Program-made: the position numbers and the translations under genes
The notes under the pieces: generated by a model
Databases searched by the model: none
What the model was told of the DNA's origin: nothing
What the model saw: the letters and a program-made list of their open reading frames with translations, nothing else
Shown: positions 1-38,243 of the stretch, one piece after another
Layout of the letters: each line of letters opens with the position of its first letter
How positions within the stretch are numbered: position 1 is the stretch's first letter
Origin: a virus
Virus record (IMG/VR): IMGVR_UViG_3300002180_000032
Location: 1-38,243 of that record
Direction: 5' to 3' (one strand)
Length of the DNA: 38,243 nt

Positions 1-560
1 CCACTAATTCCCATCAGGGTTAATACATGCTGGTTCCAAGGTTCAATCCTAATCTTTGGCTTGATGTATCTTTGAAGTGTGTTATGCTCTAGCTTCTGTG
101 AGTTATTATACATAGCTACTAGTGTAGTAGCTGTATCTGCTAAATTAAATGTAGGTATGCAAGTAATTCCAGATTTATCTAGTTGATATAACCAAGCATG
201 TACTGACATGGAACTAACTCTATACTTATGTCCTGGTCGGAGAAACTTATTATCCTTAGTAGGCAGCCACTCTTGCATTCCAGGCTTGCCACTGACTATT
301 GTTGGACCATATACACCCTCAGTGAGTAGATACATCTCATCCATCTTTATTATATCTCTTCTTAACTGTTCCTCAGTAGCATCTAGACTACCTAGCAATT
401 CACCAGCTTGTTTTCTACTAACTCCAATCCTATGTCCGTCAATGGCTATCCAGTTATAATCTGGCAATCCTTTTGAGTTAAAACTAGCTCTGATGGTTGG
501 AACAGATGAGGTAATTAATAGCTCTAACTCAACTGGTTCAAATGTATCTATGCCTATCAT
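1..560 (-). CDS. ERCC4/XPF-type nuclease, C-terminus cut by window edge
   Basis: An open frame of 186 codons runs from an ATG at 560 off the left edge without a stop. It contains an ERCC4-type core: WIAIDGHRIGVSRKQAGELL, then QLRRDIIKMDEMYLLTEG. This resembles the conserved ER-x3-D, RK and LLIEG strands of XPF/MUS81 nucleases, although the canonical ERK triad is degenerate (DGHRIGVSRK). The last visible residues (HVLTLMGISG) look like the start of a helix-hairpin-helix. Such proteins cut branched DNA, so a role in resolving recombination or replication intermediates is likely. It is the last visible gene of the leftward recombination operon. The ribosome site is weak, so translation may depend on coupling to the gene upstream. 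Family assignment is by motif recognition only. Confidence 0.66.
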   Translation of the reverse strand, partial: MIGIDTFEPVELELLITSSVPTIRASFNSKGLPDYNWIAIDGHRIGVSRKQAGELLGSLDATEEQLRRDIIKMDEMYLLTEGVYGPTIVSGKPGMQEWLPTKDNKFLRPGHKYRVSSMSVHAWLYQLDKSGITCIPTFNLADTATTLVAMYNNSQKLEHNTLQRYIKPKIRIEPWNQHVLTLMGIS

Positions 561-575
561 ATTTCTATTATGAAC

Positions 576-797
576 TTAGTCTCCAGCATTCCCTGTTGCT
601 GTACTTGGAACTATTCTTAAAGGGCTGGGCTGTTCCAACGTTTCTATGGATGGTTGTGTCTCAGAGCTATCCCATTCTAAAGTATAAGGGATTCCATCAC
701 AACTTCCTGTTACTCTATGTTCACAATTATGACCTTCAAGTAACTCACAACAAAACCATTTCCCTGAAAAATCCAATATTTCTTTACAGTTATTCAT
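576..797 (-). CDS. Small hypothetical protein, Cys-containing
   Basis: A 73-aa product beginning MNNCKEILDF. The N-terminal half has four Cys (CKE, CC, NCEH, SCDG) and may bind metal; the C-terminal third is Pro/Ser/Thr rich and probably disordered. Its ATG overlaps the TGA of the 20-aa frame upstream in an ATGA arrangement, so it is probably translationally coupled. It lies between the Sak4-like ATPase and the ERCC4-type nuclease. Function not recognised. Confidence 0.6.
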   Translation of the reverse strand: MNNCKEILDFSGKWFCCELLEGHNCEHRVTGSCDGIPYTLEWDSSETQPSIETLEQPSPLRIVPSTATGNAGD

Positions 798-856
798 TTA
801 TCCCCCTTATTGCTTCCATTCAGGTAAGCAACTCTTGTTGCTGCTTCCTTTTTCAT
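794..856 (-). CDS. Tiny coupled ORF (20 aa)
   Basis: A 20-codon frame (MKKEAATRVAYL and eight more residues). Its ATG overlaps the TGA of the ATPase gene and its TGA overlaps the ATG of the next gene, so both junctions are ATGA. This double coupling is the main evidence. It may be a real microprotein or simply a re-initiation relay that carries ribosomes to the next gene. No homology can be claimed at this size. Confidence 0.35.
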   Translation of the reverse strand: MKKEAATRVAYLNGSNKGDK

Positions 857-1635
857 ATAATACTAGCTCCAGTGATTATACCTTCCTGCTCCATTATCTT
901 ACTATAACTCGGGTCTTCAAATGGCAGTCCTACTAATGGAGCAGGTACAGACTCAGCTTCTACCTTACACCAAAATGACCCATTGTTTTTATAGGTATGT
1001 AGCATCCAATCCGTACTATCCCCAAGTGAATTAAACCCAGACCTTTCCCTCTTTCCTGTCTTTGACTCTTCAACTCTGCCTGTCTTAGGGTTAGGCATTG
1101 GTTTATATTCATCCCTGGAATGGTGTATAATTACCAGGTTTTTATCCCTAGCTCTTGCTTGGTATATTATACCTCTCATCCTGATGTTAGGTTCCCTGTA
1201 TTCAATAGGTAATAAGCTGACTCTTAAATTCTCATTAGGTTTAGCATTACCAGCAGCATCTAATTGTAACTCTTGTTTCTCTTGCAAGTAGCTAGTACAT
1301 ATCAACTCCCAAAGCAGAGTACCTGTGTCTATTACTCCAGTTACCATCTCAGGCTTACTTAACAAGTTCTTAACATAGTCCTCTAGGAATTGATACCATA
1401 GTTCCTTCATTCCAGTAACTATCTTAGATGGCCTAAAGCTAGGCTCTGCTTGGATTGGAGCTATAAATCCATGGTAGTCCACCAAGCCATCATTTATTTC
1501 CTGCTGAAACTTCCACTTAGCTCGGTTGTATCCGCCAAGGTCAAGCTCGGCATAATACATTGGCTTAGGGAATGTAAGAGCTAGAGTGCTCTTCCCTGTC
1601 TTATCATCTCCCCATATTCCACAAACTATTGACAT
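853..1635 (-). CDS. Sak4-like RecA-fold ATPase (recombination)
   Basis: A 260-aa protein with a Walker A P-loop at residues 9-16 (GDDKTGKS). A Walker-B-like strand follows at about 98-105 (MVTGVIDTG, Asp103), and a sensor-like strand ends in IIHHSRDEY (about 169-177). Length and motif order match phage AAA_24/Sak4-type ATPases, which act with single-strand binding and exonuclease proteins in strand annealing or recombination. The start codon overlaps the stop of the Cas4/RecB-like nuclease upstream by one base, so the two are translated together. That pairing is typical of viral recombination modules. The ATPase assignment is firm; the Sak4 subfamily is inferred from size and neighbours. Confidence 0.75.
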   Translation of the reverse strand: MSIVCGIWGDDKTGKSTLALTFPKPMYYAELDLGGYNRAKWKFQQEINDGLVDYHGFIAPIQAEPSFRPSKIVTGMKELWYQFLEDYVKNLLSKPEMVTGVIDTGTLLWELICTSYLQEKQELQLDAAGNAKPNENLRVSLLPIEYREPNIRMRGIIYQARARDKNLVIIHHSRDEYKPMPNPKTGRVEESKTGKRERSGFNSLGDSTDWMLHTYKNNGSFWCKVEAESVPAPLVGLPFEDPSYSKIMEQEGIITGASII

Positions 1636-2534
1636 TATTTACCTCCCTGGTATAACATACCTTTCGGGCAATACATTGCAACCTCACAGTATCCTTGGCA
1701 TCTCCTACCATCCCAGCACTCCCTATTATCACATGGTTGTGGAAGAAATGTCTTATCTTCCTGGTATATTTCCAATGCTAATAGTAAAGCTCTGGCTTTC
1801 CTATCAAAGTATTGTTTAACATAGTCATCCTCTAACCTTTTTATTGGTATTAGTCTTATATTAAAATCAATACCTCTGCTAGTAGCTATTTGTGTATTAC
1901 CATCTCTGACTGTAACCTGTAATTGCATAGCTTTGATGTTTAATCCTCTGTCTTCTAGCTTAACTCTATAATTATTAAGCTGCATTTCCTCATTCCAAAG
2001 GTCTACATTGTTAGGATTTACAGAGAATATACTTATCATCTTAGAAGTTCCAGCTTTACCCCACTTTCCAGATATCTTATACTTTGCTCCAGTTGGGTCA
2101 GGAGCCTTATGTTCTACTAGACCAAGTGCTCTTGATACTCTATAACTACCCCAAGTTTTATAGTCAGTTAACAACCATGTACCATCAGACTCTGGTTCTA
2201 GTAAATCAAATATGTCTCTACCATCTGGAGACAGGGCTACCTCTGAGAGTAGCCCCATCTCCTTAGCTTCTGTACTTAGCATATCATGGTGTCCAGTTCC
2301 CAATAAAGCAAATGCTCTACTTTGTGGCTCTATGAAAAAGTCACGGGTTAACTTAAGGAACTCCTGCATTGTACCATTAAGTAACTGTGTGGTACTAGGT
2401 TGTCCATTCCATACACGCTCCTCACTGATAAGTTTGAGTGTTGGCAATGTAAGACACCTATGGTCACAATGGGATAGGCATTGTTCTACTGATACAATGT
2501 CTCCATCTGGGCATTGAAAAGCTACTAATGGCAT
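1635..2534 (-). CDS. Cas4/RecB-like PD-(D/E)XK nuclease with Cys cluster
   Basis: A 299-aa protein with the marks of a RecB-family exonuclease. The DxK motif lies in WLLTDYKTW (Asp124, Lys126), an upstream acidic residue in RDIFDLL is near 107-110, and a QxxxY-type motif lies in QLNNYR (Gln185, Tyr189). Cys residues frame the nuclease core: C8, C19, C23 and C27 at the N-terminus, and C268, C273, C279, C283 and C289 at the C-terminus. This resembles the 4Fe-4S cage of Cas4 and AddB nucleases. A role in end resection feeding the adjacent Sak4-like ATPase is inferred. The start follows AGGAGTAGTAATT and lies five bases after the previous small gene. Confidence 0.78.
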   Translation of the reverse strand: MPLVAFQCPDGDIVSVEQCLSHCDHRCLTLPTLKLISEERVWNGQPSTTQLLNGTMQEFLKLTRDFFIEPQSRAFALLGTGHHDMLSTEAKEMGLLSEVALSPDGRDIFDLLEPESDGTWLLTDYKTWGSYRVSRALGLVEHKAPDPTGAKYKISGKWGKAGTSKMISIFSVNPNNVDLWNEEMQLNNYRVKLEDRGLNIKAMQLQVTVRDGNTQIATSRGIDFNIRLIPIKRLEDDYVKQYFDRKARALLLALEIYQEDKTFLPQPCDNRECWDGRRCQGYCEVAMYCPKGMLYQGGK

Positions 2535-2539
2535 AATTA

Positions 2540-2680
2540 CTACTCCTTGTGTTTTATTTTTAATGTTTCTGCAATTTCTCTTGCTTTCAATGTGATATAT
2601 TTCTCTCTTTCCTCTTCACTCATGTCATTTATTGGTTTGATTATCCTAGCATATAAGTCATCCCATGAACTTACCTCCAT
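2540..2680 (-). CDS. Small charged protein (46 aa)
   Basis: A 46-aa frame starting MEVSSWDDLY. The ribosome site GAGGT lies seven bases upstream. The protein is mostly helical and acidic/basic, with a middle EEEREK stretch. It fills the gap between the 213-aa protein and the nuclease exactly, and its last codons carry the ribosome site of the nuclease. No family recognised. Confidence 0.6.
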   Translation of the reverse strand: MEVSSWDDLYARIIKPINDMSEEEREKYITLKAREIAETLKIKHKE

Positions 2681-2697
2681 TGTCTACCTCTTATTAT

Positions 2698-3339
2698 CTA
2701 CCCTTTATTGGTATGCCAGCCATTCTCATCCTTCCAAGCCTTGTTAGCAGCTTCCATTGCAGGTAGGAAGGTCTTACCCATAATGCTGGTTAGCAACTGC
2801 ATGTCACTCTTTACCAGGTTATCTTGGAATACCTTTTGATTCCACTCCTGCTCTGTTGCACAGCTATCTAGTAATTCCAATGCTCTATCTGTGGGACTGA
2901 CTCCTCCAGCTTGGGATGTAATTGCAGCCCTAACTATCTCATGCACTTCCCAGCAGTCACGGCTGGTACTTTTTCCTTCCTTGGCATTCCATAGGTCATG
3001 TGGGACTATCTCCATAAGCAAGCGACTGCTTACCAAATCTCCAATGTCCTCAGTGTCTTTTATATGCTTAGCTGCTGAGTCTGCTAGGATTGTCCATAGG
3101 CTGGTCCTTCTTTTGTTGAGTGGTATAGATATCTGAGCAACTGGGAATTGGTATGGCTCTGTAGTTTCTATAATGTCGGTGCTAGGGTCAAGAGAGAAGT
3201 TGAGATTTACATATGTTACTAGCCTTCCCTCTATTGCTCTTGAGTCTGCTAGGTAACTATCCAACTTACCCCAAAATTTCCTGAGTGGAATTCTAGCTCC
3301 ACCATCTACTATTCCTCTAAAACTAACTGATTCATCCAT
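2698..3339 (-). CDS. Unknown protein in recombination operon (213 aa)
   Basis: A 213-aa protein starting MDESVSFRGI after TAGGAGGATTACAATACA. The first 75 residues look like a beta-rich unit. The rest is mainly helical and the protein ends in a short polar tail. It sits immediately upstream of a nuclease and a Sak4-like ATPase, where many viruses encode a single-strand DNA-binding or annealing protein. That role is possible, but no diagnostic OB-fold motif is visible, so it stays unassigned. It follows the RHH gene in the same transcript. Confidence 0.75.
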   Translation of the reverse strand: MDESVSFRGIVDGGARIPLRKFWGKLDSYLADSRAIEGRLVTYVNLNFSLDPSTDIIETTEPYQFPVAQISIPLNKRRTSLWTILADSAAKHIKDTEDIGDLVSSRLLMEIVPHDLWNAKEGKSTSRDCWEVHEIVRAAITSQAGGVSPTDRALELLDSCATEQEWNQKVFQDNLVKSDMQLLTSIMGKTFLPAMEAANKAWKDENGWHTNKG

Positions 3340-3365
3340 TGTATTGTAATCCTCCTATTTTATAT

Positions 3366-3563
3366 TTACCATTCTCTTACTATTGGACTCACTGATTGTA
3401 TATCTACTATTTCTTTCTTAATTGTATCTAATAATGCCTCCTTGACAACCATACTTATTGTCTTACCATGCTGTGCAGCTAGTACATGAACTTGCCTCCT
3501 TTCTTCCATGGTCATATCTAGTACGACATGCCATTTTGCATTGTTCTCACTATTGGCTATCAT
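3366..3563 (-). CDS. Ribbon-helix-helix DNA-binding protein, leaderless
   Basis: A 65-aa protein from the ATG at 3563 (MIANSENNAK). It fits an Arc/CopG-like ribbon-helix-helix fold: one beta strand (KWHVVLDM, 10-17), helix 1 (TMEERRQVHVLAAQHG), a turn, and helix 2 (ISMVVKEALLDTIKKE). These proteins bind palindromic operators as dimers. A longer reading from a TTG at 3602 is open, but that codon is the start of the promoter -35 box. The -10 box ends 10 bases before the chosen ATG, so the transcript has at most a few leader bases and no ribosome site. As first gene of the recombination operon, it is a good candidate for autoregulation. Confidence 0.72.
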   Translation of the reverse strand: MIANSENNAKWHVVLDMTMEERRQVHVLAAQHGKTISMVVKEALLDTIKKEIVDIQSVSPIVREW

Positions 3564-3573
3564 CTCAATATAC

Positions 3574-3602
3574 ATTATATCATGCCAGGCCAGGCTTGTC
3601 AA
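3574..3602 (-). promoter_or_regulatory. Leftward sigma70 promoter for recombination operon
   Basis: On the minus strand, TTGACA (3602-3597), a 17-base spacer and TATAAT (3579-3574), with an extended -10 (TGA just before TATAAT). All consensus positions match. The predicted start lies 0-4 bases before the ATG at 3563, giving an essentially leaderless mRNA. Confidence 0.85.
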
Positions 3603-3606
3603 GCTG

Positions 3607-3613
3607 ACATAAT
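3607..3613 (-). promoter_or_regulatory. Candidate operator core (ATTATGT)
   Basis: The minus-strand heptamer ATTATGT lies four bases upstream of the leftward -35 box. The same core occurs at 3646, 4135, 4205, 11113, 13515 and 29018, nearly all next to promoters. The operator role is inferred. Confidence 0.35.
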
Positions 3614-3637
3614 GCCTAAAGCTTTATGACAAGCGTG

Positions 3638-3655
3638 AGCTTGACATTATGTATT
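3638..3655 (+). repeat. Left 18-bp direct repeat flanking HNH cassette
   Basis: AGCTTGACATTATGTATT recurs at 4199-4216 with one mismatch (17 of 18). The copies bracket the HNH gene and its terminator, and the left copy carries the -35 box. Recombination between them would excise the cassette and leave one copy. Confidence 0.6.
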
Positions 3656-3669
3656 CGATATGATACAAT
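3641..3669 (+). promoter_or_regulatory. Rightward promoter of the HNH gene
   Basis: TTGACA at 3641-3646, a 17-base spacer and TACAAT at 3664-3669, with an extended -10 TGA. The expected start, seven bases after the -10, is exactly the A of the ATG at 3676, so the mRNA is predicted leaderless. It is divergent from the promoter at 3574-3602. Confidence 0.8.
3645..3660 (+). repeat. Left arm of 16-bp inverted repeat around the HNH gene
   Basis: CATTATGTATTCGATA here is a perfect inverted match to TATCGAATACATAATG at 4127-4142. The left arm overlaps the promoter spacer and the right arm covers the HNH stop codon. Confidence 0.8.
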
Positions 3670-3675
3670 GCTAAT

Positions 3676-4140
3676 ATGACAGTTAATACAACTGGTGGGA
3701 TTAGGTTTGATGATAGCTACCACAAGGCTCATAGGGAAGCAAGTGCTAGGTATTGCAGGAATAATCCTGACAAAGTTAAGATGAATACACTTAGACAAAG
3801 AAAGCATAGAAGTGAGCATCTTGAGGAGCATAGAGAATACCATAAAAATTATCATAGAAACCAGCTTATTTTACTTAAGACTGGTCAATGGGTTAAAGCT
3901 GATTGTAAGCCTCCAAGACCAAAAGATGTATGTGATGTATGTGGTAAAGAAGCTAAGAAGTTGTACTATCACCACTGGGATGATAGCTTGCCAGAAGCTG
4001 GTATGTGGGTATGTCATACATGCCATGCTGGATGTGAGTTTGTTGATAAAGATTATCATACCAAATACCTTAGAACCAAGTCCATCATTATGACCCAGCA
4101 TGACATAAAACAATCATCATGTATTGTATCGAATACATAA
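3676..4140 (+). CDS. HNH-family endonuclease, free-standing cassette
   Basis: A 154-aa protein. Residues 10-65 are basic and His/Arg rich, probably for DNA contact. The C-terminal half has an HNH-type zinc fold: CDVCG (C86, C89), the catalytic-type YYHHWDD (H99, H100), and WVCHTCH (C113, C116, H117). The usual final His of HNH enzymes is replaced by a GCEF stretch, so activity is uncertain. The gene is opposite to its neighbours and has its own promoter, no ribosome site and its own terminator. Together with the flanking repeats this suggests a self-contained, possibly homing, insertion. Small phage HNH proteins can also act in packaging, but those normally sit beside the terminase. Confidence 0.72.
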   Translation: MTVNTTGGIRFDDSYHKAHREASARYCRNNPDKVKMNTLRQRKHRSEHLEEHREYHKNYHRNQLILLKTGQWVKADCKPPRPKDVCDVCGKEAKKLYYHHWDDSLPEAGMWVCHTCHAGCEFVDKDYHTKYLRTKSIIMTQHDIKQSSCIVSNT

Positions 4141-4142
4141 TG
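4127..4142 (-). repeat. Right arm of 16-bp inverted repeat
   Basis: TATCGAATACATAATG, a perfect inverted copy of 3645-3660, overlapping the last codons of the HNH gene. It also carries the ATTATGT core on the minus strand. Confidence 0.8.
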
Positions 4143-4156
4143 AGCTATATTGTTTG

Positions 4157-4196
4157 ATACATATATATTATAACTACTCTATATGTATAATTTTTT
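4157..4196 (+). terminator. AT-rich intrinsic terminator after HNH gene
   Basis: ATACATATA (4157-4165) pairs with TATATGTAT (4180-4188) over a 14-base loop and is followed by AA and six T (4191-4196). The stem is 9 bp but almost all A:T, so it may be weak. It is placed and oriented to end the HNH transcript. Confidence 0.45.
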
Positions 4197-4198
4197 AT

Positions 4199-4216
4199 AG
4201 CTTGACATAATGTATT
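4199..4216 (+). repeat. Right 18-bp direct repeat flanking HNH cassette
   Basis: AGCTTGACATAATGTATT, 17 of 18 identical to 3638-3655. It holds an orphan TTGACA with no -10 box at a suitable distance, as expected of a duplicated fragment. Confidence 0.6.
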
Positions 4217-4221
4217 AGGCA

Positions 4222-4428
4222 CTAGTCCAGTATATCTATTGTTAACCTTGCTTTCCATTCTTTACGAGATGTTACTATTGGCTTATGTGGGAGTGCATCT
4301 ATAGCTATACGTTCTCCAGTGTCAGTTTCAAATACTAGCTCCCAATCATCATAAGATACATCTCCATCTGGTGTCATTTCTGGGTAGGTTACTATTTTAA
4401 CTTTGCCTTGATAGGTACGGCTTTTCAT
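4222..4428 (-). CDS. Small hypothetical protein (68 aa)
   Basis: A 68-aa product starting MKSRTYQGKV after an AGGAGGAT ribosome site. The predicted content is beta-rich (KVKIVTYPEM, DWELVFETDTGERIAI). No family recognised. It is the promoter-distal end of the long leftward early operon, just before the HNH cassette. Confidence 0.65.
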   Translation of the reverse strand: MKSRTYQGKVKIVTYPEMTPDGDVSYDDWELVFETDTGERIAIDALPHKPIVTSRKEWKARLTIDILD

Positions 4429-4454
4429 ATCATCCTCCTATTTGGTTATTTTTA

Positions 4455-4673
4455 TTATTCCATTCCTTCAATTTTATTTATAATTCTCTTCATTTTGTCC
4501 TGGCATGGTTTGAGATTTTCATATAGATATTGTACATGGACTTCTGGACTATCTATTTCAGGATTACAGGAGAATCCCGCAGCGATTATATCTGCTGTTT
4601 CCCTGCAAACATCAAGCAGTTCGTAGTGGTTATCACTAAGGCTTTGTTCTAGTTTGTACCCCATTTTACTCAT
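4455..4673 (-). CDS. Small helical protein (72 aa)
   Basis: A 72-aa product starting MSKMGYKLEQ. It is largely alpha-helical with amphipathic segments (HYELLDVCRETADIIAAGF and YENLKPCQDKMKRIINKIEG). The start follows AGGAGGATGAA. Function unknown. It shares spacing and orientation with the flanking early genes. Confidence 0.62.
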   Translation of the reverse strand: MSKMGYKLEQSLSDNHYELLDVCRETADIIAAGFSCNPEIDSPEVHVQYLYENLKPCQDKMKRIINKIEGME

Positions 4674-4682
4674 TTCATCCTC

Positions 4683-5231
4683 CTATTTGGTTATTTTAGT
4701 TGCTACAATACCAAAGGAACAGCCGTCTAAGAATGGACGAAAAGTGTATTTATGGGTTCCATTCATTCTATATAATAGTTTTGCAATATTTGGCATGTAG
4801 CTCATTGGTTTATCATAGTACCCTTCATGACATTGTTTGTTGTTACTAAAGTACATTGATATACATGGACCTATTCCTGGCTTTTCATTTAACCATATCT
4901 TTAATTCCCTATTCATATTATCTACCTCCTTAACTTTGTATTTTTTCTCATTCATCTGTTCTATCTTACAGTATACAGTAAATCCTTCACATCCACCATA
5001 AAAGATACATTTACTACAATCATCGAAGTTACTGAAACCACGGATAGGACATTGCTCAGTCAGACCATCTCTATCAAATTGGATTTCTATCATTTTATCT
5101 CCTATGTCTCTTATTCTTTTTACCTCTTCTGCTCTTCCTATGAAGATGAGGAATAGATTTATAGCTCTTGCTAGAATTAGAACTCCTATAAAAGTTACTA
5201 ACAAATGAGAAAATGCTGTTACAGGATGCAA
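4683..5231 (-). CDS. Membrane-anchored Cys-rich protein; start uncertain
   Basis: The open frame spans 182 residues from a TTG at 5231. Residues 9-32 form a transmembrane helix (LLVTFIGVLILARAINLFLI), followed by a charged helix and Cys motifs (CPIRGFSNFDDCSKCIFYGGC). A second Cys/Tyr-rich half follows. The TTG has no good ribosome site. The strong site AGGAGGTAATA leads instead to an ATG at 5265 in another frame (see 5095-5265). Inside this frame, AGGAG precedes an ATG at 5093, and AAGGAGGTAGATAAT precedes an ATG at 4916. The region may therefore encode one frameshifted protein, or two or three nested starts giving 136- and 77-aa products. Function not recognised. Confidence 0.5.
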   Translation of the reverse strand: MHPVTAFSHLLVTFIGVLILARAINLFLIFIGRAEEVKRIRDIGDKMIEIQFDRDGLTEQCPIRGFSNFDDCSKCIFYGGCEGFTVYCKIEQMNEKKYKVKEVDNMNRELKIWLNEKPGIGPCISMYFSNNKQCHEGYYDKPMSYMPNIAKLLYRMNGTHKYTFRPFLDGCSFGIVATKITK

Positions 5232-5265
5232 GCCCTGCGTATAAGAATGGAATGTATCTGTTCAT
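5095..5265 (-). CDS. Alternative 56-aa frame or broken N-terminus
   Basis: The ATG at 5265 has the best ribosome site in the area (AGGAGGTAATA). The frame begins MNRYIPFLYAGLASC and then becomes Ser/Arg/Lys rich and ends after 56 residues. A +1 shift near GLAS would join this N-terminus to the hydrophobic helix of the overlapping frame. That suggests a sequencing error, a recent frameshift mutation or programmed shifting rather than a real 56-aa basic protein. Confidence 0.35.
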   Translation of the reverse strand: MNRYIPFLYAGLASCNSIFSFVSNFYRSSNSSKSYKSIPHLHRKSRRGKKNKRHRR

Positions 5266-5284
5266 TATTACCTCCTATAACAAA

Positions 5285-5503
5285 TTATTCTATTACTTTA
5301 TAAGCTACCAGATATAAACTACATGGTAGTCTACACCACTCAACTACTTCAGTTTGAGGAAGAGCAATACATATTCCAAACCCACTATTAATAGGTTTAT
5401 ACCACCCACACTTACTACACTCCCTTCCTGTAAGATTTGGACATGTACACCAATCCTCATTTACACACGTATTGGACTTGTTCTTCTTTAACCAACTAAA
5501 CAT
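5285..5503 (-). CDS. Cys-rich small protein (72 aa)
   Basis: A 72-aa product starting MFSWLKKNKS with eight Cys: CVNEDWCTC, CSKCGW, CIAL and WCRLPC. The CxC and CxxC groups suggest zinc or iron-sulphur binding. The spacing resembles small phage Cys-rich proteins of unknown role. The start follows AGGAGGTTAGTAATC. It lies between the helicase and the membrane protein. Confidence 0.65.
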   Translation of the reverse strand: MFSWLKKNKSNTCVNEDWCTCPNLTGRECSKCGWYKPINSGFGICIALPQTEVVEWCRLPCSLYLVAYKVIE

Positions 5504-5516
5504 GATTACTAACCTC

Positions 5517-6260
5517 CTATAATAATTTATTAAACTGTAGTGTCTTTCTATCTATTCCTATCTTTATATTTTTCACCTCCTCTTCAGCGTGCCGAGTCTT
5601 CTCAAAGGAGAGTATAACCTCGGCGTCTTTGCTGGTTTTTATTGTCCGAATTTGGGTGTCAAACCAATTTGACCACATACTACTGCCAAACATATCATCC
5701 TCGGATGTGTATGGCTGGCCATCTACTATCTGGGTCTTGCGGTCATGATGTATTAGGATTACAGCTACCTTGTATAGGTCTATTAGTCTATCTATCTCAT
5801 TCTGGAATATGCGGACACCATCATCCTCGGTTAGCTTGCCTGATACTACCTTATACAATGGGTCTATGATTAGTACTTGAGGCAGGACGGATTGTAATTC
5901 TGTTTCCATGTCACGGATGTATATGTTCTTGTCTAGTTTCATGTTAAACTCTGTGCGTAGGAATAATCTATCTGGGCGGAGACCATTACCATGAGAGTAT
6001 TTAGACACTCGCTTCTGGAACTTAGGTTTAGGTATCTCAATTTGCAAGGTATATACAGTCACTGGCTGAATATCAAAGCCGAGCCAGTTCTTACCAGCGG
6101 CGAGATGGAATGCTAAGTCCATAGCTAACATTGACTTCCAGCTCTCCCATCTTCCATATATAACCATCTTGGTCTGGGGTATGAGCAAGCCATCAGATAT
6201 AATATATTCCTGCTTTGGTGGTTGCCATTCTAGGAAGTCATTCAAACTTTGTGCTTTCAT
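5517..6260 (-). CDS. RepA/DnaB-like AAA_25 helicase ATPase, odd P-loop
   Basis: A 247-aa RecA-fold ATPase of the RepA/AAA_25 type, probably the replicative helicase. Motifs in order: P-loop GRWESWKS (36-43); acidic residue in LQIEI (Glu75); Walker B QVLIIDPLY (Asp133); motif III-like VAVILIHHDRK (His171, His172). Unlike canonical GxxxxGK[ST], a Trp replaces the Gly before the P-loop Lys. The rest of the fold looks intact, so it is probably an active variant. It overlaps the HTH gene upstream by 23 bases, which suggests the two act together in replication initiation or loading. Confidence 0.75.
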   Translation of the reverse strand: MKAQSLNDFLEWQPPKQEYIISDGLLIPQTKMVIYGRWESWKSMLAMDLAFHLAAGKNWLGFDIQPVTVYTLQIEIPKPKFQKRVSKYSHGNGLRPDRLFLRTEFNMKLDKNIYIRDMETELQSVLPQVLIIDPLYKVVSGKLTEDDGVRIFQNEIDRLIDLYKVAVILIHHDRKTQIVDGQPYTSEDDMFGSSMWSNWFDTQIRTIKTSKDAEVILSFEKTRHAEEEVKNIKIGIDRKTLQFNKLL

Positions 6261-6684
6261 GTATTAGATTCCTGTCTTGCATTATAAATAATTCCTTCTG
6301 TTTTATATGTACTAAATCCCAGAGTTCTAGGTCATATAGTATATTGCATATACCCAAATCACAAGCTTCTCGATGTTGGGGGCAGTTGTTACAACTAGGC
6401 AGATTGTCCTTAGTGTATGTAAGTTTGAGTCTTTTCTTCCACTTGCTGGCAGTGGATGGGCTGATGTTTAGTTTCTTACCTACTACTGTCAAGCTGCCTT
6501 GCATTAACAAGGTTTGTATTGGCTTCTTGTGTTGTTGTTCTATCAACCTCATGTGAGTGGTTTTAGTAATCCCGTCTTGGTATGGAGTTACTTCAACTAG
6601 ACGTCTGTGCTTACGAACTGCTGATTGGGATGGAGCTAGTCCGTGGGATTTTAATATCTGTTCCCTGACAGATTTACTTTTCAT
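6238..6684 (-). CDS. Helix-turn-helix protein with Cys cluster
   Basis: A 148-aa protein. Residues 50-90 form a clear HTH (QTLLMQGSLTVVGKKLNISP then STASKWKKRLKL). It is followed by CNNCPQHREACDLGIC, a four-Cys group likely to bind metal, and a helical tail. It overlaps the helicase start by 23 bases and the zinc-ribbon gene upstream by four. An origin-binding or helicase-loading role is a reasonable inference from context, but a transcription regulator is equally possible. The basic N-terminus (MKSKSVREQILKSHG, AVRKHRRLVEV) may add DNA contact. Confidence 0.65.
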   Translation of the reverse strand: MKSKSVREQILKSHGLAPSQSAVRKHRRLVEVTPYQDGITKTTHMRLIEQQHKKPIQTLLMQGSLTVVGKKLNISPSTASKWKKRLKLTYTKDNLPSCNNCPQHREACDLGICNILYDLELWDLVHIKQKELFIMQDRNLIHESTKFE

Positions 6685-6953
6685 AGATCCTCCTGTATGT
6701 CTGATAATAGTTTCTGTGCTTCTGATTCTAGGTTTGCCAGGTACTCTGCTACATTGTAATAGGGGACGCTTTCCTCCCTATCGTATATCAACCTGCAAAA
6801 CATGCAAACCCAGCGATGGAAACTTGCGGAGAAATATGTTCTAACGCTTCCACACAATGGGCAGGACATGATACCTCCAAATGCTCGGACGTGTCTAGGA
6901 TGAAATATATGGTCTACTAGGTCTATGCCATCTTCGTTAACTATTTCCAACAT
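6681..6953 (-). CDS. Zinc-ribbon protein (90 aa)
   Basis: A 90-aa protein. CPLCGSV (about 31-37) and CMFCRLIYD (about 50-58) form a two-knuckle zinc ribbon, as in primase-type or transcription-factor ribbons. The N-terminus is acidic with His residues, and the tail is an acidic helix (YLANLESEAQKLLSDIQEDL). It overlaps both neighbours by 4-17 bases, consistent with coupled translation. The role is unknown; nucleic-acid binding is inferred. Confidence 0.65.
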   Translation of the reverse strand: MLEIVNEDGIDLVDHIFHPRHVRAFGGIMSCPLCGSVRTYFSASFHRWVCMFCRLIYDREESVPYYNVAEYLANLESEAQKLLSDIQEDL

Positions 6954-7191
6954 TCACATCCTTTAACATACTAGCTAGTTTGGTATTCTCTCTTCCTTTA
7001 AGATAACCAGCCATGTATCCTGCCGTTATGCCAGTGAGTATTGGAGTTGTTGCCTTATTAGTCAGTTCTCCTACAAGGAACAATGGACTGTATTCACACA
7101 CAAGAACTGCTATGTCTGATACCAGGTCTTCATCTACGTGTTTGGTTAGGTCTTCTGCTTCTATGATTTTAGCTAGGTCTTCTATGTTCAT
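6937..7191 (-). CDS. Hypothetical protein with hydrophobic C-terminal half
   Basis: An 84-aa product starting MNIEDLAKII. An acidic helical N-terminus is followed by hydrophobic, Gly-containing stretches (PILTGITAGYMAGYL) and a charged tail. It may associate with the membrane. The ribosome site is GGAGGTAATAC. Its last 17 bases overlap the next gene. No family recognised. Confidence 0.6.
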   Translation of the reverse strand: MNIEDLAKIIEAEDLTKHVDEDLVSDIAVLVCEYSPLFLVGELTNKATTPILTGITAGYMAGYLKGRENTKLASMLKDVNVGNS

Positions 7192-7211
7192 GTATTACCT
7201 CCAATTTAGTT

Positions 7212-7412
7212 TTATTTAACCTTTTTACTACCTATCATCTTAGTGTCCCATAAGGCTAGTAATATAAACCCTATACTTAATAAGATAGTTAGTATGATTA
7301 TGGTAGTTTGTATCCACTCTGGTGCATTATTTATTTGTTCCTTGAATATCTCTACTAAAAGGTAGAGTGTTATTATAATTATAGCTATTGCAGGACAAAG
7401 CCCTACTCGCAT
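7212..7412 (-). CDS. Small two-helix membrane protein (66 aa)
   Basis: Two strong transmembrane helices (AIAIIIITLYLLVEIF and TTIIILTILLSIGFILLAL) joined by a short polar loop, with a basic tail (KMIGSKKVK). The start follows AGGAGGTATT. The size and topology fit a holin or a membrane-remodelling early protein. Its early-operon location, far from other possible lysis genes, makes a holin role uncertain. Confidence 0.65.
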   Translation of the reverse strand: MRVGLCPAIAIIIITLYLLVEIFKEQINNAPEWIQTTIIILTILLSIGFILLALWDTKMIGSKKVK

Positions 7413-7420
7413 AATACCTC

Positions 7421-7717
7421 CTATATATTGTAGATTCTTAAGTTTAATTTTTCTATAGCATATTTGAGAGTGTTAAGTAAGTCCATTACAACATCAAATT
7501 CTTTACAACAATTCTGACTACTCACATCTTCTAAGGGACAGTTAGAGCACCTCATATATTCTAAGCAGAGTCCGCACCGTCGGTGTCCCTCTATTGATAT
7601 AGTATCAATGGCTTTATATATTGACTGCCATTTCTTGAGTGAGCAGTCTTTACCAGGTATACCATTCTTAATGTCAACTTTTGCATCTTCTCCATCATAA
7701 ATCTCTATTAACTTCAT
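7421..7717 (-). CDS. Cys-rich protein downstream of structured leader
   Basis: A 98-aa product starting MKLIEIYDGE. It has a compact Cys cluster (CGLCLEYMRCSNCPLEDVSS, then CC), typical of a metal-binding fold, followed by a helical C-terminus. Translation starts after TAGGAGGGAAAA. The region 22-83 bases upstream of the start forms the predicted three-way-junction RNA at 7739-7800, the only gene in the operon with such a leader. Expression may be controlled there. Function unknown. Confidence 0.62.
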   Translation of the reverse strand: MKLIEIYDGEDAKVDIKNGIPGKDCSLKKWQSIYKAIDTISIEGHRRCGLCLEYMRCSNCPLEDVSSQNCCKEFDVVMDLLNTLKYAIEKLNLRIYNI

Positions 7718-7738
7718 TTTTCCCTCCTATGTATTGGC

Positions 7739-7800
7739 GGGAGTTCCTTGGCTGGGTCAGACAGCCAGTGAGGGAAAGGAGTAAAACCCTCGGAACTCCC
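7739..7800 (-). ncRNA. Predicted three-way-junction RNA element
   Basis: Three perfectly nested or adjacent stems fill 62 bases with almost no unpaired junction. The outer stem 7739-7747/7792-7800 is 9 bp (GGGAGTTCC with GGAACTCCC). Hairpin A 7749-7754/7762-7767 is 6 bp with a 7-base loop. Hairpin B 7770-7774/7787-7791 is 5 bp with a 12-base loop. On the minus strand the large loop reads TTTTACTCCTTT, which resembles an anti-Shine-Dalgarno. No T-run follows on either strand, so it is not an intrinsic terminator. It lies between two genes of one leftward operon, 21 bases from the next start. The fold is seen in the sequence; the function is unknown. Confidence 0.6.
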
Positions 7801-7817
7801 ATGATTTTATCTACTCC

Positions 7818-8072
7818 TTAACAGTTTTGTGGAGAAGGTTTGTGAGGTGCATCTTGTATTCCAGTTAGTGCTGGTAGTAACTCATTAGCATGGAAGCAAC
7901 TGCTGGTAGCATCAATAATTTGAACAAGGTAGGGATGCCTCTTATCACATCTACAACCTGGATTACCTGTAGTTTCAATGTCAATTACTATGCCTAACTT
8001 TCCAGCATGTATACCATTCTCATACTTACAATCTTTTCTAACCATTACTGGGTCATCAATCTTATATTTCAT
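7818..8072 (-). CDS. SH3/KOW-like small protein (84 aa)
   Basis: An 84-aa product starting MKYKIDDPVM. The N-terminal pattern (D-x-V-x-VRKD, GKLGIVIDI, HPYLVQI, then HANELLP) resembles small SH3-like barrel proteins common in phages and plasmids. CRCDKRH in the middle adds a possible metal site. The ribosome site is GGAGGTATT. The role is unknown; a nucleic-acid or protein contact is the usual inference for such barrels. Confidence 0.6.
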   Translation of the reverse strand: MKYKIDDPVMVRKDCKYENGIHAGKLGIVIDIETTGNPGCRCDKRHPYLVQIIDATSSCFHANELLPALTGIQDAPHKPSPQNC

Positions 8073-8083
8073 AATACCTCCGT

Positions 8084-8260
8084 TTAATCAAGTATAAAGT
8101 ATATTCCAAGAATGATAGGCACCATTATAACCATTACAATACCGAAAACTTTTGCAGCTGTAAGTATTTCTTCCCATCCAGTGGTAAAACCTATATAACT
8201 TAAGAATGTAATGACTGGAATAGCTATTAGTAAATAACCTAGTAGTTTTCTCTTATTCAT
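8084..8260 (-). CDS. Two-helix membrane protein (58 aa)
   Basis: A 58-aa frame starting MNKRKLLGYL, below common gene-calling cutoffs. It has two hydrophobic helices (YLLIAIPVITFLSYIGF and GIVMVIMVPIILGIYFIL). AAGGAGGTATT lies directly upstream of the ATG. The basic N-terminus predicts an inside orientation. It is one of several early membrane microproteins in a row. Confidence 0.65.
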   Translation of the reverse strand: MNKRKLLGYLLIAIPVITFLSYIGFTTGWEEILTAAKVFGIVMVIMVPIILGIYFILD

Positions 8261-8273
8261 AATACCTCCTTCC

Positions 8274-8399
8274 TTAAGACATTACCAGTCCTACAAATAC
8301 CAAGCTGCCAAAGAAGCTAAGCATAAAGGCAATCATCAATAGAATCCTATCTCGTTTACACATTGGTTCTCCTTCTCCTTTGAGTGTGTATCTATTCAT
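8274..8399 (-). CDS. Single-helix membrane microprotein (41 aa)
   Basis: A 41-aa frame starting MNRYTLKGEG. A polar, basic N-terminus (PMCKRDR) is followed by one transmembrane helix (LLMIAFMLSFFGSLVFVGLV). The ribosome site is AAGGAGAAACCA. The ATG overlaps the stop of the tiny frame at 8392-8442, suggesting coupling. Confidence 0.55.
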   Translation of the reverse strand: MNRYTLKGEGEPMCKRDRILLMIAFMLSFFGSLVFVGLVMS

Positions 8400-8442
8400 T
8401 GGTTTCTCCTTCCTCGATGTCTGCATCGAATAGCAAGAACAT
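8392..8442 (-). CDS. Tiny coupled ORF (16 aa)
   Basis: MFLLFDADIEEGETNE. It starts just past the stop of the basic 51-aa protein, and its end overlaps the next ATG. Its codons carry the ribosome site of the next gene. It may be real or merely a coupling relay. Confidence 0.3.
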   Translation of the reverse strand: MFLLFDADIEEGETNE

Positions 8443-8443
8443 C

Positions 8444-8599
8444 CTAGATGTCCTTTCTAGGTAGGTATATTCCTGCTCCGTGTCCGCCTAACTCAATAAA
8501 ACCATACCTAAAACCAAATCTTACACTCCTACTTTTTGTTCTTACAATCCCACAGAATGTTCTTTTGGAATATAATCTACGTTTGATTATCTTTATCAA
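8444..8599 (-). CDS. Basic small protein, TTG start (51 aa)
   Basis: The frame starts at a TTG preceded by AAGGAGGTAAG, an ideal ribosome site, which decides the start. The product is strongly basic in its first half (KIIKRRLYSKR, RTKSRSVRFGFRYG) and ends GGHGAGIYLPRKDI. RNA or DNA binding is plausible. No family recognised. Confidence 0.55.
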   Translation of the reverse strand: MIKIIKRRLYSKRTFCGIVRTKSRSVRFGFRYGFIELGGHGAGIYLPRKDI

Positions 8600-8610
8600 C
8601 TTACCTCCTT

Positions 8611-8874
8611 CTATTGCCTATAAGGCAACTCTATCGCTGGAAAGAAATGCTTTGCATCCTGTTCAGACAGCTTTACTCCATACGCTGCTACATACTCTTC
8701 TGTCCCAGCTTCGGTATAGCTTGTATCTCCGCCGATATAAGCTGCCCAGTCTATCTCTTTTGTAACTATTGCTACAATAGCTATTTGGACATAATTGCAA
8801 GCCCAAAATCGTGCCTCTAGACACAAGGTATGTTCATCTTCCTTGAATATATGGTATGGATACACTGGTTTCAT
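8611..8874 (-). CDS. Hypothetical early protein (87 aa)
   Basis: An 87-aa product starting MKPVYPYHIF. The central part (VQIAIVAIVTKEIDWAAYIG) and the end (AAYGVKLSEQDAKHFFPAIE) give a mixed alpha/beta pattern. It resembles small uncharacterised phage proteins of similar length, but no function can be assigned. The start overlaps the stop of the next gene upstream by four bases (ATGA). Confidence 0.6.
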   Translation of the reverse strand: MKPVYPYHIFKEDEHTLCLEARFWACNYVQIAIVAIVTKEIDWAAYIGGDTSYTEAGTEEYVAAYGVKLSEQDAKHFFPAIELPYRQ

Positions 8875-9176
8875 ATTACCTCCTTATTTTCTACATCTTT
8901 AAGGATGTCTAACAATTTACGAAGATGTTTAACCTCATTAATTGCAGCTTCCAATACATCCTTTTCAATAGTAGCTCTCTTGAAAAATTCCTCATCAGTC
9001 TCTATACGATATCCTTCCATTACTAGGCAGTCTCCTTTGATAATGAACCTTGTGTCTGGAACATGGTTTCCGTTCAATAATATCTTAGCAATGCGGAAGC
9101 TATATTTACTTAGTTCAAGGACAGCTTCTCTATGTTCTGCTCCACTACTTCCTGGTTTCTCAGTAATAAACTTCAC
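8871..9176 (-). CDS. Hypothetical early protein, GTG start (101 aa)
   Basis: A 101-aa product from GTG at 9176, preceded by AAAGGAGGTAATACA. The N-terminal half is beta-rich (SFRIAKILLNGNHVPDTRFI, CLVMEGYRIETD). The C-terminal half is a long charged helix likely to form a coiled coil (TIEKDVLEAAINEVKHLRKL). Not recognised. It is coupled to the following gene by ATGA. Confidence 0.62.
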   Translation of the reverse strand: MKFITEKPGSSGAEHREAVLELSKYSFRIAKILLNGNHVPDTRFIIKGDCLVMEGYRIETDEEFFKRATIEKDVLEAAINEVKHLRKLLDILKDVENKEVI

Positions 9177-9502
9177 TGTATTACCTCCTTTCTATTATTC
9201 ATACTTGCCAGGGACGGATGCTGCCATTTAAGGATTAAGTACTAACCTCACAACTCATAAGAGTTTTGTTTGGTAGGCAGCCTTACCCTCTATACCAGTT
9301 TACTGGTCTATCTCCGCCTCCAGCAAGTTACCTGGCTAGTAGCTATTTGGGACATCATTCGGGCTTAATTCCGCAGTGCATTCCAGTATTGCTACAATTT
9401 TATATCCTTCATCTATCTCAAGAGCAGACTCAATATCCCTTTCGTTACCTCCAGGGTAGCCAGGTCATATTCAATTATTAATGTACCAACTGGACTGTCT
9501 AG
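9177..9502. other. Gene-poor gap with hairpins and coding remnants
   Basis: No well-supported gene here. Three small hairpins lie in series: 9252-9265 (AACTC/GAGTT), 9272-9287 (GGTAGG/CC-TACC) and 9294-9307 (ACCAG/CTGGT). A 9-bp inverted repeat, ACCTGGCTA (9330-9338) and TAGCCAGGT (9457-9465), encloses 118 bases. On the minus strand, two protein-like stretches in different frames (GTLIIEYDLATLEVT, then ERDIESALEIDEGYKIVAIL) would join through a one-base shift. The first continues in frame from the TAG of the coiled-coil gene. A decayed gene, a frameshift or a structured RNA are all possible. Confidence 0.4.
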
Positions 9503-9793
9503 CTAGACAAGTAATGCATCCGTTAGCTCAATTATGCAGTTGTCTCTATGTCCCTCTTCCAACGCATCCTGTGCAGTCTCAAGACTATCAACTATGTCCT
9601 GATATTTTTCTTCCAAATCCTCACGCTCGGTATCTGCTAGTTTGTCCTCATATAGTGCAATGAGATACTCTAGTTCTACTTTCCTTGCCCTTAGTTCTTC
9701 ATCACTTGAATCTTTGATTCGTGTAATGAGTTTATTAATCTCTCCTTTGCTTGCCTTTACCAGACTTCGCACTCCAGCTTCATTTGCTCTCAT
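9503..9793 (-). CDS. Coiled-coil early protein (96 aa)
   Basis: A 96-aa, highly charged, nearly all-helical protein starting MRANEAGVRS. Heptad-like stretches (EELRARKVELEYLIALYEDK and LEEKYQDIVDSLETAQDALE) predict a coiled coil. The stop is TAG followed by CTAG, and the frame beyond stays open for another 31 codons. Function unknown. The ribosome site is AAGGAGGTAAGGAC. Confidence 0.62.
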   Translation of the reverse strand: MRANEAGVRSLVKASKGEINKLITRIKDSSDEELRARKVELEYLIALYEDKLADTEREDLEEKYQDIVDSLETAQDALEEGHRDNCIIELTDALLV

Positions 9794-9871
9794 GTCCTTA
9801 CCTCCTTAATTTATTTAGCTACCTAGCCTACTCCTGCCTACCAATTGCTTGATAAGCAGAGTGTGGAATAG

Positions 9872-10123
9872 TTAACTACTAGCCTTGCTTCCAGAGAGTA
9901 TATCGAACCCTTCTGCTATAACAGGAACAAGCTCAAAGACCTGCTCTCCTGGGATTTCTCCAGCTAGGGATGGTGATACCTCATAATAATCAGAGAATGC
10001 AACGTATGTTTTACCTTCCTTAAATAGAAAAGCAGGCTCTTCATACGTTGAGAAAGCACCTATATCCTCCCCTATTTTAATCCGATGATTAAGATTGTGA
10101 CTAAATTGATGCTGGTTTTCCAT
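9872..10123 (-). CDS. Hypothetical early protein (83 aa)
   Basis: An 83-aa product starting MENQHQFSHN, with AAAGGAGGTAAT upstream. The middle (FLFKEGKTYVAFSDYYEVSP) looks like a small beta sheet; the ends look flexible. No motif or family recognised. Confidence 0.6.
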   Translation of the reverse strand: MENQHQFSHNLNHRIKIGEDIGAFSTYEEPAFLFKEGKTYVAFSDYYEVSPSLAGEIPGEQVFELVPVIAEGFDILSGSKASS

Positions 10124-10144
10124 ATTACCTCCTTTATATTCTTA

Positions 10145-10579
10145 CTAATATTGTACTAACAATCTTTCTGGTATTACTCCAGCTATCATGTCTTTCCATT
10201 CTGCCTGAGTAATATGTGTAGGTACATTCAAGATTCTATATCCTCCACTACCAACTGGTTCCCAATCCTCCGCTTCTGCTAGAATATCTCCTTCAATTAG
10301 TTTATAAGCAGCGGAGTGCACTACTCTATACCAAATACCAGAAATTTGCCCCCATCTTTCTACATATAGATCTTTTTCTACCTTATTAGTGAGTTCTCGT
10401 AATATGCGGAGTTCTCCTGTTTTCTTATAATAATCAACTCCTGTTATTTGGTATTGGGGTATAGGCTCAGGTTCTGCTTCCTGTGCAGTACGTATCCCAG
10501 ACTCAATAGTATTTAATCTTTCTATGAGCTGGTTGTACTCCAGGATTAGTGGATGATTACCAGGTATTTTATTGCGCAT
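10145..10579 (-). CDS. Hypothetical early protein (144 aa)
   Basis: A 144-aa product. Residues 1-40 are helical and end in a Glu/Pro-rich linker (AQEAEPEPIPQ). The rest is an alpha/beta domain (YQITGVDYYKKTGELRILRE, WEPVGSGGYRILNVPTH). The start ATG follows AGGAGGAACCAA. Function unknown. It belongs to the same leftward operon. Confidence 0.65.
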   Translation of the reverse strand: MRNKIPGNHPLILEYNQLIERLNTIESGIRTAQEAEPEPIPQYQITGVDYYKKTGELRILRELTNKVEKDLYVERWGQISGIWYRVVHSAAYKLIEGDILAEAEDWEPVGSGGYRILNVPTHITQAEWKDMIAGVIPERLLVQY

Positions 10580-10638
10580 TTGGTTCCTCCTTTATTATAC
10601 ATTCCGTACCTCTATCTCTCTCATCCTACCAATCAGCC

Positions 10639-10824
10639 TCACACTCCATGGATGATAAAGAAACTATCCCTTTGTTGTGGAGTGGTTTTTTGTTCAGTAG
10701 CATCTCGCAGTGCTTGCATTAAACGTACTATTTGTCTGTTACGGGAATCTATTATTTCTTGTTTATGCTTCACTAGTTGCATTAGTTCCTCTTCTCTAGC
10801 AGACATCTTATATTCTTTTTCCAT
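10639..10824 (-). CDS. Small helical protein, first full gene of left operon
   Basis: A 61-aa product starting MEKEYKMSAR. It is a predicted amphipathic helix with many Arg and Glu (EEELMQLVKHKQEIIDSRNR) and possible coiled coil, ending in a short hydrophobic tail. The ribosome site is GAAGGAGAATTGAA. It is the first substantial gene after the promoter at 10954-10982. Function unknown. Confidence 0.58.
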   Translation of the reverse strand: MEKEYKMSAREEELMQLVKHKQEIIDSRNRQIVRLMQALRDATEQKTTPQQRDSFFIIHGV

Positions 10825-10899
10825 TTCAATTCTCCTTCTTTCATACCTTTATATCCTCTGTATTACCAGTCAGCACTCGACCTATGCTGTGAGCCATGA

Positions 10900-10947
10900 T
10901 TATATACATCGTACCTTCTCATTGAATTTACCTGTGCTCATGGCCAT
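10900..10947 (-). CDS. Possible leaderless leader peptide (15 aa)
   Basis: MAMSTGKFNEKVRCI. The ATG at 10947 is exactly seven bases after the -10 box, where transcription should begin, with no ribosome site. A second short frame follows at 10841-10897 (18 aa, MAHSIGRVLTG...). These could be leader peptides or chance frames in a long 5' leader. Confidence 0.3.
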   Translation of the reverse strand: MAMSTGKFNEKVRCI

Positions 10948-10953
10948 CGTCTC

Positions 10954-10982
10954 ATTATATCATACGCTATTGCCATTGTCAA
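10954..10982 (-). promoter_or_regulatory. Leftward early promoter
   Basis: On the minus strand, TTGACA (10982-10977), a 17-base spacer and TATAAT (10959-10954) with an extended -10 TGA. It drives the early genes from 10824 leftwards. The spacer carries CGTATG, which recurs at 10999, 11010 and 11037 in the LexA-like cluster. Confidence 0.8.
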
Positions 10983-11005
10983 TAGCCAGCCCTGGCAGCG
11001 TATGT

Positions 11006-11058
11006 CGAACGTATGATCCAAACATCCATTCTGAACGTATGTACCGAACATTTGTGCT
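11006..11058. promoter_or_regulatory. Cluster of three LexA-box-like sites
   Basis: CGAACGTATGATCC (11006-11019), TGAACGTATGTACC (11032-11045) and CGAACATTTGTGCT (11045-11058) each match the Bacillus-type LexA box CGAACATATGTTCG at about 10-11 of 14 positions. They lie between the leftward early promoter and the moron promoter. Host LexA binding is inferred. Confidence 0.35.
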
Positions 11059-11130
11059 ACTTAACATAACGCTTGGTTCAAGGCTTATACATTTATTACG
11101 AAATTTCCTGGTATTATGTAAAGCAACCCG

Positions 11131-11159
11131 TTGACAATCCCTGGTATATGTGCTATTAT
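11131..11159 (+). promoter_or_regulatory. Promoter of the moron gene
   Basis: TTGACA (11131-11136), a 17-base spacer and TATTAT (11154-11159) with an extended -10 TGC. An ATTATGT core lies at 11113-11119, 11 bases upstream. A leader of about 60 bases with an AAAGGACGGTGACAAC ribosome site precedes the ATG at 11226. Confidence 0.75.
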
Positions 11160-11225
11160 TGTTCTAGGCTGTAAAAGCGACAACGTTTTCAGCACATTAA
11201 AAATTGAATAAAGGACGGTGACAAC

Positions 11226-11828
11226 ATGGAAGCAAAAGCACTCGAGTCTCAAATTGTCGAGGCTCAAAAAGCACTCACCCAAGCTAGAACTGGACTCATG
11301 GCTGCATATCAAGCGAATGATACAACTCAAATCACCGAATTCGAGGGGTTTGTCGAACATGCAAAGAAGCTTGTAGCAATGGCTGAATTGGCAAGGGATA
11401 AAGCTATTGAGGAAGGCTTGGCAGGTGAGAGGGAAGCGTTAGGCATTGCCATATTCGAGGCTATCAAGGACGTGAGCGTTAATGGCAAAAAGCTAAAGGT
11501 ACAACTCGAAGCTGTCAAAGCTACAGGGTTCGCTTTCAAGCTTCCCGATGGCCAAAGCGACACAGCAAGGGTAGCATTGACGGTTCCAGGGATCCCAGGC
11601 ACACACAAAGCATCAAGCGGCAATGGTGGCAATCGTGGCGAAATGCAAGCGAAATTCGGCGTAACATTGGATCAAGCGTATAATGCCTTTAAGGAACCAG
11701 AGGACGAAGCGTTATTCAATGCAGCCGAATTGCTCGAAACAAAGCCTCGCAATAGCAAGCAATGGACGATCAAAAATGCTGTAAGGAACCGTGCTATTGC
11801 TGATGGGCGATTAAGGCCAACAAGCTGA
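11226..11828 (+). CDS. Moron-like 200-aa protein of unknown function
   Basis: A 200-aa product starting MEAKALESQI. Residues 1-70 form a charged helix or coiled coil. The middle holds a small beta-like unit (VSVNGKKLKVQLEAVKATGF) and a Gly/Asn/Ser linker (KASSGNGGNRGEM). The end is helical and basic (NSKQWTIKNAVRNRAIADGR), possibly DNA binding. The gene is alone on the plus strand between leftward genes and has its own promoter and terminator. CpG-containing codons (GCG, TCG, CGA) look more frequent than in its neighbours. These are marks of a moron, an independently acquired gene often expressed from a prophage. Family not recognised. Confidence 0.75.
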   Translation: MEAKALESQIVEAQKALTQARTGLMAAYQANDTTQITEFEGFVEHAKKLVAMAELARDKAIEEGLAGEREALGIAIFEAIKDVSVNGKKLKVQLEAVKATGFAFKLPDGQSDTARVALTVPGIPGTHKASSGNGGNRGEMQAKFGVTLDQAYNAFKEPEDEALFNAAELLETKPRNSKQWTIKNAVRNRAIADGRLRPTS

Positions 11829-11842
11829 ACAATGTATAAACG

Positions 11843-11872
11843 AGGGAGCCTAGTTGTCGGGCTCCCTTTTTT
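11843..11872 (+). terminator. Intrinsic terminator of moron gene
   Basis: AGGGAGCC (11843-11850) pairs with GGCTCCCT (11860-11867) over a 9-base loop, followed by a run of six T (11867-11872). It lies 15 bases after the moron stop codon. Confidence 0.9.
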
Positions 11873-11880
11873 ATTGCTCA

Positions 11881-11909
11881 TTGAGTAGAACATATGTTCG
11901 ATTATATAT
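11881..11909 (+). promoter_or_regulatory. LexA-box-like promoter
   Basis: AGAACATATGTTCG (11887-11900) matches the Bacillus-type LexA consensus CGAACATATGTTCG at 13 of 14 bases and contains the perfect palindrome GAACATATGTTC. It sits between a -35-like TTGAGT (11881-11886) and an AT-rich -10-like ATATAT (11904-11909) spaced by 17. The box thus fills the promoter spacer, as in LexA-repressed promoters. The -10 and -35 matches are only moderate. Confidence 0.45.
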
Positions 11910-11942
11910 GCCGATTGCTGATAATGCCACGAGCTTTGAGCT

Positions 11943-12065
11943 ATGATAGCCAATCGTGCCTTGAAATACATTGCTTACATAGCCTTTGAACATTGCCATG
12001 TACAATCGCACACATCATTATTTACACACGCTTTAAATTGCCTTACAATGCGAGCCGATGTATGA
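11943..12065 (+). CDS. Possible SOS-controlled micro-ORF (40 aa)
   Basis: A 40-aa frame starting MIANRALKYIAYIAF, rich in His and Cys. A 12-aa frame (11908-11946, MPIADNATSFEL) directly under the LexA-like promoter ends in an ATGA overlap with this ATG, so coupling is possible. There is no ribosome site. The remaining stretch to 12196 shows only an 8-base tandem repeat (CGATGTAT) and an isolated GTTGACATAAC. Confidence 0.22.
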   Translation: MIANRALKYIAYIAFEHCHVQSHTSLFTHALNCLTMRADV

Positions 12066-12196
12066 GCGATGTATAGGCATGGAACCAAATACATTGGTTG
12101 GTTGACATAACAATCCTGGGTACGGCTGCTAGTATTATGAGATATACGAACGAGTTAATTCCATTCACGCAAATTATTTATATATAAACTACTACC

Positions 12197-12427
12197 TTAT
12201 ACTTCCTCATAGGTTTTCTCAAATATATCTGGTTTGCATAAGTGGATTCCTTCTACATCTTTTATAATCCAATCATTATATTTAACAAGGTCTAGCCCTT
12301 CTGCTGTAGGTATATATAAGCCTACTTCATCCACGTAATGTTCTCCCATAAACTTACACACTTCATCCCTATTATCCTGTTTTAACTGCATTGCCTCGAT
12401 TACCATTGATTTATTCCTGAATTTCAT
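12197..12427 (-). CDS. Conserved small phage protein (76 aa)
   Basis: A 76-aa product matching a widespread family of phage proteins. It starts with a KFRNK...VIEAMQL strand (in relatives often EAVQW). A YNDWIIKDVEG segment (relatives: GDWIIKGVKGE) then leads to CKPDIFEKTYEEV at the end. The biochemical role of the family is not known. It is the last gene of the leftward operon from the 13477-13505 promoter and converges on the moron cassette. The ribosome site is GGAGGTAAT. Confidence 0.75.
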   Translation of the reverse strand: MKFRNKSMVIEAMQLKQDNRDEVCKFMGEHYVDEVGLYIPTAEGLDLVKYNDWIIKDVEGIHLCKPDIFEKTYEEV

Positions 12428-12437
12428 ATTACCTCCA

Positions 12438-12617
12438 TTATATAAATTCTCTCACCGTCGCCGATTTATAGTAAAATACCCTGGCTTCCTTACACCATAT
12501 ACACACGAAAGTCATGTGGTTGCTGCAATCCTCCATCCAATGATGGGCACCACTCGGCGATTTTGGGCATTTCCAACTCCCAGATTTTTTATAACTTATA
12601 TATCCTGGACTATCCAT
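12438..12617 (-). CDS. Zinc-finger-like small protein (59 aa)
   Basis: A 59-aa frame starting MDSPGYISYK, overlapping the previous gene by 22 bases. The Cys/His pattern is regular: KCPKSPSG, then HHWMEDC, then FVCIWCKEARVFYY. That gives four Cys plus His in the order expected of a zinc knuckle. Similar small phage proteins carry CPxxxxxHHW and CxxC motifs. The ribosome site is GGAGG at a somewhat long distance. The role is unknown. Confidence 0.6.
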   Translation of the reverse strand: MDSPGYISYKKSGSWKCPKSPSGAHHWMEDCSNHMTFVCIWCKEARVFYYKSATVREFI

Positions 12618-13012
12618 TTCTTAGGTACTCCTCCATATCTCCCAATGCGTGTGGTTACATCCTCTATCTTGCTATCCAATTTAATAACTGACAGCAGATT
12701 GTCTGGAAACTTAGCCTTTAGGCGTTTCTTTTGTTGTACTAGCATGGCATGTTTGCGTAGCAGTTTCTTTCTTTCCAATGCATCCTTTGGTTCTAGTTTT
12801 AATACCTTCCTTCCTCTAGGGCTGGCATGGTATGGGTTTTGCCTCAATGCGTCCATGCCATTATCTACCCAGCAGTTTGTATGAAACCTCATCTCATACA
12901 TCCGCTTATGATGCCAGGTTCTACATACCACACAGGGAGTTGCTACTTCTATAAACTGCTTACAATAGCGACAGGTAGATTGTCTTTTACACCAGCTAAT
13001 CCAGACGTTCAA
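12596..13012 (-). CDS. Zinc-finger protein with basic helical tail
   Basis: A 138-aa product. The first 50 residues hold CRYCKQFIEVATPCVVC, HHKR and FHTNCW, a zinc-binding arrangement like that in other phage zinc-finger proteins. The rest is a highly basic helical region (RKKLLRKHAMLVQQKKRLKA) suited to nucleic-acid binding. The start codon lies six bases past the stop of the upstream gene. No exact family is claimed. Confidence 0.68.
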   Translation of the reverse strand: MNVWISWCKRQSTCRYCKQFIEVATPCVVCRTWHHKRMYEMRFHTNCWVDNGMDALRQNPYHASPRGRKVLKLEPKDALERKKLLRKHAMLVQQKKRLKAKFPDNLLSVIKLDSKIEDVTTRIGRYGGVPKKWIVQDI

Positions 13013-13018
13013 TGTATT

Positions 13019-13447
13019 TTAACCTGTTACAGTTGGATATATAGTTGGAGATACTGTTTGGATGTCTTTATCATCCATTTTTACCTTATGGCTTTGTTGC
13101 CACTGCTCAGACTCCAATACTGTTAGTTCTGGTATTATACCTTTACCATCACATACAAGACAAGTCTGTGATATCTCTGCTGCTGTACCTAGAGATGGAC
13201 GGATTACACGTCCAGCACCATTACATACTGGACATTTATGCCATAGTGCTATGCTCCTTGCTCTATCTAACTCATTCATAACTTTATCTAATTCATCTGC
13301 AATGAAGTTACATAAATCAAGAATAATCTCAAATGCTCCATCAGGGTTAAGAGTAACAAGTCCCATTGCTTGATATATCCTATGAGAAATGTGTTCTGGT
13401 AACCTCTCGTTTAATATTTTGGGGATAGTTTCTTTATCTTTATCCAT
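13019..13447 (-). CDS. DnaJ-type zinc-finger protein
   Basis: A 142-aa product starting MDKDKETIPK. A helical N-terminus (residues 1-65) is followed by a pair of DnaJ-like CxxCxGxG motifs: CPVCNGAGRV and CLVCDGKGII, about 25 residues apart. This forms one zinc-binding unit. The C-terminus is polar and probably flexible. There is no J-domain, so it is not a full DnaJ. It is the first gene after the leftward promoter at 13477-13505, with a 20-25-base leader and AGGAGGTAAAT. Probably a nucleic-acid or chaperone adaptor; the role is not known. Confidence 0.7.
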   Translation of the reverse strand: MDKDKETIPKILNERLPEHISHRIYQAMGLVTLNPDGAFEIILDLCNFIADELDKVMNELDRARSIALWHKCPVCNGAGRVIRPSLGTAAEISQTCLVCDGKGIIPELTVLESEQWQQSHKVKMDDKDIQTVSPTIYPTVTG

Positions 13448-13476
13448 ATTTACCTCCTACATCTTATGCTATATTT

Positions 13477-13505
13477 ATTATATCACGTTTTGCCAGCTTT
13501 GTCAA
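13477..13505 (-). promoter_or_regulatory. Leftward promoter of the divergent pair
   Basis: On the minus strand, TTGACA (13505-13500), a 17-base spacer and TATAAT (13482-13477) with an extended -10 TGA. It is followed by a short leader with a ribosome site to the ATG at 13447. Confidence 0.88.
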
Positions 13506-13510
13506 ATTTA

Positions 13511-13522
13511 CATTACATAATG
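13511..13522. promoter_or_regulatory. Candidate operator palindrome CATTA-N2-TAATG
   Basis: CATTACATAATG lies in the 19 bases between the two divergent -35 boxes. The same 12-mer occurs in reverse inside the spacer of the late promoter at 29007-29035. The arms CATTA/TAATG are perfectly palindromic. Its regulatory role is inferred. Confidence 0.5.
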
Positions 13523-13524
13523 CC

Positions 13525-13553
13525 TTGACAAATGTATAATCACATGTTATAAT
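13525..13553 (+). promoter_or_regulatory. Rightward late promoter 1
   Basis: TTGACA (13525-13530), a 17-base spacer and TATAAT (13548-13553) with an extended -10 TGT. The predicted start coincides with the ATG at 13559, so the first gene is read from a leaderless mRNA. The ATGTTATAATAGG segment is identical at 29.03 kb. Confidence 0.88.
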
Positions 13554-13558
13554 AGGGG

Positions 13559-14047
13559 ATGTCCGAGGCTGAACAAATAACTGAAGCCATGATACCATAC
13601 TTCCCCGATGACACTCGGAAGTCAAAGTATCTATCCTATAGAGTTTCAGGCTTTACAATCCGAGAAGCAATTCACTTAACTGGTATAACTGAAGGTAGTG
13701 TACGGCGTTGGAGAAAAGATGATGCTATCTTTGCCGAGATGGATGCTTCTGGCGTCAGTGAACTAAAGAAGAAGTTTAGTTCAGAATACATTAACCTCCA
13801 ATACACTCGCAATATGCACCTCGTACTTCAAAAGGATTACAAAGTCCTAGAGAAAAGCATTGCTGAGCCAGACAACCTTACAACCCAGGAACATCAGTAT
13901 CTATTAAAGCTACGTACTTTTTACACTCCACAACAGATGGCGCTAATCCAGCAAGTCATTAGTGAAACCAATGGAGAGAATTTCACCGATTTAGTTTTTC
14001 GTATTAGTCGAGAAAGGGAGGAACTAACTATTGAAAAAAGAGCCTAG
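13559..14047 (+). CDS. HTH protein, candidate small terminase
   Basis: A 162-aa product starting MSEAEQITEA. Residues 28-55 form a helix-turn-helix (SGFTIREAIHLTGITEGSVR then RWRKDD). The remainder is helical with an oligomerisation-type middle and a charged tail. Size, HTH-plus-helices layout and position as first late gene fit a terminase small subunit. The large terminase, however, is 5 kb downstream, so a late regulator is the main alternative. Translation is predicted leaderless: there is no ribosome site and only five bases separate the -10 from the ATG. Confidence 0.6.
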   Translation: MSEAEQITEAMIPYFPDDTRKSKYLSYRVSGFTIREAIHLTGITEGSVRRWRKDDAIFAEMDASGVSELKKKFSSEYINLQYTRNMHLVLQKDYKVLEKSIAEPDNLTTQEHQYLLKLRTFYTPQQMALIQQVISETNGENFTDLVFRISREREELTIEKRA

Positions 14048-14210
14048 TGTACTTAACAGCAGAACGCCACAATGGTTTAAGGACTGGCATAGAAGTGAAT
14101 ACTGGCATTTCAAGTATGATGTAACAACTAGGATTGGTAGGGTAGAAAAATGGATATGGCTTTTAATTGGTATAATGTTGGCAGCAACTGTAGCTGAGAG
14201 GTTATTTTGA
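14031..14210 (+). CDS. Single-helix membrane protein, TTG start (59 aa)
   Basis: A 59-aa frame from TTG at 14031, preceded by GGGAGGAACTAACTA and overlapping the HTH gene by 17 bases. An aromatic, polar N-terminal half (QWFKDWHRSEYWHFKYD) is followed by one transmembrane helix (WIWLLIGIMLAATVAERLF). The next ATG directly follows its TGA. It may be a membrane or lysis accessory protein; not recognised. Confidence 0.55.
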   Translation: MKKEPSVLNSRTPQWFKDWHRSEYWHFKYDVTTRIGRVEKWIWLLIGIMLAATVAERLF

Positions 14211-14393
14211 ATGAACTGCCCGAGTTGTCAGGGTCAAATGAGAATATCATATTCCAAAGGCTTTACAGCTTTATGGAAATGTCCATTCTGTGGTTATGCA
14301 ACTCTAGGAGCAAGCATTGAGAAGAACAAGAATAATAACTCTAAAGCAGAAGATAGCGGGAAGAAAGAACTTGACAAAGGCTCAAGTGTATAG
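14211..14393 (+). CDS. Zinc-ribbon microprotein (60 aa)
   Basis: A 60-aa product starting MNCPSCQGQM. CPSC and KCPFCGYATL form a classic two-CxxC zinc ribbon. The second half is a disordered Lys/Asn/Ser tail. It begins directly after the stop of the preceding gene. Nucleic-acid or protein binding is inferred from the fold. Confidence 0.6.
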   Translation: MNCPSCQGQMRISYSKGFTALWKCPFCGYATLGASIEKNKNNNSKAEDSGKKELDKGSSV

Positions 14394-14432
14394 GATAGGC
14401 AAAAGAGGACTGAGGTATAGGAGGAAATTACA

Positions 14433-14528
14433 ATGAAAAAGTGTCCTGGTGGGAAAATAAGAAGTAAAGGAAAAGGAAGAGGTTTAGGCATTGGAAAGGG
14501 TAAAGGTCCTATTGGCAGGAAAGCATGA
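14433..14528 (+). CDS. Gly/Lys-rich basic micro-ORF (31 aa)
   Basis: A 31-aa frame starting MKKCPGGKIR, made almost entirely of Gly, Lys and Arg (SKGKGRGLGIGKGKGPIGRK). A GGAGGAAATTACA ribosome site supports translation. The stop overlaps the next ATG (ATGA). It could be a nucleic-acid-binding or virion-internal basic peptide. Function unknown. Confidence 0.45.
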   Translation: MKKCPGGKIRSKGKGRGLGIGKGKGPIGRKA

Positions 14529-14701
14529 GGTCAGTATTTAGACCTATAATAGCGATAGGACTTGGTTATACTCTATGTATCATGGCTATCGTAGAAGCAT
14601 TTGATTGTGGAGTTGCTCCTCAGTGGTTTCTAGGTCTTTCCATACCAATCATAGTTGCTCTATTTGGTGAAAGAGCTTATAGGAAAAATAAGGGTGAGTA
14701 A
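14525..14701 (+). CDS. Holin-like two-helix membrane protein (58 aa)
   Basis: A 58-aa frame starting MRSVFRPIIA with two hydrophobic helices (PIIAIGLGYTLCIMAIV and WFLGLSIPIIVALF) and a charged end (GERAYRKNKGE). The RPxIAI start and the FGERA ending resemble small phage holin-like proteins. Coupled to the previous frame by ATGA. No endolysin is visible nearby, so the lysis role is tentative. Confidence 0.55.
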   Translation: MRSVFRPIIAIGLGYTLCIMAIVEAFDCGVAPQWFLGLSIPIIVALFGERAYRKNKGE

Positions 14702-14704
14702 TAC

Positions 14705-15016
14705 ATGGAAGTAAAGCAACTAGCAGATGGTCAACTTGCAGATTCTACTGGTGACTTATACACAGCAGTTTCTGCTACCATAATAAGTACCATGACATTT
14801 GTTAATACTCATACCTCTGCTATAACTATGAATGTATATATATTACCATCTGGGGGCACTGCCAGGAGAATAATACCAAAAGACATGAACCTTGGAATAG
14901 GCTACCTAGCAACCCTTGATGAAGAGATAAACCTAGATACTGGGGATAAAATCCAAGGTGATGCTAGTGTTGCGGATAAAGTAGATTACACCATCGGAGG
15001 CATAGACGGCTTGTGA
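14705..15016 (+). CDS. Beta-rich virion-type protein (103 aa)
   Basis: A 103-aa product starting MEVKQLADGQ. The pattern of short strands (LYTAVSATIISTMTFVN, ITMNVYILPSGG, RRIIPKDMNLG, DKIQGDAS, VDYTIGG) is typical of small phage structural or fibre-adaptor proteins with a beta-sandwich. Exact role unknown. Its stop overlaps the GTG start of the next gene (GTGA). Confidence 0.6.
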   Translation: MEVKQLADGQLADSTGDLYTAVSATIISTMTFVNTHTSAITMNVYILPSGGTARRIIPKDMNLGIGYLATLDEEINLDTGDKIQGDASVADKVDYTIGGIDGL

Positions 15017-15240
15017 GAGTATATAATGCTAGTGGTGTACTTCAGGTATCTAGTGCTGGAGTTACAGACCATGGAGAGTTAACTGGTCTTAGTGATGATG
15101 ACCACACCCAATATCTATTAGCTACTGGCACTAGGGCTGCATCAGAGATTAGATTAACTCCCAAGGCATCATCTAGCGGTCCAGAGGGAACTATGTTTTA
15201 TGACTCGGACGATGACCATGTATATGTAGGAACAGAATAG
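15013..15240 (+). CDS. Tail-fibre-like short protein, GTG start
   Basis: A 75-aa product from GTG. The segment DHGELTGLSDDDHTQYLLAT is a common repeat signature of phage tail fibres. It is followed by a short strand region ending in FYDSDDDHVYVGTE, as found near the end of many fibre modules. Too short to be a full fibre; probably a fibre module or chaperone-like segment. Confidence 0.58.
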   Translation: MRVYNASGVLQVSSAGVTDHGELTGLSDDDHTQYLLATGTRAASEIRLTPKASSSGPEGTMFYDSDDDHVYVGTE

Positions 15241-15248
15241 GAGGTTAT

Positions 15249-15404
15249 ATGCAAATAAATGTATGGTTAAAGGCAAATGCAACACTCTATCTGGGTGGAG
15301 ATCCTGCTAAAGGTACACAGCCAGCAGTAACAGTAACGCTGACAAAACCTCAAGTGCTTGTTGACCCAGAGAAAAATACAATAGTGGTTTTAGAAACCAA
15401 ATAG
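15249..15404 (+). CDS. Small beta-rich protein (51 aa)
   Basis: A 51-aa frame starting MQINVWLKAN, after AGGAGGTTAT. All of it looks like beta strands (ATLYLGG, PAVTVTLTKPQVLV, TIVVLETK). It lies among fibre genes and is probably a virion accessory. Not recognised. Confidence 0.5.
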   Translation: MQINVWLKANATLYLGGDPAKGTQPAVTVTLTKPQVLVDPEKNTIVVLETK

Positions 15405-15413
15405 GAGGGTAAT

Positions 15414-16064
15414 ATGGCAATAACTTGGAAGAAACTCGCATACGAAGATGACGTAATAACTAAGGCATTCATGGCTGCTAAGGGAGATCTTATCTCAGCC
15501 TCAGCAGATGACACTCCGCTAATCTTAAGTAAAGGAACTGACACCCATGTACTGACTGCGGATGCTGCCGAAGCTACAGGTCTTAAGTGGGCTGTTGCTC
15601 CTGGTGGTACTCCTGATGCTCACAAGGACAGCCATGACCCCGAAGATGGTTCTGACCCACTGGATTGTGGGGCTGCTGGTGAGATAGCTGGTGTAGTTGC
15701 TGCTGCTGAAGGTTCGGCTCATTCATTTGCAAGAAGTGACCACACGCATCAGGTTCAAGAAAGCATGGCTGATAACCACGTCGTTACTATCAATCAGGCT
15801 GATGTAGCAGAAAATGATGTAGGTGTTTTTACAGCAACAGGTGGGATTGGCGGGCAGACCTATGCTGAACTTGCAGCGAACATGGCGTTAGATGACATCG
15901 GTGTTCCTGATGCAGCAGTAGACTTTGACCTTCAAGAAGCTACTGACCTTGTAGTTATGACTGTGGCTAATGAAGCTGGGTTGCCTGCTGCTAATGTTGC
16001 TGTTGGTCAACTTTGTTGGGCAACTAGTGAGTTAACCCTACACATTTGTACTGCATCAGTATAA
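15414..16064 (+). CDS. Tail-fibre-like protein A
   Basis: A 216-aa product. It begins MAITWKKLAYEDDV, a motif shared with the gene at 16244. The middle has fibre signatures (GDLISASADDTP, DSHDPEDGSDPLD, SFARSDHTHQV). The end is Ala/Asp-rich. It is likely a receptor-binding or fibre subunit in the virion tail. The start follows GGAGGGTAAT. Confidence 0.65.
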   Translation: MAITWKKLAYEDDVITKAFMAAKGDLISASADDTPLILSKGTDTHVLTADAAEATGLKWAVAPGGTPDAHKDSHDPEDGSDPLDCGAAGEIAGVVAAAEGSAHSFARSDHTHQVQESMADNHVVTINQADVAENDVGVFTATGGIGGQTYAELAANMALDDIGVPDAAVDFDLQEATDLVVMTVANEAGLPAANVAVGQLCWATSELTLHICTASV

Positions 16065-16076
16065 GATAGGTTGATA

Positions 16077-16244
16077 ATGAAAGCTGAAGACCTAAAGCGA
16101 AAAGATGCTATGGGAAGACTTCATAACAGGTTGACTGTCCTGATAGATAAGTCCGAACTAACTACCTCTGAGGTATGTTTAGTACTGGATAATCTTAAGC
16201 AGTCTATTGTAAAAGCATTTATGAAGGAGATAGGACAAGACTAA
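16077..16244 (+). CDS. Small helical protein (55 aa)
   Basis: A 55-aa frame starting MKAEDLKRKD. It is helical and charged (SEVCLVLDNLKQSIVKAFMK). Its TAA overlaps the next ATG (TAATG). It fits between two fibre-like genes and may be an assembly partner. No family recognised. Confidence 0.55.
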   Translation: MKAEDLKRKDAMGRLHNRLTVLIDKSELTTSEVCLVLDNLKQSIVKAFMKEIGQD

Positions 16245-16735
16245 TGGCAATAACGTGGGCAAGGTTATTAAAAGCTACAGATGTAGATGATACTCCAGTT
16301 AATGGAGCAACTGCAGACCCTGTATCTAGTAACTGGGCTTTTGACCATAAGGCAGATAAGGATGCCCACCATAGTAATATTCTTACACTTACCTTTATTA
16401 TAGATGGTGGAGGCTCAGCAATAACCACAGGAGAGAAAGGACACTTGGAGATTCCCTTTGCCTGTACTATTACGCAGGCTACACTACTTGCTGACCAGAG
16501 TGGAAGCATAGTCATAGATATTTGGAAAGATACTTATGCTAACTTTCCTCCTGCCGATGGTGATTCCATTACTGCCTCTGCACCGCCTACCTTATCCTCA
16601 GCACAGAAATCTCAAGATTCAACTCTAACAGGATGGACAACAGCCATTACTGCTGGGGACATCCTAGCTTTTAATGTAGATAGTATCACAACTTGTGAGA
16701 GAGTAACTTTGAGTTTGAAGGTAACAAAGACATGA
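16244..16735 (+). CDS. Tail-fibre-like protein B
   Basis: A 163-aa product starting MAITWARLLKATDV, parallel to the fibre-like gene at 15414. The body is a beta-domain with IIDGGGSAITTGEKGHLEIP, IVIDIWKDTYANFPPADGDS and a terminal LSLKVTKT strand, a module repeated in many phage fibre proteins. Probably a receptor-binding subunit. The last four bases overlap the next start. Confidence 0.66.
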   Translation: MAITWARLLKATDVDDTPVNGATADPVSSNWAFDHKADKDAHHSNILTLTFIIDGGGSAITTGEKGHLEIPFACTITQATLLADQSGSIVIDIWKDTYANFPPADGDSITASAPPTLSSAQKSQDSTLTGWTTAITAGDILAFNVDSITTCERVTLSLKVTKT

Positions 16736-18168
16736 ATGAGCTAATTGAGAAGAGGACTCGTAACAGTAAGACTCATTCCTTGGGTGGTGGGAAGCACTCT
16801 TGGGATGGGTCTATCGGTGCTATTCATTATCAAGATAGTGGTTGGCAAGATATAGATAGCTATTTTGAGACTGCCGTTGCTCCTTGGGATTGGGAAATGC
16901 TCAAGGCTGGCTATCATATCAGGGTTAAAGAGGATTTCACTGCTGGCCAGATTATTGAGTTTGAGAAGCAAGGCGAGACAGTCCAGTTCCAGCCTATGGC
17001 ATTGGAGTGGACTAACGACCTTGACCAAGTACAACAAGTCTCAATGCCTCACGAGGTTATCCCTACTATAACTAATCCAGAAGTTGATTTGCTTCCTGCC
17101 GTTGGTATGCCTTCTCATCAGGGAACTATCAAGTGGAATAATGCCTATGGAACAGGGCTAGATTTTGAATGGAAATGTACTTCAACTAGACTAGTTAAAA
17201 TCCTAGAGATAGAGAACTTTAACAAGTTGCCTACTCCTGAGCAATACATTATTGATGGTGGTAATCCAGTTCTGAGATTGAACCTAATATTTGACCCGTC
17301 AAGTGGCTGTGATATTTACATGGATGGGGAGAAGTGGGATAAGAAGGAAAAGAAGCAAACATTCAAAGCTATTGAGTTCAGGAAAGACGGAGAAGTTCTC
17401 TGGGGATTCATGCCACTGAGATATTGGGGAAGTGGTGAGGGTGAGGATAATGAGGGACAATCGGTTGCTACTTTAGAGAAGAGAGGCAATAAGCTCTATA
17501 TCTCAATAAGAGTTCCTTATGATTGGCTGCAAAGTGCTACCTATCCTGTGTTTATTGATACTGATGTTGATGAGCAGGTGGGAGCAAGTACTGATGATTG
17601 CTTGGAAATACTAAGTGATAGTTGGTGGTCTCTGGATGCGAGTGGTTTAGTAGCAGGCTATTATTCTGATGAATACAAAGAATATGGTGGAGGGATGCGG
17701 TTTACTACTATCAATATTGTTCAAGGGGCAACTATTACTACAGCATATCTTACTCTGCAATGTAAAACCTCCTATAGTGCCACATCTGTAAACACAAGAA
17801 TAAGTGCTGAGGATATAGATGATGCTCCGACCTTTGCCGATGATATTGATGCCTTTAATACTCGTTGGGCAAATAGAACAACAGCTAGAGTAGATTGGGA
17901 TAATATACCCGCTTGGACAGCGGGTTATAATTACAATAGTGCTGAAATAAAGACGGTTGTACAGGAAATTGTGAACAGAGGAGGATGGTCAAGTGGGAAT
18001 GATATTGTCATCTTTTGGGAGGATTTTGAAGATAGAAGCAGCCATACAACTAATTGTTTTAGATGGGCGAAGCCTTATGATTACTCAGCAGCCGATGCTC
18101 CCAAGCTCCACATTGAGTATTCGGTAGGAGCAGGTTGGAAAGGTTCAAGGGGATTTATAATAGGATAA
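16732..18168 (+). CDS. Virion or tail-associated protein with jelly-roll-like C-terminus
   Basis: A 478-aa product starting MNELIEKRTR. The N-terminal half looks like a beta-rich unit (GGKHSWDGSIGAIHYQDSGW, ATYPVFIDTDV). The C-terminal 200 residues resemble carbohydrate- or surface-binding jelly-roll domains of the DNRLRE type (MRFTTINI, AYLTLQCK, RISAEDIDDA, SGNDIVIFWED, PKLHIEYS). The gene at 33321 ends with a similar domain. Probably a tail or host-attachment component; no enzymatic motif seen. Confidence 0.65.
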   Translation: MNELIEKRTRNSKTHSLGGGKHSWDGSIGAIHYQDSGWQDIDSYFETAVAPWDWEMLKAGYHIRVKEDFTAGQIIEFEKQGETVQFQPMALEWTNDLDQVQQVSMPHEVIPTITNPEVDLLPAVGMPSHQGTIKWNNAYGTGLDFEWKCTSTRLVKILEIENFNKLPTPEQYIIDGGNPVLRLNLIFDPSSGCDIYMDGEKWDKKEKKQTFKAIEFRKDGEVLWGFMPLRYWGSGEGEDNEGQSVATLEKRGNKLYISIRVPYDWLQSATYPVFIDTDVDEQVGASTDDCLEILSDSWWSLDASGLVAGYYSDEYKEYGGGMRFTTINIVQGATITTAYLTLQCKTSYSATSVNTRISAEDIDDAPTFADDIDAFNTRWANRTTARVDWDNIPAWTAGYNYNSAEIKTVVQEIVNRGGWSSGNDIVIFWEDFEDRSSHTTNCFRWAKPYDYSAADAPKLHIEYSVGAGWKGSRGFIIG

Positions 18169-18199
18169 TAGCGAGATTAGAGCTTGAGACAGGAAATAA

Positions 18200-18928
18200 A
18201 TGACACGCTGGCTAGATAACTTAATTAGGTCAATAGGCTGGTTTAAGGCACATCATGGTAAGATAGTGCTGATAATCCTAGCTATAGTTCTAGCTGCCAC
18301 AATTTTAATAGTTACACTGTTACTTACTCCAGCCAATGCTAAATCTCTTCGGAAAGACTTCTATGCTGTTGGGTTGAACTATCAAGTATATGAGAGCCAA
18401 ATAATCTCAGGTACTCTTACAACAGTAAAAGCAGAGTCATCTCATGGTAACAGTGGAGGAATTGAGCAAGATGTGGTAGTACAATGCGATGATGACCGTG
18501 TGGTAGTTGAGTTCACTAATTGGTTCTATGGTGATACCACGAAAGTTGGCATTATCATCCAAGACAGTGATAAACAGATATTTGTTTGTAGAGTACTATC
18601 AGAGATAGGCAAACCATATCATTACTATGTTCTTACTAGCGGTGATGGTATCATTACTGAAGTTTTTGACTCCAATGGGAATTCTCTGATATATAACAAA
18701 TATCCAAGGCAGGGACATATTGTTGAAACCAATACATACCTAGAATATTGGAGGATAGTAGGACAACCTTGTTTTTATTATGGCTATGCTACTATAAATG
18801 AGACTGGTGTTCTACAAGTAAGGAATGACTTTTATAGAGTTTCTAATGGATTACCATTTAATATGACTTTTATACACCACAAGTGGGGAACTAAGTATTA
18901 TGATAAAGGAGAAATAGACGACCGTTAA
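18200..18928 (+). CDS. Membrane-anchored or secreted beta-rich protein
   Basis: A 242-aa product. Residues 20-43 form one transmembrane helix (IVLIILAIVLAATILIVTLL) after a basic start, so the bulk is probably outside the cytoplasm. The rest is strand-rich, with a Gly/Ser/Asp-rich loop near SSHGNSGGIEQD. Not recognised. A cell-envelope or superinfection-type role is possible but unsupported. Confidence 0.6.
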   Translation: MTRWLDNLIRSIGWFKAHHGKIVLIILAIVLAATILIVTLLLTPANAKSLRKDFYAVGLNYQVYESQIISGTLTTVKAESSHGNSGGIEQDVVVQCDDDRVVVEFTNWFYGDTTKVGIIIQDSDKQIFVCRVLSEIGKPYHYYVLTSGDGIITEVFDSNGNSLIYNKYPRQGHIVETNTYLEYWRIVGQPCFYYGYATINETGVLQVRNDFYRVSNGLPFNMTFIHHKWGTKYYDKGEIDDR

Positions 18929-18937
18929 GGAGGTATA

Positions 18938-19132
18938 ATGCCAAGCTACAAGAAAGCTGTGAAAAGTTACCTTAGACGCAAAGTTGCTGGTAAAGGGGTA
19001 GCTCTTAAACGCCCAATTAGAACTACCTTCAAAGTCAAGCGATACCATGCCAGGTTGAAGAAGTATGGTACTGGCGTCTTGGGTCATAGAGCTAAAGGAT
19101 ACAGCGCATACAGAAAAATAACTGGAAGATAA
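18938..19132 (+). CDS. Highly basic small protein (64 aa)
   Basis: A 64-aa product, about one-third Lys/Arg, with repeated basic blocks (KKAVKSYLRRKVAGKGVALK, KVKRYHARLKK). Nucleic-acid binding is likely. It begins after AAGGAGGTATA and lies just before the large terminase, so a DNA-condensing or packaging accessory is a plausible inference. No family recognised. Confidence 0.62.
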   Translation: MPSYKKAVKSYLRRKVAGKGVALKRPIRTTFKVKRYHARLKKYGTGVLGHRAKGYSAYRKITGR

Positions 19133-19147
19133 GTATTAGAGCAAATA

Positions 19148-20713
19148 ATGTCAGTATTAGATAGTCTCATCTCAGACCGCAAGAAGTTCATTGAAACCTT
19201 ACTTGTGATAGAGGACAAGAGTCAGAAACGAGTACCATTTATACTAAATCCAATACAATGTAATGTGCAGGAAACTCAAACTGGCAGGGATATATATGTG
19301 AAACCTGCACAAGTTGGCTTTAGCTCCGAGCGGTTTGCCAATGCTTATGTAGCTACTGTTACAACTCCGAGTACTAATACCGTTCTCATAGCTTATGAGG
19401 AGTTTATAACCCAGCGTCTATTAGACAAAATGCAATTCTACCACAATAGTATGATGGCATTAAACATTCCAGGCTTTCCAAAGATGCACCACAGTTCCAG
19501 CTATGAAAAGACTTTCCCATCCATCCATAGTAGTATATACATTAGCTCTGCCAGGTCTTATGTAGCAGGCCGTGCTGAGACTATCCATCATCTTCTCGCA
19601 GATGAGTTTGCCTTCTGGGAGCCTGGTGCAACTGAACGCATATTTGCACCTGCATTAGATAGAGTTCCACCAACAGGAACAGTAGATATATTCAGCACTC
19701 CCAATGGTGAGGACAATGACTTTTGCGATATGTATAGAATAGCAAAAGCTGGAGAATCTGTCTTTACTGCACACTTCTATCCCTGGTTTGTACATCCAGA
19801 ATACTCCATGCCACATGACCATCCAATACTAACCAAAGCTCCAAACTGGGCTAGGGAGTTAACAATCCCTGAACTTAAACTAGATTCAAATGAGGAAAAC
19901 CTAGCTACAAATTACAATCTCACCATGGACCAAATCCGCTGGCGTAGATATAAAATTCGTGAAAAAGAGAGCCTCAGACGCAGCGGGGATATGATTAAAC
20001 TATTCCAGCAGGAATTTCCAGAAGATGATATATCCTGCTTCTTAGCTGCTGGAGATATGTACTATGATACGGATATAATGGGTGAACTGACTCGAGATTG
20101 CCATACTGCTCCGATGTCTAAGCAAGTACTACACAACTTTGCGGATGTATGGTATCCACCAGAAGATAACAGGTGGTATATACTAGCCATAGACCCAGGT
20201 CAGGCTAAGATAACCAGAACTGCTATGGTAGTCCTAGCCTTTGATAAGGATGATAACCCAACCTACTGTGCCAGAGCAGCAGGTCTTTGGGAGCCAGAAA
20301 CTACTGCACTAATGGCTATGGAACTTGGTAAATACTATAACAGTGCGGTTATAACCTGGGAAGCTAATTCTCACGGCCTTGCTCTTGCTCCATTACTTAA
20401 GAACTATCCAAATCTATACTACCGCCGAGATGTAGTCAGCGGCATTGAAAGCCATGAGTTAGGTTGGTATACTAGCGGAGGAGCTAGAGGCACTAAGGAA
20501 TACATGTTAGCCACTATGAGAAGAATGTTACCAAGAATGAGAGTCCATGATGTCCAATTTATTAGCGAATGTAGGAACATCCGAACAAATGATGGTAAGA
20601 CAGTTTCAGTAGGCATGGATGACATACACGATGCGTGCTGTATAGGACTAGTATGTAGAGATTCTCGGCCAATATACCGAGGGTTTGTAGGAACTTCTGG
20701 CTTTAAATGGTAA
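19148..20713 (+). CDS. terL: Terminase large subunit
   Basis: A 521-aa packaging motor. The ATPase domain has a degenerate Walker A VKPAQVGFSS (51-60), as in many TerL variants, and Walker B LLADEFAF (Asp152, Glu153). The RNase-H-like nuclease domain shows AIDPGQ (Asp349), ITWEANSHG (Glu405) and MDDIHDAC (Asp491-Asp495). All catalytic elements are present. It converts ATP hydrolysis into DNA packaging at the portal and cuts the concatemer. The portal follows immediately. There is no close small-subunit gene, which is the odd point. Confidence 0.9.
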   Translation: MSVLDSLISDRKKFIETLLVIEDKSQKRVPFILNPIQCNVQETQTGRDIYVKPAQVGFSSERFANAYVATVTTPSTNTVLIAYEEFITQRLLDKMQFYHNSMMALNIPGFPKMHHSSSYEKTFPSIHSSIYISSARSYVAGRAETIHHLLADEFAFWEPGATERIFAPALDRVPPTGTVDIFSTPNGEDNDFCDMYRIAKAGESVFTAHFYPWFVHPEYSMPHDHPILTKAPNWARELTIPELKLDSNEENLATNYNLTMDQIRWRRYKIREKESLRRSGDMIKLFQQEFPEDDISCFLAAGDMYYDTDIMGELTRDCHTAPMSKQVLHNFADVWYPPEDNRWYILAIDPGQAKITRTAMVVLAFDKDDNPTYCARAAGLWEPETTALMAMELGKYYNSAVITWEANSHGLALAPLLKNYPNLYYRRDVVSGIESHELGWYTSGGARGTKEYMLATMRRMLPRMRVHDVQFISECRNIRTNDGKTVSVGMDDIHDACCIGLVCRDSRPIYRGFVGTSGFKW

Positions 20714-20733
20714 TGTATACATAGGAGGTAACT

Positions 20734-20934
20734 ATGAAATTAACTTGGGATGAATGGCATAGTTTTGTAATTGGTTGGTGTGAGGCTATATCTTTTGGCA
20801 GACGTATACATAAAATGCCAATGGAATATGACAACCCATTAACTAACGAATACCATTACTATCTATTTGGCCTTGCTATTGGTGTATTTACCTGGCTAGT
20901 AATAATCATTGGAGGGATAAAATGCCTGATATAA
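20734..20934 (+). CDS. Small membrane protein (66 aa)
   Basis: A 66-aa product starting MKLTWDEWHS. An aromatic-rich N-terminus is followed by one C-terminal transmembrane helix (YYLFGLAIGVFTWLVIIIGG). The ribosome site is AGGAGGTAACT. Its end overlaps the portal start by 13 bases. Function unknown. Confidence 0.58.
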   Translation: MKLTWDEWHSFVIGWCEAISFGRRIHKMPMEYDNPLTNEYHYYLFGLAIGVFTWLVIIIGGIKCLI

Positions 20935-22601
20935 AAACCAAGATACTAAAAGAATGTATAGACCTAGAAAAATCCTGGTCTGAGAGGAATAAGCAAATCA
21001 GGTATTGGTATGATATACTATTACTAACTAACAACCTATACCAAGAAGGCATGGAGTCAGTTATAGCTAACGACCCAAGAGTTGCTTATAACCTCTCAGT
21101 ATATCTCATAAAATCCGCCATAATAGCTCACAAAATGCCTACAGAAGGTCTAGAAATGCAAGAGATAGTAGATACCAGCAGCATCGAGCAATTCTTTGCC
21201 AGACAATGGGGAGAATTAGATGAAGGCCAGAGGAGAATAGGCAGGCAGTCCTGGCTAAGATATCAAACTGCCCTGACTGTAGCTACTGGCTGGTATTCTG
21301 TACTAGCTCTAGCTACTCCAGACAAACTAATTGCTGAAACTTGGAACCCAATAGAAGTCTTTCCACACTTCTCCAGAGACCCAGAGATTGGTATGGATAA
21401 ATGCGCCCATATATATTCTCTTACTTCCAGTGAGGCTAACCGCAAAGCTAAGTTAAATAACTGGGTACTTCCAAGGTCATTTGTTGGTGATGTTAAGGTA
21501 TATAACTATTACTTCATAGACGAGGATGGTGACCCATCTAATACCGTACTGATGAATAATGTTATAGTAATCCCTCCATTCAAGCTGAACCCAACTATCC
21601 AGGCATCTAATAGACTTCCAATCTTTGTGTCCCCAGTTGGTGGACTTCCTGACGATGGTGCTATAGTAACCAAACAAACTAGCTGGCAGAAACACTTTGG
21701 TGAGAGTATAATAGCCACCGACGCAGAGGAATTCAACAACCAAAACAAGATGCTAACCTACGTCCAGCAGACAGTAAGAGACACAGCAACTCCTCGCTGG
21801 TTTGAAAGATCCACAGGCGGTAATATATTAACTCCAGAAACATTGTTTAGGCGTGGAACTATATACCGAGGTGGTCCTAATGATAGTATAGACCCATTGC
21901 CAGTTCCTCCAATGCCACTTGAGCTTAGGACTATACTCTTTGACTATAGTAATCGTATCCAGCGAGGCTTATTTCCATGGACGTTGTTAGGTAATATCCA
22001 AGGCCAGATGTCTGGTTATATGATGAGCCAGGTAGCTTCTTCCTCCATGTCTTCTCTAGCTCCCTATGCAGATGGAATTAGAGACCTACTAACCGATATA
22101 AACAACTACTGGTTGTATGAGATGAGAGAAAGAAACATCTCCATACGAGGATTTACCATACCTAAAGAAACTCCAAAAGATATTAAATTCAAAGTCAGTC
22201 TAAACGTCAACATACCAGGCAGTTTAGTCCAGCGAGCTACAATAGCTAAGATACTCAATCCACAACTGCGATTTGACTTTGCTACCACTTGTGACTTGAT
22301 GTTCCCAGAGATAAACAATCCTATAGAAATCCAAGCAAGAGTTAATAAAGATGAAGCTGTGATGGGTGAAGTAGCTCAAGCAGTTGCCCTAATAGAATCT
22401 TACAGAGAAGTAGCTAAAATGTCTAGGGAGTCTGGCGATACTACAACCGCTGACCTTTATGAAAAAGCAGCAAACTCACTGGAAGCTCAAATGTCCACTC
22501 CACAAGTACCAACTACTGCTCAACCTACACGTCCAAAGGAAATGAGGTCAGCAATTCCACGGGAAGAAACAATGCCAGAAGAGTTTGAAGGAGGTGTCTA
22601 A
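20922..22601 (+). CDS. Portal protein
   Basis: A 559-aa portal. It starts with a helical clip (KECIDLEKSWSERNKQIRYW) and has the wing/stem pattern of phage portals, including AETWNPIEVFPHFSRD, GESIIATDAEEFNNQNKML and MSGYMMSQVASSSMSSLAP. Size and placement directly after the terminase support the call. The tail is Pro/Glu-rich. Portals form the dodecameric ring for DNA packaging and tail joining. Its stop overlaps the next ATG by one base. Confidence 0.8.
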   Translation: MPDIKTKILKECIDLEKSWSERNKQIRYWYDILLLTNNLYQEGMESVIANDPRVAYNLSVYLIKSAIIAHKMPTEGLEMQEIVDTSSIEQFFARQWGELDEGQRRIGRQSWLRYQTALTVATGWYSVLALATPDKLIAETWNPIEVFPHFSRDPEIGMDKCAHIYSLTSSEANRKAKLNNWVLPRSFVGDVKVYNYYFIDEDGDPSNTVLMNNVIVIPPFKLNPTIQASNRLPIFVSPVGGLPDDGAIVTKQTSWQKHFGESIIATDAEEFNNQNKMLTYVQQTVRDTATPRWFERSTGGNILTPETLFRRGTIYRGGPNDSIDPLPVPPMPLELRTILFDYSNRIQRGLFPWTLLGNIQGQMSGYMMSQVASSSMSSLAPYADGIRDLLTDINNYWLYEMRERNISIRGFTIPKETPKDIKFKVSLNVNIPGSLVQRATIAKILNPQLRFDFATTCDLMFPEINNPIEIQARVNKDEAVMGEVAQAVALIESYREVAKMSRESGDTTTADLYEKAANSLEAQMSTPQVPTTAQPTRPKEMRSAIPREETMPEEFEGGV

Positions 22602-25600
22602 TGCCAGATGGATTTGGAGACCAACTAAAAAAGTGGCAGCAAGAAGCTGAATCCAGCTTCAGTCAATTACAGGAGATTGAGACTCAAGCTGGTAATCCGC
22701 CACCTGAAAAAGATAAGCCTTGGTGGAAAACCATGCTAGGTGGTTTTGGCCTTGCAATTCCACCACTAGGACTATACCAATATGCAAAGGCAGCTTTCAA
22801 ACCAAAACCTGGAGCAGAAGTAGCTAAACTAACCAAGCAAAGAGATGATGCACTAGCTAACTATTCCACAGCTACCTGGTTTGCGGATGCGTATTCTGCT
22901 ACTCCAGCAGGATTAAAAGCGGCTGGTATCACCAGCTTCACCGATTATATGAAGAAAGACCCACCAGGTCCAACTGTTGCTCCTGCTGAGTTAGCTAAAG
23001 CTAAGAAATACATAGACTCAATTCTCCTAGGCACTGAGGAAGAAGCTATAACCTACCCTAAAGAACTTGCGAAGGATTGGATTACTGAGCCACTAGAAAC
23101 TAGACCCAAATTCCAAGGCATACATTTAACTACCGTTCAAGAAATGATAAAATGGTTAAGTAAACAAGCTCCTCAGCCAATAGTTCCAGAAAACCTAGGC
23201 AATGAGGGTCTGATGGAATACCTTAAAGACCAAGGCTGGGATGAAGAGCAACTGGCAGAAATTGAAGCACAAGTTACAGAAACTTGGGGTTCTATGTTTG
23301 ATGAACACCGTTCAGAAAGAGAACAAATTAGACGCTACCAAGCTGGCATAGATACTCCCCAAATGCCAGATGAGACTTGGAAAGAAAAACTAGCCCGTGC
23401 TGGTTCTCAACCTGCCCTTGCTGCTTTGGATGCACTTGGCCTTTACTGGAAAGCAGTTGAAGAACCAATAGCTGCATTGACAACTTATTCAATAGCTAAC
23501 CTACCACCAGCACTATTACCAATCAAACATATAGGAACAATATCTGAAACCCAAGAACTATTGCGTGATGAGTTAAAAACCTTACATAAATATCATATAG
23601 ATGAAGGTACAAACTGGTGGACTGCATGGGGTAAAGCATGGCATGACTTGGAAGCACCAGAGTGGGCTAAGATATCCATGGAAATAGTTGCAGACCCACT
23701 CAACCTTATAGGCTTTGGCTGGTTCACAAAACTAGCTCATGCTACTAAAGCTATTCCAGTAGTAGGTAGATTTACTGGCTTAATGGGAGCAGTAGAACGA
23801 GGCTGGATAGCTGCTGCTGAGTATCCACTAATTAAAGCAAGAGCGGCGTATAGAAGGATACCATTAACCAGAGGCCAGAAAACTGCATTTGCTGAGTTTA
23901 ATAGCGATAATATTATAACATCTGCAACTGGCCAACATTTCAGTTCCAAAGGCGGAATGAAACATATTCCGCAAGAAGATTTTACCAAGCATAACCTAAG
24001 TGCTATAGATGAAGTCTTAGATAATCCAGAAACTCTAGGCTATACTGGTGACTTGGGTAGGAACTTCCTTGATAGACCTCCAATGACACAGGATGACTTT
24101 ACAGACTGGGCTGGAAAACTCAGTTCATCCTTAACTCCAGCTGATATTACTCCACAAACCCTCTTTATGTTTGAGGAGTTAATAGAATCAGCAGCAGTTA
24201 GAGGTAGTCTGCGACCTGCCAAGAGCCTTGAAAAAACTGCTCAGGAACTTCTCAGGCTAGTATTTAATGTAGCAGACTCACCAGAAAATATGAAGATAGC
24301 TGAGAACTTAATAGAAGGTATATATACCAGAACCATAAGGATAGCCAAAGGTATAGCTTCCATGCCAAAAGCGCAATGTCTAAGACAAGCAGCAAAGAAA
24401 GCAGGGAAGATAGTCCTAACTACCAGCTACGCAGATGACTTTAACTTTAAGTTCCATCATGGTGTATGGAGTGGCATCTTGGGTGAATACAGGCGCACTG
24501 CCAACATCTGGGCTAATACCATGGATAAACACCTAATAATGCCATTTGCCAGAGCCTATCTAGTAACTGCCTCCTACATGCCATGGAACTGGGGAGAAGA
24601 GGTAATGCGAACCTGGTTCGGTAGAGGTGGACTTATATATGGTAAAAACGCTCCAGTTAGGCTAGAATACCTATCCACTGGTTTAACACTTGACCGTAAA
24701 ATATTTCAAGATGGAGTACCACTAGCCAAGGAAAGATATAGGGATATGCCAAAGATACTAGCTAAGGAAGGTAAGCCAGGTATCGGCGAGATGTCTGAGG
24801 CAGTAGAAAGAGAATATGGTAAAGGTCCACTAGAAAAGCTCTTGTTATATGGCTGGCATCCTAAGATGAATAAGTTCCATGAAGCTCTTTACTTTCCAAT
24901 CAGAGGTTCTCAATGGGCTGGAGGAATAGAACGTTCTGGCTTTACAACTTCTCGCTGGCTACAGCACTTAGATGAGATGGCTCCAGATGCTGTGAAAGGA
25001 ATCAAAGCAGCAGTTGGTACAGTAGATGACATACCACAAGTAATTGGAACTACAAAATCACTTAGGAATGGTTTCTACAAACAAGTTAATGATGCTGCAC
25101 ATCTTGGTCCAAATGCAGTTAGGAGCATACCAGACAAGTTTACCTTCAAGGAAATAAGACTAGCTGAGGTTGCAGAAGCTAGAACTAAGTATGCAGATAT
25201 TGGCACCGCTGGTGACTATATAATGTCCAGGGCTGAGATTGGTGACTTGTGGAGTGATATTCCTGGTCATTTTACAAAAGCTAAGGATAAACTAGCTGAT
25301 AACTTCCTCCATGCGCCAGAAACTAAGATGGCTAACTATAAAACACTAATAGATGACTTGTTAGAAAAAGCAGAAGCTACTCCAAACAAAGAGCATCTAT
25401 TAGCATTAGTACAAACACTCCGAGAACTATCCGATGATGCACCTGAAACCATCCATGCAGTCTTTATGGCATTTGGTGAAAGGTCAGCTGGTATAACTTC
25501 CGAAGCAGGTAGAAACGCACTTTGGAATGATGCTTATCCTAGGATAGCTCCATTCTTAGATGAAGTAGAAAAGCAAGCTAATAGACTAGCCACTCATATT

Positions 25601-28600
25601 CGTGACCAGTCTGGCAGTGATATACTTACCAAGCTGCAATGGGATGAAGTAGATAACACCATAACTCAATATATGAATAGAGTGAGTAAGATAGTAGATA
25701 CCAGACACAAAGCAGATTTAGAGAGAACTATTCTCCTAGAACGTGGAGTTGGCCCAGGTACTCCAGAATGGCAAGACGAACTTGGTAAAATTTGGTTTGA
25801 ACATCATACAGTAGACTCCGAGTTAGCAGCTAATATGGACGTACAGCAAAAAATACTTAGCAACAAGATAACTCCACAAGACATACCTACTCCACGTATA
25901 GATGCTTCTGGTAGAGGTTTAACTCCAGCCGATGTAGCTCCGCTGTTTCTAAGTACTGGTGACCAATTATCCTATGCTATGATGCAATCCAGTGCTATGA
26001 GACCAAAGATGTACTTCACTGCCCATGTTAAGAAGAAAGCTACCGAGATGGCCAATGTATATAATACTACCAGACAAGCACTAGGATTTACAGACCAAGG
26101 TATAAGTGATGTTTATGACCAGCTAATTTATGGTCTAAGGTCTAGCCCAGAGTTTCATAATATACTTACTCCAAAATTTGCTGAGTTAGATAACCTTGCT
26201 ATGGATATAGAAGCAATTAGAATAAACAAAGCTCTGGATCCAAGGCTAACTAAAGTGTATAAAGAATACGCAGAAGGGGTAGCTACTAAGTTAGAAAAGC
26301 TGGATATATATAAGAAACCAGAGCCTATAGTTGAGCCACCAACAAAGGGTGACTTGGAAGACATTAAAGGTTTTCTTGCTGAGCCTATTATACCTAAAGC
26401 TACAGAGGGTATGCCAGAACCTTGGGAGATGACTAAGGCAGAGTGGAGGAATACTCAGTTACTTCCTGTTACTAGACCTTTTTCTACCATACTAAGGGAA
26501 GGGGAAATAAATTATACCAAAGGTTCTGTATTTCATGGAACTGGTGTAGAGGCAATGCAGAACATAATAGAAAAGGAATCTATACAACCTTTGGTATCTA
26601 GAGGTGATAAGTTAGGAGAGGCAGTAGTATCAATGTCCCAGATTGAGAAAGTTGCTGACGATTTTGGGGTGGTTACTATTGAACTTCGAGATAGAGGATA
26701 TGTAGAAAGAAGATTAGCTTGGGAGGGTGATTGGGTTAAGGGTATGGAAGTAGTATCAAAAGATGCTATACCCTTGTCAGATATAAAGGGAGTTACATTC
26801 ACTTTGGGTGCTAAGGAGGACTTATTATGGAAAGACCCGATTAGTGGAATAACATTAGACTCCTTAAAGAAGCAAATAGAAAACAAGGGAATTAAAGTAA
26901 CTGTCAAGAAAGTTCAAACACATAAGGATTTGATAGTGCAAGCACTTAAGGAAGGCAAGCCAGTTCCAGCACATGTATTAAAAGACTACCCTGAGTTGGG
27001 TAAGGCTGTACCACTGGATATACGCAAAGAACCAACAACACTCCGAGAAGGTACAGATGATTGGTGGAAAACCAAGCAAGATGCAATGGATGCAACTATG
27101 AAAGAATACTATCACGAATTTACCGACTATACCAATGCCAACTCTGCTGACTTGTTTATGAGGAATGTATTTCCCTACTGGCAATATGAGTCCCAGCGTT
27201 GGTTCTGGCTACCTAGAAACTTCCTAACTCATCCAGGTGTATTTAATATCTGGGGTAAACATATGGATAACTCTGACTATGGCTACCTTCATGTACCTGG
27301 CACCAACCTTGAATTTAATTTAACCAGAGGTTCTATATACAAAGGTGGGATGTCTACCCTAGTCCGTAGAGATTACCCAGAATATTATGACCAATACTTC
27401 CCAGAGTTCTTTGAGACTGTAGACTATGCTGAACGCTTTGGCTTCTTTCCCAATGTATTTTGGGGTACTCTAATAAATACATTTGGAGGCAGAGAACCAC
27501 AACTAGGACAGCAAATGCCAGCGATAGTTAGAACTCCATTGGATATATACGTGGCTGCAAATCCAGACTCTAAAATAGGTAAAGCACTTCAAGAAACTCT
27601 ATTCTCAGATAGGTTCAGAGACTACCTAATAATGTGTAATGTAGAACATATAGCTTCTGCTGACCAAATCCAACGTAATATCAATGGTGAAACTATCTGG
27701 AATAAGATGGAAACCCACCAAACATTAACAGATGAAGAGCAAGCACTATGGGATAGAGCTAGGCAAAAAGTAGCAATGGTGTCACCACTCTTAGAACATG
27801 GTGGCATCTTCCGCATGAGGCATCAAGATAGAATAGAAGCATACAATATGATGGGAGAATTCGTTGAAGAAATAACTGGCGTGTCTGTAGAAATGCAGGA
27901 CAATCTAAGGCGTCATGGGTATTCAGTAGGTGATGTGTGCAGCGGGTTATCCCAGCAAGATATGCTACTCTTAGAAGAAGCTCTAGAATACAAACGCTGG
28001 TTAAGTCCTCGTCTTACAGCATCTTTACGTCCGTCTAATGAGATAGAAGTAAATCTAATACTCAGTGAGTTCTGGAATGAGGTTAAATTACATTCCGAAA
28101 CTAATAGAGAAGAACTAAAAAGAGTTGAATCTCAAGCATTTAGAGGTGAAGGTGGCTGGATATCCAAGTCTGACTATATAGACAAGGCTAGAGGTATCAT
28201 GTCTGACAATGCTAGGTTCATCCACAGCCTTCATGGAGATAAATACAACCAAGCTACTGGCCAGTGGGAATCAAACCCAAATGCTAACACTAAATTTTCT
28301 ATGGTTCCTGTAACCATGGGAGAACGTGCTGAGTTTTACACTGAGCGTGGAGTTAACCTATCCATGTCTACCTTCGACGAAATGCTGGCTGAGTGGTACC
28401 AGCTATCTCCAAAGCAAAAAGTAGACCCAGTAACCAATACAGTAGAAACAGACTGGGGTACATACTTCGCAACCATGGATGTGATAAGAACTATGATGCC
28501 AGATGACTTGCGGCGAGAATGGGATTCCTATCTCCAACGCAATTTTACTCCAGGTTGGGCATTCTTCAAAGACTCCACTCAAAACTACCTAGTCCCATAC

Positions 28601-28915
28601 TGGAATGTCTCGGATATAATTAAACAGGAACTATTCTCAACAGAGGAGCAAGCACTAATAGATGAATACTATAAAATTCACAAAATAGACCCAGATAGAA
28701 CTCAAGAGATAATGGACATAACTCGGCCAGATGGTACCAAACTAATAGCTCAATACAAATCTAAATCCTCAGATGCTAGACATAAACTCCGCCTAGTAAA
28801 TCCTATGCTAGATGCTCAACTTCTATTCTGGAATAAAACTACAACTCTCTTAACTCCAGAAGCAGAACAGATGTATAACCAATTGGTTGAAACTAGCAGG
28901 AAACTAGGCCTGTAA
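22601..28915 (+). CDS. Giant polyvalent/ejection-type protein with ART-like segment
   Basis: A 2104-aa protein directly after the portal. Most of it is a long helical, charged body. Residues 1311-1410 resemble an ADP-ribosyltransferase-type fold: FHGTGVEAMQNII, then LGEAVVSMSQ, FGVVTIEL. At about 1447-1466 lies ALKEGKPVPAHVLKDYPEL, a hallmark linker of large polyvalent phage/plasmid proteins that carry effector domains into cells. Near 1520-1565 is an aromatic segment (FPYWQYESQRWFWLPRNF) as in internal virion proteins. It is probably packed in the head and ejected with DNA. The ART-like segment has a different base composition, about twelve GGG runs in 500 bases against about one upstream, suggesting later insertion. 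Enzyme activity is unproven. Confidence 0.7.
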   Translation: MPDGFGDQLKKWQQEAESSFSQLQEIETQAGNPPPEKDKPWWKTMLGGFGLAIPPLGLYQYAKAAFKPKPGAEVAKLTKQRDDALANYSTATWFADAYSATPAGLKAAGITSFTDYMKKDPPGPTVAPAELAKAKKYIDSILLGTEEEAITYPKELAKDWITEPLETRPKFQGIHLTTVQEMIKWLSKQAPQPIVPENLGNEGLMEYLKDQGWDEEQLAEIEAQVTETWGSMFDEHRSEREQIRRYQAGIDTPQMPDETWKEKLARAGSQPALAALDALGLYWKAVEEPIAALTTYSIANLPPALLPIKHIGTISETQELLRDELKTLHKYHIDEGTNWWTAWGKAWHDLEAPEWAKISMEIVADPLNLIGFGWFTKLAHATKAIPVVGRFTGLMGAVERGWIAAAEYPLIKARAAYRRIPLTRGQKTAFAEFNSDNIITSATGQHFSSKGGMKHIPQEDFTKHNLSAIDEVLDNPETLGYTGDLGRNFLDRPPMTQDDFTDWAGKLSSSLTPADITPQTLFMFEELIESAAVRGSLRPAKSLEKTAQELLRLVFNVADSPENMKIAENLIEGIYTRTIRIAKGIASMPKAQCLRQAAKKAGKIVLTTSYADDFNFKFHHGVWSGILGEYRRTANIWANTMDKHLIMPFARAYLVTASYMPWNWGEEVMRTWFGRGGLIYGKNAPVRLEYLSTGLTLDRKIFQDGVPLAKERYRDMPKILAKEGKPGIGEMSEAVEREYGKGPLEKLLLYGWHPKMNKFHEALYFPIRGSQWAGGIERSGFTTSRWLQHLDEMAPDAVKGIKAAVGTVDDIPQVIGTTKSLRNGFYKQVNDAAHLGPNAVRSIPDKFTFKEIRLAEVAEARTKYADIGTAGDYIMSRAEIGDLWSDIPGHFTKAKDKLADNFLHAPETKMANYKTLIDDLLEKAEATPNKEHLLALVQTLRELSDDAPETIHAVFMAFGERSAGITSEAGRNALWNDAYPRIAPFLDEVEKQANRLATHIRDQSGSDILTKLQWDEVDNTITQYMNRVSKIVDTRHKADLERTILLERGVGPGTPEWQDELGKIWFEHHTVDSELAANMDVQQKILSNKITPQDIPTPRIDASGRGLTPADVAPLFLSTGDQLSYAMMQSSAMRPKMYFTAHVKKKATEMANVYNTTRQALGFTDQGISDVYDQLIYGLRSSPEFHNILTPKFAELDNLAMDIEAIRINKALDPRLTKVYKEYAEGVATKLEKLDIYKKPEPIVEPPTKGDLEDIKGFLAEPIIPKATEGMPEPWEMTKAEWRNTQLLPVTRPFSTILREGEINYTKGSVFHGTGVEAMQNIIEKESIQPLVSRGDKLGEAVVSMSQIEKVADDFGVVTIELRDRGYVERRLAWEGDWVKGMEVVSKDAIPLSDIKGVTFTLGAKEDLLWKDPISGITLDSLKKQIENKGIKVTVKKVQTHKDLIVQALKEGKPVPAHVLKDYPELGKAVPLDIRKEPTTLREGTDDWWKTKQDAMDATMKEYYHEFTDYTNANSADLFMRNVFPYWQYESQRWFWLPRNFLTHPGVFNIWGKHMDNSDYGYLHVPGTNLEFNLTRGSIYKGGMSTLVRRDYPEYYDQYFPEFFETVDYAERFGFFPNVFWGTLINTFGGREPQLGQQMPAIVRTPLDIYVAANPDSKIGKALQETLFSDRFRDYLIMCNVEHIASADQIQRNINGETIWNKMETHQTLTDEEQALWDRARQKVAMVSPLLEHGGIFRMRHQDRIEAYNMMGEFVEEITGVSVEMQDNLRRHGYSVGDVCSGLSQQDMLLLEEALEYKRWLSPRLTASLRPSNEIEVNLILSEFWNEVKLHSETNREELKRVESQAFRGEGGWISKSDYIDKARGIMSDNARFIHSLHGDKYNQATGQWESNPNANTKFSMVPVTMGERAEFYTERGVNLSMSTFDEMLAEWYQLSPKQKVDPVTNTVETDWGTYFATMDVIRTMMPDDLRREWDSYLQRNFTPGWAFFKDSTQNYLVPYWNVSDIIKQELFSTEEQALIDEYYKIHKIDPDRTQEIMDITRPDGTKLIAQYKSKSSDARHKLRLVNPMLDAQLLFWNKTTTLLTPEAEQMYNQLVETSRKLGL

Positions 28916-28921
28916 ACATGC

Positions 28922-28952
28922 TATATTTAATCATAACTAACAATTAAATATA
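28922..28952. repeat. AT-rich hairpin between late operons
   Basis: TATATTTAAT (28922-28931) pairs with ATTAAATATA (28943-28952) over an 11-base loop. The stem is all A:T with no strong T-run, so at best it is a weak terminator. It lies between the giant gene and the second late promoter. Confidence 0.35.
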
Positions 28953-29006
28953 TACGATGTATAATAAATTATAGCATACATTTAGTTGACATAACGACGA
29001 TAGCTC

Positions 29007-29035
29007 TTGACAAACGCATTATGTAATGTTATAAT
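29007..29035 (+). promoter_or_regulatory. Rightward late promoter 2 with internal palindrome
   Basis: TTGACA (29007-29012), a 17-base spacer and TATAAT (29030-29035), with an extended -10 TGT. CATTATGTAATG (29017-29028) fills the spacer. The -10 context ATGTTATAATAGG is identical to promoter 1. A GTTGACATAAC element lies about 15 bases upstream. A short leader with GGAGGTGAATT follows. Confidence 0.88.
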
Positions 29036-29058
29036 AGGTAATACAATGGAGGTGAATT

Positions 29059-29598
29059 ATGTCATACGAATATACCATGCCAGATGGTTCTACCATTAAA
29101 GTTGTGCCTGAATCTGATTTAATGGCAGTAAAGACTGGTGCTGAGGGAAGAGAGAAAGACCTTACTTCCCAAATAACTGAGGTTAAATCCTTAGTCGAAA
29201 CAGCTAATAAAGCTAGGGAAGAAACTCATACTCAACTCCTTCAAGCGCAAGCTGCAAAAGAGCAACTTGAGGAACAAGTCAAGGAAAGCTCTGGCCATCA
29301 ATCCAGAGCAGAGGGACTACAAACAGAGCTGGAAGCTAGTAAAGCTACAGTGAGTGGTTTGAATGACAAACTGCTCGATTTGAAGAGGGTTAGCATCGCT
29401 GCCATGTATGGAGTTAGTGCTGATACCATCAAAGATAAAACAGAGGAACAACTCACCAACTTAGAAGAAGCTTTGAAATTGGTTGCTGTAAAGAAACCAG
29501 CTAACCTAGACATTGGCGGTGGTGGAAGTGCCAGTCCTGTTCATCTTACTGGCATTGAGGCTTGTAAGCAGGAGATAGCAGAACTAAGAAAGAAATAG
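29059..29598 (+). CDS. Capsid scaffolding protein (probable)
   Basis: A 179-aa, strongly helical, acidic and Gln-rich protein. Residues 35-120 form a coiled coil, ending in a flexible Gly/Ser region (DIGGGGSASP) and a basic helical tail (EACKQEIAELRKK). Position immediately before the major capsid gene, size and composition are those of a phage scaffold that shapes the procapsid. Start after GGAGGTGAATT. Confidence 0.78.
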   Translation: MSYEYTMPDGSTIKVVPESDLMAVKTGAEGREKDLTSQITEVKSLVETANKAREETHTQLLQAQAAKEQLEEQVKESSGHQSRAEGLQTELEASKATVSGLNDKLLDLKRVSIAAMYGVSADTIKDKTEEQLTNLEEALKLVAVKKPANLDIGGGGSASPVHLTGIEACKQEIAELRKK

Positions 29599-29607
29599 GA
29601 GGTAAAT

Positions 29608-30618
29608 ATGGGAGCAGTTGTAGGACATTGGAAAAACTTAACCGAGGCTGAGAGATTAACTCAGTCCCAACTCATTCCTGGTGTCATTGAGGAAGATATC
29701 AAGCGTGAAAACTTAATAGATAGAATGCCAGTAGCTCTTGCTCAGGGAAAATCCATAAAGTGGAATAGAGAAAAAGTTACCATGGAAGATAATGTGGTAA
29801 ATGTGGACATTGGTGACCAACTCTCTTGGTCCAGTTCTATGGAATATGACCCTCAGGAGACTACTCTAAAACGGAAAGCAATTCAAAGATTACTTGACAA
29901 CTTCATAGTAGATGTGTATGGAACCATAAATGACTATGAAGCTCAAGCATTGTGGGAAATAAAGAAAGGCATGGTGAGAAGACTCGGCGACGACCTTATC
30001 TATGATGACACTGATAACTCTGCCAAAGAGTTTGATGGTCTCCATGCACTAGCCTATGAGCAGACTGGTACTGACTTGGACATAGATGAAGCTGGAGCTT
30101 TAAGCCTTATGAACTTAAGGACTCAGATAGATGCTATGAAGCATGGTGTGGATGTTATCTATATGCCAATACCAATAGCTCGTAGAATGGATGCAGCCTA
30201 CCAAGAAGCAGCCTTTGCTGGAACTGCTGGTGACCGTAGCTTTGCTCAGATAAGCTATGGTTTTAACGAGATGGGTAAACGCATTATGTTCTTTGATGGG
30301 ATTCCCATTGTAAGAACTGACTACCTGATGAAAGAAGATGATGGTAGTAATGCACCAAGAACTAAAAACACATCTGGTACTGCCTATTCCATCTTCCTCA
30401 TCAAATTTGGCGAAATCTTTAATGGTGACCCTGGGTTATGTCTAGGTCTCGGAGACCCAGATATGATAGGTAAACTATTTAAGACTGAGCTATTTGAGAA
30501 GCTAGAAGACTATGATGCGGGTGGTATTAGACTAGTAACCTACCCAGCAGTATTACTCGGCAGCAAACTCTGCCTTGGTCGTATCTATGATATAACCGAC
30601 GAAGCTGTTACTGCCTAG
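29608..30618 (+). CDS. Major capsid protein (HK97-like)
   Basis: A 336-aa product of typical HK97-fold length. An N-terminal segment (GVIEEDIKRENLIDRMPVAL) is followed by the E-loop/spine-like region (DQLSWSSSMEYDPQETTLKR) and a C-terminal segment (YPAVLLGSKLCLGRIYDIT). Position after the scaffold and before a decoration-like protein fits. The order scaffold-capsid-decoration is the standard virion cassette. The assignment rests on context and pattern; no single invariant motif exists. Confidence 0.85.
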   Translation: MGAVVGHWKNLTEAERLTQSQLIPGVIEEDIKRENLIDRMPVALAQGKSIKWNREKVTMEDNVVNVDIGDQLSWSSSMEYDPQETTLKRKAIQRLLDNFIVDVYGTINDYEAQALWEIKKGMVRRLGDDLIYDDTDNSAKEFDGLHALAYEQTGTDLDIDEAGALSLMNLRTQIDAMKHGVDVIYMPIPIARRMDAAYQEAAFAGTAGDRSFAQISYGFNEMGKRIMFFDGIPIVRTDYLMKEDDGSNAPRTKNTSGTAYSIFLIKFGEIFNGDPGLCLGLGDPDMIGKLFKTELFEKLEDYDAGGIRLVTYPAVLLGSKLCLGRIYDITDEAVTA

Positions 30619-30644
30619 GGAAAGAAGATAAGTAGGAGGTATAA

Positions 30645-31484
30645 ATGACATCTTATATAAAACATGATGTAAGAGTTGAGGATGGTGGAGTAATTTACCT
30701 GCCACCTTGGGTTGGTGGTGAAGTAGAAACTGGTAAAATTGCCAGACCTGACCTAGATGATATGTATGGTACAGTTCTTGATGCTATCCAGCAATATCCT
30801 TTAGGTACTAAGTTTGAGCTTGGTGATAGGGTATTCCGCTATGTAAAATTTGGTGATGATGATGCTGGTCAAGTATGGGGAGCTGGAACAGGTCGCATTC
30901 CTGAGTGTGGTATTCTAATGAGTGCTACAGCTTTGGAGGTTAGTACAACCATTGTCTCAGGGGCATTGGCCTCAAAGACTGTTGTTATAACTGAGGCAAG
31001 TGTAGAAGAAAACGACTTTGCTGGTGGTTACTTCTGTGTTCAAGATACTTTCCTCATGGCACACATTGAAAGTAATACTGCTACCGTTGGTGGTAATGTT
31101 ACCTTGACGTTACAGACTAAACTGCCTGTGGTCCTTTCTGCAAGCTACACAGCAGCCATTACCAAGTGCATCTGGAAGGATGTTGTAAGACATAGTGGTG
31201 CTGCTGCCAACTGTGGAAGTGCTGTACTTGGAGTCTACCAAGGCTATGCACCTTCCGCTTCAGAAGGATTATACGGCTGGATTCAAACTTGGGGACCTGC
31301 TATTGTGCAGGTAAGTGAAACCCATCAAGGTGATGCACATGCTGAGAGAGCACTGTGGGCAGATAATGGTGCTGTTCAGTGTGAAGCTAGCTATACTACT
31401 CAACAACCTGTTGGCTGGTACTTACAGGAATATGATGCAAGTACCCTTAGCTTGCCAGTAGTGTTCCTAATATTATCCCATTAA
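30645..31484 (+). CDS. Capsid-associated decoration-like protein
   Basis: A 279-aa product starting MTSYIKHDVR. It contains YPLGTKFELGDRVFRYVKFG, a motif seen in phage capsid-cement or decoration proteins. The rest is a beta-rich body with repeated short strands (EVSTTIVSGALASKTVVITE) and a C-terminal HAERALWADNGAV segment. Expressed just after the major capsid, probably in high copy. Confidence 0.65.
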   Translation: MTSYIKHDVRVEDGGVIYLPPWVGGEVETGKIARPDLDDMYGTVLDAIQQYPLGTKFELGDRVFRYVKFGDDDAGQVWGAGTGRIPECGILMSATALEVSTTIVSGALASKTVVITEASVEENDFAGGYFCVQDTFLMAHIESNTATVGGNVTLTLQTKLPVVLSASYTAAITKCIWKDVVRHSGAAANCGSAVLGVYQGYAPSASEGLYGWIQTWGPAIVQVSETHQGDAHAERALWADNGAVQCEASYTTQQPVGWYLQEYDASTLSLPVVFLILSH

Positions 31485-31495
31485 ACAAATAGTTG

Positions 31496-31522
31496 AGGGA
31501 GGAGCATTAAAAACTCCTCCCT
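31496..31522 (+). terminator. GC-rich stem-loop after decoration gene (attenuator?)
   Basis: AGGGAGGAG (31496-31504) pairs with CTCCTCCCT (31514-31522) over a 9-base loop. The stem is strong, but TT then AGC follows, not a T-run. It may attenuate or protect the upstream high-copy mRNA rather than terminate it fully. Confidence 0.5.
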
Positions 31523-31541
31523 TAGCAAATAGGAGGTGTAA

Positions 31542-31877
31542 ATGTTTGGACCATGGAAAACAGTAACGATAGCCAAAGATGGTACTACATCTGCCGAAGT
31601 TGATCTTGGGGATGATTATAGCAAAGTCACAGTACTCCTTCCAGCAATAGACAGTGCAACCCTTACAATCCACGTATCTAATAAATCAGGTGGTACATTC
31701 TTCCCAATACATCTACCTAAAGTAGGAACTGCTGGCTCTGCTGCACATATTACCACGGCAGCTACTACTAGCATAGCAGTAACTTTTGCCATCGGTGCTG
31801 CACAGTTCATCAAGGTAGTACTAGGCGCTGCTCAAGCCACTGCTGCCAGGACTATCTACGTAAGGGGTTGTAATTGA
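31542..31877 (+). CDS. Small beta-rich virion protein (111 aa)
   Basis: A 111-aa product starting MFGPWKTVTI. Alternating strands (SKVTVLLPAIDSATLTIHVS, AQFIKVVLGA) suggest a beta-sandwich. The gene lies between the decoration protein and the connector genes. Probably a head or adaptor component, not recognised further. The stop overlaps the next start (TTGA). Confidence 0.58.
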   Translation: MFGPWKTVTIAKDGTTSAEVDLGDDYSKVTVLLPAIDSATLTIHVSNKSGGTFFPIHLPKVGTAGSAAHITTAATTSIAVTFAIGAAQFIKVVLGAAQATAARTIYVRGCN

Positions 31878-32077
31878 ATAAGTTAGAAGTAACCTTTGAG
31901 TGGGAGAATGACGACAAGTTTGAGATGGTAAGCAAACTTAACAGTGATGATTCCATCACCATAGTAGAAGCACATGAGAATGGCTGTATGCAGGAAATAT
32001 GGTCTGGAATCCAATCAGTCTGTATATCTTATCTGTCTACCAAACTCACAGAAATCGGCAATGAGATGAAATCTTAG
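31874..32077 (+). CDS. Small hypothetical protein, TTG start (67 aa)
   Basis: A 67-aa frame from a TTG overlapping the previous TGA. The N-terminus is beta-like (EVTFEWENDDKFEMVSKL) and the end helical. No motif recognised. It is kept because of coupling and because it fills the space between two structural genes. Confidence 0.5.
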   Translation: MNKLEVTFEWENDDKFEMVSKLNSDDSITIVEAHENGCMQEIWSGIQSVCISYLSTKLTEIGNEMKS

Positions 32078-32086
32078 GAGGTAAAT

Positions 32087-32281
32087 ATGCCTTTACCAGT
32101 TGAAGCATTACAACCAACAAGTTCTAGTAGTAATATCAAGAAAGCCATTGGAGATAGCATTTCTCAATGTGTAGAAGAAGGTAAATCCCAAGACCAATGT
32201 ATTGCCATGGTTTATCGTATGGTTGAGAAAGCCACAGGTAGGCCAACTGCTAATATTAGTCCATACACTCAAGGAGAATAG
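32087..32281 (+). CDS. Small conserved-type virion protein (64 aa)
   Basis: A 64-aa product starting MPLPVEALQP. The middle SISQCVEEGKSQDQCIAMVY resembles a small phage protein often found near capsid and connector genes. The end overlaps the next GTG start. The role is unknown. Confidence 0.6.
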   Translation: MPLPVEALQPTSSSSNIKKAIGDSISQCVEEGKSQDQCIAMVYRMVEKATGRPTANISPYTQGE

Positions 32282-33321
32282 TGAGAACTATAACCACCGC
32301 ACTAGAGAATGCTCAGAAATCCGAGCATGTGATTCCATACATCTGGGTATATCTTACCAGTGCGGATGGCAGCACCACTCGCAACTATTCTAGCAGGCTA
32401 ATTCAACTCGAACACGTCGAAGAACCATATGATGACCGTGCTACTGTAATCCTATACAATAACGACATGGGAGTAGCTAATGTCTTAGGTTACTGGCTAG
32501 AAATAGGCTATGGTTGCAACTGTTTAGCTCATGGTGGTAAAGCTCAAGAATACTCATCTACTCCTCGTCTTTGGGTTAAGAGCCAGCATGTATTATCCAG
32601 AGAAGGAGACCTATTTACAGTACTATCCTGCGAAGGAATGTGGCGAGCATTGAATGAGTTAGATATAATAACCAAAGGCAGCCCTCCATTTTATACAGGC
32701 CAGTATACAGAAGAAACAGTGTATGATATTATTGAGGAAATACTATCCATAGTTGAATTCGATAATGGCAGCTTCACTCTCAATGCTCTTGGTAGTCAAG
32801 ACGACGGCATTATAAATGACTTTCAACCTAGGCTCTGGATTAATGAAGTCCCATTTGAGAATCCAGCGATAGTACTATACCGCCTAATAGCTATGACCAA
32901 GTGCTACCTAAGAGCAAAAGCTAGTCTAGCATTTGAGATAGTCTACCCACAAGAATCAGACTCAGTCAATGAGACTTACTACTCCAACAAAGCACACTAT
33001 TTCCATGAATACAGAGAAAAGACCAACATCAACGTCCCAAATCACATAGTAGTCTATGCCAATGAAGACCAAGATGAAGGTTGGAGTAATGTGATAACTG
33101 CAGAATCTCTAGACCAAGATTCTATAGATGCTTACCACGATGTTACCAGGCATCACATAGCTGGGGATGTATCTACTCAAACAGATGCTGGCAACCGAGC
33201 TAGTGCTATACTATCCAAAATTATAGCTGAAACTCTAGCTGGTAAGTTAATAGTTCCACACGACTGCAGGGTTGAACTCTATGACAGAGTAGCAATATAT
33301 GATGCAAGGAAGGAGGCATAA
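32281..33321 (+). CDS. Tail or baseplate-like protein, GTG start
   Basis: A 346-aa product from GTG at 32281. The alternating beta pattern at the start (YIWVYLTSADG, SRLIQLEHVEEPYDDRATVI) and the aromatic/acidic body (VYDIIEEILSIVEFDNGSFT) are in keeping with phage tail-tip or hub proteins. C-terminal YDRVAIYDARKEA. The Asp-rich patches may bind divalent ions. Role inferred from position between small connector-type genes and fibre-like genes. Confidence 0.5.
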   Translation: MRTITTALENAQKSEHVIPYIWVYLTSADGSTTRNYSSRLIQLEHVEEPYDDRATVILYNNDMGVANVLGYWLEIGYGCNCLAHGGKAQEYSSTPRLWVKSQHVLSREGDLFTVLSCEGMWRALNELDIITKGSPPFYTGQYTEETVYDIIEEILSIVEFDNGSFTLNALGSQDDGIINDFQPRLWINEVPFENPAIVLYRLIAMTKCYLRAKASLAFEIVYPQESDSVNETYYSNKAHYFHEYREKTNINVPNHIVVYANEDQDEGWSNVITAESLDQDSIDAYHDVTRHHIAGDVSTQTDAGNRASAILSKIIAETLAGKLIVPHDCRVELYDRVAIYDARKEA

Positions 33322-34694
33322 TGGCTTGCTGTGAATCTACTAAAATCTCTACCAATATGTTTGCAACCATCGACTGTGAGGGAATTAAAGTCTGCCATCC
33401 ATTTGTTGCAAGATATGACTGTATATTTGATACTCTTCACTTCTGGCTGAAGAAGCATCCGAGTAGTGCAGTACTTCCAGATGAAGTTAAAGTTTGTATC
33501 TGTGCAGTTGATGGAGATGGTAAACCATACTCTGATTTAACAAATGTTGTTACAGTTGAAGTTCCAGCTGGATTGACCGAAACTGGTGAGGAACTCACTG
33601 CCGAGTTTAATGATGCACTGATACTCCATGGTAACAGCTATGGCATTGAATATTACTTCCCACACCAAGCTACCGCTTTTGGTATAATAATAGCAGGAGC
33701 ACAAGATGATGTATGTCCGTGGGAATCAGGTGGAGATAGCATCCCAGTAATAGAAGCTGACTATTCAGGGTATGTATATGCAGTTGAGGAAGGCCCATGT
33801 GTTCCATCTTGGTATGAATTAGACACAGTAACTGGTGATGCTCAGGTATCTTGTACTGGTGCTACTAATATCTCAGATGATGCTGCAACTCTCAACTGTC
33901 AGGTATTAACCATTCCTGCTGGTAAGCCTATAGTACTACGAGGTATGGAATGGGGTCTGAGTGAAGAGTATGGCAGTGAGTGGAGTGAACAAGGTAGTTG
34001 GGCTACTCTCCACTCTTATAGTCATGATATAACTGGCTTATCTGCTGGTGTTAAATACTACTACAGATGTAAGATTTGTACCGAAGCAGAAACTACATCC
34101 ACTAAATATTACTTCTCTCTAAGCCGTTACTTACTTTCAGGCAGAGCTGGTGGTACTTATGCTGACCAGCGTGCTAATCCTGCACAGGAGATAGAAGAGA
34201 GTTGGAATGATAGTGGTGATAGTATACGCCATTATTATGATTCTGGATATCCTAGGTTCTTCATACAAAGAAACTTAATTAGATTTGACACCACTGGCAT
34301 CCCAGCTAATGCAATTATTACCTCAGCAACTTTACGCTTGTATATTGGAAGGTATGCCAATGTAGATAGTGACGCTGTATTTGTAAATGCTGAGACTATA
34401 CCATACGCCGTTGATGTTAATGATTGGGAAGCTATAGGAGCACTAAATGAAGAGATATGTAGAATACCAGCAGCTTCTCTTAAAGGTTCTGGTAGTGTAT
34501 GTATTGAAACAGATGTTACTGGTCTAACCTATATAAATAAAGGAACTGTAACTCAAATAGCAGTTATGTATGCTCAGGATATGGCTGCCACTCAACCAGA
34601 TGCTAACAATAATGAGAACCATATGTACTATCCAGGACCACCGCCAGATTATAATGACCCAGCAAGTCTTGAAATAGATTATTATATACCATAA
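33321..34694 (+). CDS. Fibre-like protein with jelly-roll-type C-terminus
   Basis: A 457-aa, Cys-containing product starting MACCESTKIS. The middle looks like a fibronectin-III-like beta sandwich (ATLHSYSHDITGLSAGVKYY then YRCKI). The C-terminal 180 residues resemble the domain ending the gene at 16732 (ATLRLYIGRY, TDVTGLTYINKG, ASLEIDYYIP). Such domains attach to carbohydrate or surface polymers. Probably part of the tail tip or fibre. Start overlaps the previous stop by one base. Confidence 0.62.
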   Translation: MACCESTKISTNMFATIDCEGIKVCHPFVARYDCIFDTLHFWLKKHPSSAVLPDEVKVCICAVDGDGKPYSDLTNVVTVEVPAGLTETGEELTAEFNDALILHGNSYGIEYYFPHQATAFGIIIAGAQDDVCPWESGGDSIPVIEADYSGYVYAVEEGPCVPSWYELDTVTGDAQVSCTGATNISDDAATLNCQVLTIPAGKPIVLRGMEWGLSEEYGSEWSEQGSWATLHSYSHDITGLSAGVKYYYRCKICTEAETTSTKYYFSLSRYLLSGRAGGTYADQRANPAQEIEESWNDSGDSIRHYYDSGYPRFFIQRNLIRFDTTGIPANAIITSATLRLYIGRYANVDSDAVFVNAETIPYAVDVNDWEAIGALNEEICRIPAASLKGSGSVCIETDVTGLTYINKGTVTQIAVMYAQDMAATQPDANNNENHMYYPGPPPDYNDPASLEIDYYIP

Positions 34695-34703
34695 GGAAAT
34701 ACA

Positions 34704-35216
34704 ATGGATTGTTATTATAGCAGCAGTTGCAACTTCACTCCATCCTTGGTAATCCCAGGTGATGATTGTGTTTGGAGTGACTATTGTACTTTTACAACTG
34801 ATTATGGTGGAGTCTACCCATCAGTAGCCTTAACTCGTGTAACCAGTCTAGTCCACCGCTGGTCTCCAGGCAAATATACCCTCCAAATGGGTCTCGGAGA
34901 AGTAATATCAGAATTCGTCCTGGGAGATAGAATAACCAGACCATACGATGTACCTATACCAGGTCCACCTAATCCTCCACCTGGTGGTTGTCCAGAAGGT
35001 AAACGCAGATGTTTCGATGCTGACTTGTATGAATGTATTAACAAAGAATGGGTGCTAGTACAATCCCAAGCTCCAGAATGTGTATATGAACCAGCACCAA
35101 GTGAGTGTGACCCAGGTACTTACAAATGTGTTGGTAACGACCTATATGAATGTGTTAATGGTAGGTGGGTAATAGCAGGATATAACCATCCATGGTGCAT
35201 GAACCTACCATATTAG
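34704..35216 (+). CDS. Cys-rich fibre-associated protein with tandem modules
   Basis: A 170-aa product. After a Cys-containing N-terminus and a hydrophobic/beta segment (ALTRVTSLVHRWSPGKYTLQ) there is a Pro/Gly-rich linker. Two similar 31-residue modules follow, each with four Cys: CPEGKRRCFDADLYEC...C and CDPGTYKCVGNDLYEC...C. Each keeps the DLYEC core and a Trp-Val. These look like small disulphide- or metal-bound binding modules placed in tandem. Probably exposed on the virion. Role unknown. Confidence 0.6.
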   Translation: MDCYYSSSCNFTPSLVIPGDDCVWSDYCTFTTDYGGVYPSVALTRVTSLVHRWSPGKYTLQMGLGEVISEFVLGDRITRPYDVPIPGPPNPPPGGCPEGKRRCFDADLYECINKEWVLVQSQAPECVYEPAPSECDPGTYKCVGNDLYECVNGRWVIAGYNHPWCMNLPY

Positions 35217-35223
35217 GAGTATT

Positions 35224-35508
35224 ATGCCAGGTAGACCAAAAGACATAGATGAATGGAGAAGGCGAGAATACCTAGACCTTGAGCGTAGAAGGCCACATAT
35301 ACCACCAGGTTCAATAACCATTGACATGCTAGACCCATCAGCATCTTTTGAGTGTGGCTACTATGGTGGCAACGAAGCTGGAATTACTTCACAAGGCAAG
35401 GTAACAATAATAGAATCTAGTGCAGGTACTTATTATGGTGAATGTAAATACTGTGCTGGGGAAGGCTACTACGATGGCGGACTCTATGGCGATTGCTATT
35501 ATAGTTAA
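35224..35508 (+). CDS. Small Tyr/Cys/Gly-rich protein (94 aa)
   Basis: A 94-aa product. The N-terminal half is charged and Arg-rich (EWRRREYLDLERRRPHIPPG). The C-terminus is rich in Tyr, Gly and Cys (YYGECKYCAGEGYYDGGLYG), suggesting a short sticky or metal-binding tail. It lies among fibre-related genes. No family recognised. Confidence 0.52.
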   Translation: MPGRPKDIDEWRRREYLDLERRRPHIPPGSITIDMLDPSASFECGYYGGNEAGITSQGKVTIIESSAGTYYGECKYCAGEGYYDGGLYGDCYYS

Positions 35509-35524
35509 TTATAGGAGGTAAACA

Positions 35525-36241
35525 ATGGGTAAAGGAACAAGTGTTAGTACTGGGGATAGAATACTAGCAGCCAAGATGAATCTAAAGCTAGAAAACCTAG
35601 CTGACGAGGTACTATCAGATGATGAGAAAGTATACTTTGGCACTGGTAGTGATGGAGAAGTATACTTCGATGGTAGCCATTTACGTATCAATACTCCTAC
35701 CTTTGGTAACATCAGACTGAACCATCAGGATTATACTGCAACCAGCGGCGACATTACTGCTGTTCAATCCAAGCCTAATGTCTCAGTTGGTGGTACTACT
35801 GGTTTAACAGCACTAGAAGTATCTCCTAGGTTTGCAGAAGGCATTGCTGGTTCTAAACTAGTAGGCATCATGTCTAATCCAGACCTAAAAGGTGCTGCTG
35901 GAGGAAACCTATCCAGTGCTGTGAGAGCTTATGAAGGCAAGATAGAAAGTGCTAGTGGCAGTACTAGAACCGTGGCAGAGGCTTATGTACTACACTGTAT
36001 GCAAGCTCTTCATGGAACTGTAACTGTAGGACCATACCCAATCTGTGTAGATGCTGGCGGTGGTAATGTAGCATGGGCAGGATTGTTTCTACTACCTGAT
36101 GATGAACAGATTGCTAGTAAAGATGATGGTGCTACTCCTAAGCTAGTAGACATCAGTGGCACTGCCAACGATGGCTGGATTAAACTAAAAGCTGGTGATG
36201 AAGTTAAATACATTGCACTGTATAATGAGAAAACTTCATAG
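35525..36241 (+). CDS. Fibre or virion structural protein (238 aa)
   Basis: A 238-aa product starting MGKGTSVSTG. It has a Ser/Gly/Asp-rich beta pattern (DEKVYFGTGSDGEVYFDGSH) and a Gly/Ala-rich middle (AEGIAGSKLVGIM). It resembles phage fibre body segments, with no enzymatic motif. Start after AGGAGGTAAACA. Confidence 0.56.
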   Translation: MGKGTSVSTGDRILAAKMNLKLENLADEVLSDDEKVYFGTGSDGEVYFDGSHLRINTPTFGNIRLNHQDYTATSGDITAVQSKPNVSVGGTTGLTALEVSPRFAEGIAGSKLVGIMSNPDLKGAAGGNLSSAVRAYEGKIESASGSTRTVAEAYVLHCMQALHGTVTVGPYPICVDAGGGNVAWAGLFLLPDDEQIASKDDGATPKLVDISGTANDGWIKLKAGDEVKYIALYNEKTS

Positions 36242-36249
36242 GAGGTATT

Positions 36250-36432
36250 ATGGAATTAAACATTGAGGAAGAAATTAGGAAAGTCAAAGAAGACCTGGTG
36301 AAGTTGAATGGCAATCTCGACTTAATAAAGCAGCAGGAAGCTAATACTGTAAAGTCTATAGTAATGCGTGAAGGTGTTTTGAGATACCTGACAAACCAGC
36401 TTTCACTATTAGGATTAGACTCGGAGGTTTAA
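36250..36432 (+). CDS. Short coiled-coil protein (60 aa)
   Basis: A 60-aa helical product (EEEIRKVKEDLVKLNGNLDL, IKQQEANTVKSIVMREGVLR) likely to form a coiled coil. Its TAA overlaps the next ATG (TAATG). It may be a spacer or chaperone for the following tail protein. Confidence 0.55.
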   Translation: MELNIEEEIRKVKEDLVKLNGNLDLIKQQEANTVKSIVMREGVLRYLTNQLSLLGLDSEV

Positions 36433-38243
36433 TGAATTTAACTGCAATGCGGGCAGCCTTAAAGATTGAACTAGCTGATGCTGATTGGGATAATGACGAG
36501 CTAGACCGAGCAGTAACCGAAGCCGTTGCTGATTTATCCAGATACCTCCCAGATGAAAAGACCTATGAAGCTACCATCATCCTGGATATAGATGATGAGT
36601 CATGGACTAGTGCTGCTGCCCATGGAACTTATGTATCCCTGACTTATAAGCCTATTAAATACCAATCCGAGGTTGTGAAAAGTGCTGATGGCTTAACTAC
36701 ATATACCAGAGATACAGACTACACCATGGATTATGTGAACAGCAAGATAACTACAATTGACGGTGGTGACATGGCAGTAGATACAGAATATGCCATTAGC
36801 TACTACAAATCCAAATACTGCCTGGACATAACTTCTCTCCTTACTAACTTAATATCCATAGCACGAGTAGAGTATCCAGTCAAATCCACTGGTCCACAGA
36901 ACCTTGTTGTATTTAATCTCTGGGGTGACTTACTATACATAGGAACATACACTCCAACTAGTTCCAGTGAGTTCACTGAAAACAATCATATAGTAATATA
37001 CTACCTTGCTAATTGTACTATACCAACTGTAAGCGCAGATGGCAGCTTTGCCAGATACCTTGATGAGATAGTTCTCAAAGGCTCGACTGCTTATGCAATT
37101 ATGAGTCGGGGAGTTAAGGAACTTCACAATGCTAAAACTAACTATGGCAGTGCAGCAACTGTAATAGCTACTATAAGTAAAACCGATGCTGAGACTGCTT
37201 TAGGTAATGTAGGAGCAAGGATAACCGCAGCAACTACCGCACTAGCTAAAATTACTGGTGAAGCAACCAATATAGGCACTGCACTTACCAACATGGCTAC
37301 CTATATAGCCGATGCAAACATAGCATTAGATGTTGTACCAACTCACACAGCCACCGCTGTAACTGCCCTAGATGCGATAACTGGTGCTGGTAGTCCATTA
37401 ACAGATACAGAAACTGCCTTAGATGCAGCCATAGTACAATCCGAGGCTGGAGTAACCGCACTAGCTAATGTAGATACACTCATAGCTGCGGTAGCGACTG
37501 CTATTGAAAACATAGATGCTGTCATAACCGATGGTGACTCTGCATTGGACAAAGTAACTACTCAAATAGCATCTATGGCTACTGCACTCGGCGAGATATC
37601 CGCTATGTGGACTGATGAAATTACATATCGTGGTTATGCACATAGCTACCTAACCTCTGGTGACGACCATATAGACAAGGTTAACATCGGCGACCAAGTT
37701 GCTGCAATGTATTCTTCCTTTGCTAATGTGGAAGGTTCACTAGCTAGACTATCCGAAAGCAGGAGATCCATAAAACTCGGCGAAGCTAATGCTTATCTAA
37801 CCTCTGCTAACTCCTTCATTGCTGAGGCTAATTCCAGAATATCTCTTCTCAGTGGCTGGGTATCCAAAGCCAGAGCTATAATAGATGAGGTAAATGGTAG
37901 AGTAGCTGAGACCAATGGCAGGATAGCCATAGCTAACAGTTACAACTCCGAGGCCCAAGGTAGATTATACATAGCGGATAGATACATATCTGAGGCTGCT
38001 GGTAGATTATACATAGCGGATAGGTACATTACCGAGGCTGGTGGTAGGCTGTCCATGGCTGACAAATACATCGCTGAGGCTACCACACGCGTCAATTTAA
38101 TCAGCAATTACGTTGCTGAGGCTCAAGCTAATATAGCCCAGGCCAGTGCTTACATAGCACAAGCGCAAGGCTACGTAACAGCTAATGAGCTAATAGCTAG
38201 ACAAGCCGATGGCTATACGATTGTAGCTAATAATCAAGTGTTG
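36432..38243 (+). CDS. Tail/connector protein with 14-residue repeats, C-terminus beyond window
   Basis: An open frame of 604 codons from ATG at 36432 continues past the right edge. Residues 1-130 look like a gp6-like connector head (MNLTAMRAALKIELADADWD, DELDRAVTEAVADLSRYLPD). A beta-rich unit follows, and then a long Ala/Thr-rich helical region. From about 510 on, 14-residue repeats (EAxGRLYIADRYI) form a two-heptad coiled coil. Probably a connector/tail component with a repetitive stalk. The end of the gene is not visible. Confidence 0.6.
   Translation, partial: MNLTAMRAALKIELADADWDNDELDRAVTEAVADLSRYLPDEKTYEATIILDIDDESWTSAAAHGTYVSLTYKPIKYQSEVVKSADGLTTYTRDTDYTMDYVNSKITTIDGGDMAVDTEYAISYYKSKYCLDITSLLTNLISIARVEYPVKSTGPQNLVVFNLWGDLLYIGTYTPTSSSEFTENNHIVIYYLANCTIPTVSADGSFARYLDEIVLKGSTAYAIMSRGVKELHNAKTNYGSAATVIATISKTDAETALGNVGARITAATTALAKITGEATNIGTALTNMATYIADANIALDVVPTHTATAVTALDAITGAGSPLTDTETALDAAIVQSEAGVTALANVDTLIAAVATAIENIDAVITDGDSALDKVTTQIASMATALGEISAMWTDEITYRGYAHSYLTSGDDHIDKVNIGDQVAAMYSSFANVEGSLARLSESRRSIKLGEANAYLTSANSFIAEANSRISLLSGWVSKARAIIDEVNGRVAETNGRIAIANSYNSEAQGRLYIADRYISEAAGRLYIADRYITEAGGRLSMADKYIAEATTRVNLISNYVAEAQANIAQASAYIAQAQGYVTANELIARQADGYTIVANNQVL
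37959..38023 (+). repeat. 23-bp direct repeats inside the connector/tail gene
   Basis: A 23-base segment at 37959-37981 recurs identically at 38001-38023, spaced 42 bases (14 codons), so it repeats in frame with the coiled-coil units. The adjacent degenerate units give an array of at least five repeats to the window edge. Confidence 0.75.

Follow-up and report, generated by a model that had tools for sequence, protein, structure and literature searches.

The DNA analysed here (the window) is the whole of a 38,243-base virus record from a divergent phage, whose head protein matches phrog_212 and which encodes an AAA-domain, primase/helicase-like protein at 6260-5517. The minus strand carries most of the genes to the left of about 10.6 kb, and the element under study (7739-7800) lies in a 100-nt gap between two genes on that strand (8072-7818 and 7717-7421), so that minus is the relevant RNA strand. 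A reading made from the sequence alone had called it an early operon leader; it is instead intercistronic, between two genes within a running operon, and, as that reading had it, 21 nt separate the element from the start of a Cys-rich gene (98 aa, 7 Cys). Neither the 84-aa nor the 98-aa neighbour has a match in PHROGs, Pfam or phage records. Elsewhere in the window, 28-nt start-site repeats that are 96% identical (4425-4452 and 4670-4697) span the Shine-Dalgarno sequence and start of neighbouring genes, and a palindromic region at 3597-3667 and a 23-nt inverted repeat (91%) at 4120-4142, about 450 nt apart, are possibly operator or origin sites. The features of the locus and one further site are:

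7818 to 8072, minus strand: upstream gene for an 84-aa protein that matches no family.
7812 to 7819, minus strand: AAGGAGUA, which overlaps the stop codon of the upstream gene and is complementary at all 8 nt to loop bases 7783-7776 (state B).
7739 to 7800, minus strand: three-way-junction RNA element in the intergenic gap, state A of the proposed switch (-30.7 kcal/mol, z -4.7).
7792 to 7800, minus strand: 5' strand of the outer stem, GGGAGUUCC, paired with 7747-7739 in the fold.
7770 to 7791, minus strand: hairpin A of the fold, 5 bp, with a 12-nt loop UUUUACUCCUUU (7786-7775) that is anti-Shine-Dalgarno-like in the list of loop complements.
7749 to 7767, minus strand: hairpin B of the fold, 6 bp (UGGCUG/CAGCCA) with a 7-nt loop, in states A and B.
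7739 to 7747, minus strand: 3' strand of the outer stem, GGAACUCCC, whose CUCCC is predicted to pair with the downstream Shine-Dalgarno sequence in state B.
7695 to 7802, minus strand: 35-codon open frame MGVPRVLLLSLTGC..., a rival coding reading, which opens with ATG at 7802 and shares its frame with the upstream TAA.
7722 to 7728, minus strand: Shine-Dalgarno sequence AGGAGGG of the downstream gene.
7421 to 7717, minus strand: downstream gene for a 98-aa protein with 7 Cys that matches no family.
9808 to 9870, minus strand: another intercistronic element of this gene block, not homologous to 7739-7800; its family is common to relatives G006 and L156.

Recomputation of the fold returned the structure and coordinates of the sequence-only reading: both strands of 7739-7800 are predicted to form an outer stem of 9 bp around two hairpins of 6 and 5 bp, with a compact junction at which three bases are unpaired on the minus (sense) strand. 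Folding of the 62 nt is about equally favourable on the minus strand (-30.7 kcal/mol, z -4.7) and the plus strand (-32.1, z -4.1), 200 shuffles all fall short of the native stability, the pairs on the sense strand are all Watson-Crick, and the G+C content is 58% compared to 41% across the window. Nothing terminator-like is found at 7739-7800 on either strand, in agreement with the earlier remark that a T run is lacking; an intrinsic (Rho-independent) terminator was rejected because the stem has no T run, and no tRNA is predicted at 7739-7800.

When 62-nt pieces of the window's plus strand were folded at 2-nt steps, 7739-7800 came out as the most stable, ahead by 6 kcal/mol; the best 62-nt pieces in 11 shuffled windows range from -25.3 to -31.0. 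The shape alone, defined as a perfect 9-bp stem around two hairpins of at least five pairs each, is present in 35 of 400 shuffled windows, and a 9-bp inverted repeat of equal stability in 16 of 1000. The bare three-way shape is common enough; shape and energy together are rare, at about the 2% level per window, which is unusual, not overwhelming. Called genes leave approximately 14% of the window uncovered, and the location of the element in that part makes its stability more unusual.

Relatives of the phage were found through its head (capsid) protein (nine viral contigs, 51-75% identity) and by aligning the helicase-like protein (thirteen loci, of which several lie on contigs already found by the head protein), and in both sets the element is absent and there is no syntenic copy of the neighbour genes. 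A search via the neighbouring genes found no syntenic relative, a search of DNA from phages, the record itself and the relatives found no homologue of 7739-7800, which is a single copy within the window, and the helicase-like protein, used to look for a host, matched nothing among 84,980 genomes. Matches to the stem pattern in 2.9 million viral contigs were judged to be chance; the eight best-matched stretches are nearly all within long open frames, and their interiors are unrelated. A 13-nt match to the outer stem in relative L164 was also rejected, being inside a coding gene that has no such fold. No Rfam 15 family reaches its gathering score in the window or in the loci of five relatives. 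The CyVA-1 RNA (RF02965) has the same three-stem outline, with a GGGUUUUAC stretch entering the first loop, and its model aligns end to end with 7800-7739, scoring 14.8 bits (gathering score 41.4) with an E value of 0.5-0.8 over Rfam, or 0.05 when that family alone is asked of the window record; membership was rejected as sub-threshold and at chance level, the lead coming from the outline only.

Structured gaps are common in this phage group. Strong structures (z<-3) occur in 13 of 106 gaps of 40-200 nt between genes on one strand, compared to 8 of 424 same-length coding pieces from the same genomes, in a survey whose gene calls came from a simple script, so that some gaps are possibly miscalled, and in which one gap is common to L162 and L163, so that the 13 are not all independent. 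Many of these structures end 15-29 nt before the start codon and leave the Shine-Dalgarno sequence outside; in some, the predicted domain extends into it. In the window, the structured gaps besides 7739-7800 are 9794-9871 and 31485-31541; the latter (plus strand) holds a strong hairpin (z -4.8) with no T run, directly before a Shine-Dalgarno sequence in the right-hand gene region, and comparable hairpins are present in G003, G005 and G006.

Compensatory changes are found in two sequence families of gap structures. The family of 9808-9870 comprises the window copy (minus strand), G006 37316-37380 and L156 at about 3390-3520, and its pairing is kept through changes such as C-G to U-A in an alignment from which the L156 loop insert was trimmed. 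Its conserved hairpin (minus strand in the window) is followed by AAATAAA..AAGGAGGTA, and the L156 member carries an insert of about 90 nt in the terminal loop. When all viral contigs were scanned for an exact motif, this family turned up only in the L156 and G006 contigs, and its motif TAGGYAGGRRTRRGCTARKTAGCT, located in the long hairpin, is not present in 7739-7800. The second family is dispersed in L163 and L164 and consists of GCTAGACC...GGACGGTTTAGT, followed in several copies by AGTNAGGAGG. Its elements at L163 970-1060, 1586-1680 and 2248-2368 and at L164 2710-2824, 2993-3084 and 4041-4158 have a common outer stem and tail, stand before the Shine-Dalgarno sequences of different genes and show compensatory changes between copies; the one at L164 2710-2824 has a variable interior with a tRNA T-arm-like stretch, GAGGGTTCGACTCCCTC, in a locus where no tRNA is predicted. 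Among six copies, 4 of 12 outer-stem positions have double changes that keep the pair; the permutation control is weak (24 of 720 permutations pair at least as well), since the copies are for the most part near-identical.

By sequence, 7739-7800 belongs to neither family, having only position and general architecture in common with them. Sense-strand folding is the more favourable for most elements in the relatives (in G006, -37.3 versus -11.8), which points to RNA, whereas 7739-7800 lacks this bias (-30.7 sense, -32.1 antisense). The occurrence of other folds at similar positions in the gaps of relatives suggests that 7739-7800 is probably involved in local control of the next gene.

The three-way junction appears to be one of two competing predicted folds when its real flanks are included. 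Loop bases 7783-7776 (UACUCCUU) are a perfect 8-nt complement of AAGGAGUA (7819-7812), a stretch reaching into the upstream stop codon, and the CUCCC of the 3' strand of the outer stem is complementary to the downstream Shine-Dalgarno sequence AGGAGGG. At 37 C, over seven context lengths, the computed probability of the junction is 0.06-0.37 and that of the alternative fold is 0.63-0.93. When 7834-7807 is held single-stranded, in place of a ribosome at the upstream stop codon, the probability of the junction rises to 1.00 in all seven contexts and pairing of the Shine-Dalgarno sequence with the outer strand falls from 0.53-0.71 to 0.00-0.02; total accessibility of the Shine-Dalgarno sequence rises modestly, from 0.30-0.41 to 0.45-0.75, with a slight fall in the longest context. 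The energy gap between the two states is about 1 kcal/mol, which is inside the error of the energy model. A junction probability below 0.4 was obtained in 4 of 200 trials with both flanks shuffled; shuffling the upstream flank gave 9 of 200, shuffling the downstream flank 0 of 200, and the real flanks of other gene pairs of the same phage gave 16 of 200. These frequencies are suggestive, not proof, of a competition that depends on both flanks.

The reading preferred here, at a probability of roughly 0.4, is that 7739-7800 is a cis-acting intercistronic RNA element that controls translation of the downstream gene (7717-7421), most likely by coupling it to the upstream gene (8072-7818). With no ribosome present, the loop of hairpin A would pair with the AAGGAGUA of the upstream stop-codon region; the outer stem would open, and its 3' strand (CUCCC) would mask the downstream Shine-Dalgarno sequence. 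A ribosome terminating upstream would occupy AAGGAGUA, allowing the three-way junction to close, and closure would free the Shine-Dalgarno sequence. What the computation shows is the structure and where it sits, the rivalry between two folds, and the response to masking of the stop codon; we infer that such a switch acts in the cell and is important for the phage. Of the four roles offered by the sequence-only reading, translational regulator is the best supported, since the loop ACTCCTTT has an 8-nt partner and the outer strand complements the Shine-Dalgarno sequence; no feature was found in support of an exonuclease-resistant RNA or a packaging element.

Coupling by RNA unfolding is established for Escherichia coli rpmI-rplT and the coat and lysis genes of phage MS2 (reviewed in PMC12548453), in which, as proposed here, translation of the upstream gene unmasks the ribosome-binding site beyond the spacer; in rpmI-rplT, ribosome-dependent release of a masked start operates across a gap of +52 nt (PMC12548453). 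The present case differs in that the gap is 100 nt and the predicted release is junction closure, which removes the masking strand. In one screen, as cited in PMC12548453, coupling was reduced by strong structure just past the stop codon, which counts against the coupling reading of 7739-7800. Structured translation initiation regions are also found in phage T4, for genes e, soc, 49 and I-TevI and at the gene 26-25 junction (reviewed in PMC3014915), so that phage mRNA structure at a translation start, intercistronic in one case, has precedent; in genes e, soc, 49 and I-TevI, unlike here, the helix itself contains the Shine-Dalgarno sequence or start codon. Translational bypassing like that of T4 gene 60 was rejected on two grounds: UGU, the codon immediately preceding the stop, does not occur again in the stretch from the element to the next start, and a Shine-Dalgarno sequence of its own serves the downstream gene.

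The main rival to the coupling switch, itself unlikely, is a processing or stability element, either a stem cut by an RNase III-type enzyme or a 5' cap that shields the downstream mRNA from 5' exonucleases, with no switching. Such a role would suit an element that stands just before a Shine-Dalgarno sequence without a terminator T run, and the long hairpins that leave the Shine-Dalgarno sequence free in equivalent gaps of relatives; however, the continuous helices of 9, 6 and 5 bp are short for an RNase III substrate unless end-to-end stacking joins them, the protein search of 84,980 genomes did not identify the host and hence its RNases, and the complementarity between the loop and the stop-codon region is left unaccounted for. 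Next in likelihood, and also improbable, is a chance inverted repeat in a spacer, with no function. The bare shape arises in 9% of shuffled windows and conservation cannot be shown, but equal stability arises in just 1.6% of them, and a chance repeat would have had to fall within the approximately 14% of the window that called genes leave uncovered, in a phage group whose gaps are enriched for such structures.

A DNA-level element, in which a protein-bound inverted repeat or small inserted hairpin yields the RNA fold as a by-product, is less probable. For the similar extended start-associated sequences (ESAS), DNA binding was favoured by the authors who described them (PMC3203893), and the all-Watson-Crick pairing of the sense strand, the equal folding of both strands and the G+C content (58% versus 41% for the window) are in keeping with it; yet there is one copy in the window and none in the relatives, the ends have no visible target-site duplication, and the alternative pairing with the Shine-Dalgarno sequence makes sense in RNA only. 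The least probable reading is a 35-codon gene or leader peptide running through the element, with the fold incidental or secondary. The sequence-only reading had taken 7739-7800 as noncoding, on which the open frame casts some doubt: the frame has AAGGAG 11 nt upstream of its ATG and a lipobox-like LTGC, and MGVPRVLLLSLTGC may resemble a very short lipoprotein signal, but such a length often arises by chance, a spacing of 11 is poor (1 of 43 called genes), there is no match in phages or Pfam, and the frame overlaps the start of the next gene by 23 nt.

To return to the proposed control of translation by the element, its type is already known and its sequence is new. The nearest known arrangement is that of the ESAS repeats of Cluster K mycobacteriophages, inverted repeats located just 5' of the Shine-Dalgarno sequence and start of selected non-structural genes, many per genome, and judged not to support RNA pairing (PMC3203893). 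The dispersed elements of L163 and L164 are likewise present in copies at several starts, with a common outer stem and tail, and look like an RNA-level counterpart of ESAS; the relatives' elements, unlike ESAS, do support RNA pairing. The element at 7739-7800 differs from ESAS in being a single copy instead of occupying multiple positions per genome, and in having AUAGGAGGGAAAAAUG as its start site instead of a 13-bp GGGATAGGAGCCC repeat. A broader proposal, which is doubtful at present, is that this phage group may use dispersed structured RNAs, many right before Shine-Dalgarno sequences, for gene-by-gene control of translation, and that 7739-7800 may be a three-way-junction version closed by the ribosome at the upstream stop codon, freeing the next start. 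The function of ESAS in mycobacteriophages is unexplained, and the existence of an RNA-level version with compensatory changes in the relatives makes the RNA hypothesis for ESAS-like repeats testable. If the coupling reading is true, 7739-7800 would be a compact and directly testable case of two phage genes coupled in translation by a junction RNA, in an uncultured phage group where structured spacers before ribosome-binding sites are common.
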